Positions 1 through 64,000 of a stretch of DNA of 64,000 nt are shown piece after piece. The DNA lies in assembly GCF_019733395.1 (NCBI RefSeq), contig NZ_JAIHOO010000001.1, positions 2,852,501 to 2,916,500 of the forward strand. Reading direction: 5' to 3'. Below the pieces are notes generated by a model, which had not been told where the DNA came from, ran no database searches, and saw only the letters and a program-made list of their open reading frames with translations. The translations under genes were made by a program, and so were the position numbers. The number at the start of each line of letters is the position of its first letter. Position 1 is the stretch's first letter. The DNA is from Lysobacter sp. BMK333-48F3 (GTDB taxonomy: Bacteria; Pseudomonadota; Gammaproteobacteria; Xanthomonadales; Xanthomonadaceae).

Positions 1-22
1 GCCGTTCGGCGGGCTTTTTTTT
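1..22 (+). terminator. 3' half of an intrinsic terminator from the gene left of the window
   Basis: The window opens in a GC-rich hairpin remnant (gttcggcgggc) followed by eight T residues. The left arm of the stem would lie outside the window, so pairing cannot be confirmed. It probably ends a rightward transcript that starts before base 1. Confidence 0.45.
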
Positions 23-258
23 GGGGCGGGATTCGGGATTGGTGGGAGCGGGTGCGCGCGATCGTGTGCGGGGCGGGTTCTTGAACAAGGCGCGAGTGGG
101 CGGGACCGGGCCGTCGTAGCGGCGCGCAGGGACGAGGTGTCGTCGGTTCGCGGCGGTTTTGCGGACCTTCGTCGCGGTTGGCGCGGCTTGCGTCGCAAGC
201 GCGCCGTCGTGCGTCGCGAGGGGCGTCTATGATGCGCGTCTTTCCATGGAGGAACGCG

Positions 259-1515
259 ATGCGACGGTTTGCGATGATGACGTCCTGCCTGTTGGCCTGC
301 GCCGCACTCGCGGCCTGCGGCGGAGCCGGCAGCGACGATGCGGCGGCGCCCGCCGCCGAAAGCGCGGCCGATCGCGGCGATGCCGCCGCGGCGGCCGAGA
401 CCGAGACCGAAGCCGAGGACGGCGACGAGGCGCAGGCCGTGCCGCAGTTCCCGGTGATTCCCGCCATCGTCGTGCCCGACATCGTCGGCGTCTCGCCCGC
501 GCAACGCGCGCTGGAGAGCTCGATCCAGGACGTGCTCGATCCGGTGGCCGGGATCAGCGTCAAGCCGGCGCGTTGCGACTCCGGCGGCCAGCTGCTGGCC
601 GACGGCGGCCTGACCAGCGTGGACGCGCAAGGGCGCTGGACCCGCAACAGCGGCCAGGGCGCGTTCCAGCTCGGCGCCGACGGCAGCGGCAGCGCCAACT
701 ACGAAGGCGGCCAGATCGTGGTCAACGCCGACGGCAGCGGTTCGATCAACGCTTCCTCGGGCAAGGCGCCGTCCGGCGACGAGGAGGACGACGAAGACGG
801 CCCGGCCCGCGGTCCGATCGTCGAGGTGAAAGCGGACGGTTCGGGGAGCTACACCGGCCCGGCCGGCCAGATCGCGCTCGACGGCAAGGGCGGCGGCAGC
901 TGGAACGACGAGCACAACCAGATCCGCAACAACGGCGACGGCAGCGGCAGCTGGAACGGCCCGCTCGGCCTGGTGGTGGTGAACAAGGACGGCTCCGGCA
1001 CCTGGAACGGTCCCGACGAGATGGTGCGCAACCACGGCGACGGCACCGGCACCGTCGGTACGCCGGGCCGCAAGGTGAAGATGGCGCCGCTGCCGAAGTT
1101 GGCCCCGGCCGGCAAGTTTCCGCCGCTGGCGAAGTTCTCGTTGCCGGGCGCGCCCTGCGGCTACGTGATCACCTTGAGCGATCGGGTGCTATTCGACTTC
1201 GACAAGTCCGACATCCGCGCCGATGCGGCGGAAGTGCTGGATGCGCTGGCGAAGGCGTTGGCCAGGGTCAAGACCACCGGCCTGGAGATTCGTGGCCACA
1301 CCGATTCCAAGGGCGCCGACGACTACAACCAGGCTTTGTCGGAGCGGCGCGCCCGCTCTGTGGTCGGCGCGCTGCAGCAGCGCGGCGCCGCCGCGGACGC
1401 CGCGGCGAAGGGATATGGCGAAACCCAGCCGGTGGCGCCCAACGAGGTCGCCGGCCAGGACGACCCGGCCGGCCGCCAGCTCAACCGGCGCGTCGAGATC
1501 TTCGTCAGGACTTGA
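259..1515 (+). CDS. OmpA-domain lipoprotein with DGSGS-type repeats
   Basis: A 418-residue outer-membrane lipoprotein predicted to hold the envelope to peptidoglycan. The start at 259 is chosen because GGAGG lies 6 bases upstream and the protein then begins with a lipoprotein signal ending in LAAC. After an Ala/Glu/Asp-rich linker, residues of about 120-270 carry roughly seven degenerate repeats built on DGSGS followed by W/Y/N, G and hydrophobic-V-x-N. The last 120 residues are a clear OmpA C-terminal domain: FDFDKSDIRADA, the GHTDSKG loop, the NQALSERRA helix and a final LNRRVEI. It stands alone, followed by palindromic repeats. The OmpA assignment is firm; the role of the repeat section, perhaps a beta-structured spacer, is unknown. 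Confidence 0.88.
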   Translation: MRRFAMMTSCLLACAALAACGGAGSDDAAAPAAESAADRGDAAAAAETETEAEDGDEAQAVPQFPVIPAIVVPDIVGVSPAQRALESSIQDVLDPVAGISVKPARCDSGGQLLADGGLTSVDAQGRWTRNSGQGAFQLGADGSGSANYEGGQIVVNADGSGSINASSGKAPSGDEEDDEDGPARGPIVEVKADGSGSYTGPAGQIALDGKGGGSWNDEHNQIRNNGDGSGSWNGPLGLVVVNKDGSGTWNGPDEMVRNHGDGTGTVGTPGRKVKMAPLPKLAPAGKFPPLAKFSLPGAPCGYVITLSDRVLFDFDKSDIRADAAEVLDALAKALARVKTTGLEIRGHTDSKGADDYNQALSERRARSVVGALQQRGAAADAAAKGYGETQPVAPNEVAGQDDPAGRQLNRRVEIFVRT

Positions 1516-2246
1516 GTCAGCGCACCACTCGGCCGGCTTTTACGGTTCATCTCTCTGTAGCCGTTGCTGTTCCCCCTTTGAAAAAGGGTGAGAGCGTGCG
1601 CTTGCGAACCGCAGGTTCGCGCACGATCGAACGCCAGCAGGCTATGCCTGCTGGCCGGACGGGTAGGGGGGATTTGCTTTGGCCTTGCCCTGAAGCGAGC
1701 AAAAGCAAATCCCCCGCGCCGCCGCTCTCTCGCTCGTATGCAACGACGCAAGGCGCGCGCCCCCTTTGCTAAAGGGGGCGATGTTGAAGGTGCCGCTGCG
1801 CAGGGACGATGCGGACGGCGTGGAAGGCGTCGCTTCGTAGGGAGCGACCCGACGGATCGATGCAGAAGGCGTCGCCTCGGCCGAAGAGAGCGGTGCGCCG
1901 TCGTTTCCCGCACTCGCATTTGCCTTTCCCCCCTTTGAAAAAGGGGGGGTAGGGGGATTTGCTTTGGCTCTCGTCTTGAACCGAGCAGAAGCAAATCCCC
2001 CGCGCCGCCGCTCTCTCGGCCGAGGCGACGCCTTCTGCATCGATCCGTCGGGTCGCTCCCTACGAAGCGACGCCTTCCACGCCGTCCGCATCGTCCCTGC
2101 GCAGCGGCACCTTCAACATCGCCCCCTTTGGCAAAGGGGGCGATGTTGAAGGTGCCGCTGCGCAAGGGGCGATGCCGGCGGCATGGAAGGCGTTGCTTCG
2201 TAGGGCCCGCTGGCCGGGCAGGGGGATTTGCTCTTCGGCTCTCGCC
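1516..2246. repeat. Block of intergenic palindromic elements, no gene
   Basis: About 730 bases without a credible gene. Unit A (1572-1776) and unit B (1928-2140) each begin with CCCCCTTTGAAAAAGGG, contain an inward pair GGGGGATTTGCTT / AAGCAAATCCCCC, and end in CCCCCTTTGsyAAAGGGGG-like palindromes. A 133-base arm at 1761-1893 is repeated inverted at 2008-2140. A partial third unit follows at 2124-2240. Open frames across this block are repeat artefacts. The same family recurs near 14.9, 15.1, 25.9, 42.4 and 42.6 kb. Confidence 0.85.
1761..2140. repeat. 133-bp inverted repeat (arms 1761-1893 and 2008-2140)
   Basis: The two arms are reverse complements over about 133 bases, starting and ending in ggggg(c) palindromes; they differ at a few positions (for example gctaaa versus ggcaaa in the terminal palindrome). 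The 114-base centre is itself a left-half/right-half repeat unit. In single-stranded form the whole would fold into a long cruciform. Confidence 0.8.
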
Positions 2247-3884
<1,638 letters not shown>

Positions 3885-3939
3885 GGCATTCCCCCTGCGA
3901 TGGCTCGACCGAGTATGCCCGCAGCCGGGCCGGTCGCGC

Positions 3940-5103
3940 TCAGGTCGCGCTGTCGCCCGGCTCGGCGCCGCCCGGCGCCGCGCGCAACGGGCGACGATAG
4001 ACGAACGGCGGCGCCGGGGCCTGCGCTTCGCGTTCGGCCAGCGCGCGCACCCGGGCGTGGTCGGGCGAACGCTCGCAGACCGGGTCGAGGGTGTCGGCGC
4101 GGCCGCTCAGCGCCAGGGCCTGGCAGCGGCAACCGCCCCAGTCGCGTTCGCGATGCTCGCAGCCGCGGCAGGGTTCGGGCATCCAGTCGGTGCCGCGGAA
4201 GCGCGCGAACGCCTCCGACTCGCGCCAGATCTCGCCCAGGCTGCGTTCGCGCACCGAGTCGAAATGCAGGCCGTCGATGGTTTCGGCGGCATGGCAGGGC
4301 AGCACCTTGCCTTCCGGGCTGACGTTGACGAAGCGCTGCGCCCAGCCGCCCATGCAGGCCTTGGGCCGGCGCGCGTAGTAGTCGGGGGTGACGTAATCGA
4401 TGATCAGCCGCCCGCGCAGGCGTTCGCGCGCGGCCTCGACCGCGGCGGTCGCGGCCTCGAGCTGTTCGCGGCTCGGCATCAGCGCGGCGCGGTTGCGCAG
4501 GCCCCAGCCGTAGTACTGGGTGTGGGCGACTTCCAGCCGGCCGGCGCCGAGTTCCAGCGCCAGCTCGATCATCGCCGCGACGCGTCCGGCGTTGTGGCGG
4601 TGGATCACCGCGTTGAGGGTCAGCGGCAGATCCAGTTCGCGGCACCACTGCGCCAGGGCGAGCTTGCGTCGGTGCGCGCCCTGGTAGCCGGCGATGCGGT
4701 CGGCGCCGGTCGGCTCGCTGTCCTGCAGGCTCAGTTGCAGATGGTCGAGGCCGGCCTGCTGCAGGGCCTGCAGGCGCGCGCGGTCCAGGCCGATGCCGGA
4801 GGTGATCAGATTGGCGTACAGGCCCAGCGCGCGGGCGCGCGCGACCAGTTCGGCCAGATCCTTGCGCAGGGTCGGTTCGCCGCCGGAGAAATGCACCTGC
4901 AGCGCGCCTAGTTCGGCGGCTTGGTCGAGCACGCGCAGCCAGTCGGCGGTGGCCAGTTCCTCGCGCGGGCCGACCAGGCGCAGCGGGTTGGAGCAGTAAG
5001 GGCAGGCCAGCGGGCAGCGATGGGTGAGCTCCAGCAGCACCGCCAGCGGCGGCACCGGCGCGCGTCGCGCGATCGCGTCGGGCGCCAGCGGCACGGCGTT
5101 CAT
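3940..5103 (-). CDS. pqqE: PqqA peptide cyclase, radical SAM enzyme PqqE
   Basis: A 387-residue radical S-adenosylmethionine enzyme that cross-links the conserved Glu and Tyr of PqqA, the first chemical step of pyrroloquinoline quinone synthesis. The SAM-cluster motif is CPLACPYC with Cys30, Cys34 and Cys37, followed by [10 protein letters not shown]. The C-terminal SPASM-type part has the auxiliary-cluster cysteines ([29 protein letters not shown]). The ATG overlaps the pqqD stop in an ATGA, indicating translational coupling; a longer in-frame extension upstream is rejected because it runs through pqqD. Length is normal for the family. Confidence 0.96.
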
Positions 5104-5402
5104 GTCGTCGGCGCCAGGGCCAGCAGGCGGCGTTCGAGCAGGGTCGCGAACAGCTCGCCGACGTCGGCGGCGACTTCGCCCGGTTCGGCGCCGTACTCGG
5201 CGGCCAGCGCGGCGACGATCGCGTCGACGCGGGTCGCGCCGTCGACGCGGGCGAGCACGGCGTGGGCGATCTCGTCGAGCTCGACCACCCGCTCGGGCGC
5301 CAGCAGCACCCACTGATCGCGCGCGCGGTCGTGCTGCAGGCGCACCCCGGGCGGGAAGCGCGGCACCGCGTCCGGCGCCGGCGATTGCGGCGTCGCGCTC
5401 AT
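5100..5402 (-). CDS. pqqD: PQQ peptide chaperone PqqD
   Basis: A 100-residue winged-helix protein that binds PqqA and presents it to PqqE. It shows the family pattern: [19 protein letters not shown], then [15 protein letters not shown], and a C-terminal helical part with [12 protein letters not shown]. The start is the ATG that overlaps the pqqC stop (ATGA) and not the upstream in-frame codons, which lie within pqqC. The gene sits between pqqC and pqqE with four-base overlaps on both sides, so the three proteins are likely made in step. Confidence 0.95.
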
Positions 5403-6226
5403 GCGCCCGGCTCCGACGGGGACGCGCCCGATCTGGTCCGATCCGGCACGAACGCGCCCGGCGGCGGCAGGCGCGGTTCGACGTAGGCGAAATGCAGCGC
5501 GTCGAGCATCGACCACAGCACCTCGCACTTGAAACGCAGCGCGGCGCAGACCGCATCCTGCTGCTCGCGGCTGCGGGCGTGGCGCAGCACGTAGTCGAGG
5601 GCGAAGTCGGCGTCCTGCGGCGCTTGGTGCAGGCGCGAGTCGAAATAGGCCAGCGCCTGCTTGGACACGAAGTCGTAGTTGGCCAGCATGCCGGCGACGC
5701 GTTGGCCGATGATGGTCGGCGCGAACAGCTCGGTCAGCGAGGAGGCGATCGCCTCCAGCAGGCTGCGCTCGCGCACGAACTGGATATAGGCCTGGGCGGC
5801 GAAACGGGTCGCCGGCAGCAGCCCGCGCCCGGACTCGACCAGTTCGCGGTCCAGGCCCAGCGCATCGGTCAGGCGCAGCCAGCGGGCGATGCCGCCCTCG
5901 TCGGGGCCGTCGCCGTCGTGGTCGACGATGCGCTGGCGCCAGACCCGGCGCAGTTGCGGGTCTTCGATCCGGGCCAACAGGGCCGCGTCCTTGAGCGGAA
6001 TGCAGCGCTGGTACTCGTAGCGGTTCAGCGCCCAGGCCTGGACCTGGCCGCGGTCGAGGCGGCCGCCGTGGAGCAGGGCGTGGAAGGGGTGCTGGTCGTG
6101 GTAGCGCTCGGCGCCGATCGCGCGCAGCCGCGCTTCCAGTTCGGCCGCGCTCAGCGCGCGCGCGGCGTCGGCATCGGTGCGAGCGCCGGCCGGGTCGAGC
6201 GGCGACGGGGCGGGGCGGGCGTTCAC
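5399..6226 (-). CDS. pqqC: Pyrroloquinoline-quinone synthase PqqC
   Basis: A 275-residue cofactor-free oxidase that performs the last ring closure and oxidation to PQQ. Diagnostic stretches are the [14 protein letters not shown] region near residues 40-55, [20 protein letters not shown], and [17 protein letters not shown], all hallmarks of the all-helical PqqC/TENA-like fold. The start is a GTG overlapping the pqqB stop (GTGA); no in-frame ATG lies nearby. The C-terminal tail (PPPGAFVPD and on) is a short Pro/Ser-rich extension. Part of the pqqABCDE operon. Confidence 0.94.
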
Positions 6227-7140
6227 AGCTGGATCTCCATGCCGTCCTCGGCGACTTCCCAGCCCTGCGCGCCGGCGTGGGCGCGCTCCGGCGAGGCCTC
6301 GTCGAGCAGGGGATTGGTGGTATTGAGGTGCACGAACACCTTGCGCGCGACCGCCAGCCCGGCGAACGCGGCCAGGGTGCCGTGCTCGCCGGCCACGCTC
6401 ATGTGGCCCATGCGCGCGCCGGTCTTGCTGCCGACGCCGGCGCGGATCAGTTCGTCGTCGTGCCAGACGGTGCCGTCGAAGAACACCAGCGCGGCGCCGC
6501 GCACGCGTTCGCGCAGGGCGTCGGTCATCGCCGCGCAGCCGGGAATGTAATAGCAACGCTCGCGGCCGTCGTCGATTTCCAGGCCCAGGGTGTGTTCGGC
6601 GTCGCCGGCCAGGTCCTCGACCCGCGACTCCATGAACAAGGGCACCTTGCCAGGCACGGCGAAGGCGGTCACGCGCAGGCCGAGCGGAGCCTCGAGCCCG
6701 TCGATGTCCTTCGGCGCGTCCAGCGCCAGCGCGCGGCGGCGCACGTAGGCCGGGTCCAGCGCGTCGAAGATCGGGTTGTCGCGCAGCAGTTGGTGTACGC
6801 GCGCGCTGGCCCACAGGTCGAAGCGCTGGCGTTCGCGCATCGACAGCAGGCCGGCGATGTGGTCGATCTCGCCGCTGCTCAGCAGCACCGCCTCGATCGG
6901 CGAATGGCGCAGGCCCTGGCGCGGCCACAGCTGCGGCGCGGCCAGCACTTGCTGGCGGAAATCCGGCGAGGCGTTGATCAGCAGCCAGCGTTCGCCGTCG
7001 GCGCTGACCGCCACGCTGGCCTGGGTGCGGCGCTTATGCCCCGGCGCCTGGCGCCAGGCCTGGCGGCTACCGGGGGTGTTGCAGTTCCACTGCGGATAGC
7101 CGCCTCCGGCCGCCGCTCCGAGCACGACGATGCGCATCAT
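6223..7140 (-). CDS. pqqB: PQQ biosynthesis protein PqqB
   Basis: A 305-residue metallo-beta-lactamase-fold protein; the family is thought to hydroxylate the cross-linked Glu-Tyr diamino acid made from PqqA. The N-terminus VVLGAAAGGGYPQWNCNT is the PqqB signature, and GEIDHIAGLLSMRE carries the DxH metal-binding element. The CxCxxC zinc cysteines common in other PqqB are not all obvious here: only CNT is seen. The start may be this ATG or the ATG three bases further in. It begins 58 bases after the pqqA stop, and its own stop overlaps the pqqC start. Confidence 0.94.
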   Translation of the reverse strand: MMRIVVLGAAAGGGYPQWNCNTPGSRQAWRQAPGHKRRTQASVAVSADGERWLLINASPDFRQQVLAAPQLWPRQGLRHSPIEAVLLSSGEIDHIAGLLSMRERQRFDLWASARVHQLLRDNPIFDALDPAYVRRRALALDAPKDIDGLEAPLGLRVTAFAVPGKVPLFMESRVEDLAGDAEHTLGLEIDDGRERCYYIPGCAAMTDALRERVRGAALVFFDGTVWHDDELIRAGVGSKTGARMGHMSVAGEHGTLAAFAGLAVARKVFVHLNTTNPLLDEASPERAHAGAQGWEVAEDGMEIQL

Positions 7141-7198
7141 CGCCGGCCCGCATCGGCACCGGGCCTCGCGCGCGTCGCGGCGGCGGAAGCGGACATGC

Positions 7199-7282
7199 TC
7201 AGAACAGATCGCCGGACGAGTACGAATTGATTTCGCAGCCGACCGAGATCTCGCGGATCTGAGGCTTGGACCAGGTCTTCAT
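7199..7282 (-). CDS. pqqA: PQQ precursor peptide PqqA (27 residues)
   Basis: The precursor peptide is easily missed because it is so short. It reads MKTWSKPQIREISVGC followed by EINSYSSGDLF. Glu17 and Tyr21, spaced E-x-x-x-Y, are the residues joined by PqqE and converted to PQQ. GAGGAA lies 6 bases before the ATG, a strong ribosome binding site as expected for the most abundantly made product of the operon. It is the first gene of pqqABCDE. No pqqF/pqqG peptidase lies in the window, so the protease that frees the cross-linked residues must be elsewhere. Confidence 0.95.
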   Translation of the reverse strand: MKTWSKPQIREISVGCEINSYSSGDLF

Positions 7283-7424
7283 GAGCGTTCCTCGTTGGGG
7301 AGTGGGACGGTCGCGGCGGGTCGGCCGCGACTTGCCGACGATACACCGCGGCCCGCGGCCGCGCCTGTGATTGGCGGCCGAATCGCGGCCCGGCGAGCGG
7401 GCGCAGACGGCGGTCGCGGCGCGC

Positions 7425-7895
7425 TCAGCGACGCCGTTTGGCCAGATCGCGGGCGAGAACCCAGACCACGATCACGTTGATCGCCAACACCGCCACCGAC
7501 AGCCAGCCCGGATGACGCCACAGCGCGTACAGGTCGACCGGCAGGTACAGCGCGGCGCCGATGCAGCCCAGCCACGAGGCCCAGGCGCGCGCCTTCCACA
7601 GGCCCCAGGCCTCGAGCAGGCGCAGCAGGCCGTAAGCGAGCGCGATCGCCGCGGCCAGGTGCACCGAGTCCGGGTCGATGCCGCGCGCCAGCCAGGCCAC
7701 CGCGCCGTGCGCGGGATCCAGGTGGAAGCGTGCGATCAATTCTTCGATCCAGCGCTGCAGCGGCGCCGGGCCGAGCAGTTCCAGGCCGCTGGCCGCCGAC
7801 AGCGCCAGCACGCCCTTGGCCGCTTCCAGCGCGGCGATCGCGTGCAGGCCGCGGTGCGCCGTGGGCGCGGGGTCGTAGCCAGGGGACGCGTTCAT
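7425..7895 (-). CDS. DUF2127-family inner-membrane protein
   Basis: A 156-residue protein matching the DUF2127 pattern: GLHAIAALEAAKGVLALSAA at the N-terminus, a middle helix with HLAAAIALAYGLLRLLEAWG, then WASWLGCIGAALYLPVDLYA and a last hydrophobic helix before a Lys/Arg-rich end (AKRRR). About four membrane segments are predicted. No function is established for the family. It lies about 140 bases upstream of pqqA on the same strand, so it could be the first gene of a longer transcript, but nothing ties it to PQQ. Confidence 0.75.
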   Translation of the reverse strand: MNASPGYDPAPTAHRGLHAIAALEAAKGVLALSAASGLELLGPAPLQRWIEELIARFHLDPAHGAVAWLARGIDPDSVHLAAAIALAYGLLRLLEAWGLWKARAWASWLGCIGAALYLPVDLYALWRHPGWLSVAVLAINVIVVWVLARDLAKRRR

Positions 7896-8106
7896 CGCGC
7901 GGCGCGGCGGTGGGCCCGGATCGGGCCGGTCGGAACCAGGAGACGCATGCGGGCGGTGATCCTCAGGGCGCGGAGAGGGCGCGAACGGGGCGAGGACCGC
8001 AACGCGGGCGCGGCCCGCGTCGGACGCCTTGCCTCTCCCGGCGAGCGGGAGAGCAAGGACATGGGGATGCGGCGGCGAGCTTCAAGCGGGCCGCCGCGGC
8101 GGCGCA

Positions 8107-9936
<1,830 letters not shown>

Positions 9937-9982
9937 GCGAGGGGACGCCGCGAGGCGCTATAGCTGAGGAAGGTAGCCGATC

Positions 9983-9988
9983 ATTATA
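9983..9988 (-). promoter_or_regulatory. Consensus -10 element upstream of typA
   Basis: The minus strand reads TATAAT here, 47 bases before the typA ATG, a rare perfect match in such GC-rich DNA. The best -35 candidate (TTGAGC, 10009-10014) is 20 bases away, longer than ideal, so only the -10 is annotated. Confidence 0.5.
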
Positions 9989-10357
9989 GCCAGCAACGGT
10001 GACCGCCCGCTCAATGCGGCCGAATCGGCAACCGAAAGGGGGCTCTTTCGGGTGGTTTCGGTGGGGCGGGGGGGGGGGCGGCGCCATGCGCCAGCTGGAG
10101 GCCTGTTCATGGCCGCATTGGCGTGTGGGATTTGCTCTTGATCCTGCGATTTCGGAGCCAGCGCACTTGGAGCCAGCGCGCCGGCGCGCCGGGCGCGCGC
10201 GGCCTGGTCGGCGCAGCGTTCGCCGCCGAGCCGACCGACCCGAGCCTGGCCGCCCGACCTGCCGCCCGCCGGATCCAGGTCCGGCCATGGCCCGAACCGG
10301 CCCGGCCCCGGCATGCGGGTATGCTATGCGGCTCCCTCACCGAACCGAGCCCGGACC
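9989..10357. other. Divergent intergenic region between typA and ppiB
   Basis: About 370 bases with no gene. It holds a G-tract of 11 (10068-10078) next to GGGG, a degenerate half-copy of the GGGATTTGCTC repeat family near 10125-10145, and a very GC-rich stretch with GCGCGCCGGCGCGCC. A TATGCT near 10320 is a possible ppiB -10. Confidence 0.5.
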
Positions 10358-10852
<495 letters not shown>

Positions 10853-10880
10853 TCGCTCGCGCCGAAGCATCGCCGTAGCT

Positions 10881-10914
10881 GCGAACGGCCCGGGAGCGAT
10901 CCCGGGCCGTTCGC
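10881..10914 (+). terminator. Perfect 14-bp hairpin after ppiB
   Basis: GCGAACGGCCCGGG pairs perfectly with CCCGGGCCGTTCGC around a six-base AGCGAT loop. The T-tail is poor (GTTTGC), so termination may be partly dependent on other factors. Confidence 0.6.
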
Positions 10915-11273
10915 GTTTGCGGGCGCCCGTGGCCGCGACCGAGCGCGCCGTGCCAGCGCAGCCTCGCGCCCTGCGGCCGTCCGGGATCCCCGGTTCCGGC
11001 CTGGGTGCGCCGGCGCCCGCCGATCCGCCCGCCACGACCGGCACACGCACGCGCCCGGCCGCGCATCGGCCACCGGTCCGGCCATCGCCGCACGGATCCG
11101 CCTTGTTCCGCACGCGTCCGCACGGCGCCGCGCGCGCATCGCGCCGCACGGCCCGGGGCGGGCGCTGTGCTACCATTTTGCGGCTCGATCCGGCGGTTTC
11201 GCAGCCTTCGGGAACCCCGTCGCGCACCTCTCCCGCACGTTCCCGACGTACCCGACCCCACGAGGTTTTTACG
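10915..11273. other. Gene-free region upstream of the aminotransferase
   Basis: About 360 bases with no supported ORF. It probably holds the aminotransferase promoter; TACCAT at about 11172 is a weak -10 candidate. GAGG at 11262-11265 is the ribosome binding site of the next gene. Confidence 0.4.
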
Positions 11274-12479
11274 ATGCCCCAGCTCGCCCGGCGCATCGGT
11301 CGCGCCAAGCCCAGCGCGATCATGCAGGTTGCCGAAAAGGCCAAGCGGCTCAAGGCCGAAGGCCGCGACATCATCAGCTTCTCGATCGGCGTTCCCAACT
11401 TCCTGCCCGGCGAGCACGTCTACGCCGCGGTGCGCGAAGCGCTCGCCAAAGACAGCGGCCAGTACGGCAGCAACCGCGGCGCCGACGCGCTGCTGGATGC
11501 CTTCATCGAGCACATGGGCAAGATCGGCCTGACCGGCTACGGCCGGGTCAACTGCGCCACCGGCATCGGCGCCAAGCATGTGATCTACAACATCGCCGAA
11601 GCGCTGCTCGACGAAGGCGACACGATCGCGTTCCCGACCCCGTACTGGACCAGCTATCTCGACATCGCCGAGATCGTCAACGCCAAGATCGACCTGCTGC
11701 CGTGCCCGGCTTCGCAGGACTACAAGCTCACCCCGGAGCAGCTCGACGCCGCGCTGGCGAAGAAGCCCAAGGTGTTCTTGTTCAACAACCCGTCCAACCC
11801 GACCGGCATGGTCTACGGGAAGGAAGAAATCGACGCGCTGGCCGACGTCGTGGCCAAGTATCCGGACACCTGGATCATCACCGACGACATCTACAACCGG
11901 ATGGTGTTCGACGGCCTGGGCTACCACAACTTCGTCCACGCCCGTCCGGAATTGCGCGACCGGGTGATCTTCATCGACTCGCTGTCCAAGACCTACGGCA
12001 TGCCGGGTTGGCGCGTGGGCTTCATGGCCGGGCCGGAGTCGGTCGCCCAGGCCGTGACCACGATGAACTCCAACCACATCACCAACGTGCCGGAGATCGT
12101 CACCGCCGCCGCGGTGGCCGCGCTGGCCGGCCCGCAGGACGTGCCGACCCAGAAGTGCGCCGAGTTCCAGGCCAAGCGCGACCAGGTCATGGCGGTGATG
12201 AACGCCATCCCGGGCGTGATCTGCCCGCGTCCGCAGGGCGCGTTCTACGTGTTCCCCGACATCAGCGTCGCGTTCGGCAAGACCCACCAGCCCAGCGGCC
12301 TGAAGATCGGCAACGACATGGACCTGTGCAACGCGCTGCTGGAAACCAAGGGCGTGGCCTGCGTGCCGGGCTCGGCGTTCGGCGAGACGCGCGCGCTGCG
12401 CATCAGCTACACCTGTCCGACCCCGCAGCTGGCCCCGGGCCTGCAGCGCTTCCAGGAATTCTTCGCCGAGCTCGCCTGA
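11274..12479 (+). CDS. Class I/II pyridoxal-phosphate aminotransferase
   Basis: A 401-residue fold-type I aminotransferase, most like bacterial aspartate/aromatic aminotransferases. The PLP lysine is Lys239 in SLSKTYGMPGWRVG; the substrate and cofactor pocket shows NNPSNPTG (Asn175) and TDDIY (Asp204). The start at 11274 follows GAGG and gives the family N-terminus LARRIGRAKPSAIM. The donor and acceptor cannot be fixed from sequence: aspartate/2-oxoglutarate is the family default. Its neighbour mdh, two genes on, uses oxaloacetate, which would fit an aspartate enzyme. Confidence 0.88.
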   Translation: MPQLARRIGRAKPSAIMQVAEKAKRLKAEGRDIISFSIGVPNFLPGEHVYAAVREALAKDSGQYGSNRGADALLDAFIEHMGKIGLTGYGRVNCATGIGAKHVIYNIAEALLDEGDTIAFPTPYWTSYLDIAEIVNAKIDLLPCPASQDYKLTPEQLDAALAKKPKVFLFNNPSNPTGMVYGKEEIDALADVVAKYPDTWIITDDIYNRMVFDGLGYHNFVHARPELRDRVIFIDSLSKTYGMPGWRVGFMAGPESVAQAVTTMNSNHITNVPEIVTAAAVAALAGPQDVPTQKCAEFQAKRDQVMAVMNAIPGVICPRPQGAFYVFPDISVAFGKTHQPSGLKIGNDMDLCNALLETKGVACVPGSAFGETRALRISYTCPTPQLAPGLQRFQEFFAELA

Positions 12480-12530
12480 GCCCGGCAAGAACTTCCAGGC
12501 CACCCCAGACGATCCGGAGAAAGGAAGCCC

Positions 12531-12920
12531 ATGCGTGTAACCACCGTGCTCTGGATCGCTCTGGCGGCCGCCGTCGGCATCGGCGGCGCCAAGGCGCTCA
12601 AGTCCGGCAGCCTGGCCGGGCTGTTCTCCTCGCGCCCGGCCGAACTGCTGCCGGACGATCCGCGCCGCAGCACCGGCGACAAGCGCATCGTCATGCTCGC
12701 CGCGGAGTGGTGCGGCTACTGCGAGAAGCTGCGCAAGGACTTCGAGCTGGCCGATGTGCGCTACCGCATCATCGACATCGACACCGCCGAGGGCCAGCGC
12801 GCGATGAGCGCGGTCGGCGCGCGCGGCGTGCCGGTGACCATCGTCGGCCAGGACATTGTCTACGGCTACAACATGGACGAGATCAAGCAGCGGCTGGAGC
12901 CGCTGGGCTACCGCCTGTAA
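12531..12920 (+). CDS. Membrane-anchored glutaredoxin-like protein
   Basis: A 129-residue protein with an N-terminal hydrophobic anchor or signal (residues 4-20) and a thioredoxin-fold domain with the redox pair in WCGYC (Cys61, Cys64). GVPVTIVG provides the cis-proline loop and FELADVRYRIIDID the second strand, closer to glutaredoxin/NrdH than to thioredoxin. It starts 51 bases after the aminotransferase with GGAG and GGAAG upstream of its ATG. The location (membrane, periplasmic side) is inferred from the N-terminus. The partner is unknown. Confidence 0.78.
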   Translation: MRVTTVLWIALAAAVGIGGAKALKSGSLAGLFSSRPAELLPDDPRRSTGDKRIVMLAAEWCGYCEKLRKDFELADVRYRIIDIDTAEGQRAMSAVGARGVPVTIVGQDIVYGYNMDEIKQRLEPLGYRL

Positions 12921-13014
12921 GCGCGGCCGCTTCGTCCCCCCGTTCGCGGGCCGCGCGCCCGCATCCGTTCAACCTGCGATCCCATCTGCGATCCAATAGC
13001 GAAGGAAACACCCC

Positions 13015-14001
13015 ATGAAGACTCCCGTCCGCGTTGCCGTCACCGGTGCTGCCGGCCAGATCGGCTATGCCCTGCTGTTCCGCATCGCTTCCGGCGAAAT
13101 GCTCGGCAAGGACCAGCCGGTCATCCTGCAGATGCTGGAACTGCCGCTGGAGAAGGCCCAGGCCGCGCTCAAGGGCGTGATGATGGAGCTGGAAGACTGC
13201 GCCTTCCCGCTGCTGGCCGGCATGGTCGGCACCGACGATCCCAAGGTCGCGTTCAAGGACGCCGACTACGCCCTGCTGGTCGGCGCGATGCCGCGCGGCC
13301 CGGGCATGGAGCGCAAGGACCTGCTGCTGAAGAATGCCGAGATCTTCACCGTGCAGGGCAAGGCCCTGAACGACGTCGCCTCGCGCAACGTCAAGGTGCT
13401 GGTGGTCGGCAACCCGGCCAACACCAACGCCTACATCGCCATGAAGTCGGCGCCGGACCTGCCGGCCAAGAACTTCACCGCGATGCTGCGCCTGGACCAT
13501 AACCGCGCGCTGTCGCAGCTGGCCGCCAAGGCCGGCGTCGCCGTCGCCGAAATCAAGAACATGGTGGTGTGGGGCAATCACAGCCCGACCATGTACCCGG
13601 ACTACCGCTTCGCCACCGTCGGCGGCCAGTCGCTGAAGGACAAGATCAACGACGCCGACTGGAACGCCAACACCTTCATCCCGGTGGTCGGCAAGCGCGG
13701 CGCGGCGATCATCGAAGCGCGCGGCCTGTCCTCGGCCGCGTCGGCCGCCAACGCCGCCATCGACCACATGCGCGACTGGGCCCTGGGCACCAACGGCGAC
13801 TGGGTGACCATGGGCGTGCCGTCCGACGGCAGCTACGGCATTCCGGTCGGGGTGATGTACGGCGTGCCGGTGACCTGCGCCAACGGCGAGTACACCCGCA
13901 TCGAAGGCCTGGACGTCGACGCGTTCAGCCGCGCCGCGATGGACAAGACCCTGGCCGAGCTGGAAGAAGAGCGCGCCGGCGTCGCCCACCTGCTGGGCTG
14001 A
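13015..14001 (+). CDS. mdh: Malate dehydrogenase
   Basis: A 328-residue NAD-dependent malate dehydrogenase that interconverts malate and oxaloacetate in the TCA cycle. The nucleotide-binding loop is [12 protein letters not shown]; the substrate arginines are in [11 protein letters not shown]; the catalytic pair is Asp161 (LDHNRA) and His189 ([11 protein letters not shown]). Length and sequence fit the type 2 enzyme common in xanthomonads. AAGGAAAC lies upstream of the ATG. It ends at a TTCG-loop terminator. Confidence 0.97.
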
Positions 14002-14025
14002 TCCGCGGCTTCATGCAAGACCCGC

Positions 14026-14054
14026 AACGGGGCGGCTTCGGCCGCCCCGTTTCG
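14026..14054 (+). terminator. Intrinsic terminator of mdh
   Basis: An 11-bp stem AACGGGGCGGC / GCCGCCCCGTT closes on a TTCG tetraloop and is followed by a short T-rich run. Confidence 0.75.
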
Positions 14055-14162
14055 TTTCCGCCGCCGCCCGCGCCGGCGGCATGGAACACTGCGCCGCCGC
14101 GAACCGGCCGGAGCGTGTAGCATCGGTTCCGCTCCGCCTGCCGGGAGCGCCCGGGACCGCCC

Positions 14163-14837
14163 ATGAGCGACGCGCTGCGCCTGTTGATCGCCGACGACCA
14201 TCCGATGTTCCGGGCGGCGCTGCGGCACGCGCTGGGCGAGGTGCTGCCGGGCGCCGGGATCGTCGAGGTCGCCAGCCAGAGCGCGCTGGAAGCGGCGATC
14301 GCCGGCGGCGAGGCCTTCGACCTGGCCATGCTCGACCTGATGATGCCGGGCGCGATGGGCTTCTCCTCGCTGGTGTTCGCGCGCGGCCAGCGTCCGGAGC
14401 TGCCGGTGGTGATCATCTCCTCCAACGAACACCCGCGCACGATCCGCCGCGCGCAGCAGTTCGGCGCGTCCGGCTTCGTGCCCAAGTCGGCCCCGGCCAG
14501 CGTGCTCGGCGAAGCGGTGACCGCGGTGCTGGCCGGCAAAGTCTGGTTCCCGCCGCTGCAGGCCGAACGCGACGAAGGCGACGCCCAGCTCGCCGACCGC
14601 CTGGCCCAGCTGACCCCGCAGCAGTTGCGGGTGCTGATGCGCCTGGCCGACGGCCTGCTCAACAAGCAGATCGCCTACGAACTGTCGCTGGCCGAGAACA
14701 CGGTCAAGATCCACGTCACCGCGATCCTGCGCAAACTCGGCTGCCACTCGCGCACCCAGGCCGCGGTGCTGGTCAAGGGCCTGTCGCTGGAAGAAGACGC
14801 CAGCGGCCTGCACGATCAGGCCAACGGCCTGCGTTAG
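14163..14837 (+). CDS. NarL/LuxR-type response regulator (AgmR-like)
   Basis: A 224-residue response regulator: receiver domain at residues 1-120 with acidic pocket ADDH, phospho-acceptor Asp58 in AMLDLMMPG and Lys108 in FVPKSA, then a LuxR helix-turn-helix at about 150-210 with LADGLLNKQIAYELSLAENTVKIHVTAILRKL spanning the helices. It resembles AgmR/ErbR-type regulators that pair with PAS_7 hybrid kinases. The hybrid kinase encoded convergently at 15.1-18.1 kb is its most likely partner. Target genes are unknown; the dicarboxylate genes nearby are candidates. Confidence 0.88.
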   Translation: MSDALRLLIADDHPMFRAALRHALGEVLPGAGIVEVASQSALEAAIAGGEAFDLAMLDLMMPGAMGFSSLVFARGQRPELPVVIISSNEHPRTIRRAQQFGASGFVPKSAPASVLGEAVTAVLAGKVWFPPLQAERDEGDAQLADRLAQLTPQQLRVLMRLADGLLNKQIAYELSLAENTVKIHVTAILRKLGCHSRTQAAVLVKGLSLEEDASGLHDQANGLR

Positions 14838-14864
14838 CCTTCCCCGTTTCGCTGTCCGTGCTGT

Positions 14865-15107
14865 TCCCCCCTTTGAAAAAGGGGGGGGATTTGCTTTGGC
14901 TTTGTCGAAACGCAAAGCCAAAGCCAGAGCAAATCCCCCACGCCATTGCCCCCATGCCCAGACTTCGTGCCGGCGCAGGGCGCAGCCCCCTTTTTCAAAG
15001 GGGGCGAGTTATCGCTAAGCGACGAGTTGTCGCGCCCCAACCAAGACTAGCCGCGCCGTTCCCCCCTTTGAAAAAGGGGGGCTAGGGGGGATTTGCTCTT
15101 GCTCCTC
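14865..15107. repeat. Palindromic repeat elements between converging regulator genes
   Basis: One full unit (14865-15005) runs from CCCCCCTTTGAAAAAGG and GGGGGATTTGCTTT, through AGAGCAAATCCCCC, to CCCCCTTTTTCAAAGGGGG. A half-unit (15060-15107) follows in direct orientation. They lie between the response regulator and the convergent sensor kinase and could act as a bidirectional termination zone. Confidence 0.8.
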
Positions 15108-15136
15108 GCCCAGTACGCCACCGCCTCCCGGCCGCT

Positions 15137-18055
15137 TCATTCCCCTCGCGCGAGCAAGCGCATCGCCAGCGCGCGCAGCGCCGCCGGCTTGAGCGGTTTG
15201 GGCAGGAAGTGCCAGCCGCGCTCGAGCGCGCGCGGGCGCAGGCCGGGGTCGGCGTCGGCCGACATCAGCACCAGCGGCGGCAGCCCCTGCCACAGCGCTT
15301 GCAACTGCGTGGCCAGTTCGAAGCCGGTGCGGTCGCCGAGCCGGTAATCGAGCAGCAGCAGCTCGGGCCTCGGCGCGTCGGCGGCCAGGGCCAAGGCCTG
15401 CGCCGCGCTGCCCGCGCTCTCGACCGCGCAGCCCCAGTCGGCCAGCAAGCCCTGCGCGGCCAAGCGCGAGGGCGGGTCGTCGTCGACCACCCAGACGCGG
15501 CGGCCGCGCAGCATCGGGTCGTGCTCGGTGTCCGCCATCGCCGGAGCGGGCTGTACCGGTGCCGACGGGGGCTGCGCGACCTCCGCCTGGCGCGCATAAG
15601 GCACCTCGACCGAGAACACGCTGCCGCGCCCGGGCCAGGAGCGCACCGCGATGCGATGGCCGAGCAGCTGCGCGACCCGGCGCACGATCGCCAGGCCCAG
15701 GCCGGCGCCGCGCGCCGGCGCTTCGACGCCGACGTCCAGGCGCTGGAATTCTTCGAAGATCAGTTCGCGCTTGGCTTCCGGAATGCCCGGGCCGGTATCC
15801 CAGACCTCGATCCGCACGCCCTCGCGCAAGCGCCGCGCGCCGAGCACGATGCGGCCCGCGCGCGGAGTGAACTGCAAGGCGTTGGAGAGGAAGTTCTGCA
15901 CGATCCGGCGCAGCAGCACTTCGTCGCTGTCGACCATCGCGCCGCTGGCGATGCAGTGCAGGCGCAGACCGCGCGATTCGGCCAGGATGCGGAACTGGCC
16001 TTCGATCGCGTCGAACACCCGCGCCAGCGGCAGCGCGCCGCGGCGCACTTCCAACGCGCCCGATTCCAGCCGCGAGATGTCGAGCAGGCTGGACAGGATG
16101 TCGTCCTGCGCGGTCAGCGCGGCTTCGATCCGGTCGGCCAGTTCGCGGCTGTCCGCATCGACCCGCCGGCGCAGCGAGGACAGATACATCCGCGCCGCGT
16201 TCAAGGGTTGCAGCAGGTCGTGCACCGCCGCGGCGACGAAGCGGGTCTTGTAGCGGTTGGCGCGCTCGGCTTCGCCCTTGGCCGTCTGCAGGTCGCTGGT
16301 GCGCTGCTCGATGCCGCGTTCCAGGCTGTCGGCCAGGCTGCGCAGGTCGCGCGCGGCCTGCTTGTAGGCGGTGATGTCGGCATAGCTGGTGACGAAGCCG
16401 CCGTCGGGCATCGGGTTGCCGCGGATCTCGATCACCGTACCGTCGGGGCGCTCGCGTTCGTGCAGATACGGCTGGCCGCGCTGCAAATGCTCGAGCCGGC
16501 GCCGGATCGCGTCCTCGGGATCGGGGCCGAGCAGGCCGCGGCGCGCGTTGTAGCGGATCAGGTCCTCGATCGGCCGGCCGATCTGCAGCAACTCGGGCGG
16601 GTAGCGGAACAGCTCGGCGTAGCGCCGGTTCCAGGCCACCAGGCGCAGCTGCGAGTCGACCACGCTGATGCCTTGCGGCAGATGCTCCAGGCTCTGGCTT
16701 TCGCCCGGGCCGGCCTGATGCGCGGCCTGGACCACGCCGTCGCGCGCGTTGCGCAGCGCTTCGGCGTGCAGCTCGACCATCTTCTCCAGTTCCTGCCGGC
16801 TGCGCAGGCGCAGCGCGGCGATGCGGTTGCGCTGCAGGATCAGCAGCGCGACCGAGACCAGCAGCAGCCAGGCGCCGGCGGCGACGCCGCGCGCGATCCA
16901 GGCGGTGCGCAGGCTCGGCGTGGTGTCGCGCAGCAGGTGCAGGGTCCAGCGCTCGCGCGGCAGGTGCAGCGATTGCCACAGCATCGGCTCGCGCATTGCC
17001 GGGTCGCGCAGCCGCACCACCCGCGCGCCGTCGCCGACTTCGCGCTGGACCCGGAATTTCGCCGGCAGCAGCCGCTGGCCCTGGTACTGCCGAGTCAGGC
17101 GCAGTTCGCGCTGCTGCGCCGCGCTTTGCGGCGCCAGCACGCGATAGCGCCACTGCGGCTGCGCGCTGAGGAACACCACGCCGTTGGCGTCGCTGAGCAG
17201 GACCAGGTCGCCGCGTCCGCTCCAGTCCGAGCGGATGTCTTCCAGCTCGACCTTGACCGCGACCGCGCCGACCGCGCCGCCGCGCTCGTCGTGGATCGCG
17301 CGGGCGATGAAGTGCCCGGGCACGTGGGTGGTGACGCCGATGGCGTAGAACTCGCCGGCGCCGTGGGCCATCGCGCGCTGGAAATACGGGCGGAACGCGT
17401 AGGAGTGGCCGACGTTGCTGTTGGCCAGGTTCCAGTTGCTGGCGGCGATGCCGATGCCGGCGGCGTCGATCAGGGTCAGGGTGCTGGTGCGGTTGGCGAA
17501 ATTGAGCTGGACCAGGCGCTCGTTGGCGCGTTGGCGCTGGGCGCGGTCGCCAGGGTTGGCCAGGGTCGCGCGCAGCTGCGGGTCCAGCGACAGCACCGCC
17601 GGCATGATCCGGTAGCGGTCGATATGCTGCTCGATCACCTGCGCCCGCTGCCCGAGCAGGGCGCGCGCCTCGCCGGCCTGGCGCAGCAGCGCCTGCGCAT
17701 ACGCCACCCGCCCGGCGACCAGCGCCGAAAGCAGCGCGCCGGCCACGATCAGGACCAGCCAGAGGGTGTTGCGCAGTTGGCCGGAATCGACCAGGCGCAC
17801 GCCGGTGAGGCCGTTCTGCGGGCGGGCGCGGAAGCGCGCGGCCGGGCCGAAGTACGTGCCGCGGCCGTCGCGGTAACCGTGCGGGTTCTCCACCGAGCCG
17901 GTCAGGCCCAGGTGCAGCACGCGGGTCTTCTCCTTGGTAGGCGTCCACACCGCGCGTCCGGCGGCGGTGGTGCCGGGGTTGTCGCCTTGCAGGTCGTGGC
18001 CGAAGAAGTAGGCCGCGCTGAGCGCGTAGCGCGGCCGCTCCAGCGACCATTCCAC
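15137..18055 (-). CDS. Hybrid sensor histidine kinase with a porin-derived N-terminus
   Basis: A 972-codon hybrid kinase whose first 96 codons are a piece of the neighbouring OprP-type porin (93-96% identical stretch), joined in frame to the kinase. The kinase part has a first membrane helix (98-118), an extracytoplasmic Cache-like sensor of the DctB kind (YFQRAMAHGAGEFYAIGVTT), a second helix near 395-415, a PAS_7-like domain (about 470-570), HisKA with His612 in VHDLLQPL, an HATPase (WDTGPGIPEA; GAGLGLAIV) and a receiver with Asp903 (LLLDYRLGD). The DctB-like sensor beside dctA suggests C4-dicarboxylate sensing. The only possible start in frame is a GTG inside the porin fragment. The native start has been lost or the join is an assembly error. 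Confidence 0.82.
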   Translation of the reverse strand: MEWSLERPRYALSAAYFFGHDLQGDNPGTTAAGRAVWTPTKEKTRVLHLGLTGSVENPHGYRDGRGTYFGPAARFRARPQNGLTGVRLVDSGQLRNTLWLVLIVAGALLSALVAGRVAYAQALLRQAGEARALLGQRAQVIEQHIDRYRIMPAVLSLDPQLRATLANPGDRAQRQRANERLVQLNFANRTSTLTLIDAAGIGIAASNWNLANSNVGHSYAFRPYFQRAMAHGAGEFYAIGVTTHVPGHFIARAIHDERGGAVGAVAVKVELEDIRSDWSGRGDLVLLSDANGVVFLSAQPQWRYRVLAPQSAAQQRELRLTRQYQGQRLLPAKFRVQREVGDGARVVRLRDPAMREPMLWQSLHLPRERWTLHLLRDTTPSLRTAWIARGVAAGAWLLLVSVALLILQRNRIAALRLRSRQELEKMVELHAEALRNARDGVVQAAHQAGPGESQSLEHLPQGISVVDSQLRLVAWNRRYAELFRYPPELLQIGRPIEDLIRYNARRGLLGPDPEDAIRRRLEHLQRGQPYLHERERPDGTVIEIRGNPMPDGGFVTSYADITAYKQAARDLRSLADSLERGIEQRTSDLQTAKGEAERANRYKTRFVAAAVHDLLQPLNAARMYLSSLRRRVDADSRELADRIEAALTAQDDILSSLLDISRLESGALEVRRGALPLARVFDAIEGQFRILAESRGLRLHCIASGAMVDSDEVLLRRIVQNFLSNALQFTPRAGRIVLGARRLREGVRIEVWDTGPGIPEAKRELIFEEFQRLDVGVEAPARGAGLGLAIVRRVAQLLGHRIAVRSWPGRGSVFSVEVPYARQAEVAQPPSAPVQPAPAMADTEHDPMLRGRRVWVVDDDPPSRLAAQGLLADWGCAVESAGSAAQALALAADAPRPELLLLDYRLGDRTGFELATQLQALWQGLPPLVLMSADADPGLRPRALERGWHFLPKPLKPAALRALAMRLLARGE

Positions 18056-18446
18056 GCCGGTGCGGCGGCCCTGGTAGATCGCCTGGGAAGCGGCCGGCAG
18101 CCTGATGGAGCTGTCGGCCGCTTCCCAGGCGATCTACCAGGGCCGCCGCACCGGCGTGGAATGGTCGCTGGAGCGGCCGCGCTACGCGCTCAGCGCGGCC
18201 TACTTCTTCGGCCACGACCTGCAAGGCGACAACCCCGGCACCACCGCCGCCGGACGCGCGGTGTGGACGCCTATCAAGGAGAAGACCCGCGTGCTGCACC
18301 TGGGCCTGACCGGCTCGGTGGAGAACCCGCACGGTTACCGCGACGGCCGCGGCACGTACTTCGGCCCGGCCGCGCGCTTCCGCGCCCGCCCGCAGAACGG
18401 CCTCACCGGCGTGCGCCTGGTCGATTCCGGCAGCCTGCGCAACACC
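17765..18446. repeat. 332-bp inverted repeat (17765-18096 / 18115-18446) within porin copies
   Basis: Both arms are porin codons in opposite directions, separated by 18 bases. They match except for one base near 17940 (Thr versus Ile codon) and three near the outer end (17776-17782), where the left arm passes into kinase sequence. The outer ends share GGTGTTGCGCAG, a 12-base microhomology at the kinase junction. Confidence 0.85.
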
Positions 18447-19788
18447 GACAAGATCGTGCGCAACGGCGTCGAGGCGCTGTGGATCGACGGCCCCTGGTCG
18501 GCCCAGGCCGAGTACCTGCACGCCACCGCGCAGCGCGACAACGGCGCGCGCGACTTCAGCGCCGACGGTTACTACCTCACCGGCAGCTGGGTGCTGACCG
18601 GCGAATCGCGCCCTTACAGCGGCAACAACGTCGGCAACGTCAAGCCCGCCCACCGCTACGGCGCGGTCGAACTGCTGGCCCGCTACGGCGAACTCGACCT
18701 GGACGACGGCGGCATCGCCGGCGGCCGCCAGCGCGACCTGACCCTGGGCGTGAACTGGTACCTGACCAGTCACTTCAAGTTCCAGGCCAACTACGTGCGG
18801 GTGAAGGCCGACAAGGGCCTGCTGTCGGCCGATCCGGAGGTACTGGAGATGCGGGCGCAGATGCAGTTTTGATGGAGCCGGGAATGGGGAATCGGGAATA
18901 GGGAATGGTTAAAGCCGGTGCAGCTGTGCGCCCTGGAGTCCAGGGTCCAGGCGAGTAAGCTGCAAGCATCGGCGCTGCCGCTTTGCCGATTCCCCATTCC
19001 CGGCTCCATCAAAACTGCATCTGCGCCCGCATCTCCAGTACCTCCGGATCGGCCGACAGCAGGCCCTTGTCGGCCTTCACCCGCACGTAGTTGGCCTGGA
19101 ACTTGAAGTGACTGGTCAGGTACCAGTTCACGCCCAGGGTCAGGTCGCGCTGGCGGCCGCCGGCGATGCCGCCGTCGTCCAGGTCGAGTTCGCCGTAGCG
19201 GGCCAGCAGTTCGACCGCGCCGTAGCGGTGGGCGGGCTTGACGTTGCCGACGTTGTTGCCGCTGTAAGGGCGCGATTCGCCGGTCAGCACCCAGCTGCCG
19301 GTGAGGTAGTAACCGTCGGCGCTGAAGTCGCGCGCGCCGTTGTCGCGCTGCGCGGTGGCGTGCAGGTACTCGGCCTGGGCCGACCAGGGGCCGTCGATCC
19401 ACAGCGCCTCGACGCCGTTGCGCACGATCTTGTCGGTGTTGCGCAGGCTGCCGGAATCGACCAGGCGCACGCCGGTGAGGCCGTTCTGCGGGCGGGCGCG
19501 GAAGCGCGCGGCCGGGCCGAAGTACGTGCCGCGGCCGTCGCGGTAACCGTGCGGGTTCTCCACCGAGCCGGTCAGGCCCAGGTGCAGCACGCGGGTCTTC
19601 TCCTTGATAGGCGTCCACACCGCGCGTCCGGCGGCGGTGGTGCCGGGGTTGTCGCCTTGCAGGTCGTGGCCGAAGAAGTAGGCCGCGCTGAGCGCGTAGC
19701 GCGGCCGCTCCAGCGACCATTCCACGCCGGTGCGGCGGCCCTGGTAGATCGCCTGGGAAGCGGCCGACAGCTCCATCAGGCTGCCGGC
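18093..19788. repeat. 803-bp inverted repeat (18093-18895 / 18986-19788)
   Basis: The C-terminal two thirds of the porin gene plus 24 bases beyond its stop are present in both orientations around a 90-base loop. I saw no difference between the arms where compared, and the translations are identical. The inner ends fall in GGGAATGGGGAATCGG, one of the short intergenic repeats of this genome. Confidence 0.88.
18105..18872 (+). pseudogene. Truncated inverted copy of the OprP-type porin
   Basis: An open frame of 255 codons, identical in sequence to the last 255 residues of the complete porin on the opposite strand. It lacks the signal peptide and the first 148 residues, and has no ribosome binding site before its internal ATG, so it is unlikely to yield a working porin. 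It is one arm of the 803-bp inverted repeat. Confidence 0.8.
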
Positions 19789-20220
19789 GCGCGAGGCGGC
19801 GACGCTTTCCATGCTGACCGGGGTCTTGAAGTAGCCCACGCGGACCTTGCCCAGATCCGCGCCGAACAGCGCCTTGGTCTCCATGCGCAGGGCGACGTCG
19901 AGCCACAGCTTGGACTCGAAGTCGTAGACCGCGGTGAAGTCGTAGACGTCCTTCTTCTTCAGGTTCATGCCGAACTCGCGCCGGCGGTAATGGCCGTCGT
20001 CGCGCAGCGCGGTGGCTGCGCTGCCGTAGCCGCGATCGGCGGAGAAATCGACCACGTCGTAGGCCCAGTTGGCGGTCGCCGACAGTTCGGTGCCGTCGGC
20101 GAAGGCGTACTTGGTCGGCCAGTTTTCCAGGGACAGGCCGTCGCCGGCCTGGGCGAGCGGGGCGGCAGCGGCGAGTGCGGCGGCGGTCAGGACGGGGATA
20201 TAGCGGGAAAAACGCGGCAT
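19009..20220 (-). CDS. OprP/OprO-type outer-membrane porin
   Basis: A 403-residue porin of the phosphate-selective porin O/P family. It has a Sec signal peptide (residues 1-25, ending AQA), alternating beta-strand sequence with paired short turns, and a C-terminal Phe in RAQMQF as recognised by the BAM complex. The family includes pyrophosphate- and phosphate-selective pores, but here the gene stands next to dctA and a dicarboxylate-like kinase, so organic-acid uptake is an equally good guess. It is the only complete copy; two partial copies follow on its left. Start ATG is clear. Confidence 0.9.
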   Translation of the reverse strand: MPRFSRYIPVLTAAALAAAAPLAQAGDGLSLENWPTKYAFADGTELSATANWAYDVVDFSADRGYGSAATALRDDGHYRRREFGMNLKKKDVYDFTAVYDFESKLWLDVALRMETKALFGADLGKVRVGYFKTPVSMESVAASRAGSLMELSAASQAIYQGRRTGVEWSLERPRYALSAAYFFGHDLQGDNPGTTAAGRAVWTPIKEKTRVLHLGLTGSVENPHGYRDGRGTYFGPAARFRARPQNGLTGVRLVDSGSLRNTDKIVRNGVEALWIDGPWSAQAEYLHATAQRDNGARDFSADGYYLTGSWVLTGESRPYSGNNVGNVKPAHRYGAVELLARYGELDLDDGGIAGGRQRDLTLGVNWYLTSHFKFQANYVRVKADKGLLSADPEVLEMRAQMQF

Positions 20221-20381
20221 CGGACGGGCTCCATCGGTAGGTCGAGGGGCCGTCCTGGCCGCAGGGCGCCGTGCCGGACGCAGGGCGTCCGGCCGCGGGC
20301 GGTCAACGGGGGCGATCGACGGGGTCGATCAACGGGTTCGATCAGATGGGCGCCGGTCGCGGCGCCCGGATCGAGCGGCGA

Positions 20382-21704
<1,323 letters not shown>

Positions 21705-21716
21705 GGCGGGTACTCG

Positions 21717-21764
21717 ATGGCGAGGAGCGAGGATGGCGAGGAGCGAGGAAGGCGAGGAGCGAGT
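21717..21764. repeat. Three tandem 16-bp repeats between two transporter genes
   Basis: ATGGCGAGGAGCGAGG occurs twice in a row, followed by AAGGCGAGGAGCGAGT. It sits between the MFS gene stop and the dctA start on the minus strand; a degenerate continuation reaches about 21790. Confidence 0.75.
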
Positions 21765-21797
21765 GGAGAGGAACGAGCGGCGAGCGGGCGGCGGGGC

Positions 21798-23081
21798 TCA
21801 GTCGCGGTCGATGTGCGAGTGCTTGCGGGTGTCGGGCATCAGCACGTAGACCAGCAGCGAGCAGGCGATGCAGGCGCTGACGTACCAGAAGAAGCCGGTT
21901 TCCAGGCCGATCTTCTTGAACCACAGCGCGACCGGCTCGGCGGTGCCGCCGAACAGGGCCACGGTCAGCGCATACGGCAGGCCGACGCCGAGGGCGCGGA
22001 TCTCGACCGGGAACAGCTCGGCCTTCACCACCGCGTTGATCGCGGTGTAGCCGCTGACCGCGCTGAGCAGGATCATGATCAGCCAGAAGGCCTGCATCGG
22101 CGTCTGCGCGTCCTGGATCAGGTGCATCACCGGCACGGTCAGGGTCGCGCCGAGCACGCCGAAGGCGATCAGGATCGGGCGCCGGCCGATCCGGTCCGAC
22201 AGCGCGCCGATCAGCGGCTGCATCAGCATGTACACGAACAGGGTCGCGGCGTTGATCAGCGACGCGGTTTCCTTGTCGAAGCCGGTGCTGATGGTGAGGA
22301 ACTTCAGCATGTAGTTGGTGTAGGTGTAGAACGCCAGCGTGCCGCCCATGGTCAGGCCGACCACGGTCAGCACCGCGCGCGGGTGCCGCATCAGGGTGCG
22401 CAGCGAGCCTTCCTTGCGCGCCGGCGCGTCGCTGGCCTTGAGCTTGGTGAAGGACTCGGTTTCCTGCATGTTGCGGCGCAGGTACAGGGCGATGATCGCC
22501 GCCATCGCGCCGATCGCGAACGGGATGCGCCAGCCCCAGGACTTGAGCTGCTCCTCGTCGAGCACGAACTGCTGCAGCACGATCAGCACCAGCAGGGCGA
22601 GCAACTGGCCCATGATCAGGGTCACGTAGAGAAAGCTCGACCAGAAGCCGCGGTTCTCGCGCGAGGACATCTCGCTGAGATAGGTGGCCGAGCTGCCGTA
22701 CTCGCCGCCGACGCTGAGGCCCTGCATCAGCCGCGCCAGCACCAGCAGCACCGGCGCCATCACTCCGATGGTCGCGTAGCCGGGGGTGAAGGTGATGATC
22801 AGCGAGCCGGCGCACATCATCAGCACCGACAGCATCAGCGCCGCCTTGCGGCCGTGGCGGTCGGCGTAGCGGCCGAACACCCAGCCGCCGAGCGGGCGCA
22901 TCAGGAAGCCGACGGCGAAGATCGCCGCGGCGTTGAGCGCCTGCGAGATCTTGTCGCCCTTGGGGAAGAACACGTGGGCGAAGTACAGCGAGAAGGCGCT
23001 GTACACGTACCAGTCGTAGTACTCGACCAGGTTGCCGACCGAGCCGGAGAAGATCGACTTCAGCCGTTGTCCGGCGGTCAT
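21798..23081 (-). CDS. MFS organic-acid permease (KgtP/ProP-like metabolite:H+ symporter)
   Basis: A 427-residue major-facilitator carrier of the metabolite:H+ symporter family. The first helix carries GNLVEYYDWYVYSAFSLYFA; the loop 2-3 motif is GWVFGRYADRHGRKAAL; the loop 4 motif is ARLMQGLSVGGEYGSS. Twelve membrane helices are seen. Relatives import 2-oxoglutarate, citrate, shikimate or proline/betaine. With dctA alongside, 2-oxoglutarate or another di/tricarboxylate is likely. The start at 23081 gives the family's usual N-terminus; a TTG and a GTG further upstream would add an ADTAADTAADT repeat and cannot be excluded. Confidence 0.85.
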   Translation of the reverse strand: MTAGQRLKSIFSGSVGNLVEYYDWYVYSAFSLYFAHVFFPKGDKISQALNAAAIFAVGFLMRPLGGWVFGRYADRHGRKAALMLSVLMMCAGSLIITFTPGYATIGVMAPVLLVLARLMQGLSVGGEYGSSATYLSEMSSRENRGFWSSFLYVTLIMGQLLALLVLIVLQQFVLDEEQLKSWGWRIPFAIGAMAAIIALYLRRNMQETESFTKLKASDAPARKEGSLRTLMRHPRAVLTVVGLTMGGTLAFYTYTNYMLKFLTISTGFDKETASLINAATLFVYMLMQPLIGALSDRIGRRPILIAFGVLGATLTVPVMHLIQDAQTPMQAFWLIMILLSAVSGYTAINAVVKAELFPVEIRALGVGLPYALTVALFGGTAEPVALWFKKIGLETGFFWYVSACIACSLLVYVLMPDTRKHSHIDRD

Positions 23082-23462
23082 CGACGAGGCGCGGGACAGG
23101 GTATCGGCGGCGGTGTCGGCGGCGGTGTCGGCGGTGATCGCGCTCAAGGCAGGCGGCTCCAGGTCGGTGCGGACGGTGCCGGGCAGCGCGGGGGAGGGCG
23201 CGCGGCCGCGGCACAACGGCGGCACCTCCTGGCGCCGACGTCGATGGTGGGCCGGGGCCGCGGCAGGGCCAATAGCACCATCGGGTTAGAGCCCCGGCTC
23301 AGGTTCGGCGATCCGCCCGTTCATTCGCGCCGCGACCAGCGTCGCGGCGCGATCGCGGAGCGTGCGTGCGCGCACGCTTCGCCATCAGCGCGTCATCAAA
23401 GCCCGTCACCCTGCGCGCTTTGCATCGCGGCAATGCCCTTACGCCGCCCGGAGACGCACGCA

Positions 23463-25820
23463 ATGACCCGAGTGTTCGCCCCGACGCTGTCGGCCGCCAT
23501 CTGTCTCGCCCTGGCCACGCTGCCGGCCTACGCCGCGCCGGCGGACGCCGCCGCCGACGCGGCTGCCGTCGCCAGCGCCGATGCCGGCGACGCCGATGCC
23601 ACCACCCTGGATGCGGTCTCGGTGATCGGCCTGGGCGAAACCCGCCAGGTGCAGCGGATCAAGCTGGCCGACATCGAGCGCAAGGTGCCGGGCAGCAGCG
23701 CGCAGAAGGTGCTGAACAAGCTGCCGGGCATTTCGGTGCAGTCCAACGACGCCTACGGCGCCAACGAGGAATCGCAGACCATCAGCCTGCGCGGTTTCAG
23801 CCAGCGCCTGCTCGGCTACACCCTCGACGGCATCCCGCTCGGCGACAACAGCTACGGCAATTACAACGGCCTGGGCATCAGCCGCGCCCTGATCGGCGAA
23901 AACCTGGCCGGGGCCGAACTGGCCGCCGGCGTCGGCGCGCTCGGCACCGCCTCGACCAGCAACCTCGGCGGCACCCTGCAGTACTACTCGGCCGATCCGG
24001 ACAGCGAGTTCGGCCTGCGCCTGGCGCAGACCTTCGGCAGCGACCGCACCCGCCGCACCTATGCGCGCCTGGACACCGGCGAGCACGGCGGCTTCTCGAT
24101 GTATCTGTCCGGTTCGCTGCTCAGCGCCGACATGTGGTCGCGCCCGCACGACAACCAGGACCAGAACCAAGTCAACCTCAAGGCCGTCTACCAGTTCGGC
24201 GACGGCAACCGGATCAGCGCCTACTTCGCCAGCGCGCAGACCAGTCAGGCCAATTACGCCTATCTGTCCAAGGCCTTGCTGGCGCGCGGCGCCGACTGGG
24301 ACTGGAACCTGTACAAGCCGGACTGGAAGCGCGCGCTGGCCGCCGCCTATTGCGCGCCGCGGCCGTGGCCGGCCAACCAGCATCGCGCCGGCGACCCGCG
24401 CTGCGCCTTCGTCGCCCCGGCGGCGACCATCGACGACGCCTACTACGCCAGCCGCGCGCTGCGCACCGACCACCTCGGCGCGCTGGCCGGCGAGTTCAAC
24501 CTCGGCGAAGGCCTGTCGCTCAAGGCCCAGGCCTACTACCACGACGACCGCGGCCAGGGCCATTGGTGGTCGCCGGGCAATTACTCCTACCCGAACACGG
24601 CCAAGGCGATCCCGATCTCGATCCGCAGCACCAATTACGGGATCAACCGCTACGGCGCTATGAGCTCGCTGGTCTGGGAGGTCGGCAACCATCGCATCGA
24701 AGGCGGGGTGTGGTACGAGAGCAACCACCACGACGTCCAGCGCAACTTCTATTTCATCGACGGCCCGGTCAACGACGACCGCTTCCTCAACGACCCCGAC
24801 CGCCGCCTGTTCTTCCAGAAGTACCGCATCCACACCCGCCAGGCCTATCTGCAGGACACCATCCGCCTGTTCGACGACCGCCTGACCCTGGACCTGGGCG
24901 CCAAGAGCACCCAGGTGACGATGCGCGCGCGCCAGGTCGACCCGCGTGCGATGGAAGTGCCGAACGCGACCGGCCAGCTGGAGACCAAGGATCGGTTCCT
25001 GCCTCAGTTCGGGGTCGGCTATCGCCTCGGCGACCACCAGGGCGAGCTGTTCGCCGCCTACACCGAGAACGTCGCCGCCTTCGTCGGCGGCGGCGCCGGC
25101 GGCCCGCTGGCGATCAACCAGGCCGCGTTCGACGCCCAGCGCAGCGACCTGAAGCCGGAGTCGTCCAAGACTTTCGAGGCCGGCTACCGTCGGGTCGGCG
25201 AGACCTACCAGGCCTCGCTGAGCGTGTACAAGGTGCGTTTCGACGACCGCCTGTTGTCGCTCAACCCCTGCTCCAGCATCGAGGCCGGCACCCGGCCGGA
25301 ATGCATCACCAAGTTCTTCAACGTCGGCTCGGTCGACAGCGTCGGCAGCGAACTGGTGTTCATCTGGAAGCCGAGCGATCGCTTCGAGTGGTACAACGCC
25401 TTGTCGTGGAACAAGTCGACCTACCAGGACAATTACCTCGACGGCGGCAAGGTGGTGCAGACCCGCGACAAGCGCGTGGTCGACGTGCCGGACAAGATGC
25501 TGTCCAGCGAAATCACCTGGCGCCAGGGCCCGTGGCTGGCCAGCCTGAGCGGCAAGTACACCGGCAAGCGCTACTTCACCTACACCAACGACAACGGTTT
25601 CGGCGGCGCGACCACCTTCGACGCCAGCCTGCGCTACCGCTTCGATGCGATGGGCCCGCTGCGGCAGTGGTCGATCGCCCTGCACGGCAGCAACCTGACC
25701 GACAAGCGCACCGCCAGCAACCTGACCGCGTTCAGCGCTTCCGACCCGCAGGGCAAGACCTACGCCTTCCACGCCAACGCGCCGCGGCAGGTGTTTCTGA
25801 CCTTGGATGCGCAGTTCTGA
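23463..25820 (+). CDS. TonB-dependent outer-membrane receptor
   Basis: A 785-residue TonB-dependent receptor. It has a signal peptide ending AYAA, an Ala/Asp-rich segment, a TonB-box-like TLDAVSVIG at about 45-53, a plug domain (KVLNKLPGISVQSND; ISLRGFSQRLLGYTLDGIPLGD) and a 22-strand barrel ending in LDAQF. The ATG at 23463 follows GGAG by 10 bases; a far longer open frame upstream is only the antisense of the MFS gene. It is divergent from the organic-acid permease with 380 bases between starts. The ligand is unknown: relatives are listed as iron-siderophore or carbohydrate receptors. Confidence 0.92.
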   Translation: MTRVFAPTLSAAICLALATLPAYAAPADAAADAAAVASADAGDADATTLDAVSVIGLGETRQVQRIKLADIERKVPGSSAQKVLNKLPGISVQSNDAYGANEESQTISLRGFSQRLLGYTLDGIPLGDNSYGNYNGLGISRALIGENLAGAELAAGVGALGTASTSNLGGTLQYYSADPDSEFGLRLAQTFGSDRTRRTYARLDTGEHGGFSMYLSGSLLSADMWSRPHDNQDQNQVNLKAVYQFGDGNRISAYFASAQTSQANYAYLSKALLARGADWDWNLYKPDWKRALAAAYCAPRPWPANQHRAGDPRCAFVAPAATIDDAYYASRALRTDHLGALAGEFNLGEGLSLKAQAYYHDDRGQGHWWSPGNYSYPNTAKAIPISIRSTNYGINRYGAMSSLVWEVGNHRIEGGVWYESNHHDVQRNFYFIDGPVNDDRFLNDPDRRLFFQKYRIHTRQAYLQDTIRLFDDRLTLDLGAKSTQVTMRARQVDPRAMEVPNATGQLETKDRFLPQFGVGYRLGDHQGELFAAYTENVAAFVGGGAGGPLAINQAAFDAQRSDLKPESSKTFEAGYRRVGETYQASLSVYKVRFDDRLLSLNPCSSIEAGTRPECITKFFNVGSVDSVGSELVFIWKPSDRFEWYNALSWNKSTYQDNYLDGGKVVQTRDKRVVDVPDKMLSSEITWRQGPWLASLSGKYTGKRYFTYTNDNGFGGATTFDASLRYRFDAMGPLRQWSIALHGSNLTDKRTASNLTAFSASDPQGKTYAFHANAPRQVFLTLDAQF

Positions 25821-26133
25821 GGCGAAGCGGCTCGGAGGGGGCGACGACGTGTTGCTGCGCTGCGGAAAGCAAATCCCCCGCGCTTCGCTCGTCGTCCCGG
25901 CTTCGGGCCAGCGCCGGGCGCTAGCCCCCTTTTTCAAAGGGGGCCGGTGGTCGCACCCCGGATTACGCACGCTGTTCCCCCCTTTGAAAAAGGGGGGGCA
26001 GGGGGGATTTGCCTTTGCCTTCGCTTCACCGCCCCCCGGCCGCAATCGCCTAGACCATCGTCGTAACGCAAGCCGACTCCGCCTGGACTAGCCTGTCCAG
26101 CATCCGCTCCTACGCCCCGCGCGAGGTCGATGC
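25821..26133. repeat. Repeat-filled gap between the receptor gene and prpE
   Basis: No gene is seen. It contains a right half-unit (25865-25947: AAGCAAATCCCCC to CCCCCTTTTTCAAAGGGGG) and then a left half-unit (25977-26018: CCCCCCTTTGAAAAAGG with GGGGGATTTGCC), so here the halves point outward. The last 80 bases, after the repeat, probably hold the prpE promoter. Confidence 0.7.
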
Positions 26134-28029
<1,896 letters not shown>

Positions 28030-28152
28030 ACGTCCGCGCGTCGGCGCGGTTCGTGCGGGTTCAGTCCCTTGACGGATTTTTCGCCGCCAGCGCGTTAGCA
28101 TCGTGAATACGCGGAACCGTCCGCGGCCGATGCGAGCGAGGCATAACGCGCA

Positions 28153-29211
28153 ATGACGGCAGAACAGGACAGCGCGCCGGGGTGGGACGCGATCGACCAG
28201 GCTCTGGCCCGGCTGTACACGCGCCAGCAACCGCTGCATTACGGCAGTCCGGTCGGCCCCGAGCTCGGCGGCGAACCCTTGCGCGGCATCAGCGCCTACA
28301 AGCGCATCACCCCGGTGCCGCACTGGCATCTGGTCAGCTACGGTTTCAGCGAGCTTTACGACAAGACCTCCGAAGACCCGGCGCTCAGCGGGTTCGGCTT
28401 CGAACTGACCTTCCGCGTCGCCGACCCCGAGGACAGCGAGCAGCCGCCGGCCTGGGCGCTGAACTTCCTGCAGAACCTGGCCCGCTACGTGTTCCAGAGC
28501 GGGCACGGTTTCCACGCCGGCCATTACCTGCACGCCAACGGTCCGATCGCCGCCGACACCGCCACCCATCTGCAGGCGGTGGCGTTCGCCCACGACCCGG
28601 AGCTGCCGCCGATCGACACGCCCAACGGCCTGCTCGAATTCCTGCAGGTGATCGGCCTGACCAGCGAGGAGGAATTCGCGCTCAAGCGCTGGTCGACGCT
28701 GAAGGTGCTGGACGTGTTCCAGGACTACCTGCCGTTGTGGGTGACCGACCTGGAGCGCGAGTCGCTGCTGGCCGATTCCGACATCGCCGCGCGCCTGGCC
28801 GCCGGGTCGGCCCACGAGGGCTCGAGCTCGGCGATGGTCTACACCGACCAGCTCGAATGGAGCCAGCGCAAGCGCCTGCTGCGCCAGCCGGCGACGCGGA
28901 TCGTCATCGGCGCGCGCCAGGTCGGCGAACTGCTGGCCCTGCTGCCGCTGCGCTTGCCGTTCGGCAAGCCGTTCAGCCTGATCGGGCCGCAGGCGCGGAT
29001 CGTGTTCGAGGCCGCGCCGCGCAACGGCGTCCAGGTCGTCGAGGGCGCGCTGCACCTGCGCCTGAACGAGGCCGCTTTGCGCAATATGGTCGCCTGCCTG
29101 CGCGCCCAGGAGGGCGAGTACCGGGTCGAGGGCGTGGAATTCCTCGAGATCCAGGTGCAGCGCAGCCAGATCCGCGACCGCGACGGCAACGTGGTGCAGA
29201 CCATCGGCTAG
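28153..29211 (+). CDS. Suppressor-of-fused (SUFU) domain protein
   Basis: A 352-residue cytosolic protein with the SUFU fold in its N-terminal 200 residues: PLHYGSPVGPELGGEPLRGISAYK, then HWHLVSYGFSELYDK, GFGFELTFRV and WALNFLQNLARYVFQSG are the family core. In animals SUFU restrains Gli transcription factors; bacterial members have no settled role and are sometimes treated as immunity proteins against toxins. The C-terminal 130 residues are less conserved. It lies between prpE and prpB in the same direction, 123 and 90 bases away, so it may be cotranscribed with propionate genes. No toxin gene is seen beside it. Confidence 0.88.
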   Translation: MTAEQDSAPGWDAIDQALARLYTRQQPLHYGSPVGPELGGEPLRGISAYKRITPVPHWHLVSYGFSELYDKTSEDPALSGFGFELTFRVADPEDSEQPPAWALNFLQNLARYVFQSGHGFHAGHYLHANGPIAADTATHLQAVAFAHDPELPPIDTPNGLLEFLQVIGLTSEEEFALKRWSTLKVLDVFQDYLPLWVTDLERESLLADSDIAARLAAGSAHEGSSSAMVYTDQLEWSQRKRLLRQPATRIVIGARQVGELLALLPLRLPFGKPFSLIGPQARIVFEAAPRNGVQVVEGALHLRLNEAALRNMVACLRAQEGEYRVEGVEFLEIQVQRSQIRDRDGNVVQTIG

Positions 29212-29301
29212 CCACGGCCGGCGCCCCGGGGCAGGGGTGCCGGGCCGGCGCGACGGGGTAAAATGCCGGATCGCCCCGAACGGGCCCGCCGGAGTTTGCC
29301 G

Positions 29302-30189
29302 ATGTCGTTCACCTCCGCAGGCGCGAAGTTCCGCGCCGCGCTCGCCGCCGAATCGCCGCTGCAGGTGATCGGCGCGATCAACGCCAACCACGCCCTGCTG
29401 GCCCAGCGCGCCGGCTACCGCGCGATCTACCTGTCCGGCGGCGGCGTCGCCGCCGGCTCGCTGGGCCTGCCGGACCTGGGCATCAACACGCTCGAGGACG
29501 TGCTGATCGACGTGCGCCGCATCACCGACGTCTGCGACCTGCCGCTGCTGGTCGACATCGACACCGGTTTCGGCCCCAGCGCGTTCAACATCGAGCGCAC
29601 GGTCAAGTCGCTGATCAAGGCCGGCGCGGCCGCCTGCCACATCGAGGACCAGGTCGGCGCCAAGCGCTGCGGCCATCGTCCGGGCAAGGAAATCGTGACC
29701 GCCGGCGAGATGGCCGACCGGGTCAAGGCCGCGGCCGACGCCAAGACCGATCCTGACTTCTTCCTGATCGCGCGCACCGACGCCATCGCCGTCGACGGCG
29801 TCGACGCGGCGATCGAGCGCGCCATCGCCTGCGTCGAGGCCGGCGCCGACGGCATCTTCGCCGAGGCCGCCTACGACCTGGCGACCTATCGCCGCTTCGT
29901 CGACGCGGTCAAGGTGCCGGTGCTGGCCAACATCACCGAGTTCGGCCAGACCCCGCTGTTCTCGCGCGACGAACTGGCTTCGGCCGGGGTCGCGATCCAG
30001 CTGTTCCCGCTGTCGGCGTTCCGGGCCATGAACAAGGCCGCCGAGAACGTGTACGAGTCGATCCGCCGCGACGGCCACCAGAAGAACGTGGTCGACAGCA
30101 TGCAGACCCGCGCCGAGCTGTACGACCGGATCGGCTACCACGCCTTCGAGAACAAGCTCGACGCGCTGTTCGCCAAGAAGGGCGGTTGA
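29302..30189 (+). CDS. prpB: 2-Methylisocitrate lyase PrpB
   Basis: A 295-residue lyase of the isocitrate-lyase/PEP-mutase superfamily. It splits 2-methylisocitrate into pyruvate and succinate, the last step of the methylcitrate cycle. The catalytic cysteine is Cys123 in [10 protein letters not shown]; metal-binding acids lie in [10 protein letters not shown] and HIEDQ; IARTDA follows. The ATG at 29302 follows GGAG; a longer form from 29263 would add a non-conserved lead. TAAAAT at 29259-29264 is a possible -10, giving the gene its own promoter despite the prpE gene upstream. Confidence 0.95.
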
Positions 30190-30197
30190 GATTTTTC

Positions 30198-30374
30198 TTC
30201 TCCCGTTCGCGGGAGGAGCCCGTTTTTCCTTCTCCCGCACTGCGGGAGAAGGCGGCCCGGAGCCTGCCCCTGCGCAGGCAGGGGGCCGGATGAGGGCGAG
30301 CGAAATTTCCAGCCAGCGACCGAGCCACAAGTCGCGCGCCCTCACCCTTGCCCTGTCCCATGCGTGGGACAGGG
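30198..30374. repeat. Three hairpins in the prpB-prpC gap
   Basis: Hairpin 1 is 30198-30217 (TTCTCCCG / CGGGAGGA with TTCG loop) followed by GTTTTT. Hairpin 2 is 30228-30252 (CCTTCTCCCGC / GCGGGAGAAGG), the head of the well-known CTTCTCCCGC...GGATGAGGGCG repeat that runs to about 30300. Hairpin 3 is 30351-30374 (CCCTGTCCCA / TGGGACAGGG, TGCG loop), 37 bases before the prpC ATG. They could lower or tune prpC expression relative to prpB. Confidence 0.7.
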
Positions 30375-30410
30375 AATAAGGAAAAGACCACTTTTTATTG
30401 AGGAAGGACC

Positions 30411-31562
30411 ATGAGCGAACCGCAATCGACCCTGCCCAAGCCCAAGAAATCGGTGGCCCTCAGCGGCACCGCCGCCGGCAACACCGCGCTGTGCACCGTC
30501 GGCCGCAGCGGCAACGACCTGCACTACCGCGGCTACGACATCCACGACCTGGCGACCCAGTCGACCTTCGAGGAAGTCGCCCACCTGCTGGTCCACGGCG
30601 CGCTGCCGACCGTGTCGCAGCTGAAGGCCTACAAGACCAAGCTCAAGCGCCTGCGCGGCCTGCCGGCGATCGTCACCGACGCGCTGGAGCTGGTGCCGGC
30701 CAACGCCCACCCGATGGACGTGCTGCGCACCGGCTGCTCGGTGCTGGGCACCGTGCTGCCCGAGCGCGAAGGCCACGTCGCTTCGGAAGCGCGCGACATC
30801 GCCGACCGCCTGATCGCCAGCTTCGGCTCGATGCTGCTGTACTGGTGGCACTTCACCCGCAACGGCCGCCGCATCGACTGCGAGACCGACGACGACTCGG
30901 TCGCCGCGCACTTCCTGCACCTGCTGCACGGCGAGCCGCCGAGCGCGCTGCACGCCGACTCGCTGGACAAGTCGCTGATCCTGTACGCCGAGCACGAGTT
31001 CAACGCCTCGACCTTCACCGCCCGGGTGATCGCCGGCACCGGTTCGGACATCCACTCCTGCATCACCGGCGCGATCGGCGCGCTGCGCGGCCCCAAGCAC
31101 GGCGGCGCCAACGAAGTGGCGATGGACATCATTTCCCGCTACGGCAGCGCCGACGAGGCCGAGGCCGACATCCGCGCCCGCGTCGAGCGCAAGGAAATCG
31201 TGATCGGCTTCGGCCACCCGGTCTATACGGTCGGCGACCCGCGCAACCCGATCATCAAGGAGATCTCGCGCAAGCTGTGCAAGGACGGCGGCAACCAGAC
31301 CCTGTTCGACGTCAGCGAGCGCATCGAGACGCTGATGTGGGACAGCAAGAAGATGTTCCCGAACCTCGACTGGTACTCGGCGTCCGCCTACCACATGATG
31401 GGCATCCCGACGCCGATGTTCACCCCGCTGTTCGTGATCGCGCGCACCACCGGCTGGAGCGCGCACGTGATCGAGCAGCGCGAGGACGGCAAGATCATCC
31501 GCCCGAGCGCCAACTACACCGGCCCGGAAGATCGCGCCTACGTGTCGATCGAGCAGCGCTGA
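30411..31562 (+). CDS. prpC: 2-Methylcitrate synthase PrpC
   Basis: A 383-residue citrate-synthase-fold enzyme that condenses propionyl-CoA with oxaloacetate. It is shorter than GltA and lacks the N-terminal extension of the type II citrate synthase. Signature regions are [28 protein letters not shown] (first catalytic histidine), [13 protein letters not shown] (second), and [22 protein letters not shown] with RPSANYTGP at the end. GAGGAAGG precedes the ATG. A bidirectional-looking terminator follows at 31614. Confidence 0.94.
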
Positions 31563-31613
31563 GGGTTCTGCGCCGCCCGGTCCGCCGGAGCGAGAACGCA
31601 GGACGGTAACGCG

Positions 31614-31647
31614 AAAGGCCAGGCGATCCGCCTGGCCTTTTGCTTTT
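31614..31647 (+). terminator. Intrinsic terminator after prpC
   Basis: AAAGGCCAGGCG pairs with CGCCTGGCCTTT over 12 bp, followed by TGCTTTT. This closes the prp transcript. Confidence 0.8.
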
Positions 31648-31864
31648 CGTCGCGACTTGCGCGCAGCCGCGCAGCGTAGCGGCTGCGGCATACGACTAAC
31701 GTCGAATCCGACACAGAATCCGCATCTGGCGGCATGGCATAGTCCGTCGCCAGCCGGTACGCCTTACGGCGGTCCGCCGCGCCCAGCGCATGGCGCGACT
31801 GCGTGCGGCGTCCGCAGACGCCGCATCGGGGGGCTGCGGCAGGGGAAGACTCAGAGGAAACACC
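31648..31864. other. Leader region of the unknown gene at 31.9 kb
   Basis: About 220 bases after the prpC terminator with no ORF. It includes a less GC-rich stretch (31690-31740). AGAGGAAAC at its end is a good ribosome binding site. Confidence 0.4.
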
Positions 31865-32386
31865 ATGCGCGAGAGCGATGTGCCGGTCAAAACCCATGCC
31901 GGCCGCGACGAAATCCAGAACCGCACGCGCAAGCTCGCGCCGGTGTTGCGTTCGATTCTGCTGATCGTCGACGGCGATCGCAGCGCGCGCCATTTGCGCG
32001 ACCTGATCGCCAGCCTGCACGGGCCGCAGGACGCCCTGGAGCAGCTCGAGGCGATGGGCCTGATCGCCTCCTCGGCGGCGGTGGCGGCGACCCAGTTCGC
32101 GCATGCGCCGACCCCGGGCGCGGCCTTCGCCACGGCGGTGCCGATGCCGACGCCGTTGTCGATGGCCGATGCGGCGCAGCGTTACCAGACCCTGTACGGG
32201 CTGATGACCGAAGCGGTGCGCGAGCACCTGGGCCTGCGCGGTTATTTCCTGCAACTCAAGATCGAGCGTTGCGGCAACAGCGACGAGCTGGCCGAACTGC
32301 TGCCCGATCTGAGCGCGGCGCTGGCCAAGGTGCGCAAGGACGATATCGCCGCGCAAATCGAGGCGCGCTTCGCTACCGGGGTCTGA
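31865..32386 (+). CDS. Uncharacterised protein with N-terminal winged-helix-like region
   Basis: A 173-residue soluble protein I cannot name. The N-terminal half reads like the short winged-helix found in many proteobacterial regulators and PilZ-neighbour proteins: KLAPVLRSILLIVDGDRSARHLRDLI, then ALEQLEAMGLI. The middle is an Ala/Pro/Thr-rich linker and the C-terminal half is helical (QRYQTLYGLMTEAVREHLG; DELAELLPDLSAALAKVR). There is no signal or membrane segment. The ATG at 31865 follows AGAGGAAAC. It stands alone between terminators and repeats, so context gives no function. Confidence 0.65.
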   Translation: MRESDVPVKTHAGRDEIQNRTRKLAPVLRSILLIVDGDRSARHLRDLIASLHGPQDALEQLEAMGLIASSAAVAATQFAHAPTPGAAFATAVPMPTPLSMADAAQRYQTLYGLMTEAVREHLGLRGYFLQLKIERCGNSDELAELLPDLSAALAKVRKDDIAAQIEARFATGV

Positions 32387-32769
32387 GCGCGCGATTCCGC
32401 AATCGCGCTGCGATATCGCGTCGCCGTCCGAAACCGGATCGCACCGGAATGCCGCAACCCGTCTGTACGGGCTTCGGGCGATCGCGCTTGCGTACGTCGC
32501 TGCGGCTGTCGCGGCTTACGCCGCTCCTACAGGAAGCGATGGCTCCCGTAGGAGCGGCGTGAGCCGCGACCAACCGAAGACGCGGCATGCCACGTCGCTT
32601 TCCGAAGCCGAGACGCCGCCCGGAACGAACCCCTCCGGTCATCCGGGTTCGACGAGCGTGCTCGCGTACGTCGCTTCGGCTGTCGCGGCTCACGCCGCTC
32701 CTACAGGAAGGGGGCGTCGCTCCCCGAGGCGTCGCGGTGCGGCCCTGGAGCCGCACCGCGGGCGTGCCG
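32387..32769. repeat. GTAGGAGCGGCG-type repeats, no gene
   Basis: About 380 bases without a gene. It contains three copies, in both orientations, of the unit GTAGGAGCGGCGTGAGCCGC (near 32497-32535, 32548-32571 and 32685-32706), each with flanking TACGTCGCT or GTCGCGGCT. The pairs could fold into a hairpin between the unknown gene and the convergent GST gene. Confidence 0.7.
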
Positions 32770-33381
32770 TTACAGCAGCCCTTCGGCCTTCAGTGCGGCC
32801 TGCACGCCGGCATCGGCTTCCATGCGGCGCTTGAACGCGGCCAGGTGCTCGTAGCCGGACAGGTCGACCTTGACCGAGTCGGCCCAGCGCAGGGTGATGT
32901 ACAGATAGGGATCGGCGTAGCTGCGGAAACCGGCCAGCCATTCGCGGTCGGCCAGGCGCCGGTCGGCGCTGGCGTACATCGCGCGCAGGCGTTCGCGCGC
33001 ATGCTGGCGCAGCGTGTCGGCCTGGGCCGGATCGGGATGGAACTTGCCCGGCGCGAAGATCGGCAGGTAGGCCGGATGCACGTCGGAGTTCACGTACGCC
33101 AGCCAGCGAGCGGCTTCGGCGTGCTGCTGTGCGCTGCCGTCGCCGGTCAGGCGCGCCTGCGGGAACGAGTCGGCGATGTAGCCCATGATCGCCGAGTTCT
33201 GGGTCAGCACGAACTCGCCGTCGACCACGGCGGGCACCGCGCCGGCCGGATTGATCGCGAGGAAGGCAGGCGCCTTCATCGTGTCCTTGTCGAGCACCTC
33301 GACCTCGAACGCGCCGCCGGTCCACTGCAGGGCGATGTGGTCGGCGGTCGAACACGCGCCGGGTTTGGTGTAGAGCTTCAT
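32770..33381 (-). CDS. Glutathione S-transferase, beta-class-like
   Basis: A 203-residue transferase with a thioredoxin-fold N-terminal domain and a helical C-terminal domain. The stretch YTKPGACSTADHIAL contains Cys10, the residue that forms the mixed disulfide with glutathione in bacterial beta-class enzymes; NPAGAVPAVV has the cis-proline and LTQNSAIMGYI the glutamyl-binding QNSA. The likely role is detoxification or redox maintenance. Start ATG is clear, with GAGAGG upstream on the minus strand. It is separated from the upstream hydrolase gene by a strong terminator. Confidence 0.92.
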   Translation of the reverse strand: MKLYTKPGACSTADHIALQWTGGAFEVEVLDKDTMKAPAFLAINPAGAVPAVVDGEFVLTQNSAIMGYIADSFPQARLTGDGSAQQHAEAARWLAYVNSDVHPAYLPIFAPGKFHPDPAQADTLRQHARERLRAMYASADRRLADREWLAGFRSYADPYLYITLRWADSVKVDLSGYEHLAAFKRRMEADAGVQAALKAEGLL

Positions 33382-33405
33382 GCGGGCCTCTCCGTTGTGG
33401 CGATA

Positions 33406-33443
33406 AACAAAAAAACAGGTCGGCGACTATCACCGACCTGTTT
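33406..33443 (-). terminator. Intrinsic terminator between the cell-wall hydrolase and GST genes
   Basis: Read on the minus strand: AAACAGGTCGG, a 9-base loop, CCGACCTGTTT, then a run of T residues. It ends the hydrolase transcript before GST. Confidence 0.85.
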
Positions 33444-33485
33444 CGCATCCTCAAGGAGGGTGCTGCAACGGAGTGTCTTGTTGGA

Positions 33486-33577
33486 GCGGGAGTCGGGAAT
33501 GGGGAATGGGGAATCGGCAAGCACGACGAACCGCCTGAACGATTCTCCATTCCCGATTCCCGATTCCCGGCCCTCAA
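33486..33577. repeat. Inverted GGGAATGGGGAATCGG repeats
   Basis: Copies of GGGAATGGGGAATGGGGAAT at 33494-33514 are mirrored by GATTCTCCATTCCCGATTCCC at 33541-33567, so the stretch can fold on itself. The same unit occurs at 18880, 18986, 59760 and 61490-61610. Confidence 0.7.
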
Positions 33578-34032
33578 CCTCGTCGGGACTTGAGCTTCTG
33601 CACCTTGTAGAAGGTGTGGTCGCCGATGACCGCGACCTGGTAGGCGTTGCGCCAGGACGGGCTGGCGATGGCGTGGGCGGCGAAGTGGCTGGCGCCGGGC
33701 ACGATTTCCTTGCGCTGGCCGTTCGGCAGGGCCCAGTTGCGCTCGGCCGCCAGGGCGACGTTGACCGACTCGGTCCAGGCCTCGCTATTGCTCAGGCGGG
33801 TACCCGGGGAGACCAGGGTCGGGGCGAACTGCTTGTTGGCGGTGACTACGTCGCAGACCGTATCGCCCCACAGGCCGCTGTCGCGGCGGCGCAGGGCGAC
33901 CTCGGCGACGGCCTGTTGGCCGCGCAGGGACTGGTCGCGGGCTTCCAGGTACACGGTGGTGCTCAAACACAGCGAATCGGCGGTTTGTGGCGGCAGTACC
34001 GAGGCCAACCACAGGATCCAGGCCAGTTTCAT
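33574..34032 (-). CDS. SleB-family cell-wall hydrolase
   Basis: A 152-residue exported protein of the Hydrolase_2/SleB family (spore-cortex lytic enzyme-like muramidase or lytic transglycosylase). The N-terminus MKLAWILWLASVLPPQTADS is a short signal peptide. The core shows TTVYLEARDQSLRGQQAVAEV (with the presumed catalytic Glu), GDTVCDVV, QFAPTL and ASHFAAHAI. AAGGAG lies 8 bases before this ATG; a longer reading from 34287 is non-conserved and rejected. In a non-sporulating bacterium such enzymes remodel or degrade peptidoglycan. Confidence 0.85.
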   Translation of the reverse strand: MKLAWILWLASVLPPQTADSLCLSTTVYLEARDQSLRGQQAVAEVALRRRDSGLWGDTVCDVVTANKQFAPTLVSPGTRLSNSEAWTESVNVALAAERNWALPNGQRKEIVPGASHFAAHAIASPSWRNAYQVAVIGDHTFYKVQKLKSRRG

Positions 34033-34787
34033 CAGATGACTCCTTGCTCCGTTGCGTTGGCCGCACCGGGTCGTCCATCGCCCGCGGGGGCGAGGGGAAC
34101 CGCGATCGGGCCAACATGGCGTACTGGGGAGGGCAGCGGCTCTAGCGGCGCGCTTTTGCCCCGTCACCGGGATCCGGGCCAACAGGGCCTCGGGTCGGTG
34201 GTGGGTGCCGCTTCTGCAGGGGCGGCGGAAAAGTCGGCGAACGGTAGCGACGCCTAACCAAACAAAACCTGAACGTCGAAAACCCAAGTTCCTATTTTGG
34301 TTGGAGTTTTTATTCTGAACAGGCGGCAGGTCCTTGGTTTTACAGGGCTTTGTGCCGGCACGAAGCGTGCCCAGTTCGTCTCACAGGTTCATGATCTCAA
34401 ACCGTATGGTTTGCCTGAATGCGCGTTTCGGCGTCTCCAGCCGGTCGTGGACTCCAAAGCGACTGGGATTGGCGCCCGTCCGGGTCAAAATCCGACATCA
34501 ACTACTGCTCAGGGTAGGAGCGGCGCAAGCCGCGACCGCGCCACCGCGCCGACCGACGCCAGCCCCGACCGCCCCGACACCCGGCCACGATCGAACGAGC
34601 AGCCAAGGCCGTCCGCCCGCGACCCGAGTCCGCGCGCCAGAAACGCAAGCCGCCTCGAGCCGCGTCGTGTCCGTCGCTCACCCACGCGCGCCACTGCGCG
34701 CGCATACATATATATGTATGCGCGATGTTCGCGAGCGCGCAGCGACGCGCTCGTTCGCGCCGCGAAAGCAGCGGAAAAACCCGGGTT
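34033..34787. other. Gene-free 755-base gap with AT-richer patch, repeats and palindromes
   Basis: No convincing gene. 34240-34460 is clearly poorer in GC than the rest of the window (for example AACCAAACAAAACC and TTTTGGTTGGAGTTTTTATT) and reads like decayed or foreign DNA; no product is recognisable. One GTAGGAGCGGCG unit lies at 34515. A 26-base perfect palindrome lies at 34709-34734 and AAAACCCGGGTTTT at about 34773-34786, just past the stop of the dienoyl-CoA reductase gene and possibly part of its terminator. Confidence 0.5.
34709..34734. repeat. 26-bp perfect palindrome with TA-rich core
   Basis: The left arm CGCGCATACATAT is followed directly by its reverse complement, with no loop. 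The alternating pyrimidine/purine core is unusual in this DNA. It could be an operator, a cruciform terminator or a site for a DNA-binding dimer. Confidence 0.8.
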
Positions 34788-36911
<2,124 letters not shown>

Positions 36912-37034
36912 TCAAGCGCCGGCACGGGCCGCGTCGACGCCGCGCGAGGGCAGGCACCGAACGGCGCCGATTGCAACGGTTGTCACGGCCGGACCCATCG
37001 CCGAACATGCCCGACCCCTAGTCGTCCGGATTCC

Positions 37035-38477
37035 ATGGACCCCGCCTTCGATCCCAGCCTTCAGGACTATCTGCGCGCCGACATGTCGGCGGCCGATCTG
37101 CCGGACCTGCAGCCCCTGCTGGGCGCGCGCGACCTGCTGCGCGCGTTCTCGACCCTGTTCCACGGCGGCGAAGAGTCGGTGATGGTGCGCCTGCTGGTGC
37201 TGCGGGCGATCGGCGAGCGCGGCCAGGCCCCGGACTGGAGCCCGCAGGAGCTGCGCGAGCATTTCGCCTACCTGGAGCCGATCAAGTTCGACACCGTGCT
37301 CGGCCGCCTGCGCGAAAACGGGCTGCTGCTGTGGGACGGCGAAACCCAGCGCTACCGGATCAGCCCGGTCGGCCGCCAGGCCCTGGCCTCGATCGGCCTG
37401 CTGCTGCAGTTCAACCGCGAAGGCGACGAACTGGCCTACGTCACCGCCCAGATCGCCGCCGGCCAGGCGGTGGGCCGGGTCAGCGCCGACGACCTGCAAC
37501 ACCTGCTGTCGCGCCTGAACGAGTTGCGCGAGGACTTCGACCAGGCCGTGCTCAGCGGTTCCGAACACCGCATCCTGCGCGCCGCCGGCACCTTGCAGCA
37601 GGCCTGGCGCTGGATCGAGAAGGGCACCGAGATCGTCGAGGAGATCGCCGCCGACCAGGACCTGGACAGCGTCACCCACCGCGTCGCCCAGCAGATCGGC
37701 CGCGCCCAGAGCGCGATGCTGCGCCAGGCCTCGGTGTTCCAGCGCGCGCTGAGCCAGCTCGACCGGCACCGCGTGCACCTGGGCGCCAGCGGCCTTTCTT
37801 CTTCCGACGTCAACCGCTTCCTGCGCGAACTCGACATCGACGCGCTCGCCGCCTTGTCCGAGGACGTGCTCGCGCGCACCGCGATCCCGGCCTTCGTGCT
37901 GGCGCCGATCGCGCTGGACGTGGCCGAGTACGAACTGGTCGAACGCGAGCGCGAGGCGCGCGAGGACCAGTCGCTGCCGCCGGCGCAGGCCGCGCCCAAC
38001 GCCGACGGTTCGCCCGCCGCGGCCACCGATTTCCAGTACGCCGAACGCTGGCTGGACGAACTGGCCGCCCTGGCCGTCGACGCAGCCGGCCTGTCCGAAC
38101 TGGTGCCGCAGGACAGCTTCTCGATCAGCGCTTATCGCCTGTCGCTGTTGGGCCTGATCGGCGACCCGGGCGCGGAGAACCGCGAAGGCGTCAGTGCGCA
38201 GATGGCGCGTCTGCCGCTGGCGTGGAAGGTCGACACCGAATTCGAAACCGTCGGCCGCGCCGGCGTCGCCTACATGAGCCGCGGCCGCCTGGAAACCCTG
38301 AGCGAAGAACAACTGCGCCAACAGCGCAGCGCGCGCCGGCGCGCGCCCAAGCCCGAGCAGGACGAGGGCGAGCCCGTTGCGTCCCAGCGCGCCAAGCCCG
38401 GACCCAAGAACAAGACCGCCTCCGCGGACGCGCCGGCCAAGCCGCGCCGCGCCAAGCCGGCCAAGGACACCGCTTAA
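37035..38477 (+). CDS. Kleisin-like subunit of an SMC complex (MukF/MksF/JetA type)
   Basis: A 480-residue protein, first of three tightly packed genes ending in an SMC ATPase. Residues 45-120 form a winged helix (MVRLLVLRAIGERG; FDTVLGRLRENGLLLWDGETQRYRISPVGRQAL). Residues 130-300 are helical, resembling the middle domain of MukF-like kleisins, and the last 60 residues are a Lys/Ala/Pro-rich basic tail ending RRAKPAKDTA. The name rests on domain order, size and gene position rather than on a motif I can name. The ATG at 37035 starts 180 bases from divergent fadH; no strong ribosome binding site is seen. The next gene begins 3 bases after its stop. Confidence 0.62.
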   Translation: MDPAFDPSLQDYLRADMSAADLPDLQPLLGARDLLRAFSTLFHGGEESVMVRLLVLRAIGERGQAPDWSPQELREHFAYLEPIKFDTVLGRLRENGLLLWDGETQRYRISPVGRQALASIGLLLQFNREGDELAYVTAQIAAGQAVGRVSADDLQHLLSRLNELREDFDQAVLSGSEHRILRAAGTLQQAWRWIEKGTEIVEEIAADQDLDSVTHRVAQQIGRAQSAMLRQASVFQRALSQLDRHRVHLGASGLSSSDVNRFLRELDIDALAALSEDVLARTAIPAFVLAPIALDVAEYELVEREREAREDQSLPPAQAAPNADGSPAAATDFQYAERWLDELAALAVDAAGLSELVPQDSFSISAYRLSLLGLIGDPGAENREGVSAQMARLPLAWKVDTEFETVGRAGVAYMSRGRLETLSEEQLRQQRSARRRAPKPEQDEGEPVASQRAKPGPKNKTASADAPAKPRRAKPAKDTA

Positions 38478-38480
38478 ACG

Positions 38481-39500
38481 ATGAACGACCCCATCGCTTC
38501 TTTGATCGCGCGCCTGCTGGCCGAGCGCTGGCTGCCGCGCGACGACGCCTCGGTGCGCGAACTGCTGACCGACGCCGAACTGCGCAACGACCTGGACCGG
38601 CGCCTGGCCGCCGCGGGCCTGCGCCTGCTCGAGCATCCCTACGCGGCCAACGTCGCGGTCGGCATCGCCCGGCCGCAGGAATCGGCCGCGTTCGGCAGCG
38701 CCAAGGCCTGGTCGGCGACCAACCTGCAACTGGACCGCGACGCGATCGCCCTGCTGGTGGTGCTGTGGGCGCTGCTGGTGCTGCCCAAGCGCCAACGCCA
38801 GATCGCGCGCCAGCAGGCCGACCGCGACCAGGACCAGGAGCAGATGTTCGCCGAGCTCAAGCCGATTCCGGTCGGCGCCGAAGTGGTCGAGCCGATCAAC
38901 GAGCGCACCCTGCTCGCCGACTTCGGCGAGAAGCTCGGCGGCAAGACCCGGATCCAGTTCAACCTGGGTTCGCTGGCGCGGCAGGGCTTCATCACCCGGC
39001 GCAAAGAGCGCATCCATGAGGGGCCGCTGCTGGACCTGGCCTTCGATTACGAACGCATCGCCGGCCGGGTCATGGACGGCGCGCTGTCGTTCGTGGTGAC
39101 CGAGGCGCGCCAGCACGCGAACGAACAGGCGCTGCTCGACGCGGCCGCGGGCCTCGACGGCGACGCCGAGGACGAGGCCGCCGCCGCGGCGATCCGGGTC
39201 GGCGCCTACGTCGGCGACGAGGACGCCGCGTTCGCAGCGCTGGCCGCGACGACCGCGGCCGCCGAGACCGATGCTGCGCTGGAGCGGGCGGCGGATGCGG
39301 CGGCCGAAGACGAAACCGAGACCGAAGCCGGCGCCGATCCCGACGGCGCGGCCGGCGCCGTAGCGTCCGACGCCGCCGCCGCAGCCGAATCCCCGGCGAC
39401 GACGGACGCAGGCGGCGAAGCCCCAGACGACGGCGACGCCCATCCGGCGTCCGCCGGCACCGACATGAAGCACGACCAGGAGGCCGCGGCCGATGTTTGA
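38481..39500 (+). CDS. KITE-like subunit of an SMC complex (MukE/MksE/JetB type)
   Basis: A 339-residue protein between the kleisin-like and SMC genes. Residues 1-215 look like tandem winged helices of MukE/MksE: ASLIARLLAERWLPRDDASVRELL, then the hydrophobic helix DRDAIALLVVLWALLVLPKR, and LADFGEKLGGKTRIQFNLGSLARQGFITRR. Residues 216-339 are an acidic Ala/Glu/Asp-rich tail of low complexity, not typical of the family and possibly disordered. Its stop overlaps the SMC start by 8 bases, which implies translational coupling. Such subunits bind the kleisin and DNA to form the loop-extruding complex. Confidence 0.62.
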   Translation: MNDPIASLIARLLAERWLPRDDASVRELLTDAELRNDLDRRLAAAGLRLLEHPYAANVAVGIARPQESAAFGSAKAWSATNLQLDRDAIALLVVLWALLVLPKRQRQIARQQADRDQDQEQMFAELKPIPVGAEVVEPINERTLLADFGEKLGGKTRIQFNLGSLARQGFITRRKERIHEGPLLDLAFDYERIAGRVMDGALSFVVTEARQHANEQALLDAAAGLDGDAEDEAAAAAIRVGAYVGDEDAAFAALAATTAAAETDAALERAADAAAEDETETEAGADPDGAAGAVASDAAAAAESPATTDAGGEAPDDGDAHPASAGTDMKHDQEAAADV

Positions 39501-42300
39501 GTTCCGCTCGCTCGAAGTCGTGCACTGGGACTACTGGCAGCGCTTCCAACTGCCGCTGGACGCGTCCATCGTCACCGTGGTCGGGCCGAACGGCTCCGGC
39601 AAGACCACCTTGCTCGACGCCCTGCGCACCCTGCTGGCGATCGAGGACCGCGACACCGCGCGCGACTACAAGACCTATCTGCGCCACAACGGCAAGCCCT
39701 ATGCCTGGTTGCGCGCGGTGGTCAGCAACCGCCCCGACCGGCGCGGCGGCCGGCCGTTCTTTCCGATCAAGGACGAACTGGTCACCCTGGCCTGCCGGGT
39801 GCGCAAGCGCGGCGGCGACTGGAGCCGCGACTACCAGATCGTCGGCGGCGACGTGGCGGTGGAAACCCTGGAGCAGGGTGGCGAATGGCTCGGCGTGCGC
39901 GACTACCGCGTGCGCCTGGCCGGCGCCGGCCTGACCCGCGCGATCTGCCGGGTGCTGACCCTGGAGCAGGGCGCCACCGACAAGCTCTGCCAGTACTCGC
40001 CGCGCGAACTGCTGCAGCTGATCTTCGACGTGTTCGAGGACAAGGCGGTGCTGGACGACTATCAGCGCGCGCGCACCGAGCAGTTCGACGTCGAGAAGGA
40101 ACTGCAGCAGCTCGGCCAGGACCTGGCCGGCCTGCATCTGCGCCTGGAATCGGCCAAGGCCGACGTGCGCTCGTTCGAGGAATACAACGCCCTGCGCAAC
40201 CAGCGCCAGCGCCTGGAAACCGAAGTCGCGCCGAAGGTCGAACTGGGCGAGCAGCGCGCGGTCATCGACGGCGCCAAGCCGCGCCTGACCGGCCTGCGCC
40301 GCGCGCTGCGCGAGCGCGAGCGCGCGCTGGACGAGATGCAGGCGCAGGACGGCATCGCCTCGCAAGGGCGCGACGTGCTGCAGGAAGCGATGCGCGAGGC
40401 GCGGCGCCAGGTCGGCGCCAGCGAGCAGGCCTTCACCCAGGCCCGCGACGCCGCGCGCGACGCCGAGATGCTGGTCAAGCGCCGCGACGAGTTGGCCAGG
40501 CTGCAGGCCCAGCGCGGCGCGCTCGACATCGACGCGCTCAGCGCCGGCGTCGAGAGCGGACGCCGCCGCCAGGCCGAGCTCAAGCTCGAGGCCGAGCGCG
40601 ACCGCAAGCGCGCCGGCGAAATCTCCGCCCAGCTCGCCGCGCTCAGCGGCGGCGGCCGCATCGTCGAGCCGTTCGAACGCGACTTCCGCGCTGCGCTGGA
40701 ACGCGCTGACATCGACCACCGGGTGCTGACCGAACTGGTCGAGATCGCCGACCCGCAATGGTCGGTGGCGGTGGAAGCGGTGCTGGCGCCGTATCGGCAT
40801 CTGCTGGTGCTGGAAAACCCGAAAGACGCGCGCGAAGCCTGGAAGCTCGGCGAAAGCCTGCAGTACCGGCATTTCATCGTCGCCGAGCGGGCGCCGGTGC
40901 CCAAGCCCAGCGCCGGTTCGCTGCTGGAAGTGGTGCGTTTCTCGGCCGATCCGCCGGCCTGGCTGCCGCGCCAGCTCGACCGCATCCGCCGGGTCACCGA
41001 CATCGAGCACGGCTCGCGCCTGCCGGCCTCGCAGGACTGGATCACCCAGAAGGGCTACCTGCGCGAAAGCCGCGGCGGCCGCCACATCGGCGGCAACCAG
41101 CAGCACTTCGGCAGCGGCGCGCGCCAGTCGCAGCTGGCCGAACTGCGCGCCGAACAGACCGTCATCGCCCAGCGCGCGCAGGCGCGCGAGGCCGAGCTGC
41201 AGGAACTCAACCAGCGCGTCGATGCCGACCAGTCGCGCCTGCTCGGCCTGGACGCGACCCAGGAGCTGGTGACCCGCGCGGCCGAATTCGCCGACGCCCA
41301 GGAACGCCTGCCGGGCTTGGCCGAAGCCGCCGCCGAAGCCGCTGCCGCCCTCGCCCAGGCGCGCGCGCAGATCGATGCGGCCGGCGAGCAGGACAAGGCC
41401 GAAGGCATCGCCGCGGCCAAGCGCCAGGGCCAGATCGACGCCCTGGCGCGCGAGCTGCGCGAGCGCGCGCAACAGATCAACGGCGAGCGCCAGAGTCTGA
41501 TCCAGCGCATCGTCGACTACCGGCGCAAGCGCGGCCTGATGCCCAGCGACTGGCGCAGTGCGGCGGCGCTGGCCGCGGCGCGCGAGGAGTACGAAAGCGC
41601 TTCGGCAGTGCGGCGCGAGCTCGACCGCATCGACGACCGCCTGACCCGCGGCGGCTTCGTCGTCGACGAGTCCTGCGTGCCCTTGCGCGACAAGATCGGC
41701 GCCGACCACGACGAACTGGCCAGCTCGATCATGCGCCGCGAGGCGCACCTGGAGCGGGCCAAGCGCCTGACCGAGGAAGCGCGCGGCGCCTACATCAACG
41801 TGCTGCGCGCGACCGTGCGCCGCTACAAGAAGAACCTGGTCGCGCTGGGCGAACTGGCCGGCATCGGCGTCGACGCCGACATGCCGGAGCTGGCCAACAA
41901 CGACGTCGCCCTGGCCCAGGCCGGCTTGTCGGTGCGCTTCGATTTCGACCGCAAGGGCTGGATCGGCCTCGACGACGGCGAGGCCTCCGGCGGCCAGCAG
42001 GTGATGAAGTCGCTGCTGCTGCTGGTCGCGCTGCTGCGCGACGAAGACCAGCCGGGCGGCTTCGTGTTCATCGACGAGCCCTTCGCCCACCTGGACGTGT
42101 TCAACATCGAAAAGGTCGGCCGCTTCCTGCGCGCCACCGACGCCCAGTACATCCTGACCACGCCGATCACCCACAACCTCAACGTGTTCGATCCCTCCGA
42201 CCTGGTGCTGACCACCAGCAAGCGCCGCGGCGGCAACGCCTGGGCCGAGCCGGTCGCGGTGCTCAAGCGCCAGATCGAGACCGCCGGCAAGGCGGCCTGA
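39493..42300 (+). CDS. SMC-like ATPase (MukB/MksB/JetC type)
   Basis: A 935-residue ABC-type SMC ATPase. Walker A is GPNGSGKTT (31-39, Lys37); the signature is ASGGQQ (831-836); Walker B is FVFIDEPFAHLD (857-868, catalytic Glu862). Long coiled-coil arms rich in Arg, Glu, Ala and Gln lie at about 170-400 and 540-780 around a hinge-like globular centre near 400-530 (EIADPQWSVAVEAVLAPYRHLLVL). It is short for MukB (about 1,480) and for most JetC. The three genes resemble MksBEF or JetABC, but the JetD/MksG nuclease gene is missing; the next gene is an EF-G paralog 785 bases away. A role in chromosome organisation or plasmid defence is inferred. Confidence 0.85.
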   Translation: MFEFRSLEVVHWDYWQRFQLPLDASIVTVVGPNGSGKTTLLDALRTLLAIEDRDTARDYKTYLRHNGKPYAWLRAVVSNRPDRRGGRPFFPIKDELVTLACRVRKRGGDWSRDYQIVGGDVAVETLEQGGEWLGVRDYRVRLAGAGLTRAICRVLTLEQGATDKLCQYSPRELLQLIFDVFEDKAVLDDYQRARTEQFDVEKELQQLGQDLAGLHLRLESAKADVRSFEEYNALRNQRQRLETEVAPKVELGEQRAVIDGAKPRLTGLRRALRERERALDEMQAQDGIASQGRDVLQEAMREARRQVGASEQAFTQARDAARDAEMLVKRRDELARLQAQRGALDIDALSAGVESGRRRQAELKLEAERDRKRAGEISAQLAALSGGGRIVEPFERDFRAALERADIDHRVLTELVEIADPQWSVAVEAVLAPYRHLLVLENPKDAREAWKLGESLQYRHFIVAERAPVPKPSAGSLLEVVRFSADPPAWLPRQLDRIRRVTDIEHGSRLPASQDWITQKGYLRESRGGRHIGGNQQHFGSGARQSQLAELRAEQTVIAQRAQAREAELQELNQRVDADQSRLLGLDATQELVTRAAEFADAQERLPGLAEAAAEAAAALAQARAQIDAAGEQDKAEGIAAAKRQGQIDALARELRERAQQINGERQSLIQRIVDYRRKRGLMPSDWRSAAALAAAREEYESASAVRRELDRIDDRLTRGGFVVDESCVPLRDKIGADHDELASSIMRREAHLERAKRLTEEARGAYINVLRATVRRYKKNLVALGELAGIGVDADMPELANNDVALAQAGLSVRFDFDRKGWIGLDDGEASGGQQVMKSLLLLVALLRDEDQPGGFVFIDEPFAHLDVFNIEKVGRFLRATDAQYILTTPITHNLNVFDPSDLVLTTSKRRGGNAWAEPVAVLKRQIETAGKAA

Positions 42301-42689
42301 GCGGGACGGTCCCGGCAAGGCGGCTTGGCGGTCGCCGCGCCCATCGCGGCTTTGCCATCGCCGTTCCCCACTTTGAAAAAGGGGGGCAGGGGGGATTTGC
42401 TTTTTGCTTCTGTCGCCGCAACAGCAACAGCAAATCCCCCGCGCTCCGCATGCCACTCAGCAGCGAAGCCCACGCCGGGCGCTGGCCCCTTTTTCAAAGG
42501 GGGCAACGGTTAGCGCGCCATCGTTCGCGCCGCCGTGGGTTGAGCCGCGGTCCCCATTCCGTTCCCTGCCGTTGCTGTTCCCCCCTTTGAAAAAGGGGGG
42601 GAGGGGGGATTTGCTTTTCGCCCAAGCGCTGACACGCCGCCCTCTCAAGCCTGGAACGATAAATCCCATCGCCCACACCAGCGCAACGC
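42301..42689. repeat. Palindromic repeat elements after the SMC gene
   Basis: No gene. A complete unit (42365-42507) runs from CCCCACTTTGAAAAAGG through GGGGGATTTGC and GCAAATCCCCC to CCCCTTTTTCAAAGGGGG. A direct left half-unit follows at 42580-42622. They separate the SMC operon from the EF-G paralog promoter and may stop or trim the SMC transcript. Confidence 0.75.
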
Positions 42690-42717
42690 TTGACTCGCGC
42701 AGCGCCGGCCCTACTCT
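42690..42717 (+). promoter_or_regulatory. Putative promoter of the EF-G paralog leader
   Basis: TTGACT (42690-42695) and TACTCT (42712-42717) are separated by 16 bases, the best -35/-10 pair in the 785-base gap. Transcription would start near 42725, about 360 bases before the EF-G gene. Confidence 0.5.
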
Positions 42718-42759
42718 ATGCACACGCAACAACCACCTCTTCTTTCAGGCCACTCCGTC

Positions 42760-42858
42760 ATGCAGCGCTTCCCGCTCCTGATATCGCTGAACGCCCTGCG
42801 CGCGAGCGCGGGCCGGGTGCGCCTGCCTCCTGCAGTCTTCGCTTCGCGGCCGAACTGA
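42760..42858 (+). CDS. Possible 32-codon leader ORF
   Basis: Begins MQRFPLLISLNALRASAG and ends just before a hairpin and the terminator at 42887. An in-frame ATG also lies at 42718. There is no clear ribosome binding site. It is listed because its place between promoter and terminator is that of an attenuator leader peptide; it may not be translated. Confidence 0.3.
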   Translation: MQRFPLLISLNALRASAGRVRLPPAVFASRPN

Positions 42859-42875
42859 CCCGCGTCGTGCGAAGC
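42841..42875 (+). promoter_or_regulatory. Hairpin upstream of the leader terminator
   Basis: GCTTCGC (42841-42847) pairs with GCGAAGC (42869-42875). It overlaps the end of the 32-codon leader ORF, so ribosome position could decide whether it forms. Confidence 0.35.
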
Positions 42876-42886
42876 CGCAGAGAACA

Positions 42887-42910
42887 AAGCACCCGCAAGG
42901 GTGCTTTTTT
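42887..42910 (+). terminator. Intrinsic terminator inside the EF-G paralog leader
   Basis: AAGCACCC pairs with GGGTGCTT around a GCAA tetraloop and is followed by a run of six T. It is one of the strongest terminators in the window, yet it lies about 175 bases before the EF-G paralog and downstream of the best promoter. Confidence 0.85.
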
Positions 42911-42988
42911 ATTGCCCGCAATTCCCGAGCCACCGGCGATCGCCGGCCTCCCATCACCGCAGTCACCGGAACCCAAGGAGAACGTGTC

Positions 42989-43018
42989 GTGAATACCACG
43001 GACGAAACCCAAGCCTAG
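42989..43018 (+). CDS. Possible 9-codon leader peptide (MNTTDETQA)
   Basis: GTG-initiated mini-ORF with an excellent AAGGAG 8 bases upstream, stopping 67 bases before the EF-G paralog ATG. The main gene itself has no such site, so re-initiation or a regulatory role is possible. Evidence is only the signal quality and position. Confidence 0.3.
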   Translation: MNTTDETQA

Positions 43019-43085
43019 CCGCGCGTCCCGTCGCCAACCGGGGCGCGCGGCGACCCATGCGTTGGCCACGAATGCGAACACTCTT

Positions 43086-45149
43086 ATGAACACCCCGCTC
43101 TTCAGCAACACCTCCGTCAGCCGCTGGCGCAACCTCGGCATCATCGCCCACGTCGACGCGGGCAAAACCACGCTCACCGAACGTCTGCTGTGGAAAACCG
43201 GCGCGATCCATCGCACCGGCGAAGTCCACGACGGCGCCGCCACCACCGATTTCGACCCGATCGAACGCCGCCGCGGCATCACCATCGGCGCCGCCGCCGT
43301 GCAGGCGCGCTGGACGCCGCACGACGGCGACGAACATCGCCTGACCGTCATCGACACGCCCGGCCATATCGACTTCGCGATCGAAGTCGAACGTTCGTTG
43401 CGCGTGCTCGACGGTGCGGTCGCGGTGTTCAGCGGTGTCGACGGCGTGCAACCGCAATCGGAAACCGTGTGGCGCCAGGCGCGCCGCCACGGCGTGCCGT
43501 TGATCGCCTTCGTCAACAAGATGGACCGCGTCGGCGCTTCGCTCGAGCGGACCCTCGCGCAGATGCGCGAGAAGCTCGACGCGGTGCCGTGGGCGCTGGG
43601 CGAAACCGTGGGCGCGGAATCCGAGCTCAGCGGCTGGATCGACTACGTCGCACGCGAACACCTGTCCTGGGACGAGCGCGGCATGTTGTCGCGGCGCGCC
43701 TGGACCGAGGCGGAAACGCAGGCCTTCGAGCCGGCGCGCCAGCGCCTGGTCGAAGCCGTCGCAGATCACGACGATGCGCTCGCCGAAGCGTTCCTGGACG
43801 GCAGCGCCATCGACGTCGCCCTGCTGAAGGCGGCGCTGCGCCGGGCCACGCTGGCCGGCGCCGGCACGCCGGTACTGGCCGGTTCCGCGTTCAAGAACAA
43901 GGGCGTGGAAGCGCTGCTCGACGCCATCGTCGACTATCTGCCGTCGCCGCTGGAGCGTCCGCCGGTGCGTGCGCAAAGCGAGCACGGCGAGGTCGCACTG
44001 GCGGCCGATGCCGACGGCCCGCTGGCCGGCTTGGTGTTCAAGATCGTGCACCACGAACACGGTGCGCTGAGCTTCGTGCGCCTGTACTCGGGCACGCTGC
44101 GGGTCGGCGACACGGTGTGGGCGTCGCGGCGCGAAAAGGCGTTGCGCGTGGGCCGGCTGCAAGTCGTGCAGGCCGATCGCGGTCAGGACGTGGACGTGGC
44201 CTACGCCGGCGAGATCGTCGCGATCGCGGGCTGGAAAGACGCGGTCAGCGGCGAGACGCTCAGCGATGCCGGCCGGCGTCTGGCGCTGGACAGCATCCAG
44301 GCCCAGCCGGCGGTGTTGTCGTGGCGATTGACCGCGGGCAAGTCCAGCGACCTGATCCGCCTCGGCCAGGGCCTGGCCAGCCTGGCCCAGCAGGATCCGT
44401 CGTTCCGCGTCGGCACCGATGCGGATACCGGCGAAACCCTGGTCTGGGGCATGGGCGAGCTGCACCTGGAGGTGATGGTCGACCGTTTGCGCGAGTTGTG
44501 GAACGTCGAGGTGCGCACCGGTTCGCCGCGCGTGGCCTATCAGGAAACGCCGAGCCGCGCGGTGCGCGGCGTGGAGGGCAAGCAGGCCAAGCAGAACGGC
44601 GGCATCGGCCAGTTCGCGCGGGTGATCGTCGATGTGGCGCCGCGCGACGACGGCCAGTTCGAGTTCGTCGACCGCACCGTCGGCGGCGTGGTTCCGCGCA
44701 ACTTCGTCGCCGCGACCGAAAAGGGCCTGCGGGCGGCGCTGGCCGAGGGGCCGCAAGGCTTCCCGGTGGTGGGGCTGAGCGTGACCCTGGTCGACGGCGA
44801 GACGCACGCCAAGGACTCCTCGGAGTTGGCGTTCCAGATCGCCGCCGCGGCGGCGCTGAAGGCGGCGCTGGCGCAAGCCGGCACGACCTTGCTCGAACCG
44901 GTGATGGCCTTGGTGGTGGATACGCCCGCGGCCAACGTCGGCGACGTGGTCGGCGATGTGCAGCGGCGTTCCGGCCGCATCTTGTCGATTGAGGACAAGG
45001 GCGGCCGTAGCGACGTGACCGCACGCGCGCCGCTGGCGCAGTTGTCGGGCTACACGACGGCGCTGCGTTCGTTGACCCAGGGCCGCGCATCGGCGTCGAT
45101 GGTGTTCGATGGCTACGAAGTCGCGCGCGGTCTGCCCAAGGCCGCATAG
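43086..45149 (+). CDS. Elongation factor G paralog (EF-G2/ribosome-protection-like GTPase)
   Basis: A 687-residue translational GTPase with the five-domain EF-G layout: AHVDAGKTTLTERLL (G1, about residues 17-31), DFDPIERRRGITIGAA (switch I), DTPGHIDFAIEVERSL (G3), NKMDR (G4), then domain II, III, an EF-G domain IV and V ending SGYTTALRSLTQGRAS. Switch I and domain IV depart from housekeeping FusA: the conserved QSGGRGQYGHV becomes QNGGIGQFARV. G1 with VDAGKTTLTE is closer to EF-G2 and Tet-like factors than to FusA (IDAGKTTTTE). The gene stands outside a str operon, behind a leader with an internal terminator. Drug protection or a stress translation role is inferred only. Confidence 0.82.
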   Translation: MNTPLFSNTSVSRWRNLGIIAHVDAGKTTLTERLLWKTGAIHRTGEVHDGAATTDFDPIERRRGITIGAAAVQARWTPHDGDEHRLTVIDTPGHIDFAIEVERSLRVLDGAVAVFSGVDGVQPQSETVWRQARRHGVPLIAFVNKMDRVGASLERTLAQMREKLDAVPWALGETVGAESELSGWIDYVAREHLSWDERGMLSRRAWTEAETQAFEPARQRLVEAVADHDDALAEAFLDGSAIDVALLKAALRRATLAGAGTPVLAGSAFKNKGVEALLDAIVDYLPSPLERPPVRAQSEHGEVALAADADGPLAGLVFKIVHHEHGALSFVRLYSGTLRVGDTVWASRREKALRVGRLQVVQADRGQDVDVAYAGEIVAIAGWKDAVSGETLSDAGRRLALDSIQAQPAVLSWRLTAGKSSDLIRLGQGLASLAQQDPSFRVGTDADTGETLVWGMGELHLEVMVDRLRELWNVEVRTGSPRVAYQETPSRAVRGVEGKQAKQNGGIGQFARVIVDVAPRDDGQFEFVDRTVGGVVPRNFVAATEKGLRAALAEGPQGFPVVGLSVTLVDGETHAKDSSELAFQIAAAAALKAALAQAGTTLLEPVMALVVDTPAANVGDVVGDVQRRSGRILSIEDKGGRSDVTARAPLAQLSGYTTALRSLTQGRASASMVFDGYEVARGLPKAA

Positions 45150-45162
45150 GCGCGGGTCAACA

Positions 45163-45187
45163 AGGGGCCGGTTCGCCGGCCCCTCTT
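45163..45187 (+). terminator. Bidirectional terminator between the EF-G paralog and oxidoreductase genes
   Basis: AGGGGCCGG pairs with CCGGCCCCT around a TTCG loop and is followed by CTTT. The convergent genes on both sides can use it. Confidence 0.75.
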
Positions 45188-45206
45188 TGCGCATGGTAGA
45201 GCCGGC

Positions 45207-46229
45207 TTACCAGCCGGCCAGCACCAGCTTGCCGATGGTGGCGCCCGATTCCAGCCGGCGGTGCGCTTCGCGCAGGTTCTCGGCGTTGATCGCGCCCAGG
45301 GTTTCGCCGTGGCTGCCGCGCAGCTCGCCGGCGTCGATCAGGTCGGCGACGCGGTCGAGCAGGCGGCCTTGTTCGATCAGGTCGGCGGTGCCGAAGCGCG
45401 GCCGGGCGAACATCATTTCCCAGTGGATGCCGATGCACTTGGCCTTGTACGGGTCGCCGATGTGCAGCGGCCCGGTCGGCTCGACGATCAGGCCGACGTG
45501 GCCCTGCGGCGCCAGCAACTGGCCCAGTTCGGTCCAGTAGCGATCGGTGTCGGCCAGATTCAGCGCCGCGTCGATCTGCTCGTAGCCCAGCGCCTGCAGC
45601 TGCGGCGCCAGCGGCTGCGAGTGATCGATCACGTGGTCGGCGCCGTAGCGCTTGCACCATTCGATGCTGGCCGCGCGCGAGGCGGTGGCGATTACCTCGA
45701 AGCCGGCGCGCTTGGCCAACTGGATCGCGATCGTGCCGACGCCGCCAGCGCCGCCGACGATCAGCAGGCGGCGGCCGCGGCCGCCGTGCTCGCTGTCGTA
45801 GGGCATGCGCTGGAACAGCAGTTCCCAGGCGGTGATCGCGGTCAACGGCAAGGCCGCCGCTTCGGCCGCGCTCAGCGTGGTCGGCGCGCGGCCGACGATG
45901 CGCTCGTCGACCAGCTGCCATTCGCTATTGCTGCCGGGACGGCCGATGTCGCCGGCGTAATAGACCCGGTCGCCGACCTTGAATCGGCTCACCGCTGCGC
46001 CGACCGCTTCGACCGTGCCGGCGGCGTCGTAGCCGAGCACGCGCGGTTCGGCCAGCACCTCGGTCGCCGGTTTGGAGCGGCGCACCTTGGTGTCGACCGG
46101 ATTGACCGAGACCGCTTCGACCCGCACCAGCAGGTCGTGGCCGGCGGCGACCGGCGTGGGCAGGTCGAATTCGAGCAGGGACTGCGGATCGTCGATCGGC
46201 AGGTGGCGGATCAGGGCTACGGCTTTCAT
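45207..46229 (-). CDS. Zinc-type alcohol dehydrogenase family / quinone oxidoreductase-like
   Basis: A 340-residue medium-chain dehydrogenase/reductase. GroES-like N-terminal part: VEAVSVNPVDTKVRRS and VLGYDAAGTVEAVGAAV. The NAD(P)-binding loop is LLIVGGAGGVGTIAIQLAKRAG. The cysteine and histidine ligands of true zinc alcohol dehydrogenases are absent, which points to the zinc-free quinone/enone reductase group (YhfP/ZADH1-like). The ATG at 46229 gives the standard MKAVAL start; an upstream extension is antisense to the next gene. Substrate unknown. Confidence 0.88.
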   Translation of the reverse strand: MKAVALIRHLPIDDPQSLLEFDLPTPVAAGHDLLVRVEAVSVNPVDTKVRRSKPATEVLAEPRVLGYDAAGTVEAVGAAVSRFKVGDRVYYAGDIGRPGSNSEWQLVDERIVGRAPTTLSAAEAAALPLTAITAWELLFQRMPYDSEHGGRGRRLLIVGGAGGVGTIAIQLAKRAGFEVIATASRAASIEWCKRYGADHVIDHSQPLAPQLQALGYEQIDAALNLADTDRYWTELGQLLAPQGHVGLIVEPTGPLHIGDPYKAKCIGIHWEMMFARPRFGTADLIEQGRLLDRVADLIDAGELRGSHGETLGAINAENLREAHRRLESGATIGKLVLAGW

Positions 46230-46374
46230 TGCGGACTCCGAGGGGAGGGGAGGAGAACCGGCATCGAGGGCATCGATGCCGGATTGTGGATCAAGCGCAG
46301 GTTCGTCGTTGTCGAGCTGCGGGTCGCCAAGCCGCTCCGTCGCCAGGCCGCACTGCCGCCGAGCCGCGTCGGCG

Positions 46375-47634
46375 TCAGCGCGGTCCGAACAGCAGCGGCT
46401 CGTCGAGCGCGGCGGCCATGGCGCGGTAGCCGGCGTCGCCGGGATGCAGGCGGTCGCCGGAGTCGTAGACCGGCAGGAACTGGGTCGGACGCTGCGGGTC
46501 GCGGACGATCGCGTCGAAATCGACCACCGCATCGAACTCGCCGCTGTCGCGGATCCAGGCGTTGACCGTCTGCCGCACCCGTTCCTTGGCCGGGCTGTAG
46601 TAATCGTGGATCGGCGTGCCGGGCAGGGCGCCTTCGAACGGGGTCAGGGTGGCGCCGACGATCCGCACCGACTGCAGCCGGGCCCGAGCGATCAACTGGC
46701 GATAGCCGTCGATCAGGCGTTGCGCGTCGACCGCCTCGCGCGCCGGTTCGAAGCTGCTGCCGGGCCAGGCGATGTCGTTGATGCCCATCAGCAGCACCAC
46801 CGTATCCGGGCGTTGGCTGAGCACGTCGCGCTCGAACCGGGCCAGCGCGCTGACCCCCATGCCGTCGCTGAGCACGCGCGCGCCGGAGATGCCGGCGTTG
46901 AGCACGGCGACGCCGCGCGGCGCCAGGCGCTGGGCGAGGAAGTCGGGCCAACGCTGGTAACGGTTCGGGGTGGACGCGGCGCCGTCGGTGATCGAGTCGC
47001 CGAACGCGACCACGCGCCGCACCGGCTGCGCGGCTTCGACATAGACGCCGCTGAGGAAAGGGCGGGTCTGCAGCACATCGCCGCCGTCCAGCCGGGCTTG
47101 GGCGGTGCGGTCGCCGGCGACCAGGAACGCATCCTGGCGCCCTTCCCAATGGAAGCTGCGCAAAGCGGTGTCCTGCGGCAGGTACAGGCTGACCGCGACT
47201 TCGGCGAGCGCGGCGAGTTTCAGCTCGACCGGGTCGCTGAGCACCGGCGCGCCCGGCAGCAGGGTGACTTCGCGCCGGCCGCCGAAGGTCAGCACCCGAT
47301 CGCTGCCCGGTTCGATCCGCGAGCCGCCGGCGCTGCGGGCGATGCGCGCCGCGCCGATGGTCACCGGCGCATCGCCGTAGGCGTTGGACAGGGCGATCCG
47401 GACTCGGCCGCCGCCGACGCTGACCCGCGCCACCTGGCGCAGGGTCTGGTCGTGCAGGCGCGCCGGGGCGCCGTTGGGCAGGACGAAATCGGCGCCCCAG
47501 GTGGCCTGGGGGCTGGCGATCCAGCTGCCGACCCAGTGCGGCGCGGCTTGGCTGTCGGCGGCCCGGACCGGCGTGGCCAGGCCCAGGGCGAGCGCCGCGG
47601 CGGCGAGGGGAGAGAGCAGGCGGGAAAGATTCAT
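46375..47634 (-). CDS. Secreted SGNH/GDSL hydrolase
   Basis: A 419-residue exported esterase or lipase-like enzyme. A signal peptide (about residues 1-26, ending VRA) is followed by an N-terminal beta-rich domain (WVGSWIASPQATWGADFVLP) seen in GDSL enzymes acting on acylated sugars or pectin. Block I is VVAFGDSITDG, block III LLMGINDIAW and block V DSGDRLHPGDAGY with the Asp-x-x-His pair. The start at 47634 gives MNLSRLLSPLAAAALALG. It is divergent from a LysR gene, which may control it. Natural substrate unknown. Confidence 0.9.
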   Translation of the reverse strand: MNLSRLLSPLAAAALALGLATPVRAADSQAAPHWVGSWIASPQATWGADFVLPNGAPARLHDQTLRQVARVSVGGGRVRIALSNAYGDAPVTIGAARIARSAGGSRIEPGSDRVLTFGGRREVTLLPGAPVLSDPVELKLAALAEVAVSLYLPQDTALRSFHWEGRQDAFLVAGDRTAQARLDGGDVLQTRPFLSGVYVEAAQPVRRVVAFGDSITDGAASTPNRYQRWPDFLAQRLAPRGVAVLNAGISGARVLSDGMGVSALARFERDVLSQRPDTVVLLMGINDIAWPGSSFEPAREAVDAQRLIDGYRQLIARARLQSVRIVGATLTPFEGALPGTPIHDYYSPAKERVRQTVNAWIRDSGEFDAVVDFDAIVRDPQRPTQFLPVYDSGDRLHPGDAGYRAMAAALDEPLLFGPR

Positions 47635-47771
47635 GAGCGGAGTCCGCAATGGGGTCGGGGAGTCGACGCCGGCCACGTTAGGTTCTTCCGGAATTCGCCA
47701 GTAGCGGGCAAGATCGCATAGGGCTCATTCCATTTCGGAATGGGCACGGCCCGGAGTCGCCCGCACCGCCC

Positions 47772-48755
47772 ATGGACACGCTTCGCGGCTTGCAGACCTT
47801 CGTGCGCGCGGTCGAACTCGGCAGCCTGTCGGCGGTCGCGCGCGAACTCGGCACCACCCAGCCCACGGTCAGCAAGACCGTGGCCGCGCTGGAGCAGGAA
47901 CTCGGTGTGCGCCTGCTGCAACGCAGCACCACCCATCTGGCGCCGACCGAGCAAGGCCGGCGTTTCTACGAGCGCGCGCGGCGGGTGCTGGAGGAATACG
48001 GCGAAGCGGTGGCCGATGCGCGCGGGCTCAGCGAAACGCCGGCCGGGCTGTTGCGCGTGGCCGCGCCGGTCAGCGTCGGCGTGCTGCGCCTCAACCGGCT
48101 GGTGCAGGAATTCCTGGCCCTGCATCCGCAGGTCGAGGTCGAACTGATCCTCAACGACCGCTACGTCGATCTGGTCGAAGAGGGCATGGACCTGGCCCTG
48201 CGCATCGGCGCCAACCTGCCGCCGAACGCGGTCGCGCGTCGCGTCGCGATATCGCCGCGCGGGCTGGTCGCTTCGCGCGAGTATCTGGCCCGGCATGCGC
48301 CGATCCTGAGCCCCGGCGACACCGCCGCGCACGATTACCTGCGCTTCGCCTGGGCCGGGGACACTTACACCTTGCACGGCCCCGGCGGCGAGACCGCGGT
48401 ATTGCGCGGCGACGGCCGTTATCGGATCAACAATTCGCTGGGCATCCGCGAAAGCTTCCTGCTCGGCAGCGGCATCGGCCTGGCGCCGGCCTGGCTGGTG
48501 CAGGACCTGGTCGACGAAGGACGCTTGCAGTGGATCCTGCCGCAGTGGCGGGCGTCGGCGCATGAGTTGTATCTGCTGTATCCGGCCCGCCGCTACCTGC
48601 CGGTGCGCACGCGGGCCTTGCTGGAATTCCTGAGCGAACGCCTGCCGCTACTGCCCGGACTGGAACCGCCTGGCCTGGAACTGTCTGGTTTGGAACTGTC
48701 TGGTTTGGAGCCGCCCGGCCTGGAACTGCCTGGCTCGGAGCCGCCGCCGGGCTGA
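47772..48755 (+). CDS. LysR-family regulator with C-terminal pentapeptide tandem repeat
   Basis: A 327-residue LysR regulator. The helix-turn-helix is at residues 1-60 (LQTFVRAVELGSLSAVARELGTTQPTVSKTVAALEQELG) and the periplasmic-binding-like effector domain at 90-290. After the normal LysR end the protein carries about 30 residues of a G-L-E-x-[SP] repeat, six copies of a 15-base unit (48657-48746). Such a tail is not part of the family and should be disordered. It is divergent from the SGNH hydrolase gene with 137 bases between starts, the usual place for a LysR binding site, so that gene is the likely target. Confidence 0.9.
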   Translation: MDTLRGLQTFVRAVELGSLSAVARELGTTQPTVSKTVAALEQELGVRLLQRSTTHLAPTEQGRRFYERARRVLEEYGEAVADARGLSETPAGLLRVAAPVSVGVLRLNRLVQEFLALHPQVEVELILNDRYVDLVEEGMDLALRIGANLPPNAVARRVAISPRGLVASREYLARHAPILSPGDTAAHDYLRFAWAGDTYTLHGPGGETAVLRGDGRYRINNSLGIRESFLLGSGIGLAPAWLVQDLVDEGRLQWILPQWRASAHELYLLYPARRYLPVRTRALLEFLSERLPLLPGLEPPGLELSGLELSGLEPPGLELPGSEPPPG

Positions 48756-48772
48756 GCGCTGGCGCATTCGGC

Positions 48773-50041
48773 TCAACTTGCGACGCAGGTAGCCGCATCG
48801 GCGGGCACGCTGGCTTCGCGCCGACGCGGCCGCGCATCCAGGCGCGCGGCCCACAGCGCCAGGACCAGGCCCGACACGGTCACCAGCGCCGCGACCCAGG
48901 TCACCGCGCCCAGGCCGGGGCCGTGTTCGATCACCGCGCCGCCGAGCCAGGCGCCGAGCGCGTTGCCGAGATTGAACGCGCCGATGTTGAGGCTGGACGC
49001 CAGGTTCTGTCCGGCCGGGTCGGTCTTCTGCAGCACCCACAGCTGCAGAGGCGGCACGGTCGCGAACGCGGCCACGCCGAGCAGGCCGACGAAGGCGATC
49101 GCGGCGATCTGATGATGCAGGGCGAAGGTCATGATCCCGAGCACCGCGGCCAGGGCGACCAGGGTGCCGATCAGCGCCGGCGCCAGGCGCCTGTCGGCGA
49201 AGCGGCCGCCGATCAGATTGCCGAGGATCATGCCGCCGCCGAACACCAGCAGGATCGGCGACACCGCGGCCTCGCCGAAGCCGCTGATCCGGGTCAGGAT
49301 CGGCTGGATGAAGGTGTACACGGTGAACACGCCGGCGAAGCCGAGCACGGTCATCGCCAGGCCGAGCAGCACCTGCGGATGCAGCACCGCCTTCACTTCG
49401 CGACGCAGCGCCACCGGCTCGGGCTTGCTGCGGTCGGCCGGCACCAGGGTGGCGATCACCACGGTCGCGATCACGCCGATGACGGCCACCGCCCAGAAGG
49501 TCGAGCGCCAGCCGAACTGCAGGCCGAGCCAGGCGCCGGCGGGCACGCCGAGCAGGGTCGCGACGGTCAGGCCGGTGAACATGATCGAGATCGCCGAGGC
49601 CTTCTTGTCGGCCGGCACCAGGCCGGTGGCGACCACCGCGCCGACGCCGAAGAAGGTGCCGTGGGCGAGCGAGGTGATGACCCGCGCGATCATCAGCACG
49701 GTGTAGTTGGGCGCGATCGCGCAGACGATGTTGCCGAGGGTGAAGATCAGCATCAGCGCGACCAGCACCGCCTTGCGCGGCATGCGTCCGGTGGCGACGG
49801 TCAGCACCGGTGCGCCGACGAACACGCCCAGCGCATAGCCGGAGATCAGCAGCCCGGCCGCGGCCAGGCCGACCTGCAGGTCGGCGGCGACCTGCAGCAG
49901 CAGGCCCATGATCACGAATTCGGTGGTGCCGATGCCGAACGCGCCCACGGTCAGGGCGTACAGGGCGATCGGCAGGCGCCCGCCGGCGGCGTTGGCCGGG
50001 GCGGCGGGCGAGGGAGCGGGGGCGGCGTGCATGGGGCGCAT
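48773..50041 (-). CDS. MFS drug/sugar-efflux transporter (AraJ/DHA1-like)
   Basis: A 422-residue twelve-helix MFS protein. The first helix has LYALTVGAFGIGTTEFVIMGLLLQVAADL, the signature of the AraJ/NepI/YdhP branch of proton antiporters. The loop 2-3 motif is TVATGRMPRKAVL, and GNIVCAIAPNY and SLAHGTFFGVGA follow. It may export sugars, purine nucleosides or drugs; the exact substrate cannot be read. The start may be this ATG or the ATG at 50032. It is divergent from the LysR gene at 50.1 kb, which probably regulates it. Confidence 0.9.
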   Translation of the reverse strand: MRPMHAAPAPSPAAPANAAGGRLPIALYALTVGAFGIGTTEFVIMGLLLQVAADLQVGLAAAGLLISGYALGVFVGAPVLTVATGRMPRKAVLVALMLIFTLGNIVCAIAPNYTVLMIARVITSLAHGTFFGVGAVVATGLVPADKKASAISIMFTGLTVATLLGVPAGAWLGLQFGWRSTFWAVAVIGVIATVVIATLVPADRSKPEPVALRREVKAVLHPQVLLGLAMTVLGFAGVFTVYTFIQPILTRISGFGEAAVSPILLVFGGGMILGNLIGGRFADRRLAPALIGTLVALAAVLGIMTFALHHQIAAIAFVGLLGVAAFATVPPLQLWVLQKTDPAGQNLASSLNIGAFNLGNALGAWLGGAVIEHGPGLGAVTWVAALVTVSGLVLALWAARLDARPRRREASVPADAATCVAS

Positions 50042-50135
50042 CCGGAAGGGGCGATGCGCGGCAGTCTGGGCGCTTGCATCTTGTGGAAAAACCGCCAGGA
50101 TGACGAATCACTATCAACGAATTATTGAAAGCGGA

Positions 50136-51050
50136 ATGGACCGCATCGCCGACCTGCAGCTGTTCCTGCGCGTGCTCGACCTGGGCTCGATCAGCGCCGC
50201 CGCGCGCAGCCTGGACCTGTCGGTCGCGGTCGCCAGCCAGCGCCTGAAGCGGCTGGAGCGCGAACTCGGCGTGCGCCTGCTGCACCGGACCACCCGCCAG
50301 TTGCACGCCACCGCCGAAGGCCTGGCCCTGGCCGAGCGCGGCCGCGGCCTGGTCGAGGAACTGGAGGCGCTGACCGCCGACCTGCGCCGCGCCGGCAGCG
50401 AGCCGGCCGGGCTGTTGCGGGTCACCACCTCGGCCGCGTTCGGGCGCATGTACCTGTCGCCGTTGCTGGCCGAGTTCCAGCGCCGCTATCCGGCGGTGCG
50501 GCTGAGCGTGAACCTGACCGACCAGAACCTGGACCTGATCGCCGCCGGCATGGACCTGGCGATCCGGATCGGCCCGCTCGACGATTCCAGCCTGGTCGCG
50601 CGCAAGCTGGCCGACAACCGGCGCGTGCTGGCGGCCGCGCCCGAGTACCTGCGCCGGCACGGCGCGCCGCGCACGCCGCAGGATCTGATCGGGCACGAGT
50701 GCCTCGTGCTGGTGGGCGGGCAGGGGCGGATGGAGGACTGGCGCTTGCTCGACGCGGACGGCGTCGCGACCACGGTGCGGGTCAACGGCCGGATCGAGAG
50801 CAACTTCGGCGAAGTGCTGCGCGACGCCGCGGCGGCGGGCTTGGGCATCGCCCATTTCTCGGTCTGGCACGTGCACGAGGACTTGCGCAGCGGGCGCCTG
50901 GTGCAGGTGCTGCCGGACTACCGGCTGCCGGACACGGCGATCAGCGCGGTGATGCCGCAGCGCCGGTTCGTGCCGTTGCGGGTGCGCGCTTTCATCGACT
51001 TCGTCGCCGAGTCGTTCGGCGAGGTGCCGCCGTGGGAGCGCGGTGGCTAG
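50136..51050 (+). CDS. LysR-family regulator
   Basis: A 304-residue LysR protein: helix-turn-helix at 1-62 (LQLFLRVLDLGSISAAARSLDLSVAVASQRLKRLERELG) and an effector domain starting LLRVTTSAAFGRMYLSPLLAEFQ. The ATG at 50136 puts the family N-terminus MDRIADLQLFLRV at position 1; an in-frame ATG at 50100 would add 12 residues. The divergent MFS exporter 95 bases away is the expected target. It belongs to the CrgA/YafC-like group whose members often regulate neighbouring efflux or oxidoreductase genes. Confidence 0.9.
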   Translation: MDRIADLQLFLRVLDLGSISAAARSLDLSVAVASQRLKRLERELGVRLLHRTTRQLHATAEGLALAERGRGLVEELEALTADLRRAGSEPAGLLRVTTSAAFGRMYLSPLLAEFQRRYPAVRLSVNLTDQNLDLIAAGMDLAIRIGPLDDSSLVARKLADNRRVLAAAPEYLRRHGAPRTPQDLIGHECLVLVGGQGRMEDWRLLDADGVATTVRVNGRIESNFGEVLRDAAAAGLGIAHFSVWHVHEDLRSGRLVQVLPDYRLPDTAISAVMPQRRFVPLRVRAFIDFVAESFGEVPPWERGG

Positions 51051-51842
<792 letters not shown>

Positions 51843-52634
51843 TCAATCGAACGCGAACGCGTCCAACGCCAGCGAACCCATTTCGTGCGAGCGGTGCAGG
51901 CCGCGCGCGGTCGGCGCTTCGCCGGCGGCGCCGAGGGCGACGAACAGCGGCATCAGGTGTTCGACCGTGGGATGGGCGCGATGCGCATGCGGCGCCTGCG
52001 CCTGCCAGTCGAGCAGGGCGGGCAGGTCGTGAGCGGCCAGGCGCCGGCGCATCCAGTCGGCGAACTCGGCCGCCCAGGGCGGCATCGGCGCGTCGCGGTC
52101 GGCCCAGTCCAGGTCGCCGAGGTTGTGCACGAAGCCGCCGGAGCCGATCACCAGCACGCCCTCGTCGCGCAACGACGCCAGGGCCTGGCCGACCGCGTAG
52201 TGGCGCTGCGCGTCGCCGTGCGGCATCACCGACAGCGGCACCACCGGAATATCGGCCTGCGGGTACATCCGCCGCAGCGGCACCCAGACGCCGTGGTCGA
52301 GGCCGTGGTTGTCGCGCAGGCGCGCCTCCAGGCCGGCATCGGCGAGGCGGTCGCGGATCTCTTCGGCCAGCCGCGGCAGGCCGGGCGCCGGGTATTGGAT
52401 CCGGTACAGCGGCTCGGGGAAGCCGCCGAAGTCGTGCACGGTATGCGGGCGCTCGTGGCCGCCGACCATCGGCCGGTCGGTCATGAAGTGGGCGGAGGCG
52501 ATCACGATCGCCCGCGGCCACGGCAGTTGCTGGCCGAGGTCGTCGAGAAAACGTCCGGCGGGCGAGTCCTCCAGCGCCAGCATCGGCGAGCCGTGCGAGA
52601 GGAACAGGGTCGGCAGGCGAGTGGGGATGTCCAT
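51843..52634 (-). CDS. Class III extradiol dioxygenase family protein (DODA/YgiD-like)
   Basis: A 263-residue protein of the LigB/DODA family, iron-dependent ring-cleaving dioxygenases. It begins LPTLFLSHGSPMLALED with the first metal His14; SAHF (His49), NHGLDHGVWVPL and GSGGFVHNLGDL contain the other metal and active-site histidines. The length fits 4,5-DOPA dioxygenase YgiD. The start at 52634 precedes the conserved core and avoids a non-conserved lead. Physiological substrate, likely a catechol, is unknown. Confidence 0.9.
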   Translation of the reverse strand: MDIPTRLPTLFLSHGSPMLALEDSPAGRFLDDLGQQLPWPRAIVIASAHFMTDRPMVGGHERPHTVHDFGGFPEPLYRIQYPAPGLPRLAEEIRDRLADAGLEARLRDNHGLDHGVWVPLRRMYPQADIPVVPLSVMPHGDAQRHYAVGQALASLRDEGVLVIGSGGFVHNLGDLDWADRDAPMPPWAAEFADWMRRRLAAHDLPALLDWQAQAPHAHRAHPTVEHLMPLFVALGAAGEAPTARGLHRSHEMGSLALDAFAFD

Positions 52635-52859
52635 GCGTCCAGGGTGATCCTGCGCCGGGCGATTTCCAAGTTGGGTCGGCGCGCCTGATCGTTCCGTTCC
52701 TGTTCGCAATCAGGAGGTCGCGGCGCGATTGTTGATCCGCACCGCCGCCCGCGGCTTGCCGTTCCTGTCCGCGCCGCCTGCCCGCGCCGGCCGCCCGTGC
52801 CGCCGGCTCCCCGCCGTCTGGCAAAATAGCCGGCTCACTCACCCGCAGGCCTCTTGCAC

Positions 52860-54314
52860 ATGAGCCACTTCGACATCCGTTCGACCGTCCGCCCCGATCC
52901 CGACAAGCCGATGGTCGACATCGCCGACTACGTCGCCGACTACAAGATCGATTCGAAGGAGGCCTTCGACACCGCCCGCTACATGCTGCTGGACTCGCTG
53001 GCCTGCGCGGCGCTGGCGATGGACCACAAGGAATGCCTCAAGCACCTCGGCCCGCTGGTGCCGGGCGGCGAGATGAAGGGCGGCGCGCGCGTGCCGTTCA
53101 CCTCCTACGAGCTCGACCCGGTCCAGGCCGCCTACAACATCGGCGTGCAGATCCGCTGGCTCGACTTCAACGACACCTGGCTGGCGGCCGAATGGGGCCA
53201 CCCCTCCGACAACCTCGGCGCCATCCTCGGCGTCGCCGACTACCTGGGCCGCAAGGCCGAGGCCGAAGGCGGCCAGGCGATGACCGTGCGCGACGTGCTC
53301 GGCCACGCGATCAAGGCCCACGAGATCCAGGGCGGCTACGCGCTGAAGAACTCGTTCAACCGGGTCGGCCTGGACCACGTGATCCTGGTCCGCCTGGCCT
53401 CGACCGCCGTGACCACCCAGATGCTGGGCGGCGGCAAGGACGAGATCGTCACCGCGGTCTCGCACTCGTGGATCGACAACGGCGTGCTGCGCACCTACCG
53501 CCACGCGCCGAACACCGGCCCGCGCAAGAGCTGGGCCGCCGGCGACGCCTGCCGCCGCGCCGTGACCCATGCGCTGAACGCCAACAAGGGCGTGGTCGGC
53601 TACCCGAGCGCGCTGTCGGTCAAGACCTGGGGCTTCTACGACATCGCCTTCAAGGGCAAGCAGTTCGAGTTCGAGCGTCCGTTCGGCAGCTACGTGATGG
53701 AGAACGTGCTGTTCAAGATCTCCTTCCCGGCCGAGTTCCACGCCCAGACCGCGGTCGAGTGCGCGATGAAGCTGCACGAGCAGGTCAAGGACAAGCTCGA
53801 CCAGATCGAGCGCATCGAGCTGGAGACCCAGGAAGCCGGCGTGCGCATCATCGACAAGACCGGCCCGCTGGCGAACTACGCCGACCGCGACCACTGCCTG
53901 CAGTACATGGTCGCCGTGCCGCTGATCTTCGGCCGCCTGACCGCCGACGACTACGTCGACGCGGTCGCCGCCGACCCGCGCATCGACGCGCTGCGCGACA
54001 AGATGGCGGTCAAGGAGAACGAGCAGTTCACCAAGGACTACTTCGATCCCGAAAAGCGCTACATCGGCAATTCGGTGCAGGTGTTCTTCAAGGACGGCAG
54101 CTCGACCGAGAAGGTCTCGATCGATTACCCGATCGGCCACCGCAAGCGCCGCGCCGAAGGCATCCCGGTGCTGATGGCCAAGTTCGAAGCGGCGATCCGG
54201 GCCAAGCTGCCGGCCGCCCAGGCCGAGCGCCTGCTGGCCCTGGCGGCCAAGCCGGAGGAACTGGAAGCGCTGCCGATCACCGAGTTCCTCGGCCTGTTCG
54301 CCGCCGCCAAGTAA
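52860..54314 (+). CDS. prpD: 2-Methylcitrate dehydratase PrpD
   Basis: A 484-residue MmgE/PrpD-family enzyme that dehydrates 2-methylcitrate, so it supplies the step between PrpC and PrpB. Features are YKIDSKEAFDTARYMLLDSLACAAL near the N-terminus, RWLDFNDTWLAAEWGHPSDNLGAILGVADY and the C-terminal ADRDHCLQYMVAVPLIFGRL. An ATG at 52860 gives MSHFDIRSTVRPDPD; the TTG two codons earlier is not preferred. It is separated from prpE-B-C by 21 kb and has its own terminator. No acnD/prpF pair is seen, so this is the PrpD route. Confidence 0.95.
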   Translation: MSHFDIRSTVRPDPDKPMVDIADYVADYKIDSKEAFDTARYMLLDSLACAALAMDHKECLKHLGPLVPGGEMKGGARVPFTSYELDPVQAAYNIGVQIRWLDFNDTWLAAEWGHPSDNLGAILGVADYLGRKAEAEGGQAMTVRDVLGHAIKAHEIQGGYALKNSFNRVGLDHVILVRLASTAVTTQMLGGGKDEIVTAVSHSWIDNGVLRTYRHAPNTGPRKSWAAGDACRRAVTHALNANKGVVGYPSALSVKTWGFYDIAFKGKQFEFERPFGSYVMENVLFKISFPAEFHAQTAVECAMKLHEQVKDKLDQIERIELETQEAGVRIIDKTGPLANYADRDHCLQYMVAVPLIFGRLTADDYVDAVAADPRIDALRDKMAVKENEQFTKDYFDPEKRYIGNSVQVFFKDGSSTEKVSIDYPIGHRKRRAEGIPVLMAKFEAAIRAKLPAAQAERLLALAAKPEELEALPITEFLGLFAAAK

Positions 54315-54342
54315 TAGAACGTCCTCGCGACGACTGATTCGA

Positions 54343-54372
54343 GTGCGCAAAGCCGGGACCGGCCTTGCGCAC
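54343..54372 (+). terminator. Hairpin after prpD
   Basis: GTGCGCAA pairs with TTGCGCAC, with an inner GCCGG / CCGGC stem. T-tail is weak. Confidence 0.5.
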
Positions 54373-54564
54373 ATCGAAACTGAACGAATTTCGACTCGCA
54401 GCGGATTCGGTGACGCTGCGCGTCGATATGTTAGACGGTTGTTAACACCGCTTTCACATTGGCAAACCTACCCTGCGCGGGATGGCGTCATCCAGGCGAC
54501 CGTCCTGAACGGTAGAAACCTCGCAGACGCGGTTTTCCGAATTTTCTGAACCAGGAGCTACAAG

Positions 54565-55659
54565 ATGAATAAGAAACTCCTCTGCGCCGCCCTGCTGGGT
54601 GGCCTGAGCCTCGCGCAGGTCGCCAGCGCGCAGGACTTCGACGACCGCTGGTACCTCACCGGTTCGGCCGGCATGAACGTCCAGGACAACGATCGCGGCA
54701 CCCGCAACGCTCCGTTCGGCGCGATCGGCCTGGGCAAGTTCCTCAACCCGAACTGGTCGCTGGACGGCGAGCTGAACTATCAGAACCCGAAGTTCGACGC
54801 CAACCAGGACGCCAACTGGAGCCAGTACGGCATCTCGCTCGACCTGCGCCGCCACTTCGTCACCGAAGGCCGCAACTGGAACCCCTACCTGCTGATGGGC
54901 CTGGGCTACCAGCGCTCGGAAGAAGAGTACCTGTCGGCCACCACCCTGCTGCCGGCCGAGCGTAAGGAAGGCAACCTCGCCGCCAAGTTCGGCGTCGGCG
55001 TCCAGGGCGACCTGGGCCGCGTCGGCATCCGCACCGAGCTGGCCTACCGCGCCGACTTCGACGACAACAGCGTCAACGGCGTCGACCGCAACGGCGAGTC
55101 GGAAGATTGGTTCGGCGACGTGCTGGCTTCGGTCGGCATCATCGTCCCGCTGGGTCCGGAGCCGGTCGCTGCGGTCGCTCCCGCTCCGGTCGTGGAGCCG
55201 GGCTGCGCCGACAAGGACGACGACGGCGACGGCGTGAACAACTGCGACGACAAGTGCCCGGGTTCGCAGGCTGGCCAGACCATCGGTCCGGACGGCTGCC
55301 CGGTGCCGGTCACCATCGACCTGAAGGGCGTGAACTTCGACTTCGACAAGTCGACCCTGCGTCCGGACGCGGTGGCGATCCTCAACGAGGCCGTCGAAAT
55401 CCTGAAGCGCTACCCCGACCTGAAGGTCGAAGTGGCCGGCCACACCGACCTGTGCGGTAAGGACGACTACAACCAGAAGCTGTCGGAGCGTCGCGCCAAG
55501 GCCGCTTACGACTACCTGACCAGCAACGGCGTCGACGCCGCTCGCCTCCAGGGTCCGGTCGGCTACGGCGAGAGCCGTCCGCTGGAATCGACCCCGCAGA
55601 CCTTCCCGGCCTGCAAGAGCGAGGTCAACCGTCGTACCGAGCTGAACGTCCAGAACTAA
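54565..55659 (+). CDS. OmpA-family outer-membrane protein, copy 1
   Basis: A 364-residue OprF/OmpA-like protein. Signal peptide MNKKLLCAALLGGLSLAQVASA is followed by an eight-strand barrel (about 23-200), a Pro/Ala/Val linker, a thrombospondin type-3-like calcium loop (DKDDDGDGVNNCDDKCPG) and the OmpA peptidoglycan-binding domain (FDFDKSTLRPDA; VAGHTDLCGKDDYNQKLSERRA). Four cysteines in the linker and OmpA domain could pair as in OprF. It is the first of two tandem copies. AGGAG lies upstream of the ATG. The barrel differs from copy 2 by an NGVDRNGES insertion and several substitutions; the C-terminal half is identical in protein. Confidence 0.93.
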   Translation: MNKKLLCAALLGGLSLAQVASAQDFDDRWYLTGSAGMNVQDNDRGTRNAPFGAIGLGKFLNPNWSLDGELNYQNPKFDANQDANWSQYGISLDLRRHFVTEGRNWNPYLLMGLGYQRSEEEYLSATTLLPAERKEGNLAAKFGVGVQGDLGRVGIRTELAYRADFDDNSVNGVDRNGESEDWFGDVLASVGIIVPLGPEPVAAVAPAPVVEPGCADKDDDGDGVNNCDDKCPGSQAGQTIGPDGCPVPVTIDLKGVNFDFDKSTLRPDAVAILNEAVEILKRYPDLKVEVAGHTDLCGKDDYNQKLSERRAKAAYDYLTSNGVDAARLQGPVGYGESRPLESTPQTFPACKSEVNRRTELNVQN

Positions 55660-55703
55660 GCCTCTGGAACGGCGCAGGCCTCGGCCTGCGCACGGCAGCA
55701 CCC

Positions 55704-55737
55704 ACGAAGCCCTGCCTCGCGCCGGGCTTCGTTTTTT
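55704..55737 (+). terminator. Terminator of ompA copy 1
   Basis: ACGAAGCCCTGC and GCCGGGCTTCGT form a 12-bp stem with one G-T pair and loop CTCGC, then six T residues. It is a copy of the one after the second gene. Confidence 0.8.
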
Positions 55738-55739
55738 CG

Positions 55740-56142
55740 GGCGTGCGGCCCGCCGTCGCCGGGCCTTGCACCGGCCTCGCGCAACGCAGCAATCGCCGGG
55801 CCGGCCGCTGCGGACGTCGCCCCCCCTGCGTGCCGGTATAAATCGAAAAATACGACCAATCGCCCAAAATCTTCGGGCAACGTGACCGTTCGTCGGCCGA
55901 AACGCGCACAAATGGGAGATCATCCCGCCGGCGCGTTAATTAACGCAGGTTTAGCGCCGTCCGGGCCGACGTTAAGTGGTATTAACAAACACCTTGACGG
56001 TGTATGATCCCCCCGCCAGTGACTGCGGCGCCGGCTCTGCCGGGTGCTACCGCGTCTCTGTCGCAGGAGCAGCGCCGCATAAGACTGTCCCGATCAAACA
56101 GTCCGATCACCCCCCGTTCCGATCGATCTGAAGGAGTTAGAG
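55740..56142. other. Promoter region between the two ompA copies
   Basis: About 400 bases, not duplicated from the region before copy 1. It is AT-richer than the genes, with a perfect palindrome GCGTTAATTAACGC (55933-55946), AAAAATACGACCAAT and, just before copy 2, TTGACG and TATGAT (56001-56006). The second gene probably has its own promoter here. Confidence 0.5.
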
Positions 56143-57222
56143 ATGAAGATCCGTATGTTGAGCACCGCACTGCTGGCGGGCTTGGCTTTTTCGCAGGTGG
56201 CCAGCGCGCAGGATTTCGATGACCGCTGGTACCTGACCGGCTCGGCCGGCATGAATGTCCAGGACAACGACCGCGGCACCCGCAACGCTCCGTTCGGCGC
56301 GATCGGCCTGGGCAAGTTCCTGAGCCCGAACTGGTCGCTGGACGGCGAGCTGAACTACCAGAACCCGAAGTTCGACGCCGACCAGGATCTGAACTGGAGC
56401 CAGTACGGCATCTCGCTCGACCTGCGCCGCCACTTCGTCACCGAAGGCCGCAACTGGAACCCCTACCTGCTGATGGGCCTGGGCTACCAGCGCTCGGAAG
56501 AAGAGTATGTGGTCAGCTCGCCGCTGTCGCCGGCCGAGCGTAAGGACGGCAACTTCGCCGCCAAGGTCGGCGTCGGCGTCCAGGGCGACCTGGGCCGCGT
56601 CGGCATCCGCACCGAACTGGCTTACCGCGCCGACTTCGACGACACCAGCGTCGCCGCTCCGCAGGAAGACTGGTTCGGCGACGTGCTGGCCTCGGTCGGC
56701 ATCATCGTCCCGCTGGGTCCGGAGCCGGTCGCTGCGGTCGCTCCCGCTCCGGTCGTGGAGCCGGGCTGCGCCGACAAGGACGACGACGGCGACGGCGTGA
56801 ACAACTGCGACGACAAGTGCCCGGGTTCGCAGGCTGGCCAGACCATCGGTCCGGACGGCTGCCCGGTGCCGGTCACCATCGACCTGAAGGGCGTGAACTT
56901 CGACTTCGACAAGTCGACCCTGCGTCCGGATGCGGTGGCGATCCTCAACGAGGCCGTCGAAATCCTGAAGCGCTATCCCGACCTGAAGGTCGAAGTGGCC
57001 GGCCACACCGACCTGTGCGGTAAGGACGACTACAACCAGAAGCTGTCGGAGCGTCGCGCCAAGGCCGCTTACGACTACCTGACCAGCAACGGCGTCGACG
57101 CCGCTCGCCTCCAGGGTCCGGTCGGCTACGGCGAGAGCCGTCCGCTGGAATCGACCCCGCAGACCTTCCCGGCCTGCAAGAGCGAGGTCAACCGTCGTAC
57201 CGAGCTGAACGTCCAGAACTAA
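56143..57222 (+). CDS. OmpA-family outer-membrane protein, copy 2
   Basis: A 359-residue tandem paralog of the preceding gene, with its own signal peptide (MKIRMLSTALLAGLAFSQVASA), the same barrel with local changes, and an identical linker, calcium-loop and OmpA domain. About 550 bases of the 3' half differ from copy 1 at only a few synonymous sites (for example GAC/GAT and TAC/TAT), and even the 3' untranslated hairpin is shared. AAGGAG precedes the ATG. The pattern indicates recent gene conversion or recent duplication of the 3' half. Confidence 0.93.
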   Translation: MKIRMLSTALLAGLAFSQVASAQDFDDRWYLTGSAGMNVQDNDRGTRNAPFGAIGLGKFLSPNWSLDGELNYQNPKFDADQDLNWSQYGISLDLRRHFVTEGRNWNPYLLMGLGYQRSEEEYVVSSPLSPAERKDGNFAAKVGVGVQGDLGRVGIRTELAYRADFDDTSVAAPQEDWFGDVLASVGIIVPLGPEPVAAVAPAPVVEPGCADKDDDGDGVNNCDDKCPGSQAGQTIGPDGCPVPVTIDLKGVNFDFDKSTLRPDAVAILNEAVEILKRYPDLKVEVAGHTDLCGKDDYNQKLSERRAKAAYDYLTSNGVDAARLQGPVGYGESRPLESTPQTFPACKSEVNRRTELNVQN

Positions 57223-57266
57223 GCCTCTGGAACGGCGCGGGCCTCGGCCCGCGCACGGCAGCACCC

Positions 57267-57301
57267 ACGAAGCCCGGCCTCGCGCCGGGCTTCGTTTTTT
57301 T
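57267..57301 (+). terminator. Terminator of ompA copy 2
   Basis: ACGAAGCCCGGC pairs perfectly with GCCGGGCTTCGT around CTCGC and is followed by seven T residues. Confidence 0.88.
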
Positions 57302-57469
57302 CGCGGCGCGCCGAGCGCGTCCGGGCATGACGAAGCTGAATCGAGCATCGCGCTAAAAAACCTCGATAACCGCCTGATTTCGCGGGTTGTCCATGGCCTT
57401 GCGCGCGCCTACACTGGCGCATCGTTCAACGGCGCGGCGATGCGTTCGCGCCGAACCCGGGAGACCCTC

Positions 57470-57994
57470 ATGCGCCGAGTCCTTGCCGCCACGTCGTTGT
57501 TCCTGTTCGCCGCCGCGGCGCAGGCGCAGACCGCCAATTGCGCAGCGCTCGCCGCCACGCGCGCGCAGCCGGTCGAACCGACCCTGATCGCGCCGATCTC
57601 GCCGGAACTGGTCGCGCCCGCGCACCAGCTCGGCTCGCCGAGCGGCGTGCTGTCGCAGGCGCTGGACGAAGCCTTGTCGGTCGACCAGGTGCTGCTGCGC
57701 ATCCGCCTGGAAGGCTGCAACGTCGCCAAGGCCGCGCCGGCCTCGACCGGCATGCCCTCGGCCAACGATCCGGCGGCCTACAAGCCCAAGACCGAGTTCG
57801 ACAACACGCCGTGGCGCTTCAACATGAGCCAGGGCGGCAAGCGCATGACCGCCGACGAGTTCAGCGCCTGGATGAAGGCCAAGGGCGTGCGCGTGGCCAA
57901 GGGCAACGGCGCCGCGGCCGCACCGGCCGCACCGGCACCGGCGCCGGTGGCCGAAGCCGCACCCGCCGCGGCCGAGAAGAGCAAGAAGAAGTAA
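57470..57994 (+). CDS. Exported protein of unknown function with Ala/Pro-rich tail
   Basis: A 174-residue secreted or periplasmic protein. A signal peptide MRRVLAATSLFLFAAAAQAQ gives a mature N-terminus with two cysteines (NCAAL; EGCNV) likely to form a disulfide. A middle region reads FDNTPWRFNMSQGGKRMTADEFSAWMKAKGVRVAKG, and the end is an Ala/Pro run with a basic KSKKK tail. The ATG at 57470 follows GGAG. I do not recognise a named family. The neighbour 3' is a pseudouridine synthase, with a terminator between. Confidence 0.7.
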   Translation: MRRVLAATSLFLFAAAAQAQTANCAALAATRAQPVEPTLIAPISPELVAPAHQLGSPSGVLSQALDEALSVDQVLLRIRLEGCNVAKAAPASTGMPSANDPAAYKPKTEFDNTPWRFNMSQGGKRMTADEFSAWMKAKGVRVAKGNGAAAAPAAPAPAPVAEAAPAAAEKSKKK

Positions 57995-58016
57995 GCCGCA
58001 TCGGCGGCGCAACCGG

Positions 58017-58051
58017 ACGGCCGCGGGCATCGCCTGCGGCCGTTCCGTTTT
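58017..58051 (+). terminator. Intrinsic terminator after the unknown exported protein gene
   Basis: ACGGCCGC pairs with GCGGCCGT, extended by GGGC/GCCT inside, followed by TTCCGTTTT. Confidence 0.7.
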
Positions 58052-58138
58052 GGGTGCCATGAATCGGCGCCATGCATCGGCGCCGCGAACCGGCGCGCCG
58101 CCCTATCCTCGATCCGATCCCAGCGATCCGCCGCCGCC

Positions 58139-58876
58139 TTGAGTCCGCCTCCTCCCCGTCACGGTCTGGCCCGCGTGCTGTCCAAGCAGGGGCTGTGCTC
58201 GCGCAGCGAGGCGGCCAAATGGATCGCCGCCGGACGGGTCGCGGTCGACGGGCGGGTGGTGCGCGATCCGGAGTTTCCGATCGTCCAGGGCCGTCAGCGC
58301 ATCGCCGTCGACGGCCAGGCGATCGAAGCGGCCCAGCGCGTCTATCTGATGCTCAACAAACCGCGCGGCCTGGTCACCACCGCCCAGGACGAACGCGGCC
58401 GCGACACCGTCTACCGTTGCTTCGACGGCGCGCTGCTCGACGGCGCGCCGCTGCCGTGGCTGGCGCCGGTGGGCCGGCTCGACAAGGCCAGCGAAGGCTT
58501 GTTGCTGTTCAGCAACGACCCGGCGTGGGCGGCGGCGATCACCGATCCGGAAACCGGGCCGGACAAGACCTATCACGTGCAGGTCGATGCGATTCCGGAT
58601 CCGTCCTTGCTCGCCGCGCTGCACGCCGGCGTCGCCGACGACGGCGAACTGCTGCGCGCCAAGTCGGCGACCCTGCTGCGCGCCGGCGAACGCAACGCTT
58701 GGCTGGAGATCGTGCTCGACGAGGGCCGCAACCGGCAGATCCGGCGCCTGCTGGCGGCGTTCGACCTGGACGTGCTGCGGCTGGTGCGGGTCGCGATCGG
58801 ATCGCTGGCGCTCGGCGAACTGGCCAAGGGGCAGTGGCGGCGGCTGGACCCGCAGGACCTGCAGCGGCTGCGCTGA
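58139..58876 (+). CDS. RsuA/RluB/RluE-family pseudouridine synthase
   Basis: A 245-residue rRNA pseudouridine synthase. It has an N-terminal S4 RNA-binding domain (RVLSKQGLCSRSEAAKWIAAGRVAVDG), the family linker (RVYLMLNKPRGLVTTAQD) and the catalytic loop GRLDKASEGLLL with Asp115 as nucleophile. The C-terminal LDEGRNRQIRRLLAA is typical. The start appears to be a TTG at 58139, with no in-frame ATG before the S4 domain. The modified 16S or 23S site cannot be told from sequence. Confidence 0.88.
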   Translation: MSPPPPRHGLARVLSKQGLCSRSEAAKWIAAGRVAVDGRVVRDPEFPIVQGRQRIAVDGQAIEAAQRVYLMLNKPRGLVTTAQDERGRDTVYRCFDGALLDGAPLPWLAPVGRLDKASEGLLLFSNDPAWAAAITDPETGPDKTYHVQVDAIPDPSLLAALHAGVADDGELLRAKSATLLRAGERNAWLEIVLDEGRNRQIRRLLAAFDLDVLRLVRVAIGSLALGELAKGQWRRLDPQDLQRLR

Positions 58877-59138
58877 GCGGGCCGTTGCGCACGCGGGCCG
58901 CAGCGGAAATCCGACCGCAGTAACGGTCGCGGACGCCGTCCGCGGCTTATGGTGGGCGCCGGAACCGCCGCTGCGCACCGCGCGCGGCCATCGCGCGACA
59001 AGGAGGTGCGCTGCCGGCCCGGGCCCTGCCCGCGGGAGGCCGGCCCGATCGGAGCATCGCAATCTTCCGCACTTCCAACCGCGCCGCGGCCCCCCGGCCG
59101 GCGGCGCGCCGACTCGTCATGCCAAGGAGAGACCTACG

Positions 59139-59660
59139 ATGTCGCAGCAAACCCTCACCCCCGTCCGCAAGCCCCGCGCCTGGACCCAGCGCCTGCGCGC
59201 CCTGCTGGTCGCCGCGCTGCTGAGCTTCAGCGTCGGCGCGATCGCCGACCCGGTGATCGCCAACCAGATCCTGCAGGCGGTGCGTTACGACCGGCAGATC
59301 CTGGACATGGACCTGCAGATCGCCAGGAGCTTCGTGCAGAACGGCAACATCGCCCAGGCGCGGCTCTACTACACCCGCGCGCAGATGGACGCGACCATGC
59401 TCAGCGTCCAACTGGCCAAGTTGCAGCAGCAGAATCTGGATTCGCTCAACCGCGGCCTGTACAGCAACCGCGCGGCGATGGAACTGGCGGTCTCCAAGGG
59501 CCAGATGTCCCGGTTGCAGAGCCAGTACATCGAGATGGACCTGGCGATCCTGTCGCAGCTGCCGACCTCGATGGAGCATCGGGTCAAGCTGGACATGGAC
59601 CTGTTCGTGTTCAACATGACCATGATGCAGCTGGAACAGGCGATGCGCGACGCCGCCTGA
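59139..59660 (+). CDS. Exported helical protein of unknown function
   Basis: A 173-residue protein with a basic lead and a signal or anchor at about 18-36 (LRALLVAALLSFSVGAIA). The mature part is almost wholly helical and low in charge clusters: ANQILQAVRYDRQILDMDLQ, AQARLYYTRAQMDATMLSVQLAKLQQQ and MSRLQSQYIEMDLAILSQL suggest a coiled coil or helical bundle. AAGGAGA lies 8 bases before the ATG. No family is recognised; it is a candidate periplasmic adaptor or stress protein. Confidence 0.7.
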   Translation: MSQQTLTPVRKPRAWTQRLRALLVAALLSFSVGAIADPVIANQILQAVRYDRQILDMDLQIARSFVQNGNIAQARLYYTRAQMDATMLSVQLAKLQQQNLDSLNRGLYSNRAAMELAVSKGQMSRLQSQYIEMDLAILSQLPTSMEHRVKLDMDLFVFNMTMMQLEQAMRDAA

Positions 59661-59749
59661 GCGTCCCATGGGCGGCCGCACGACGGCCGCCCATCTCGCT
59701 GCCTTCGTTCCTGATGGCTAGTCCCGCGCGCCGTCAAGCGCTCGCAGCC

Positions 59750-59825
59750 GCGCCTTGGCCAATCCCGAATCTCGAATCCCAGCGCCGCTAAGCGCTCCTG
59801 ATCCCGAATCCCTAATCTCCCGCGC
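59750..59825. repeat. AATCCCGAATC-type repeats
   Basis: CCAATCCCGAATCTCGAATCCCAG, GATCCCGAATCCCTAATCTC and two CGCCGYTAAGCGCTC / CGCCGTCAGGCGCTC units follow each other, akin to the GGGAATCGGGAATGG family elsewhere in the window. They lie just before the HNH pseudogene's stop. Confidence 0.6.
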
Positions 59826-60209
59826 CGTCAGGCGCTCGCCAGCGCGCCAGGCGCGCTTCCAGCAAGGCGGAGACCACTTCCCGCGCCCGTGCGTCGCCGG
59901 GCCCGCGCGCGTCGTGGCTGGCGCCCTTGCCGTGGTTGCACGGCGCGCAGGCGAGGGCGAGGTTGCGCGGATCGTCGGCTTCTTCGCCGACCTGCGCGGT
60001 CAGCGCCGCGGCGGCGCGGCGGCCGAACCAGGCGCTGGGCACCACGTGTTCCAGCGAGGCCGAGCCAGGGCCTCGCCGTCCTCGCGCAGGGCCAGCGCGC
60101 GCCGGCAATGCAGGCAGCGCGTGCGCCAGACCCGTTCGCCGGCGTCGAAGCCGGCCAGCGCGTCGGTGCGCACGGCTTGCAGCAGGCGGCGGCGCAGCGC
60201 GGAACGCAC
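59812..60209 (-). pseudogene. HNH endonuclease gene with a one-base frameshift
   Basis: Two overlapping minus-strand frames together make an HNH-endonuclease-like protein of about 132 residues. The 5' part reads RSALRRRLLQAVRTDALAG to RTRCLHCRRALALREDGEAL; the 3' part, in another frame, reads SLEHVVPSAWFGRRAA and DPRNLALACAPCNHGKGA, the HNH core with zinc-like CxxC pairs CLHC and CAPC. They join near 60063-60068 if one C is restored to GGCTCGG, giving GGCCTCGG. The start would be the GTG at 60209. It may be a true pseudogene or a sequencing error in a C/G run. Confidence 0.7.
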
Positions 60210-60217
60210 GGGCTCAA

Positions 60218-60251
60218 CAAAGCGAAACGGCGCCGGGGAGGCCGGCGCCGT
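60218..60251 (-). terminator. Intrinsic terminator of the kbl gene
   Basis: On the minus strand ACGGCGCCGG, loop CCTCC, CCGGCGCCGT, then TTCGCTTTG. Confidence 0.7.
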
Positions 60252-60286
60252 CGAGAACGCGATCGATCGATACCGGCACCGACGGC

Positions 60287-61480
60287 TCAGCCCTGGATCA
60301 CGCCGAGCTCGCGGCCGATCTTGATGAAGGCGTCGATCGCCCGATCCAGGTGCTCGCGGGTGTGCGCCGCCGACATCTGGGTGCGGATGCGCGCCTGGCC
60401 CTGCGGCACCACCGGGTAGAAGAAGCCGATCGCATAGATGCCTTCCTCGAGCAGGCGCGCGGCGAACTTCTGCGCCAGCGGCGCGTCGTACAGCATCACC
60501 GGGCTGATCGGGTGCACGCCGGGCTTGACGTCGAAACCGGCGGCGGTCATGCGTTCGCGGAAATAAGCGGTGTTGCGCGCCAGTTGCTCGCGCAGGTCGC
60601 CGGCCGCCGACAGCATCTCGAAGGCCTTGATGCCCGCGGCGACCACGTGCGGCGGCAGCGAGTTGGAGAACAGGTAGGGGCGCGAGCGCTGGCGCAGCAG
60701 TTCGATCACTTCCTTCCTGGCGGTGGTGAAGCCGCCGAGCGCGCCGCCCATGGCCTTGCCCAGGGTGCCGGTGAAGATGTCGATCTTGTCCATCACCCCC
60801 TTGACCTCGGCCGAGCCGCGGCCGTGGGCGCCGAGGAAGCCGGTGGCGTGGCATTCGTCGATGTGGACCAGGGCGCCGTACTTTTTCGCCAGGGCGACGA
60901 TTTCGTCGAGCGGAGCGATGAAGCCGTCCATCGAGAACACGCCGTCGCTGGTGATCAGCTTGGTCTTGCAGCCGGCGGCGTCGGCGGCCTGGAGCTGCTT
61001 TTCCAGGTCGGCCATGTCGCAGTTGGCGTAGCGGAAGCGCTTGGCCTTGCACAGGCGCACGCCGTCGATGATCGAGGCGTGGTTGAGCGCGTCGGAGATG
61101 ATCGCGTCGTTCTCGCCCAGCAGCGGCTCGAACAGGCCGCCGTTGGCGTCGAAGCAGGCGGCGTAGAGGATCGTGTCTTGCGTGCCGAAGAACTCGGCGA
61201 TGGTCTTCTCGAGTTGCTTGTGCAGGTCCTGGGTGCCGCAGATGAAGCGCACCGAAGCCATGCCGAAGCCGTGCGTGTCCAGCGCGTCCTTGGCCGCCCG
61301 GATGATGTCCGGATGGTCCGCCAGGCCGAGGTAGTTGTTGGCGCAGAAGTTCAGCACCGTGCGCCCGTCCTCGAGCACGATTTCGGCCGACTGCGGGCTG
61401 GTGATGATGCGCTCGGACTTGAACAGCCCGGCGGCGCGGATCTCGTCGAGGGTGTCGGCGTAGTGTTGGGTCAGGGACAT
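60287..61480 (-). CDS. kbl: Glycine C-acetyltransferase (2-amino-3-ketobutyrate CoA ligase)
   Basis: A 397-residue PLP enzyme that splits 2-amino-3-oxobutyrate with CoA into glycine and acetyl-CoA. Lys242 in [13 protein letters not shown] is the PLP lysine; [11 protein letters not shown] near the N-terminus, the HASIIDG loop and [15 protein letters not shown] are family hallmarks. The ATG at 61480 replaces a longer lead that runs through a repeat. It follows tdh on the same strand, 128 bases downstream, and completes the threonine pathway. Confidence 0.96.
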
Positions 61481-61487
61481 GGGGGCC

Positions 61488-61612
61488 GGGAATTGGGAAT
61501 AGGGAATTGGGAATCGGAAAGCGGCATGCCGGGGAACTGAAGCGTGAACCGGGCGGGACGTTGCGCTCTTCCCATTCCCAATTCCCGATTCTCCATTCCC
61601 GGCTCTCGTCAA
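61488..61612. repeat. Inverted GGGAATTGGGAATCGG repeats between tdh and kbl
   Basis: GGGAATTGGGAATAGGGAAT (about 61491-61515) is mirrored by CCCATTCCCAATTCCCGATTC (61571-61593). The stretch lies in the gap between the two threonine genes, and could fold in the mRNA and reduce kbl relative to tdh. Confidence 0.7.
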
Positions 61613-62643
61613 TTCCAGCTAAGCACGACCTTCCCGGCCTTGCCCGCTTCCATCAGGTCGAAGCCCTTCTGGAATTCGTCGATCGGCAGTTGGTGGGTCA
61701 GCACCTTGCCGAGCGGGAAACCGGACAGCACCAGCTGGGTCATCTTGTACCAGGTCTCGTACATCTTGCGGCCGTAGATGCCGTGCAGGGTCAGGCCCTT
61801 GAAGATGATCTTGTCCCAGTCGGCGCCGGCGCCCTTGGGCATGATGCCGAGCATGGCGATCTTGCCGCCGTGGTACATGCAGTCGAGCATGTCGTTGAAG
61901 GCGCGCGGGTTGCCGCTCATCTCCAGGCCGACGTCGAAGCCTTCCATGTGCAGGTCGGCCATCACGTCCTTGAGCGACTGGTTGGCGACGTTGACCACCC
62001 GGGTCGCGCCCATGTCGGCGGCCAGCTTGAGGCGGAAGTCGTTGACGTCGGTGACCACCACGTTGCGCGCGCCGATGTGCTTGCAGATGCCGGCGGCGAT
62101 GATGCCGATCGGGCCGGCGCCGGTGATCAGCACGTCCTCGCCGACCACGTCGAACTCCAGCGCGCAATGCGCGGCGTTGCCGTAGGGATCGAAGAACGCG
62201 GCCAGTTCGCTCGGGATCTGGTCCGGGATCGGCCACAGGTTGCTGGCCGGCATGACGATGTACTCGGCGAAGGCGCCGTTGCGGTTGACGCCGATGCCGG
62301 TGGTGTTCGGGCACAGGTGCTGGCGGCCGGCGCGGCAGTTGCGGCAATGGCCGCAGACGATGTGGCCTTCGGCCGAGACGCGTTGGCCCGGACGGTAGCC
62401 GGTGACGCCGGGGCCGAGGTCGACGATGCGGCCGACGAACTCGTGGCCGATCACCAGGCCCGGCTTGATCGTGCGCTGGCTCCAGTCGTCCCACAGGTAG
62501 ATGTGCAGGTCGGTGCCGCAGATCGCGGTTTTCTCGAGCTTGATCAGCACCTCGTTCGGACCCGGCACCGGTACCGGCACGTCTTCCATCCAGATGCCCT
62601 TGCCGGCTTCGCGCTTGACCAGTGCCTTCATCGTTTGCGTCAT
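61609..62643 (-). CDS. tdh: L-threonine 3-dehydrogenase
   Basis: A 344-residue zinc-dependent medium-chain dehydrogenase that oxidises threonine to 2-amino-3-oxobutyrate with NAD. The catalytic zinc site shows [12 protein letters not shown] and [12 protein letters not shown]; the structural zinc cysteines are [15 protein letters not shown]; the NAD loop is [22 protein letters not shown]. It lies upstream of kbl. A start four codons later ([12 protein letters not shown]) is equally possible. Confidence 0.96.
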
Positions 62644-62790
62644 GGGGGTCGTTACCTGAGAGCCGCGGCGGCGCCGCGCGGGAAAGAAGCGCGAATTATA
62701 CGCCGCCGCCCGGGGCGGGGCCGGGCCCGGGTTTGCCGGGGTCGGCCGGCTTGGCCTATCGTCGCGGCTTCGTAATGTTCCGGAACGACC

Positions 62791-64000
62791 ATGCGCCCCC
62801 GTGTGTTAGCCCTGTCCCTGGCCTTGTGCGCCACCGCCGCCCAGGCCGATGAAGGCATGTGGATGCCCTCGCAGCTGCCCGATATCGCGCCCCAGCTGCG
62901 CGCCGCCGGTTTCCAGGGCGACCCCGCCGGCCTGGCCGAGCTGACCCGCGCGCCGATGAACGCGGTGGTCAAGGTCGGCGGCGCCACCGGCGCCTTCGTT
63001 TCCGCCGACGGCCTGGTGCTGACCAACCACCACGTCGCCTTCGGCGTGATCCAGTACAACGCCAAGCCGGAGCGCGACCTGATCCACGACGGCTACGTCG
63101 CCGCCGACCGCGCCGCCGAGCTGCCGGCCAACCCGGACTTCCGCGTGCTGGTCACCACCGGCTTCGACAAGGTCACCGAGCGCGTGCTGAAGGATGCGCG
63201 CGGCAAGCGCGGCCGCGCCTACTACGACGCGGTCGACGCGGCGACCAAGTCGCTGGTCGCCGAATGCGAACGCGAGGCCGGTTACCGCTGCAGCGTCGCC
63301 AACATGTACTACGGCACCGACTTCTACCTGATCCGCCAGCTCGAGTTGCGCGACGTGCGCCTGGTGTACGCGCCGCCGGACAGCATCGGCAACTACGGCG
63401 ACGAGGTCGACAACTTCGTCTGGCCGCGCCACAGCGGCGATTTCACCCTGCTGCGCGCCTACGTCGGCCGCGACGGCAAGCCGGCCGACTATTCGCCCGA
63501 CAACGTGCCCTACGCGCCGCCGGGGCATCTGCAGATCGCCACCGACCCGGTGCGCGAAGGCGACTACGCCATGCTCGCCGGCTACCCGGGCGTGACCTTC
63601 CGCCACCGCATGGCCTCCGAGTTCGTCCAGCAGATCGAATGGCAGCTGCCGTCGCGGGTGGCGCTGTACGCCGGCATGATCAAGACCATCGAAGCCGCCG
63701 CCGCGGGCGACGCCGAGGCCAAGGTGCGCTACGCCGCCCAGGTCGCCGGCTTCAAGAACACCCTCAAGCGCGCCCAGGGCGAGCTCGACGGTCTGCGCCG
63801 CAGCGATGCGGTGCGGGTGCGCCGCGAGGACGAGGCGGCGATGCTGGCCTGGCTGGGCAAGCAGGCCGACGCGCGCGCGACCCGCGCCGACATCGACGCG
63901 ACCCAGAAGGTGCTCGACGCCGGCGCGGCCACCCGCGAGCGCGACCAGTTGCTGAGCGCGATCCGCAGCCAGGCGCAATTGCTCGGCGCCGCGCTGACCG
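62791..64000 (+). CDS. S46-family dipeptidyl peptidase (DPP7/DPP11-like), 3' end outside the window
   Basis: The first 403 codons of a serine dipeptidyl peptidase of the S46 family, cut by the window edge. The signal peptide is [19 protein letters not shown]. The mature start [14 protein letters not shown] is the family's EGMW block. The catalytic His is in [10 protein letters not shown] and the Asp in [16 protein letters not shown]; the catalytic Ser lies beyond 64000. Then [12 protein letters not shown] and a helical insert rich in Arg/Ala follow. These periplasmic enzymes release dipeptides from peptides taken in by proteolytic, non-sugar-using bacteria. Divergent from tdh. Confidence 0.9.

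Follow-up and report, generated by a model that had tools for sequence, protein, structure and literature searches.

How did a sensor kinase gene of Lysobacter sp. BMK333-48F3 come to begin inside a fragment of a porin gene, and does the kinase really carry that fragment? A preliminary description of the window (the whole stretch of 64,000 nucleotides analyzed here, to which all positions refer) had offered replication template switching, an invertible segment or an assembly artefact as possible origins.

Structure of the locus

Read along the minus strand, the locus begins with an intact OprO/OprP-type porin of 403 aa (19009-20220; Pfam Porin_O_P, E 4.9e-71). This porin had no match in NCBIfam. 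Among the best 120 of 384 matches of its protein search it had no separate entry of its own, and the top match was the L. firmicutimachus porin cluster P0121 (10 members), 94% identical over 93%. The 3' two thirds of the gene, together with its stop codon and a first REP-like arm, make up the right arm (18986-19788, minus strand) of a large inverted repeat, whose other arm (18093-18895, plus strand) is an inverted second copy of this part. As previously described, the two arms are identical over 803 nt, with 0 mismatches and a spacing of 90 nt; extended by the search tool, the pair reaches 806 nt with 1 mismatch (18896/18985). An exact inverted repeat of this length cannot have arisen by chance. 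The 90-nt loop between the arms (turn 1, 18896-18985) carries REP-like repeats of the GGGAATGGGGAATCGG type in inverted orientation at both ends, so that the loop ends do lie in repeats, as had been noted. The REP-like motif GGGAATSGGGAATSGG matched the genome 338 times, overlapping matches counted (140 forward, 198 reverse), and inverted REP-like pairs between porin and kinase were seen by eye in 7 of the 19 relatives (L088, L089, L093, L094, L096, L097 and L101).

The second turn (turn 2, 18093-18118) lies on a quasi-palindrome native to the porin, GCCGGCAGC and GCTGTCGGC with 8 nt between them (18102-18109) and 1 mismatch, which is also present in the intact porin copy. From here a third, direct but partial copy of 322 nt runs on the minus strand (17780-18101), its first 9 nt being common with the inverted copy. 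It forms a second inverted pair with 18110-18431, with 2 mismatches (18097 and 17937). Since bases 18093-18101 belong also to the inverted copy, the third copy proper has changed at 17937 alone, 1 in about 313 bases; at this position, all 19 relatives agree with the first copy. The single differing base of this pair had thus been seen correctly. It had, however, been taken to mean that the copy may be old, and this dating finds no support in a comparison with the nearest relative's porin, which differs at 113 of 1,212 sites. The join at turn 2 retains the complete first arm of the quasi-palindrome and has an exact overlap of 4 nt, or 8 of 9 if a mismatch is allowed. Base 18097 was considered as a footprint of folding and dropped: this base is part of the inverted copy and would also remain after a plain join.

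The third junction is adjoined by a 12-nt word common to porin and kinase (17765-17776, minus strand). Bases 17777-17779, on the porin side of this word, fit the kinase only (CAA vs AGC), and the exchange point, between 17780 and 17779, therefore falls just outside it. The microhomology of 12 bases claimed for this junction exists, but it is not where the exchange took place. The junction is no clean slip between 12-mers, an observation that counts against a fold-back origin. An Rfam search of 17000-20400 gave no RNA family match, and a promoter scan of 17400-20500 found no promoter; the latter interval holds 3 terminator-like sites, compared to a mean of 1.5 in shuffles.

The start of the kinase

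The native part of the hybrid sensor histidine kinase (15137-17779, minus strand) comprises dCache_1, PAS_7, HisKA, HATPase_c and Response_reg domains. Its best NCBIfam match was the NahK/ErcS family at 365.5 bits, below the cut-off of 400, and the native kinases P0002-P0004 (880 aa) are 91% identical to it. The third porin copy runs into the kinase in frame, in agreement with the preliminary description: the longest open reading frame (15137-18055, minus strand) encodes 972 aa, with Porin_O_P on residues 2-97. The native start is gone, together with about six native codons. The same description had concluded that the kinase has 96 porin-derived residues and no native start. The loss of the start was borne out; the extension is unnecessary, because the porin fragment itself offers a GTG (17800-17798, minus strand), in frame and seven codons ahead of the first kinase residue. 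This codon is likely a substitute start, almost at the native place, and would give a protein of 887 aa as against 880. In the relatives, examined by eye, the same Q is preceded at a distance of six or seven codons by GTG, ATG or TTG as the start, and inspection by eye revealed no clear Shine-Dalgarno sequence at the kinase start, here or in the relatives.

Distribution of zig-zags

Comparison of the porin locus and the kinase N terminus with related genomes, as had been proposed, found the zig-zag in 1 of 20 genus genomes; in the other 19, a single porin occupies the same place, with a separate kinase after it. Sampling about 1.18 Mb elsewhere in the assembly (arms of at least 60 nt, at least 93% identity, 16-nt seeds, pair distance within about 9 kb) revealed three further gene-level zig-zags: L136 at cmk (arms of 612 and 174 nt, no mismatch in either), L144 at a sulfate-binding protein gene (460 and 341 nt, no mismatch in either) and L217 after an S8 peptidase gene (183 and 196 nt, the 196-nt arm with one mismatch). 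This count omits L125, which lies in an intergenic tangle of repeats and has a single mismatch between its 240-nt arms, and window positions 1771-2129 (114-nt arms). On inspection by eye, L144 and L217 make their first turn at a hairpin close behind a stop codon, L136 makes its first turn beside a very GC-rich stretch, and the turn 2 overlaps are about 8 nt (L144) and about 7 nt (L136). Native sequence is missing beside a turn at three of the four loci, the porin-kinase locus included, and a start codon is lost at two; L144 has no evident loss.

Four relatives gave 0 gene-level zig-zags in 1.6 Mb. Given the bases sampled, the chance of all three sampled zig-zags falling in this genome is 0.08, in a calculation that took 1.198 Mb (1.181 Mb distinct) and did not include the porin-kinase locus, which had been found first. 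The value becomes 0.03 with L125 as a fourth zig-zag and 0.11 for the evenly spaced samples alone. The excess over the relatives is thus suggestive only.

A probable mechanism: fold-back template switching

Fold-back template switching is probably the best mechanism for this structure, a judgement on mechanism and not on venue. We favor it because of the direct-inverted-direct order and the identity of the arms, because turn 1 sits in an inverted REP-like pair of the kind seen by eye at the same place in 7 of the 19 relatives, because turn 2 lies on the porin quasi-palindrome with the whole first arm kept, as folding predicts, and because the 19 relatives are unrearranged while the same design recurs at L136, L144 and L217. 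Of the origins first offered, template switching fits all three junctions. A DNA polymerase moving from the porin towards the kinase would have had its new strand fold back at the REP-like hairpin past the porin stop, so that 803 bp of the porin were copied in reverse. A second fold-back, at the small quasi-palindrome inside the porin, would have led to about 313 bp being copied forwards, and the polymerase would then have returned to the original template at the kinase start, beside the 12-nt common word. We infer these steps, their order and the use of the porin GTG by the kinase. As turn 2 has no more than 4 nt of exact overlap, it could also have arisen by a plain join. The structure is known from one assembly of one strain, which likewise counts against folding.

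In the cell or in the library

We give about even odds to an artefact of library or assembly, produced by the same chemistry or by a path error, a question of venue that overlaps the judgement on mechanism. The chromosome would then lack the zig-zag: hairpins would have left few true reads, and the assembly would have taken up chimeric molecules or a wrong bridge. This is consistent with the restriction of zig-zags to this assembly, with the near identity of the copies and with the native sequence and start codons missing beside turns. Furthermore, the assembly contains small extra contigs (2,388 and 351 bp) and a run of 27 N, a gap or a mask. Amplification chimeras are described in PMC1855051 as inverted for the most part, carrying deletions and joined at complementary stretches of 2-21 nt. 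However, the turn 2 overlaps are short for a usual k-mer walk, L144 lost nothing evident and thus had no gap needing a bridge, and a single contig as long as 5.22 Mb, in a genome rich in REP elements, points to long reads, which are usually made from unamplified DNA.

An in-cell origin is held to be only slightly less likely. In this reading, a lineage lacking the palindrome nuclease SbcCD would have acquired a small inverted triplication, similar in type to a tandem inversion duplication, whose kinase end was trimmed at once or later. Indeed, no SbcD match exceeded the cut-off in 20 genus genomes, relatives included (1 weak match), or in 119 family genomes (7 weak matches), and the SbcC model matched in 0 of 20 genus genomes. 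According to PMC3315005, palindromes lead to inverted chromosome duplications in E. coli when SbcCD and RecA are both absent. The open kinase frame, with a start nearly at the native place, and L144, which looks like the uncut form, point the same way. Against this, such duplications were not detected in the E. coli sbcDC single mutant, RecA loss also being needed (PMC3315005). The four relatives sampled likewise lack SbcD and have no zig-zags, so loss of SbcCD alone is insufficient as an explanation. All 20 genus genomes have ExoI (C-terminal domain model), ExoVII (large subunit) and RecJ, so that none of these three repair genes is missing from this genome alone. The identity of the copies would, in addition, demand recent events or gene conversion.

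It is improbable that the software alone took a wrong path through a small-k graph and that the molecule exists nowhere, a variant of the artefact reading. By eye, the L144 palindrome (38 nt), the long L217 stem and the REP arms might each let a graph walker pass in either direction, and a short-overlap join leaves the same turn 2 bases as folding, but a 4-nt overlap is far under k values in general use. It is very unlikely that the porin segment was selected as a useful N-terminal part of the kinase. A fused protein is found in the protein database (P0001, 968 aa, a cluster of 3 sequences), but a search with residues 1-95 among kinase-sized proteins returned P0001 alone (1 match, 932 candidates), the three cluster members may stem from differing annotations of a single genome, and a start giving native length is at hand. 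An invertible segment (phase switch), suggested by the long inverted arms, can practically be dismissed: the arms are absent in all 19 relatives, and on the map of arms and loops an exchange would flip only the 90-nt or the 8-nt loop and leave every gene unaltered, with no promoter or gene changed by inversion.

We tentatively propose, as a reading we hold somewhat short of even, an SbcCD-less lineage in which small fold-back inverted triplications, seeded at REP and terminator hairpins, arose recently in a burst, roughly a dozen per genome (extrapolated from three zig-zags in 1.18 Mb), and rewrote neighboring gene starts. The porin-kinase scar would be one of these, giving the kinase a new start codon. 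If real, long near-perfect palindromes persist in a natural chromosome, and the strain offers a test bed for the fate of terminator and REP hairpins without SbcCD. If artefactual, the case is a warning that an assembly rated 99.99% complete holds false zig-zags, one of which placed the chimeric protein P0001 in databases.

Comparison with known systems

One close likeness is to the tandem inversion duplication (TID) of Salmonella, which Kugelberg et al. in 2010 reportedly described as copies in direct-inverted-direct order that turn at short inverted repeats and may be trimmed later. The porin-kinase locus likewise has three copies with the middle one inverted, and both turns lie at inverted repeats that were there before, judging from the intact porin and, by eye, from 7 of the 19 relatives. 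It differs, as far as can be read from an assembly alone, in its size of about 1 kb, in its shortened outer copy and in the loss of native sequence at the far junction: in the uncut form none is lost, whereas here the third copy stops at 17780 and the kinase start is missing. The interstitial inverted triplications formed by ODIRA in yeast also have an inverted middle copy, but the units described in PMC4689423 contain a replication origin and keep the distal sequence, while the third porin copy is partial. In quasi-palindrome template-switch mutation, too, the polymerase changes template at an imperfect inverted repeat; the changes known from partial accounts are local, whereas the porin case would need synthesis over hundreds of bases. 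Finally, the chimeras of multiple displacement amplification, which arise in vitro (PMC1855051) and need amplified DNA, share with this locus inverted joins less than 10 kb apart, short complementarity within the 2-21 nt given there, and intervening deletions.

Layout of the porin-kinase locus

Read from right to left, the locus consists of a dicarboxylate symporter gene of the SDF family (20382-21704), a porin gene (19009-20220), a zig-zag of porin copies and a hybrid sensor kinase gene, the three genes all being on the minus strand. In the zig-zag, REP-like repeats surround a 90-nt loop 3' of the porin stop codon (turn 1), beyond which the 3' part of the porin is repeated in inverted orientation over 803 nt (18093-18895). 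As stated in the preliminary description, this copy is exact. It is followed by an 8-nt loop (turn 2) and a direct porin copy of 322 nt (17780-18101), whose first nine bases are common to the inverted copy and which enters the kinase in frame. The single mismatch reported between the arms of the second pair was confirmed for the third copy proper, which differs from the porin only at 17937.

Turn 1 is located within the REP-like pair and turn 2 at a porin site reading GCCGGCAGC, eight bases, GCTGTCGGC. The join at turn 2 retains the entire first arm, with an exact overlap of just 4 nt. Such retention is what folding predicts; a plain join would give identical bases. At the third junction, the 12-base microhomology described earlier is indeed present, as a word common to porin and kinase (17765-17776), but the exchange occurred 3 nt beyond it. 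A simple slip between the words is therefore insufficient.

REP-like elements occur genome-wide as tandem 7-bp units (GGGAATS), often in inverted pairs (e.g., 2100302-2100359 of the main contig, G000:C1), and a 16-mer REP-like motif gave 338 matches across the genome, overlapping ones included. Elsewhere in the window, an intergenic region rich in CCCCCTTTG and CAAATCCCCC words harbors a perfect inverted pair of 114 nt, 131 nt apart (1771-2129).

Ancestral arrangement and age

In all 19 other genus genomes, the locus has a single porin copy, then intergenic DNA, then the kinase as a gene of its own; the same arrangement was found at eight named Lysobacter loci, which may overlap these genomes. 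In seven of the 19 genomes, a distant porin-like match (68-74%) is present elsewhere as well. In the nearest relatives (loci L088, L089 and L008), the intergenic region ends with REP-like repeats followed by GTG CTG AAC CAC CCC CGC CAA CTC CGC. Compared to these, the window kinase is native only from the CAA codon onward and thus lacks about six codons, plus a few bases 5' of them.

The porin of the nearest relative differs from that of the window at 113 of 1,212 sites. A copy as old as this split should thus carry about 15 changes per roughly 320 bases on its own lineage, whereas the third copy carries one, and the earlier suggestion that it may be old is not borne out. Either the event is recent, or conversion has kept the arms similar, or it did not take place in a cell at all.

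Kinase start and product

The start chosen by the ORF finder (18055) would add porin residues to the kinase, as would the database version (P0001, 968 aa). The native start codon is gone, as had been proposed, but the porin-derived extension is not obligatory: an in-frame GTG within the porin copy (17800-17798) allows a product of 887 aa starting with VRLVDSGQLRNTLWLVL, and the native kinase P0003 (880 aa) begins with MLNHPRQLRNALWLIL. By eye, neither start is preceded by a clear ribosome-binding site. We expect a near-normal kinase. A read-through transcript would carry the 803-nt self-complementary stretch, and expression might be affected.

Other zig-zags in the same genome

An inverted-repeat scan of 1.18 Mb of distinct sequence (398 kb from the vicinity of REP sites plus 800 kb distributed along the contig) revealed three further gene-level zig-zags. 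The first lies at a cytidylate kinase gene (TIGR00017 over cut-off; locus L136, 15359-16770; G000:C1:3817958-3819369), has perfect arms of 612 nt and 174 nt, and is missing some 100 bases of very GC-rich sequence. The second, at a gene for a sulfate-binding protein (match to NF008022 over cut-off; L144, 8111-9363; G000:C1:1328111-1329363), has its first turn at a 38-nt palindrome 3' of the stop codon; native loss is not evident there, but its intergenic part has no alignment with the relative G008. The third follows an S8 peptidase gene (PF00082; L217, 18799-19546; G000:C1:4848799-4849546) and enters a small gene, lipoprotein-like by eye and without a Pfam match. In the nearest relative, a terminator-like stem precedes about 100 bases that include the ATG of this gene; in the window's genome this stretch is absent, so that the gene has lost its start codon.

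In the other 19 genomes, DNA searches detected neither a second copy nor an inverted one at these three loci, and 400 kb sampled from each of four relatives contained no zig-zag; the inverted-pair matches there were at L197 (100 nt, 4 mismatches; 60 nt, 2) and L220 (104 nt, 7). Two other repeats were seen in passing in the window's genome: inverted arms of 240 nt with one mismatch amid tangled intergenic repeats (L125, 10998-11715), and an intergenic segment (L144, 9414-9567; query 1915-2068) that is a dispersed repeat, judging by 77-88% matches at many places in its own and other genus genomes.

Cellular event or artefact

The chances that the zig-zag arose during DNA preparation or assembly are roughly even. 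Among the sampled sequence, zig-zags are confined to one assembly, which has small leftover contigs; their copies are almost without divergence, the turn sites are hairpins or GC-rich, and small native losses adjoin a turn. A real chromosomal event is about equally probable, given the very short overlaps at turn 2, the one locus without evident loss (L144) and the single 5.22-Mb contig, which is probably long-read based. At the level of titles and abstract openings, a literature search found no such feature in Lysobacter, which is no claim of nonexistence.

With a model of SbcD, a subunit of the palindrome nuclease SbcCD, no match was over cut-off in 20 genus genomes (one weak match) or 119 family genomes (seven weak matches); it matched 13 of 14 control genomes, including Escherichia coli, 8 of them over cut-off. 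For SbcC, the model likewise stayed below cut-off in all 20 genus genomes, each with weak matches, but is a weaker test because only 1 of the 14 controls, all matched, was over cut-off. The absence of SbcCD could permit survival of long palindromes; it is equally true of relatives without zig-zags. In one study, inverted duplications arose at palindromes in E. coli lacking both SbcCD and RecA; the sbcDC single mutant did not show them, which weakens the parallel (PMC3315005). The structure also resembles published amplification chimeras (PMC1855051), a further point in favour of an artefact.
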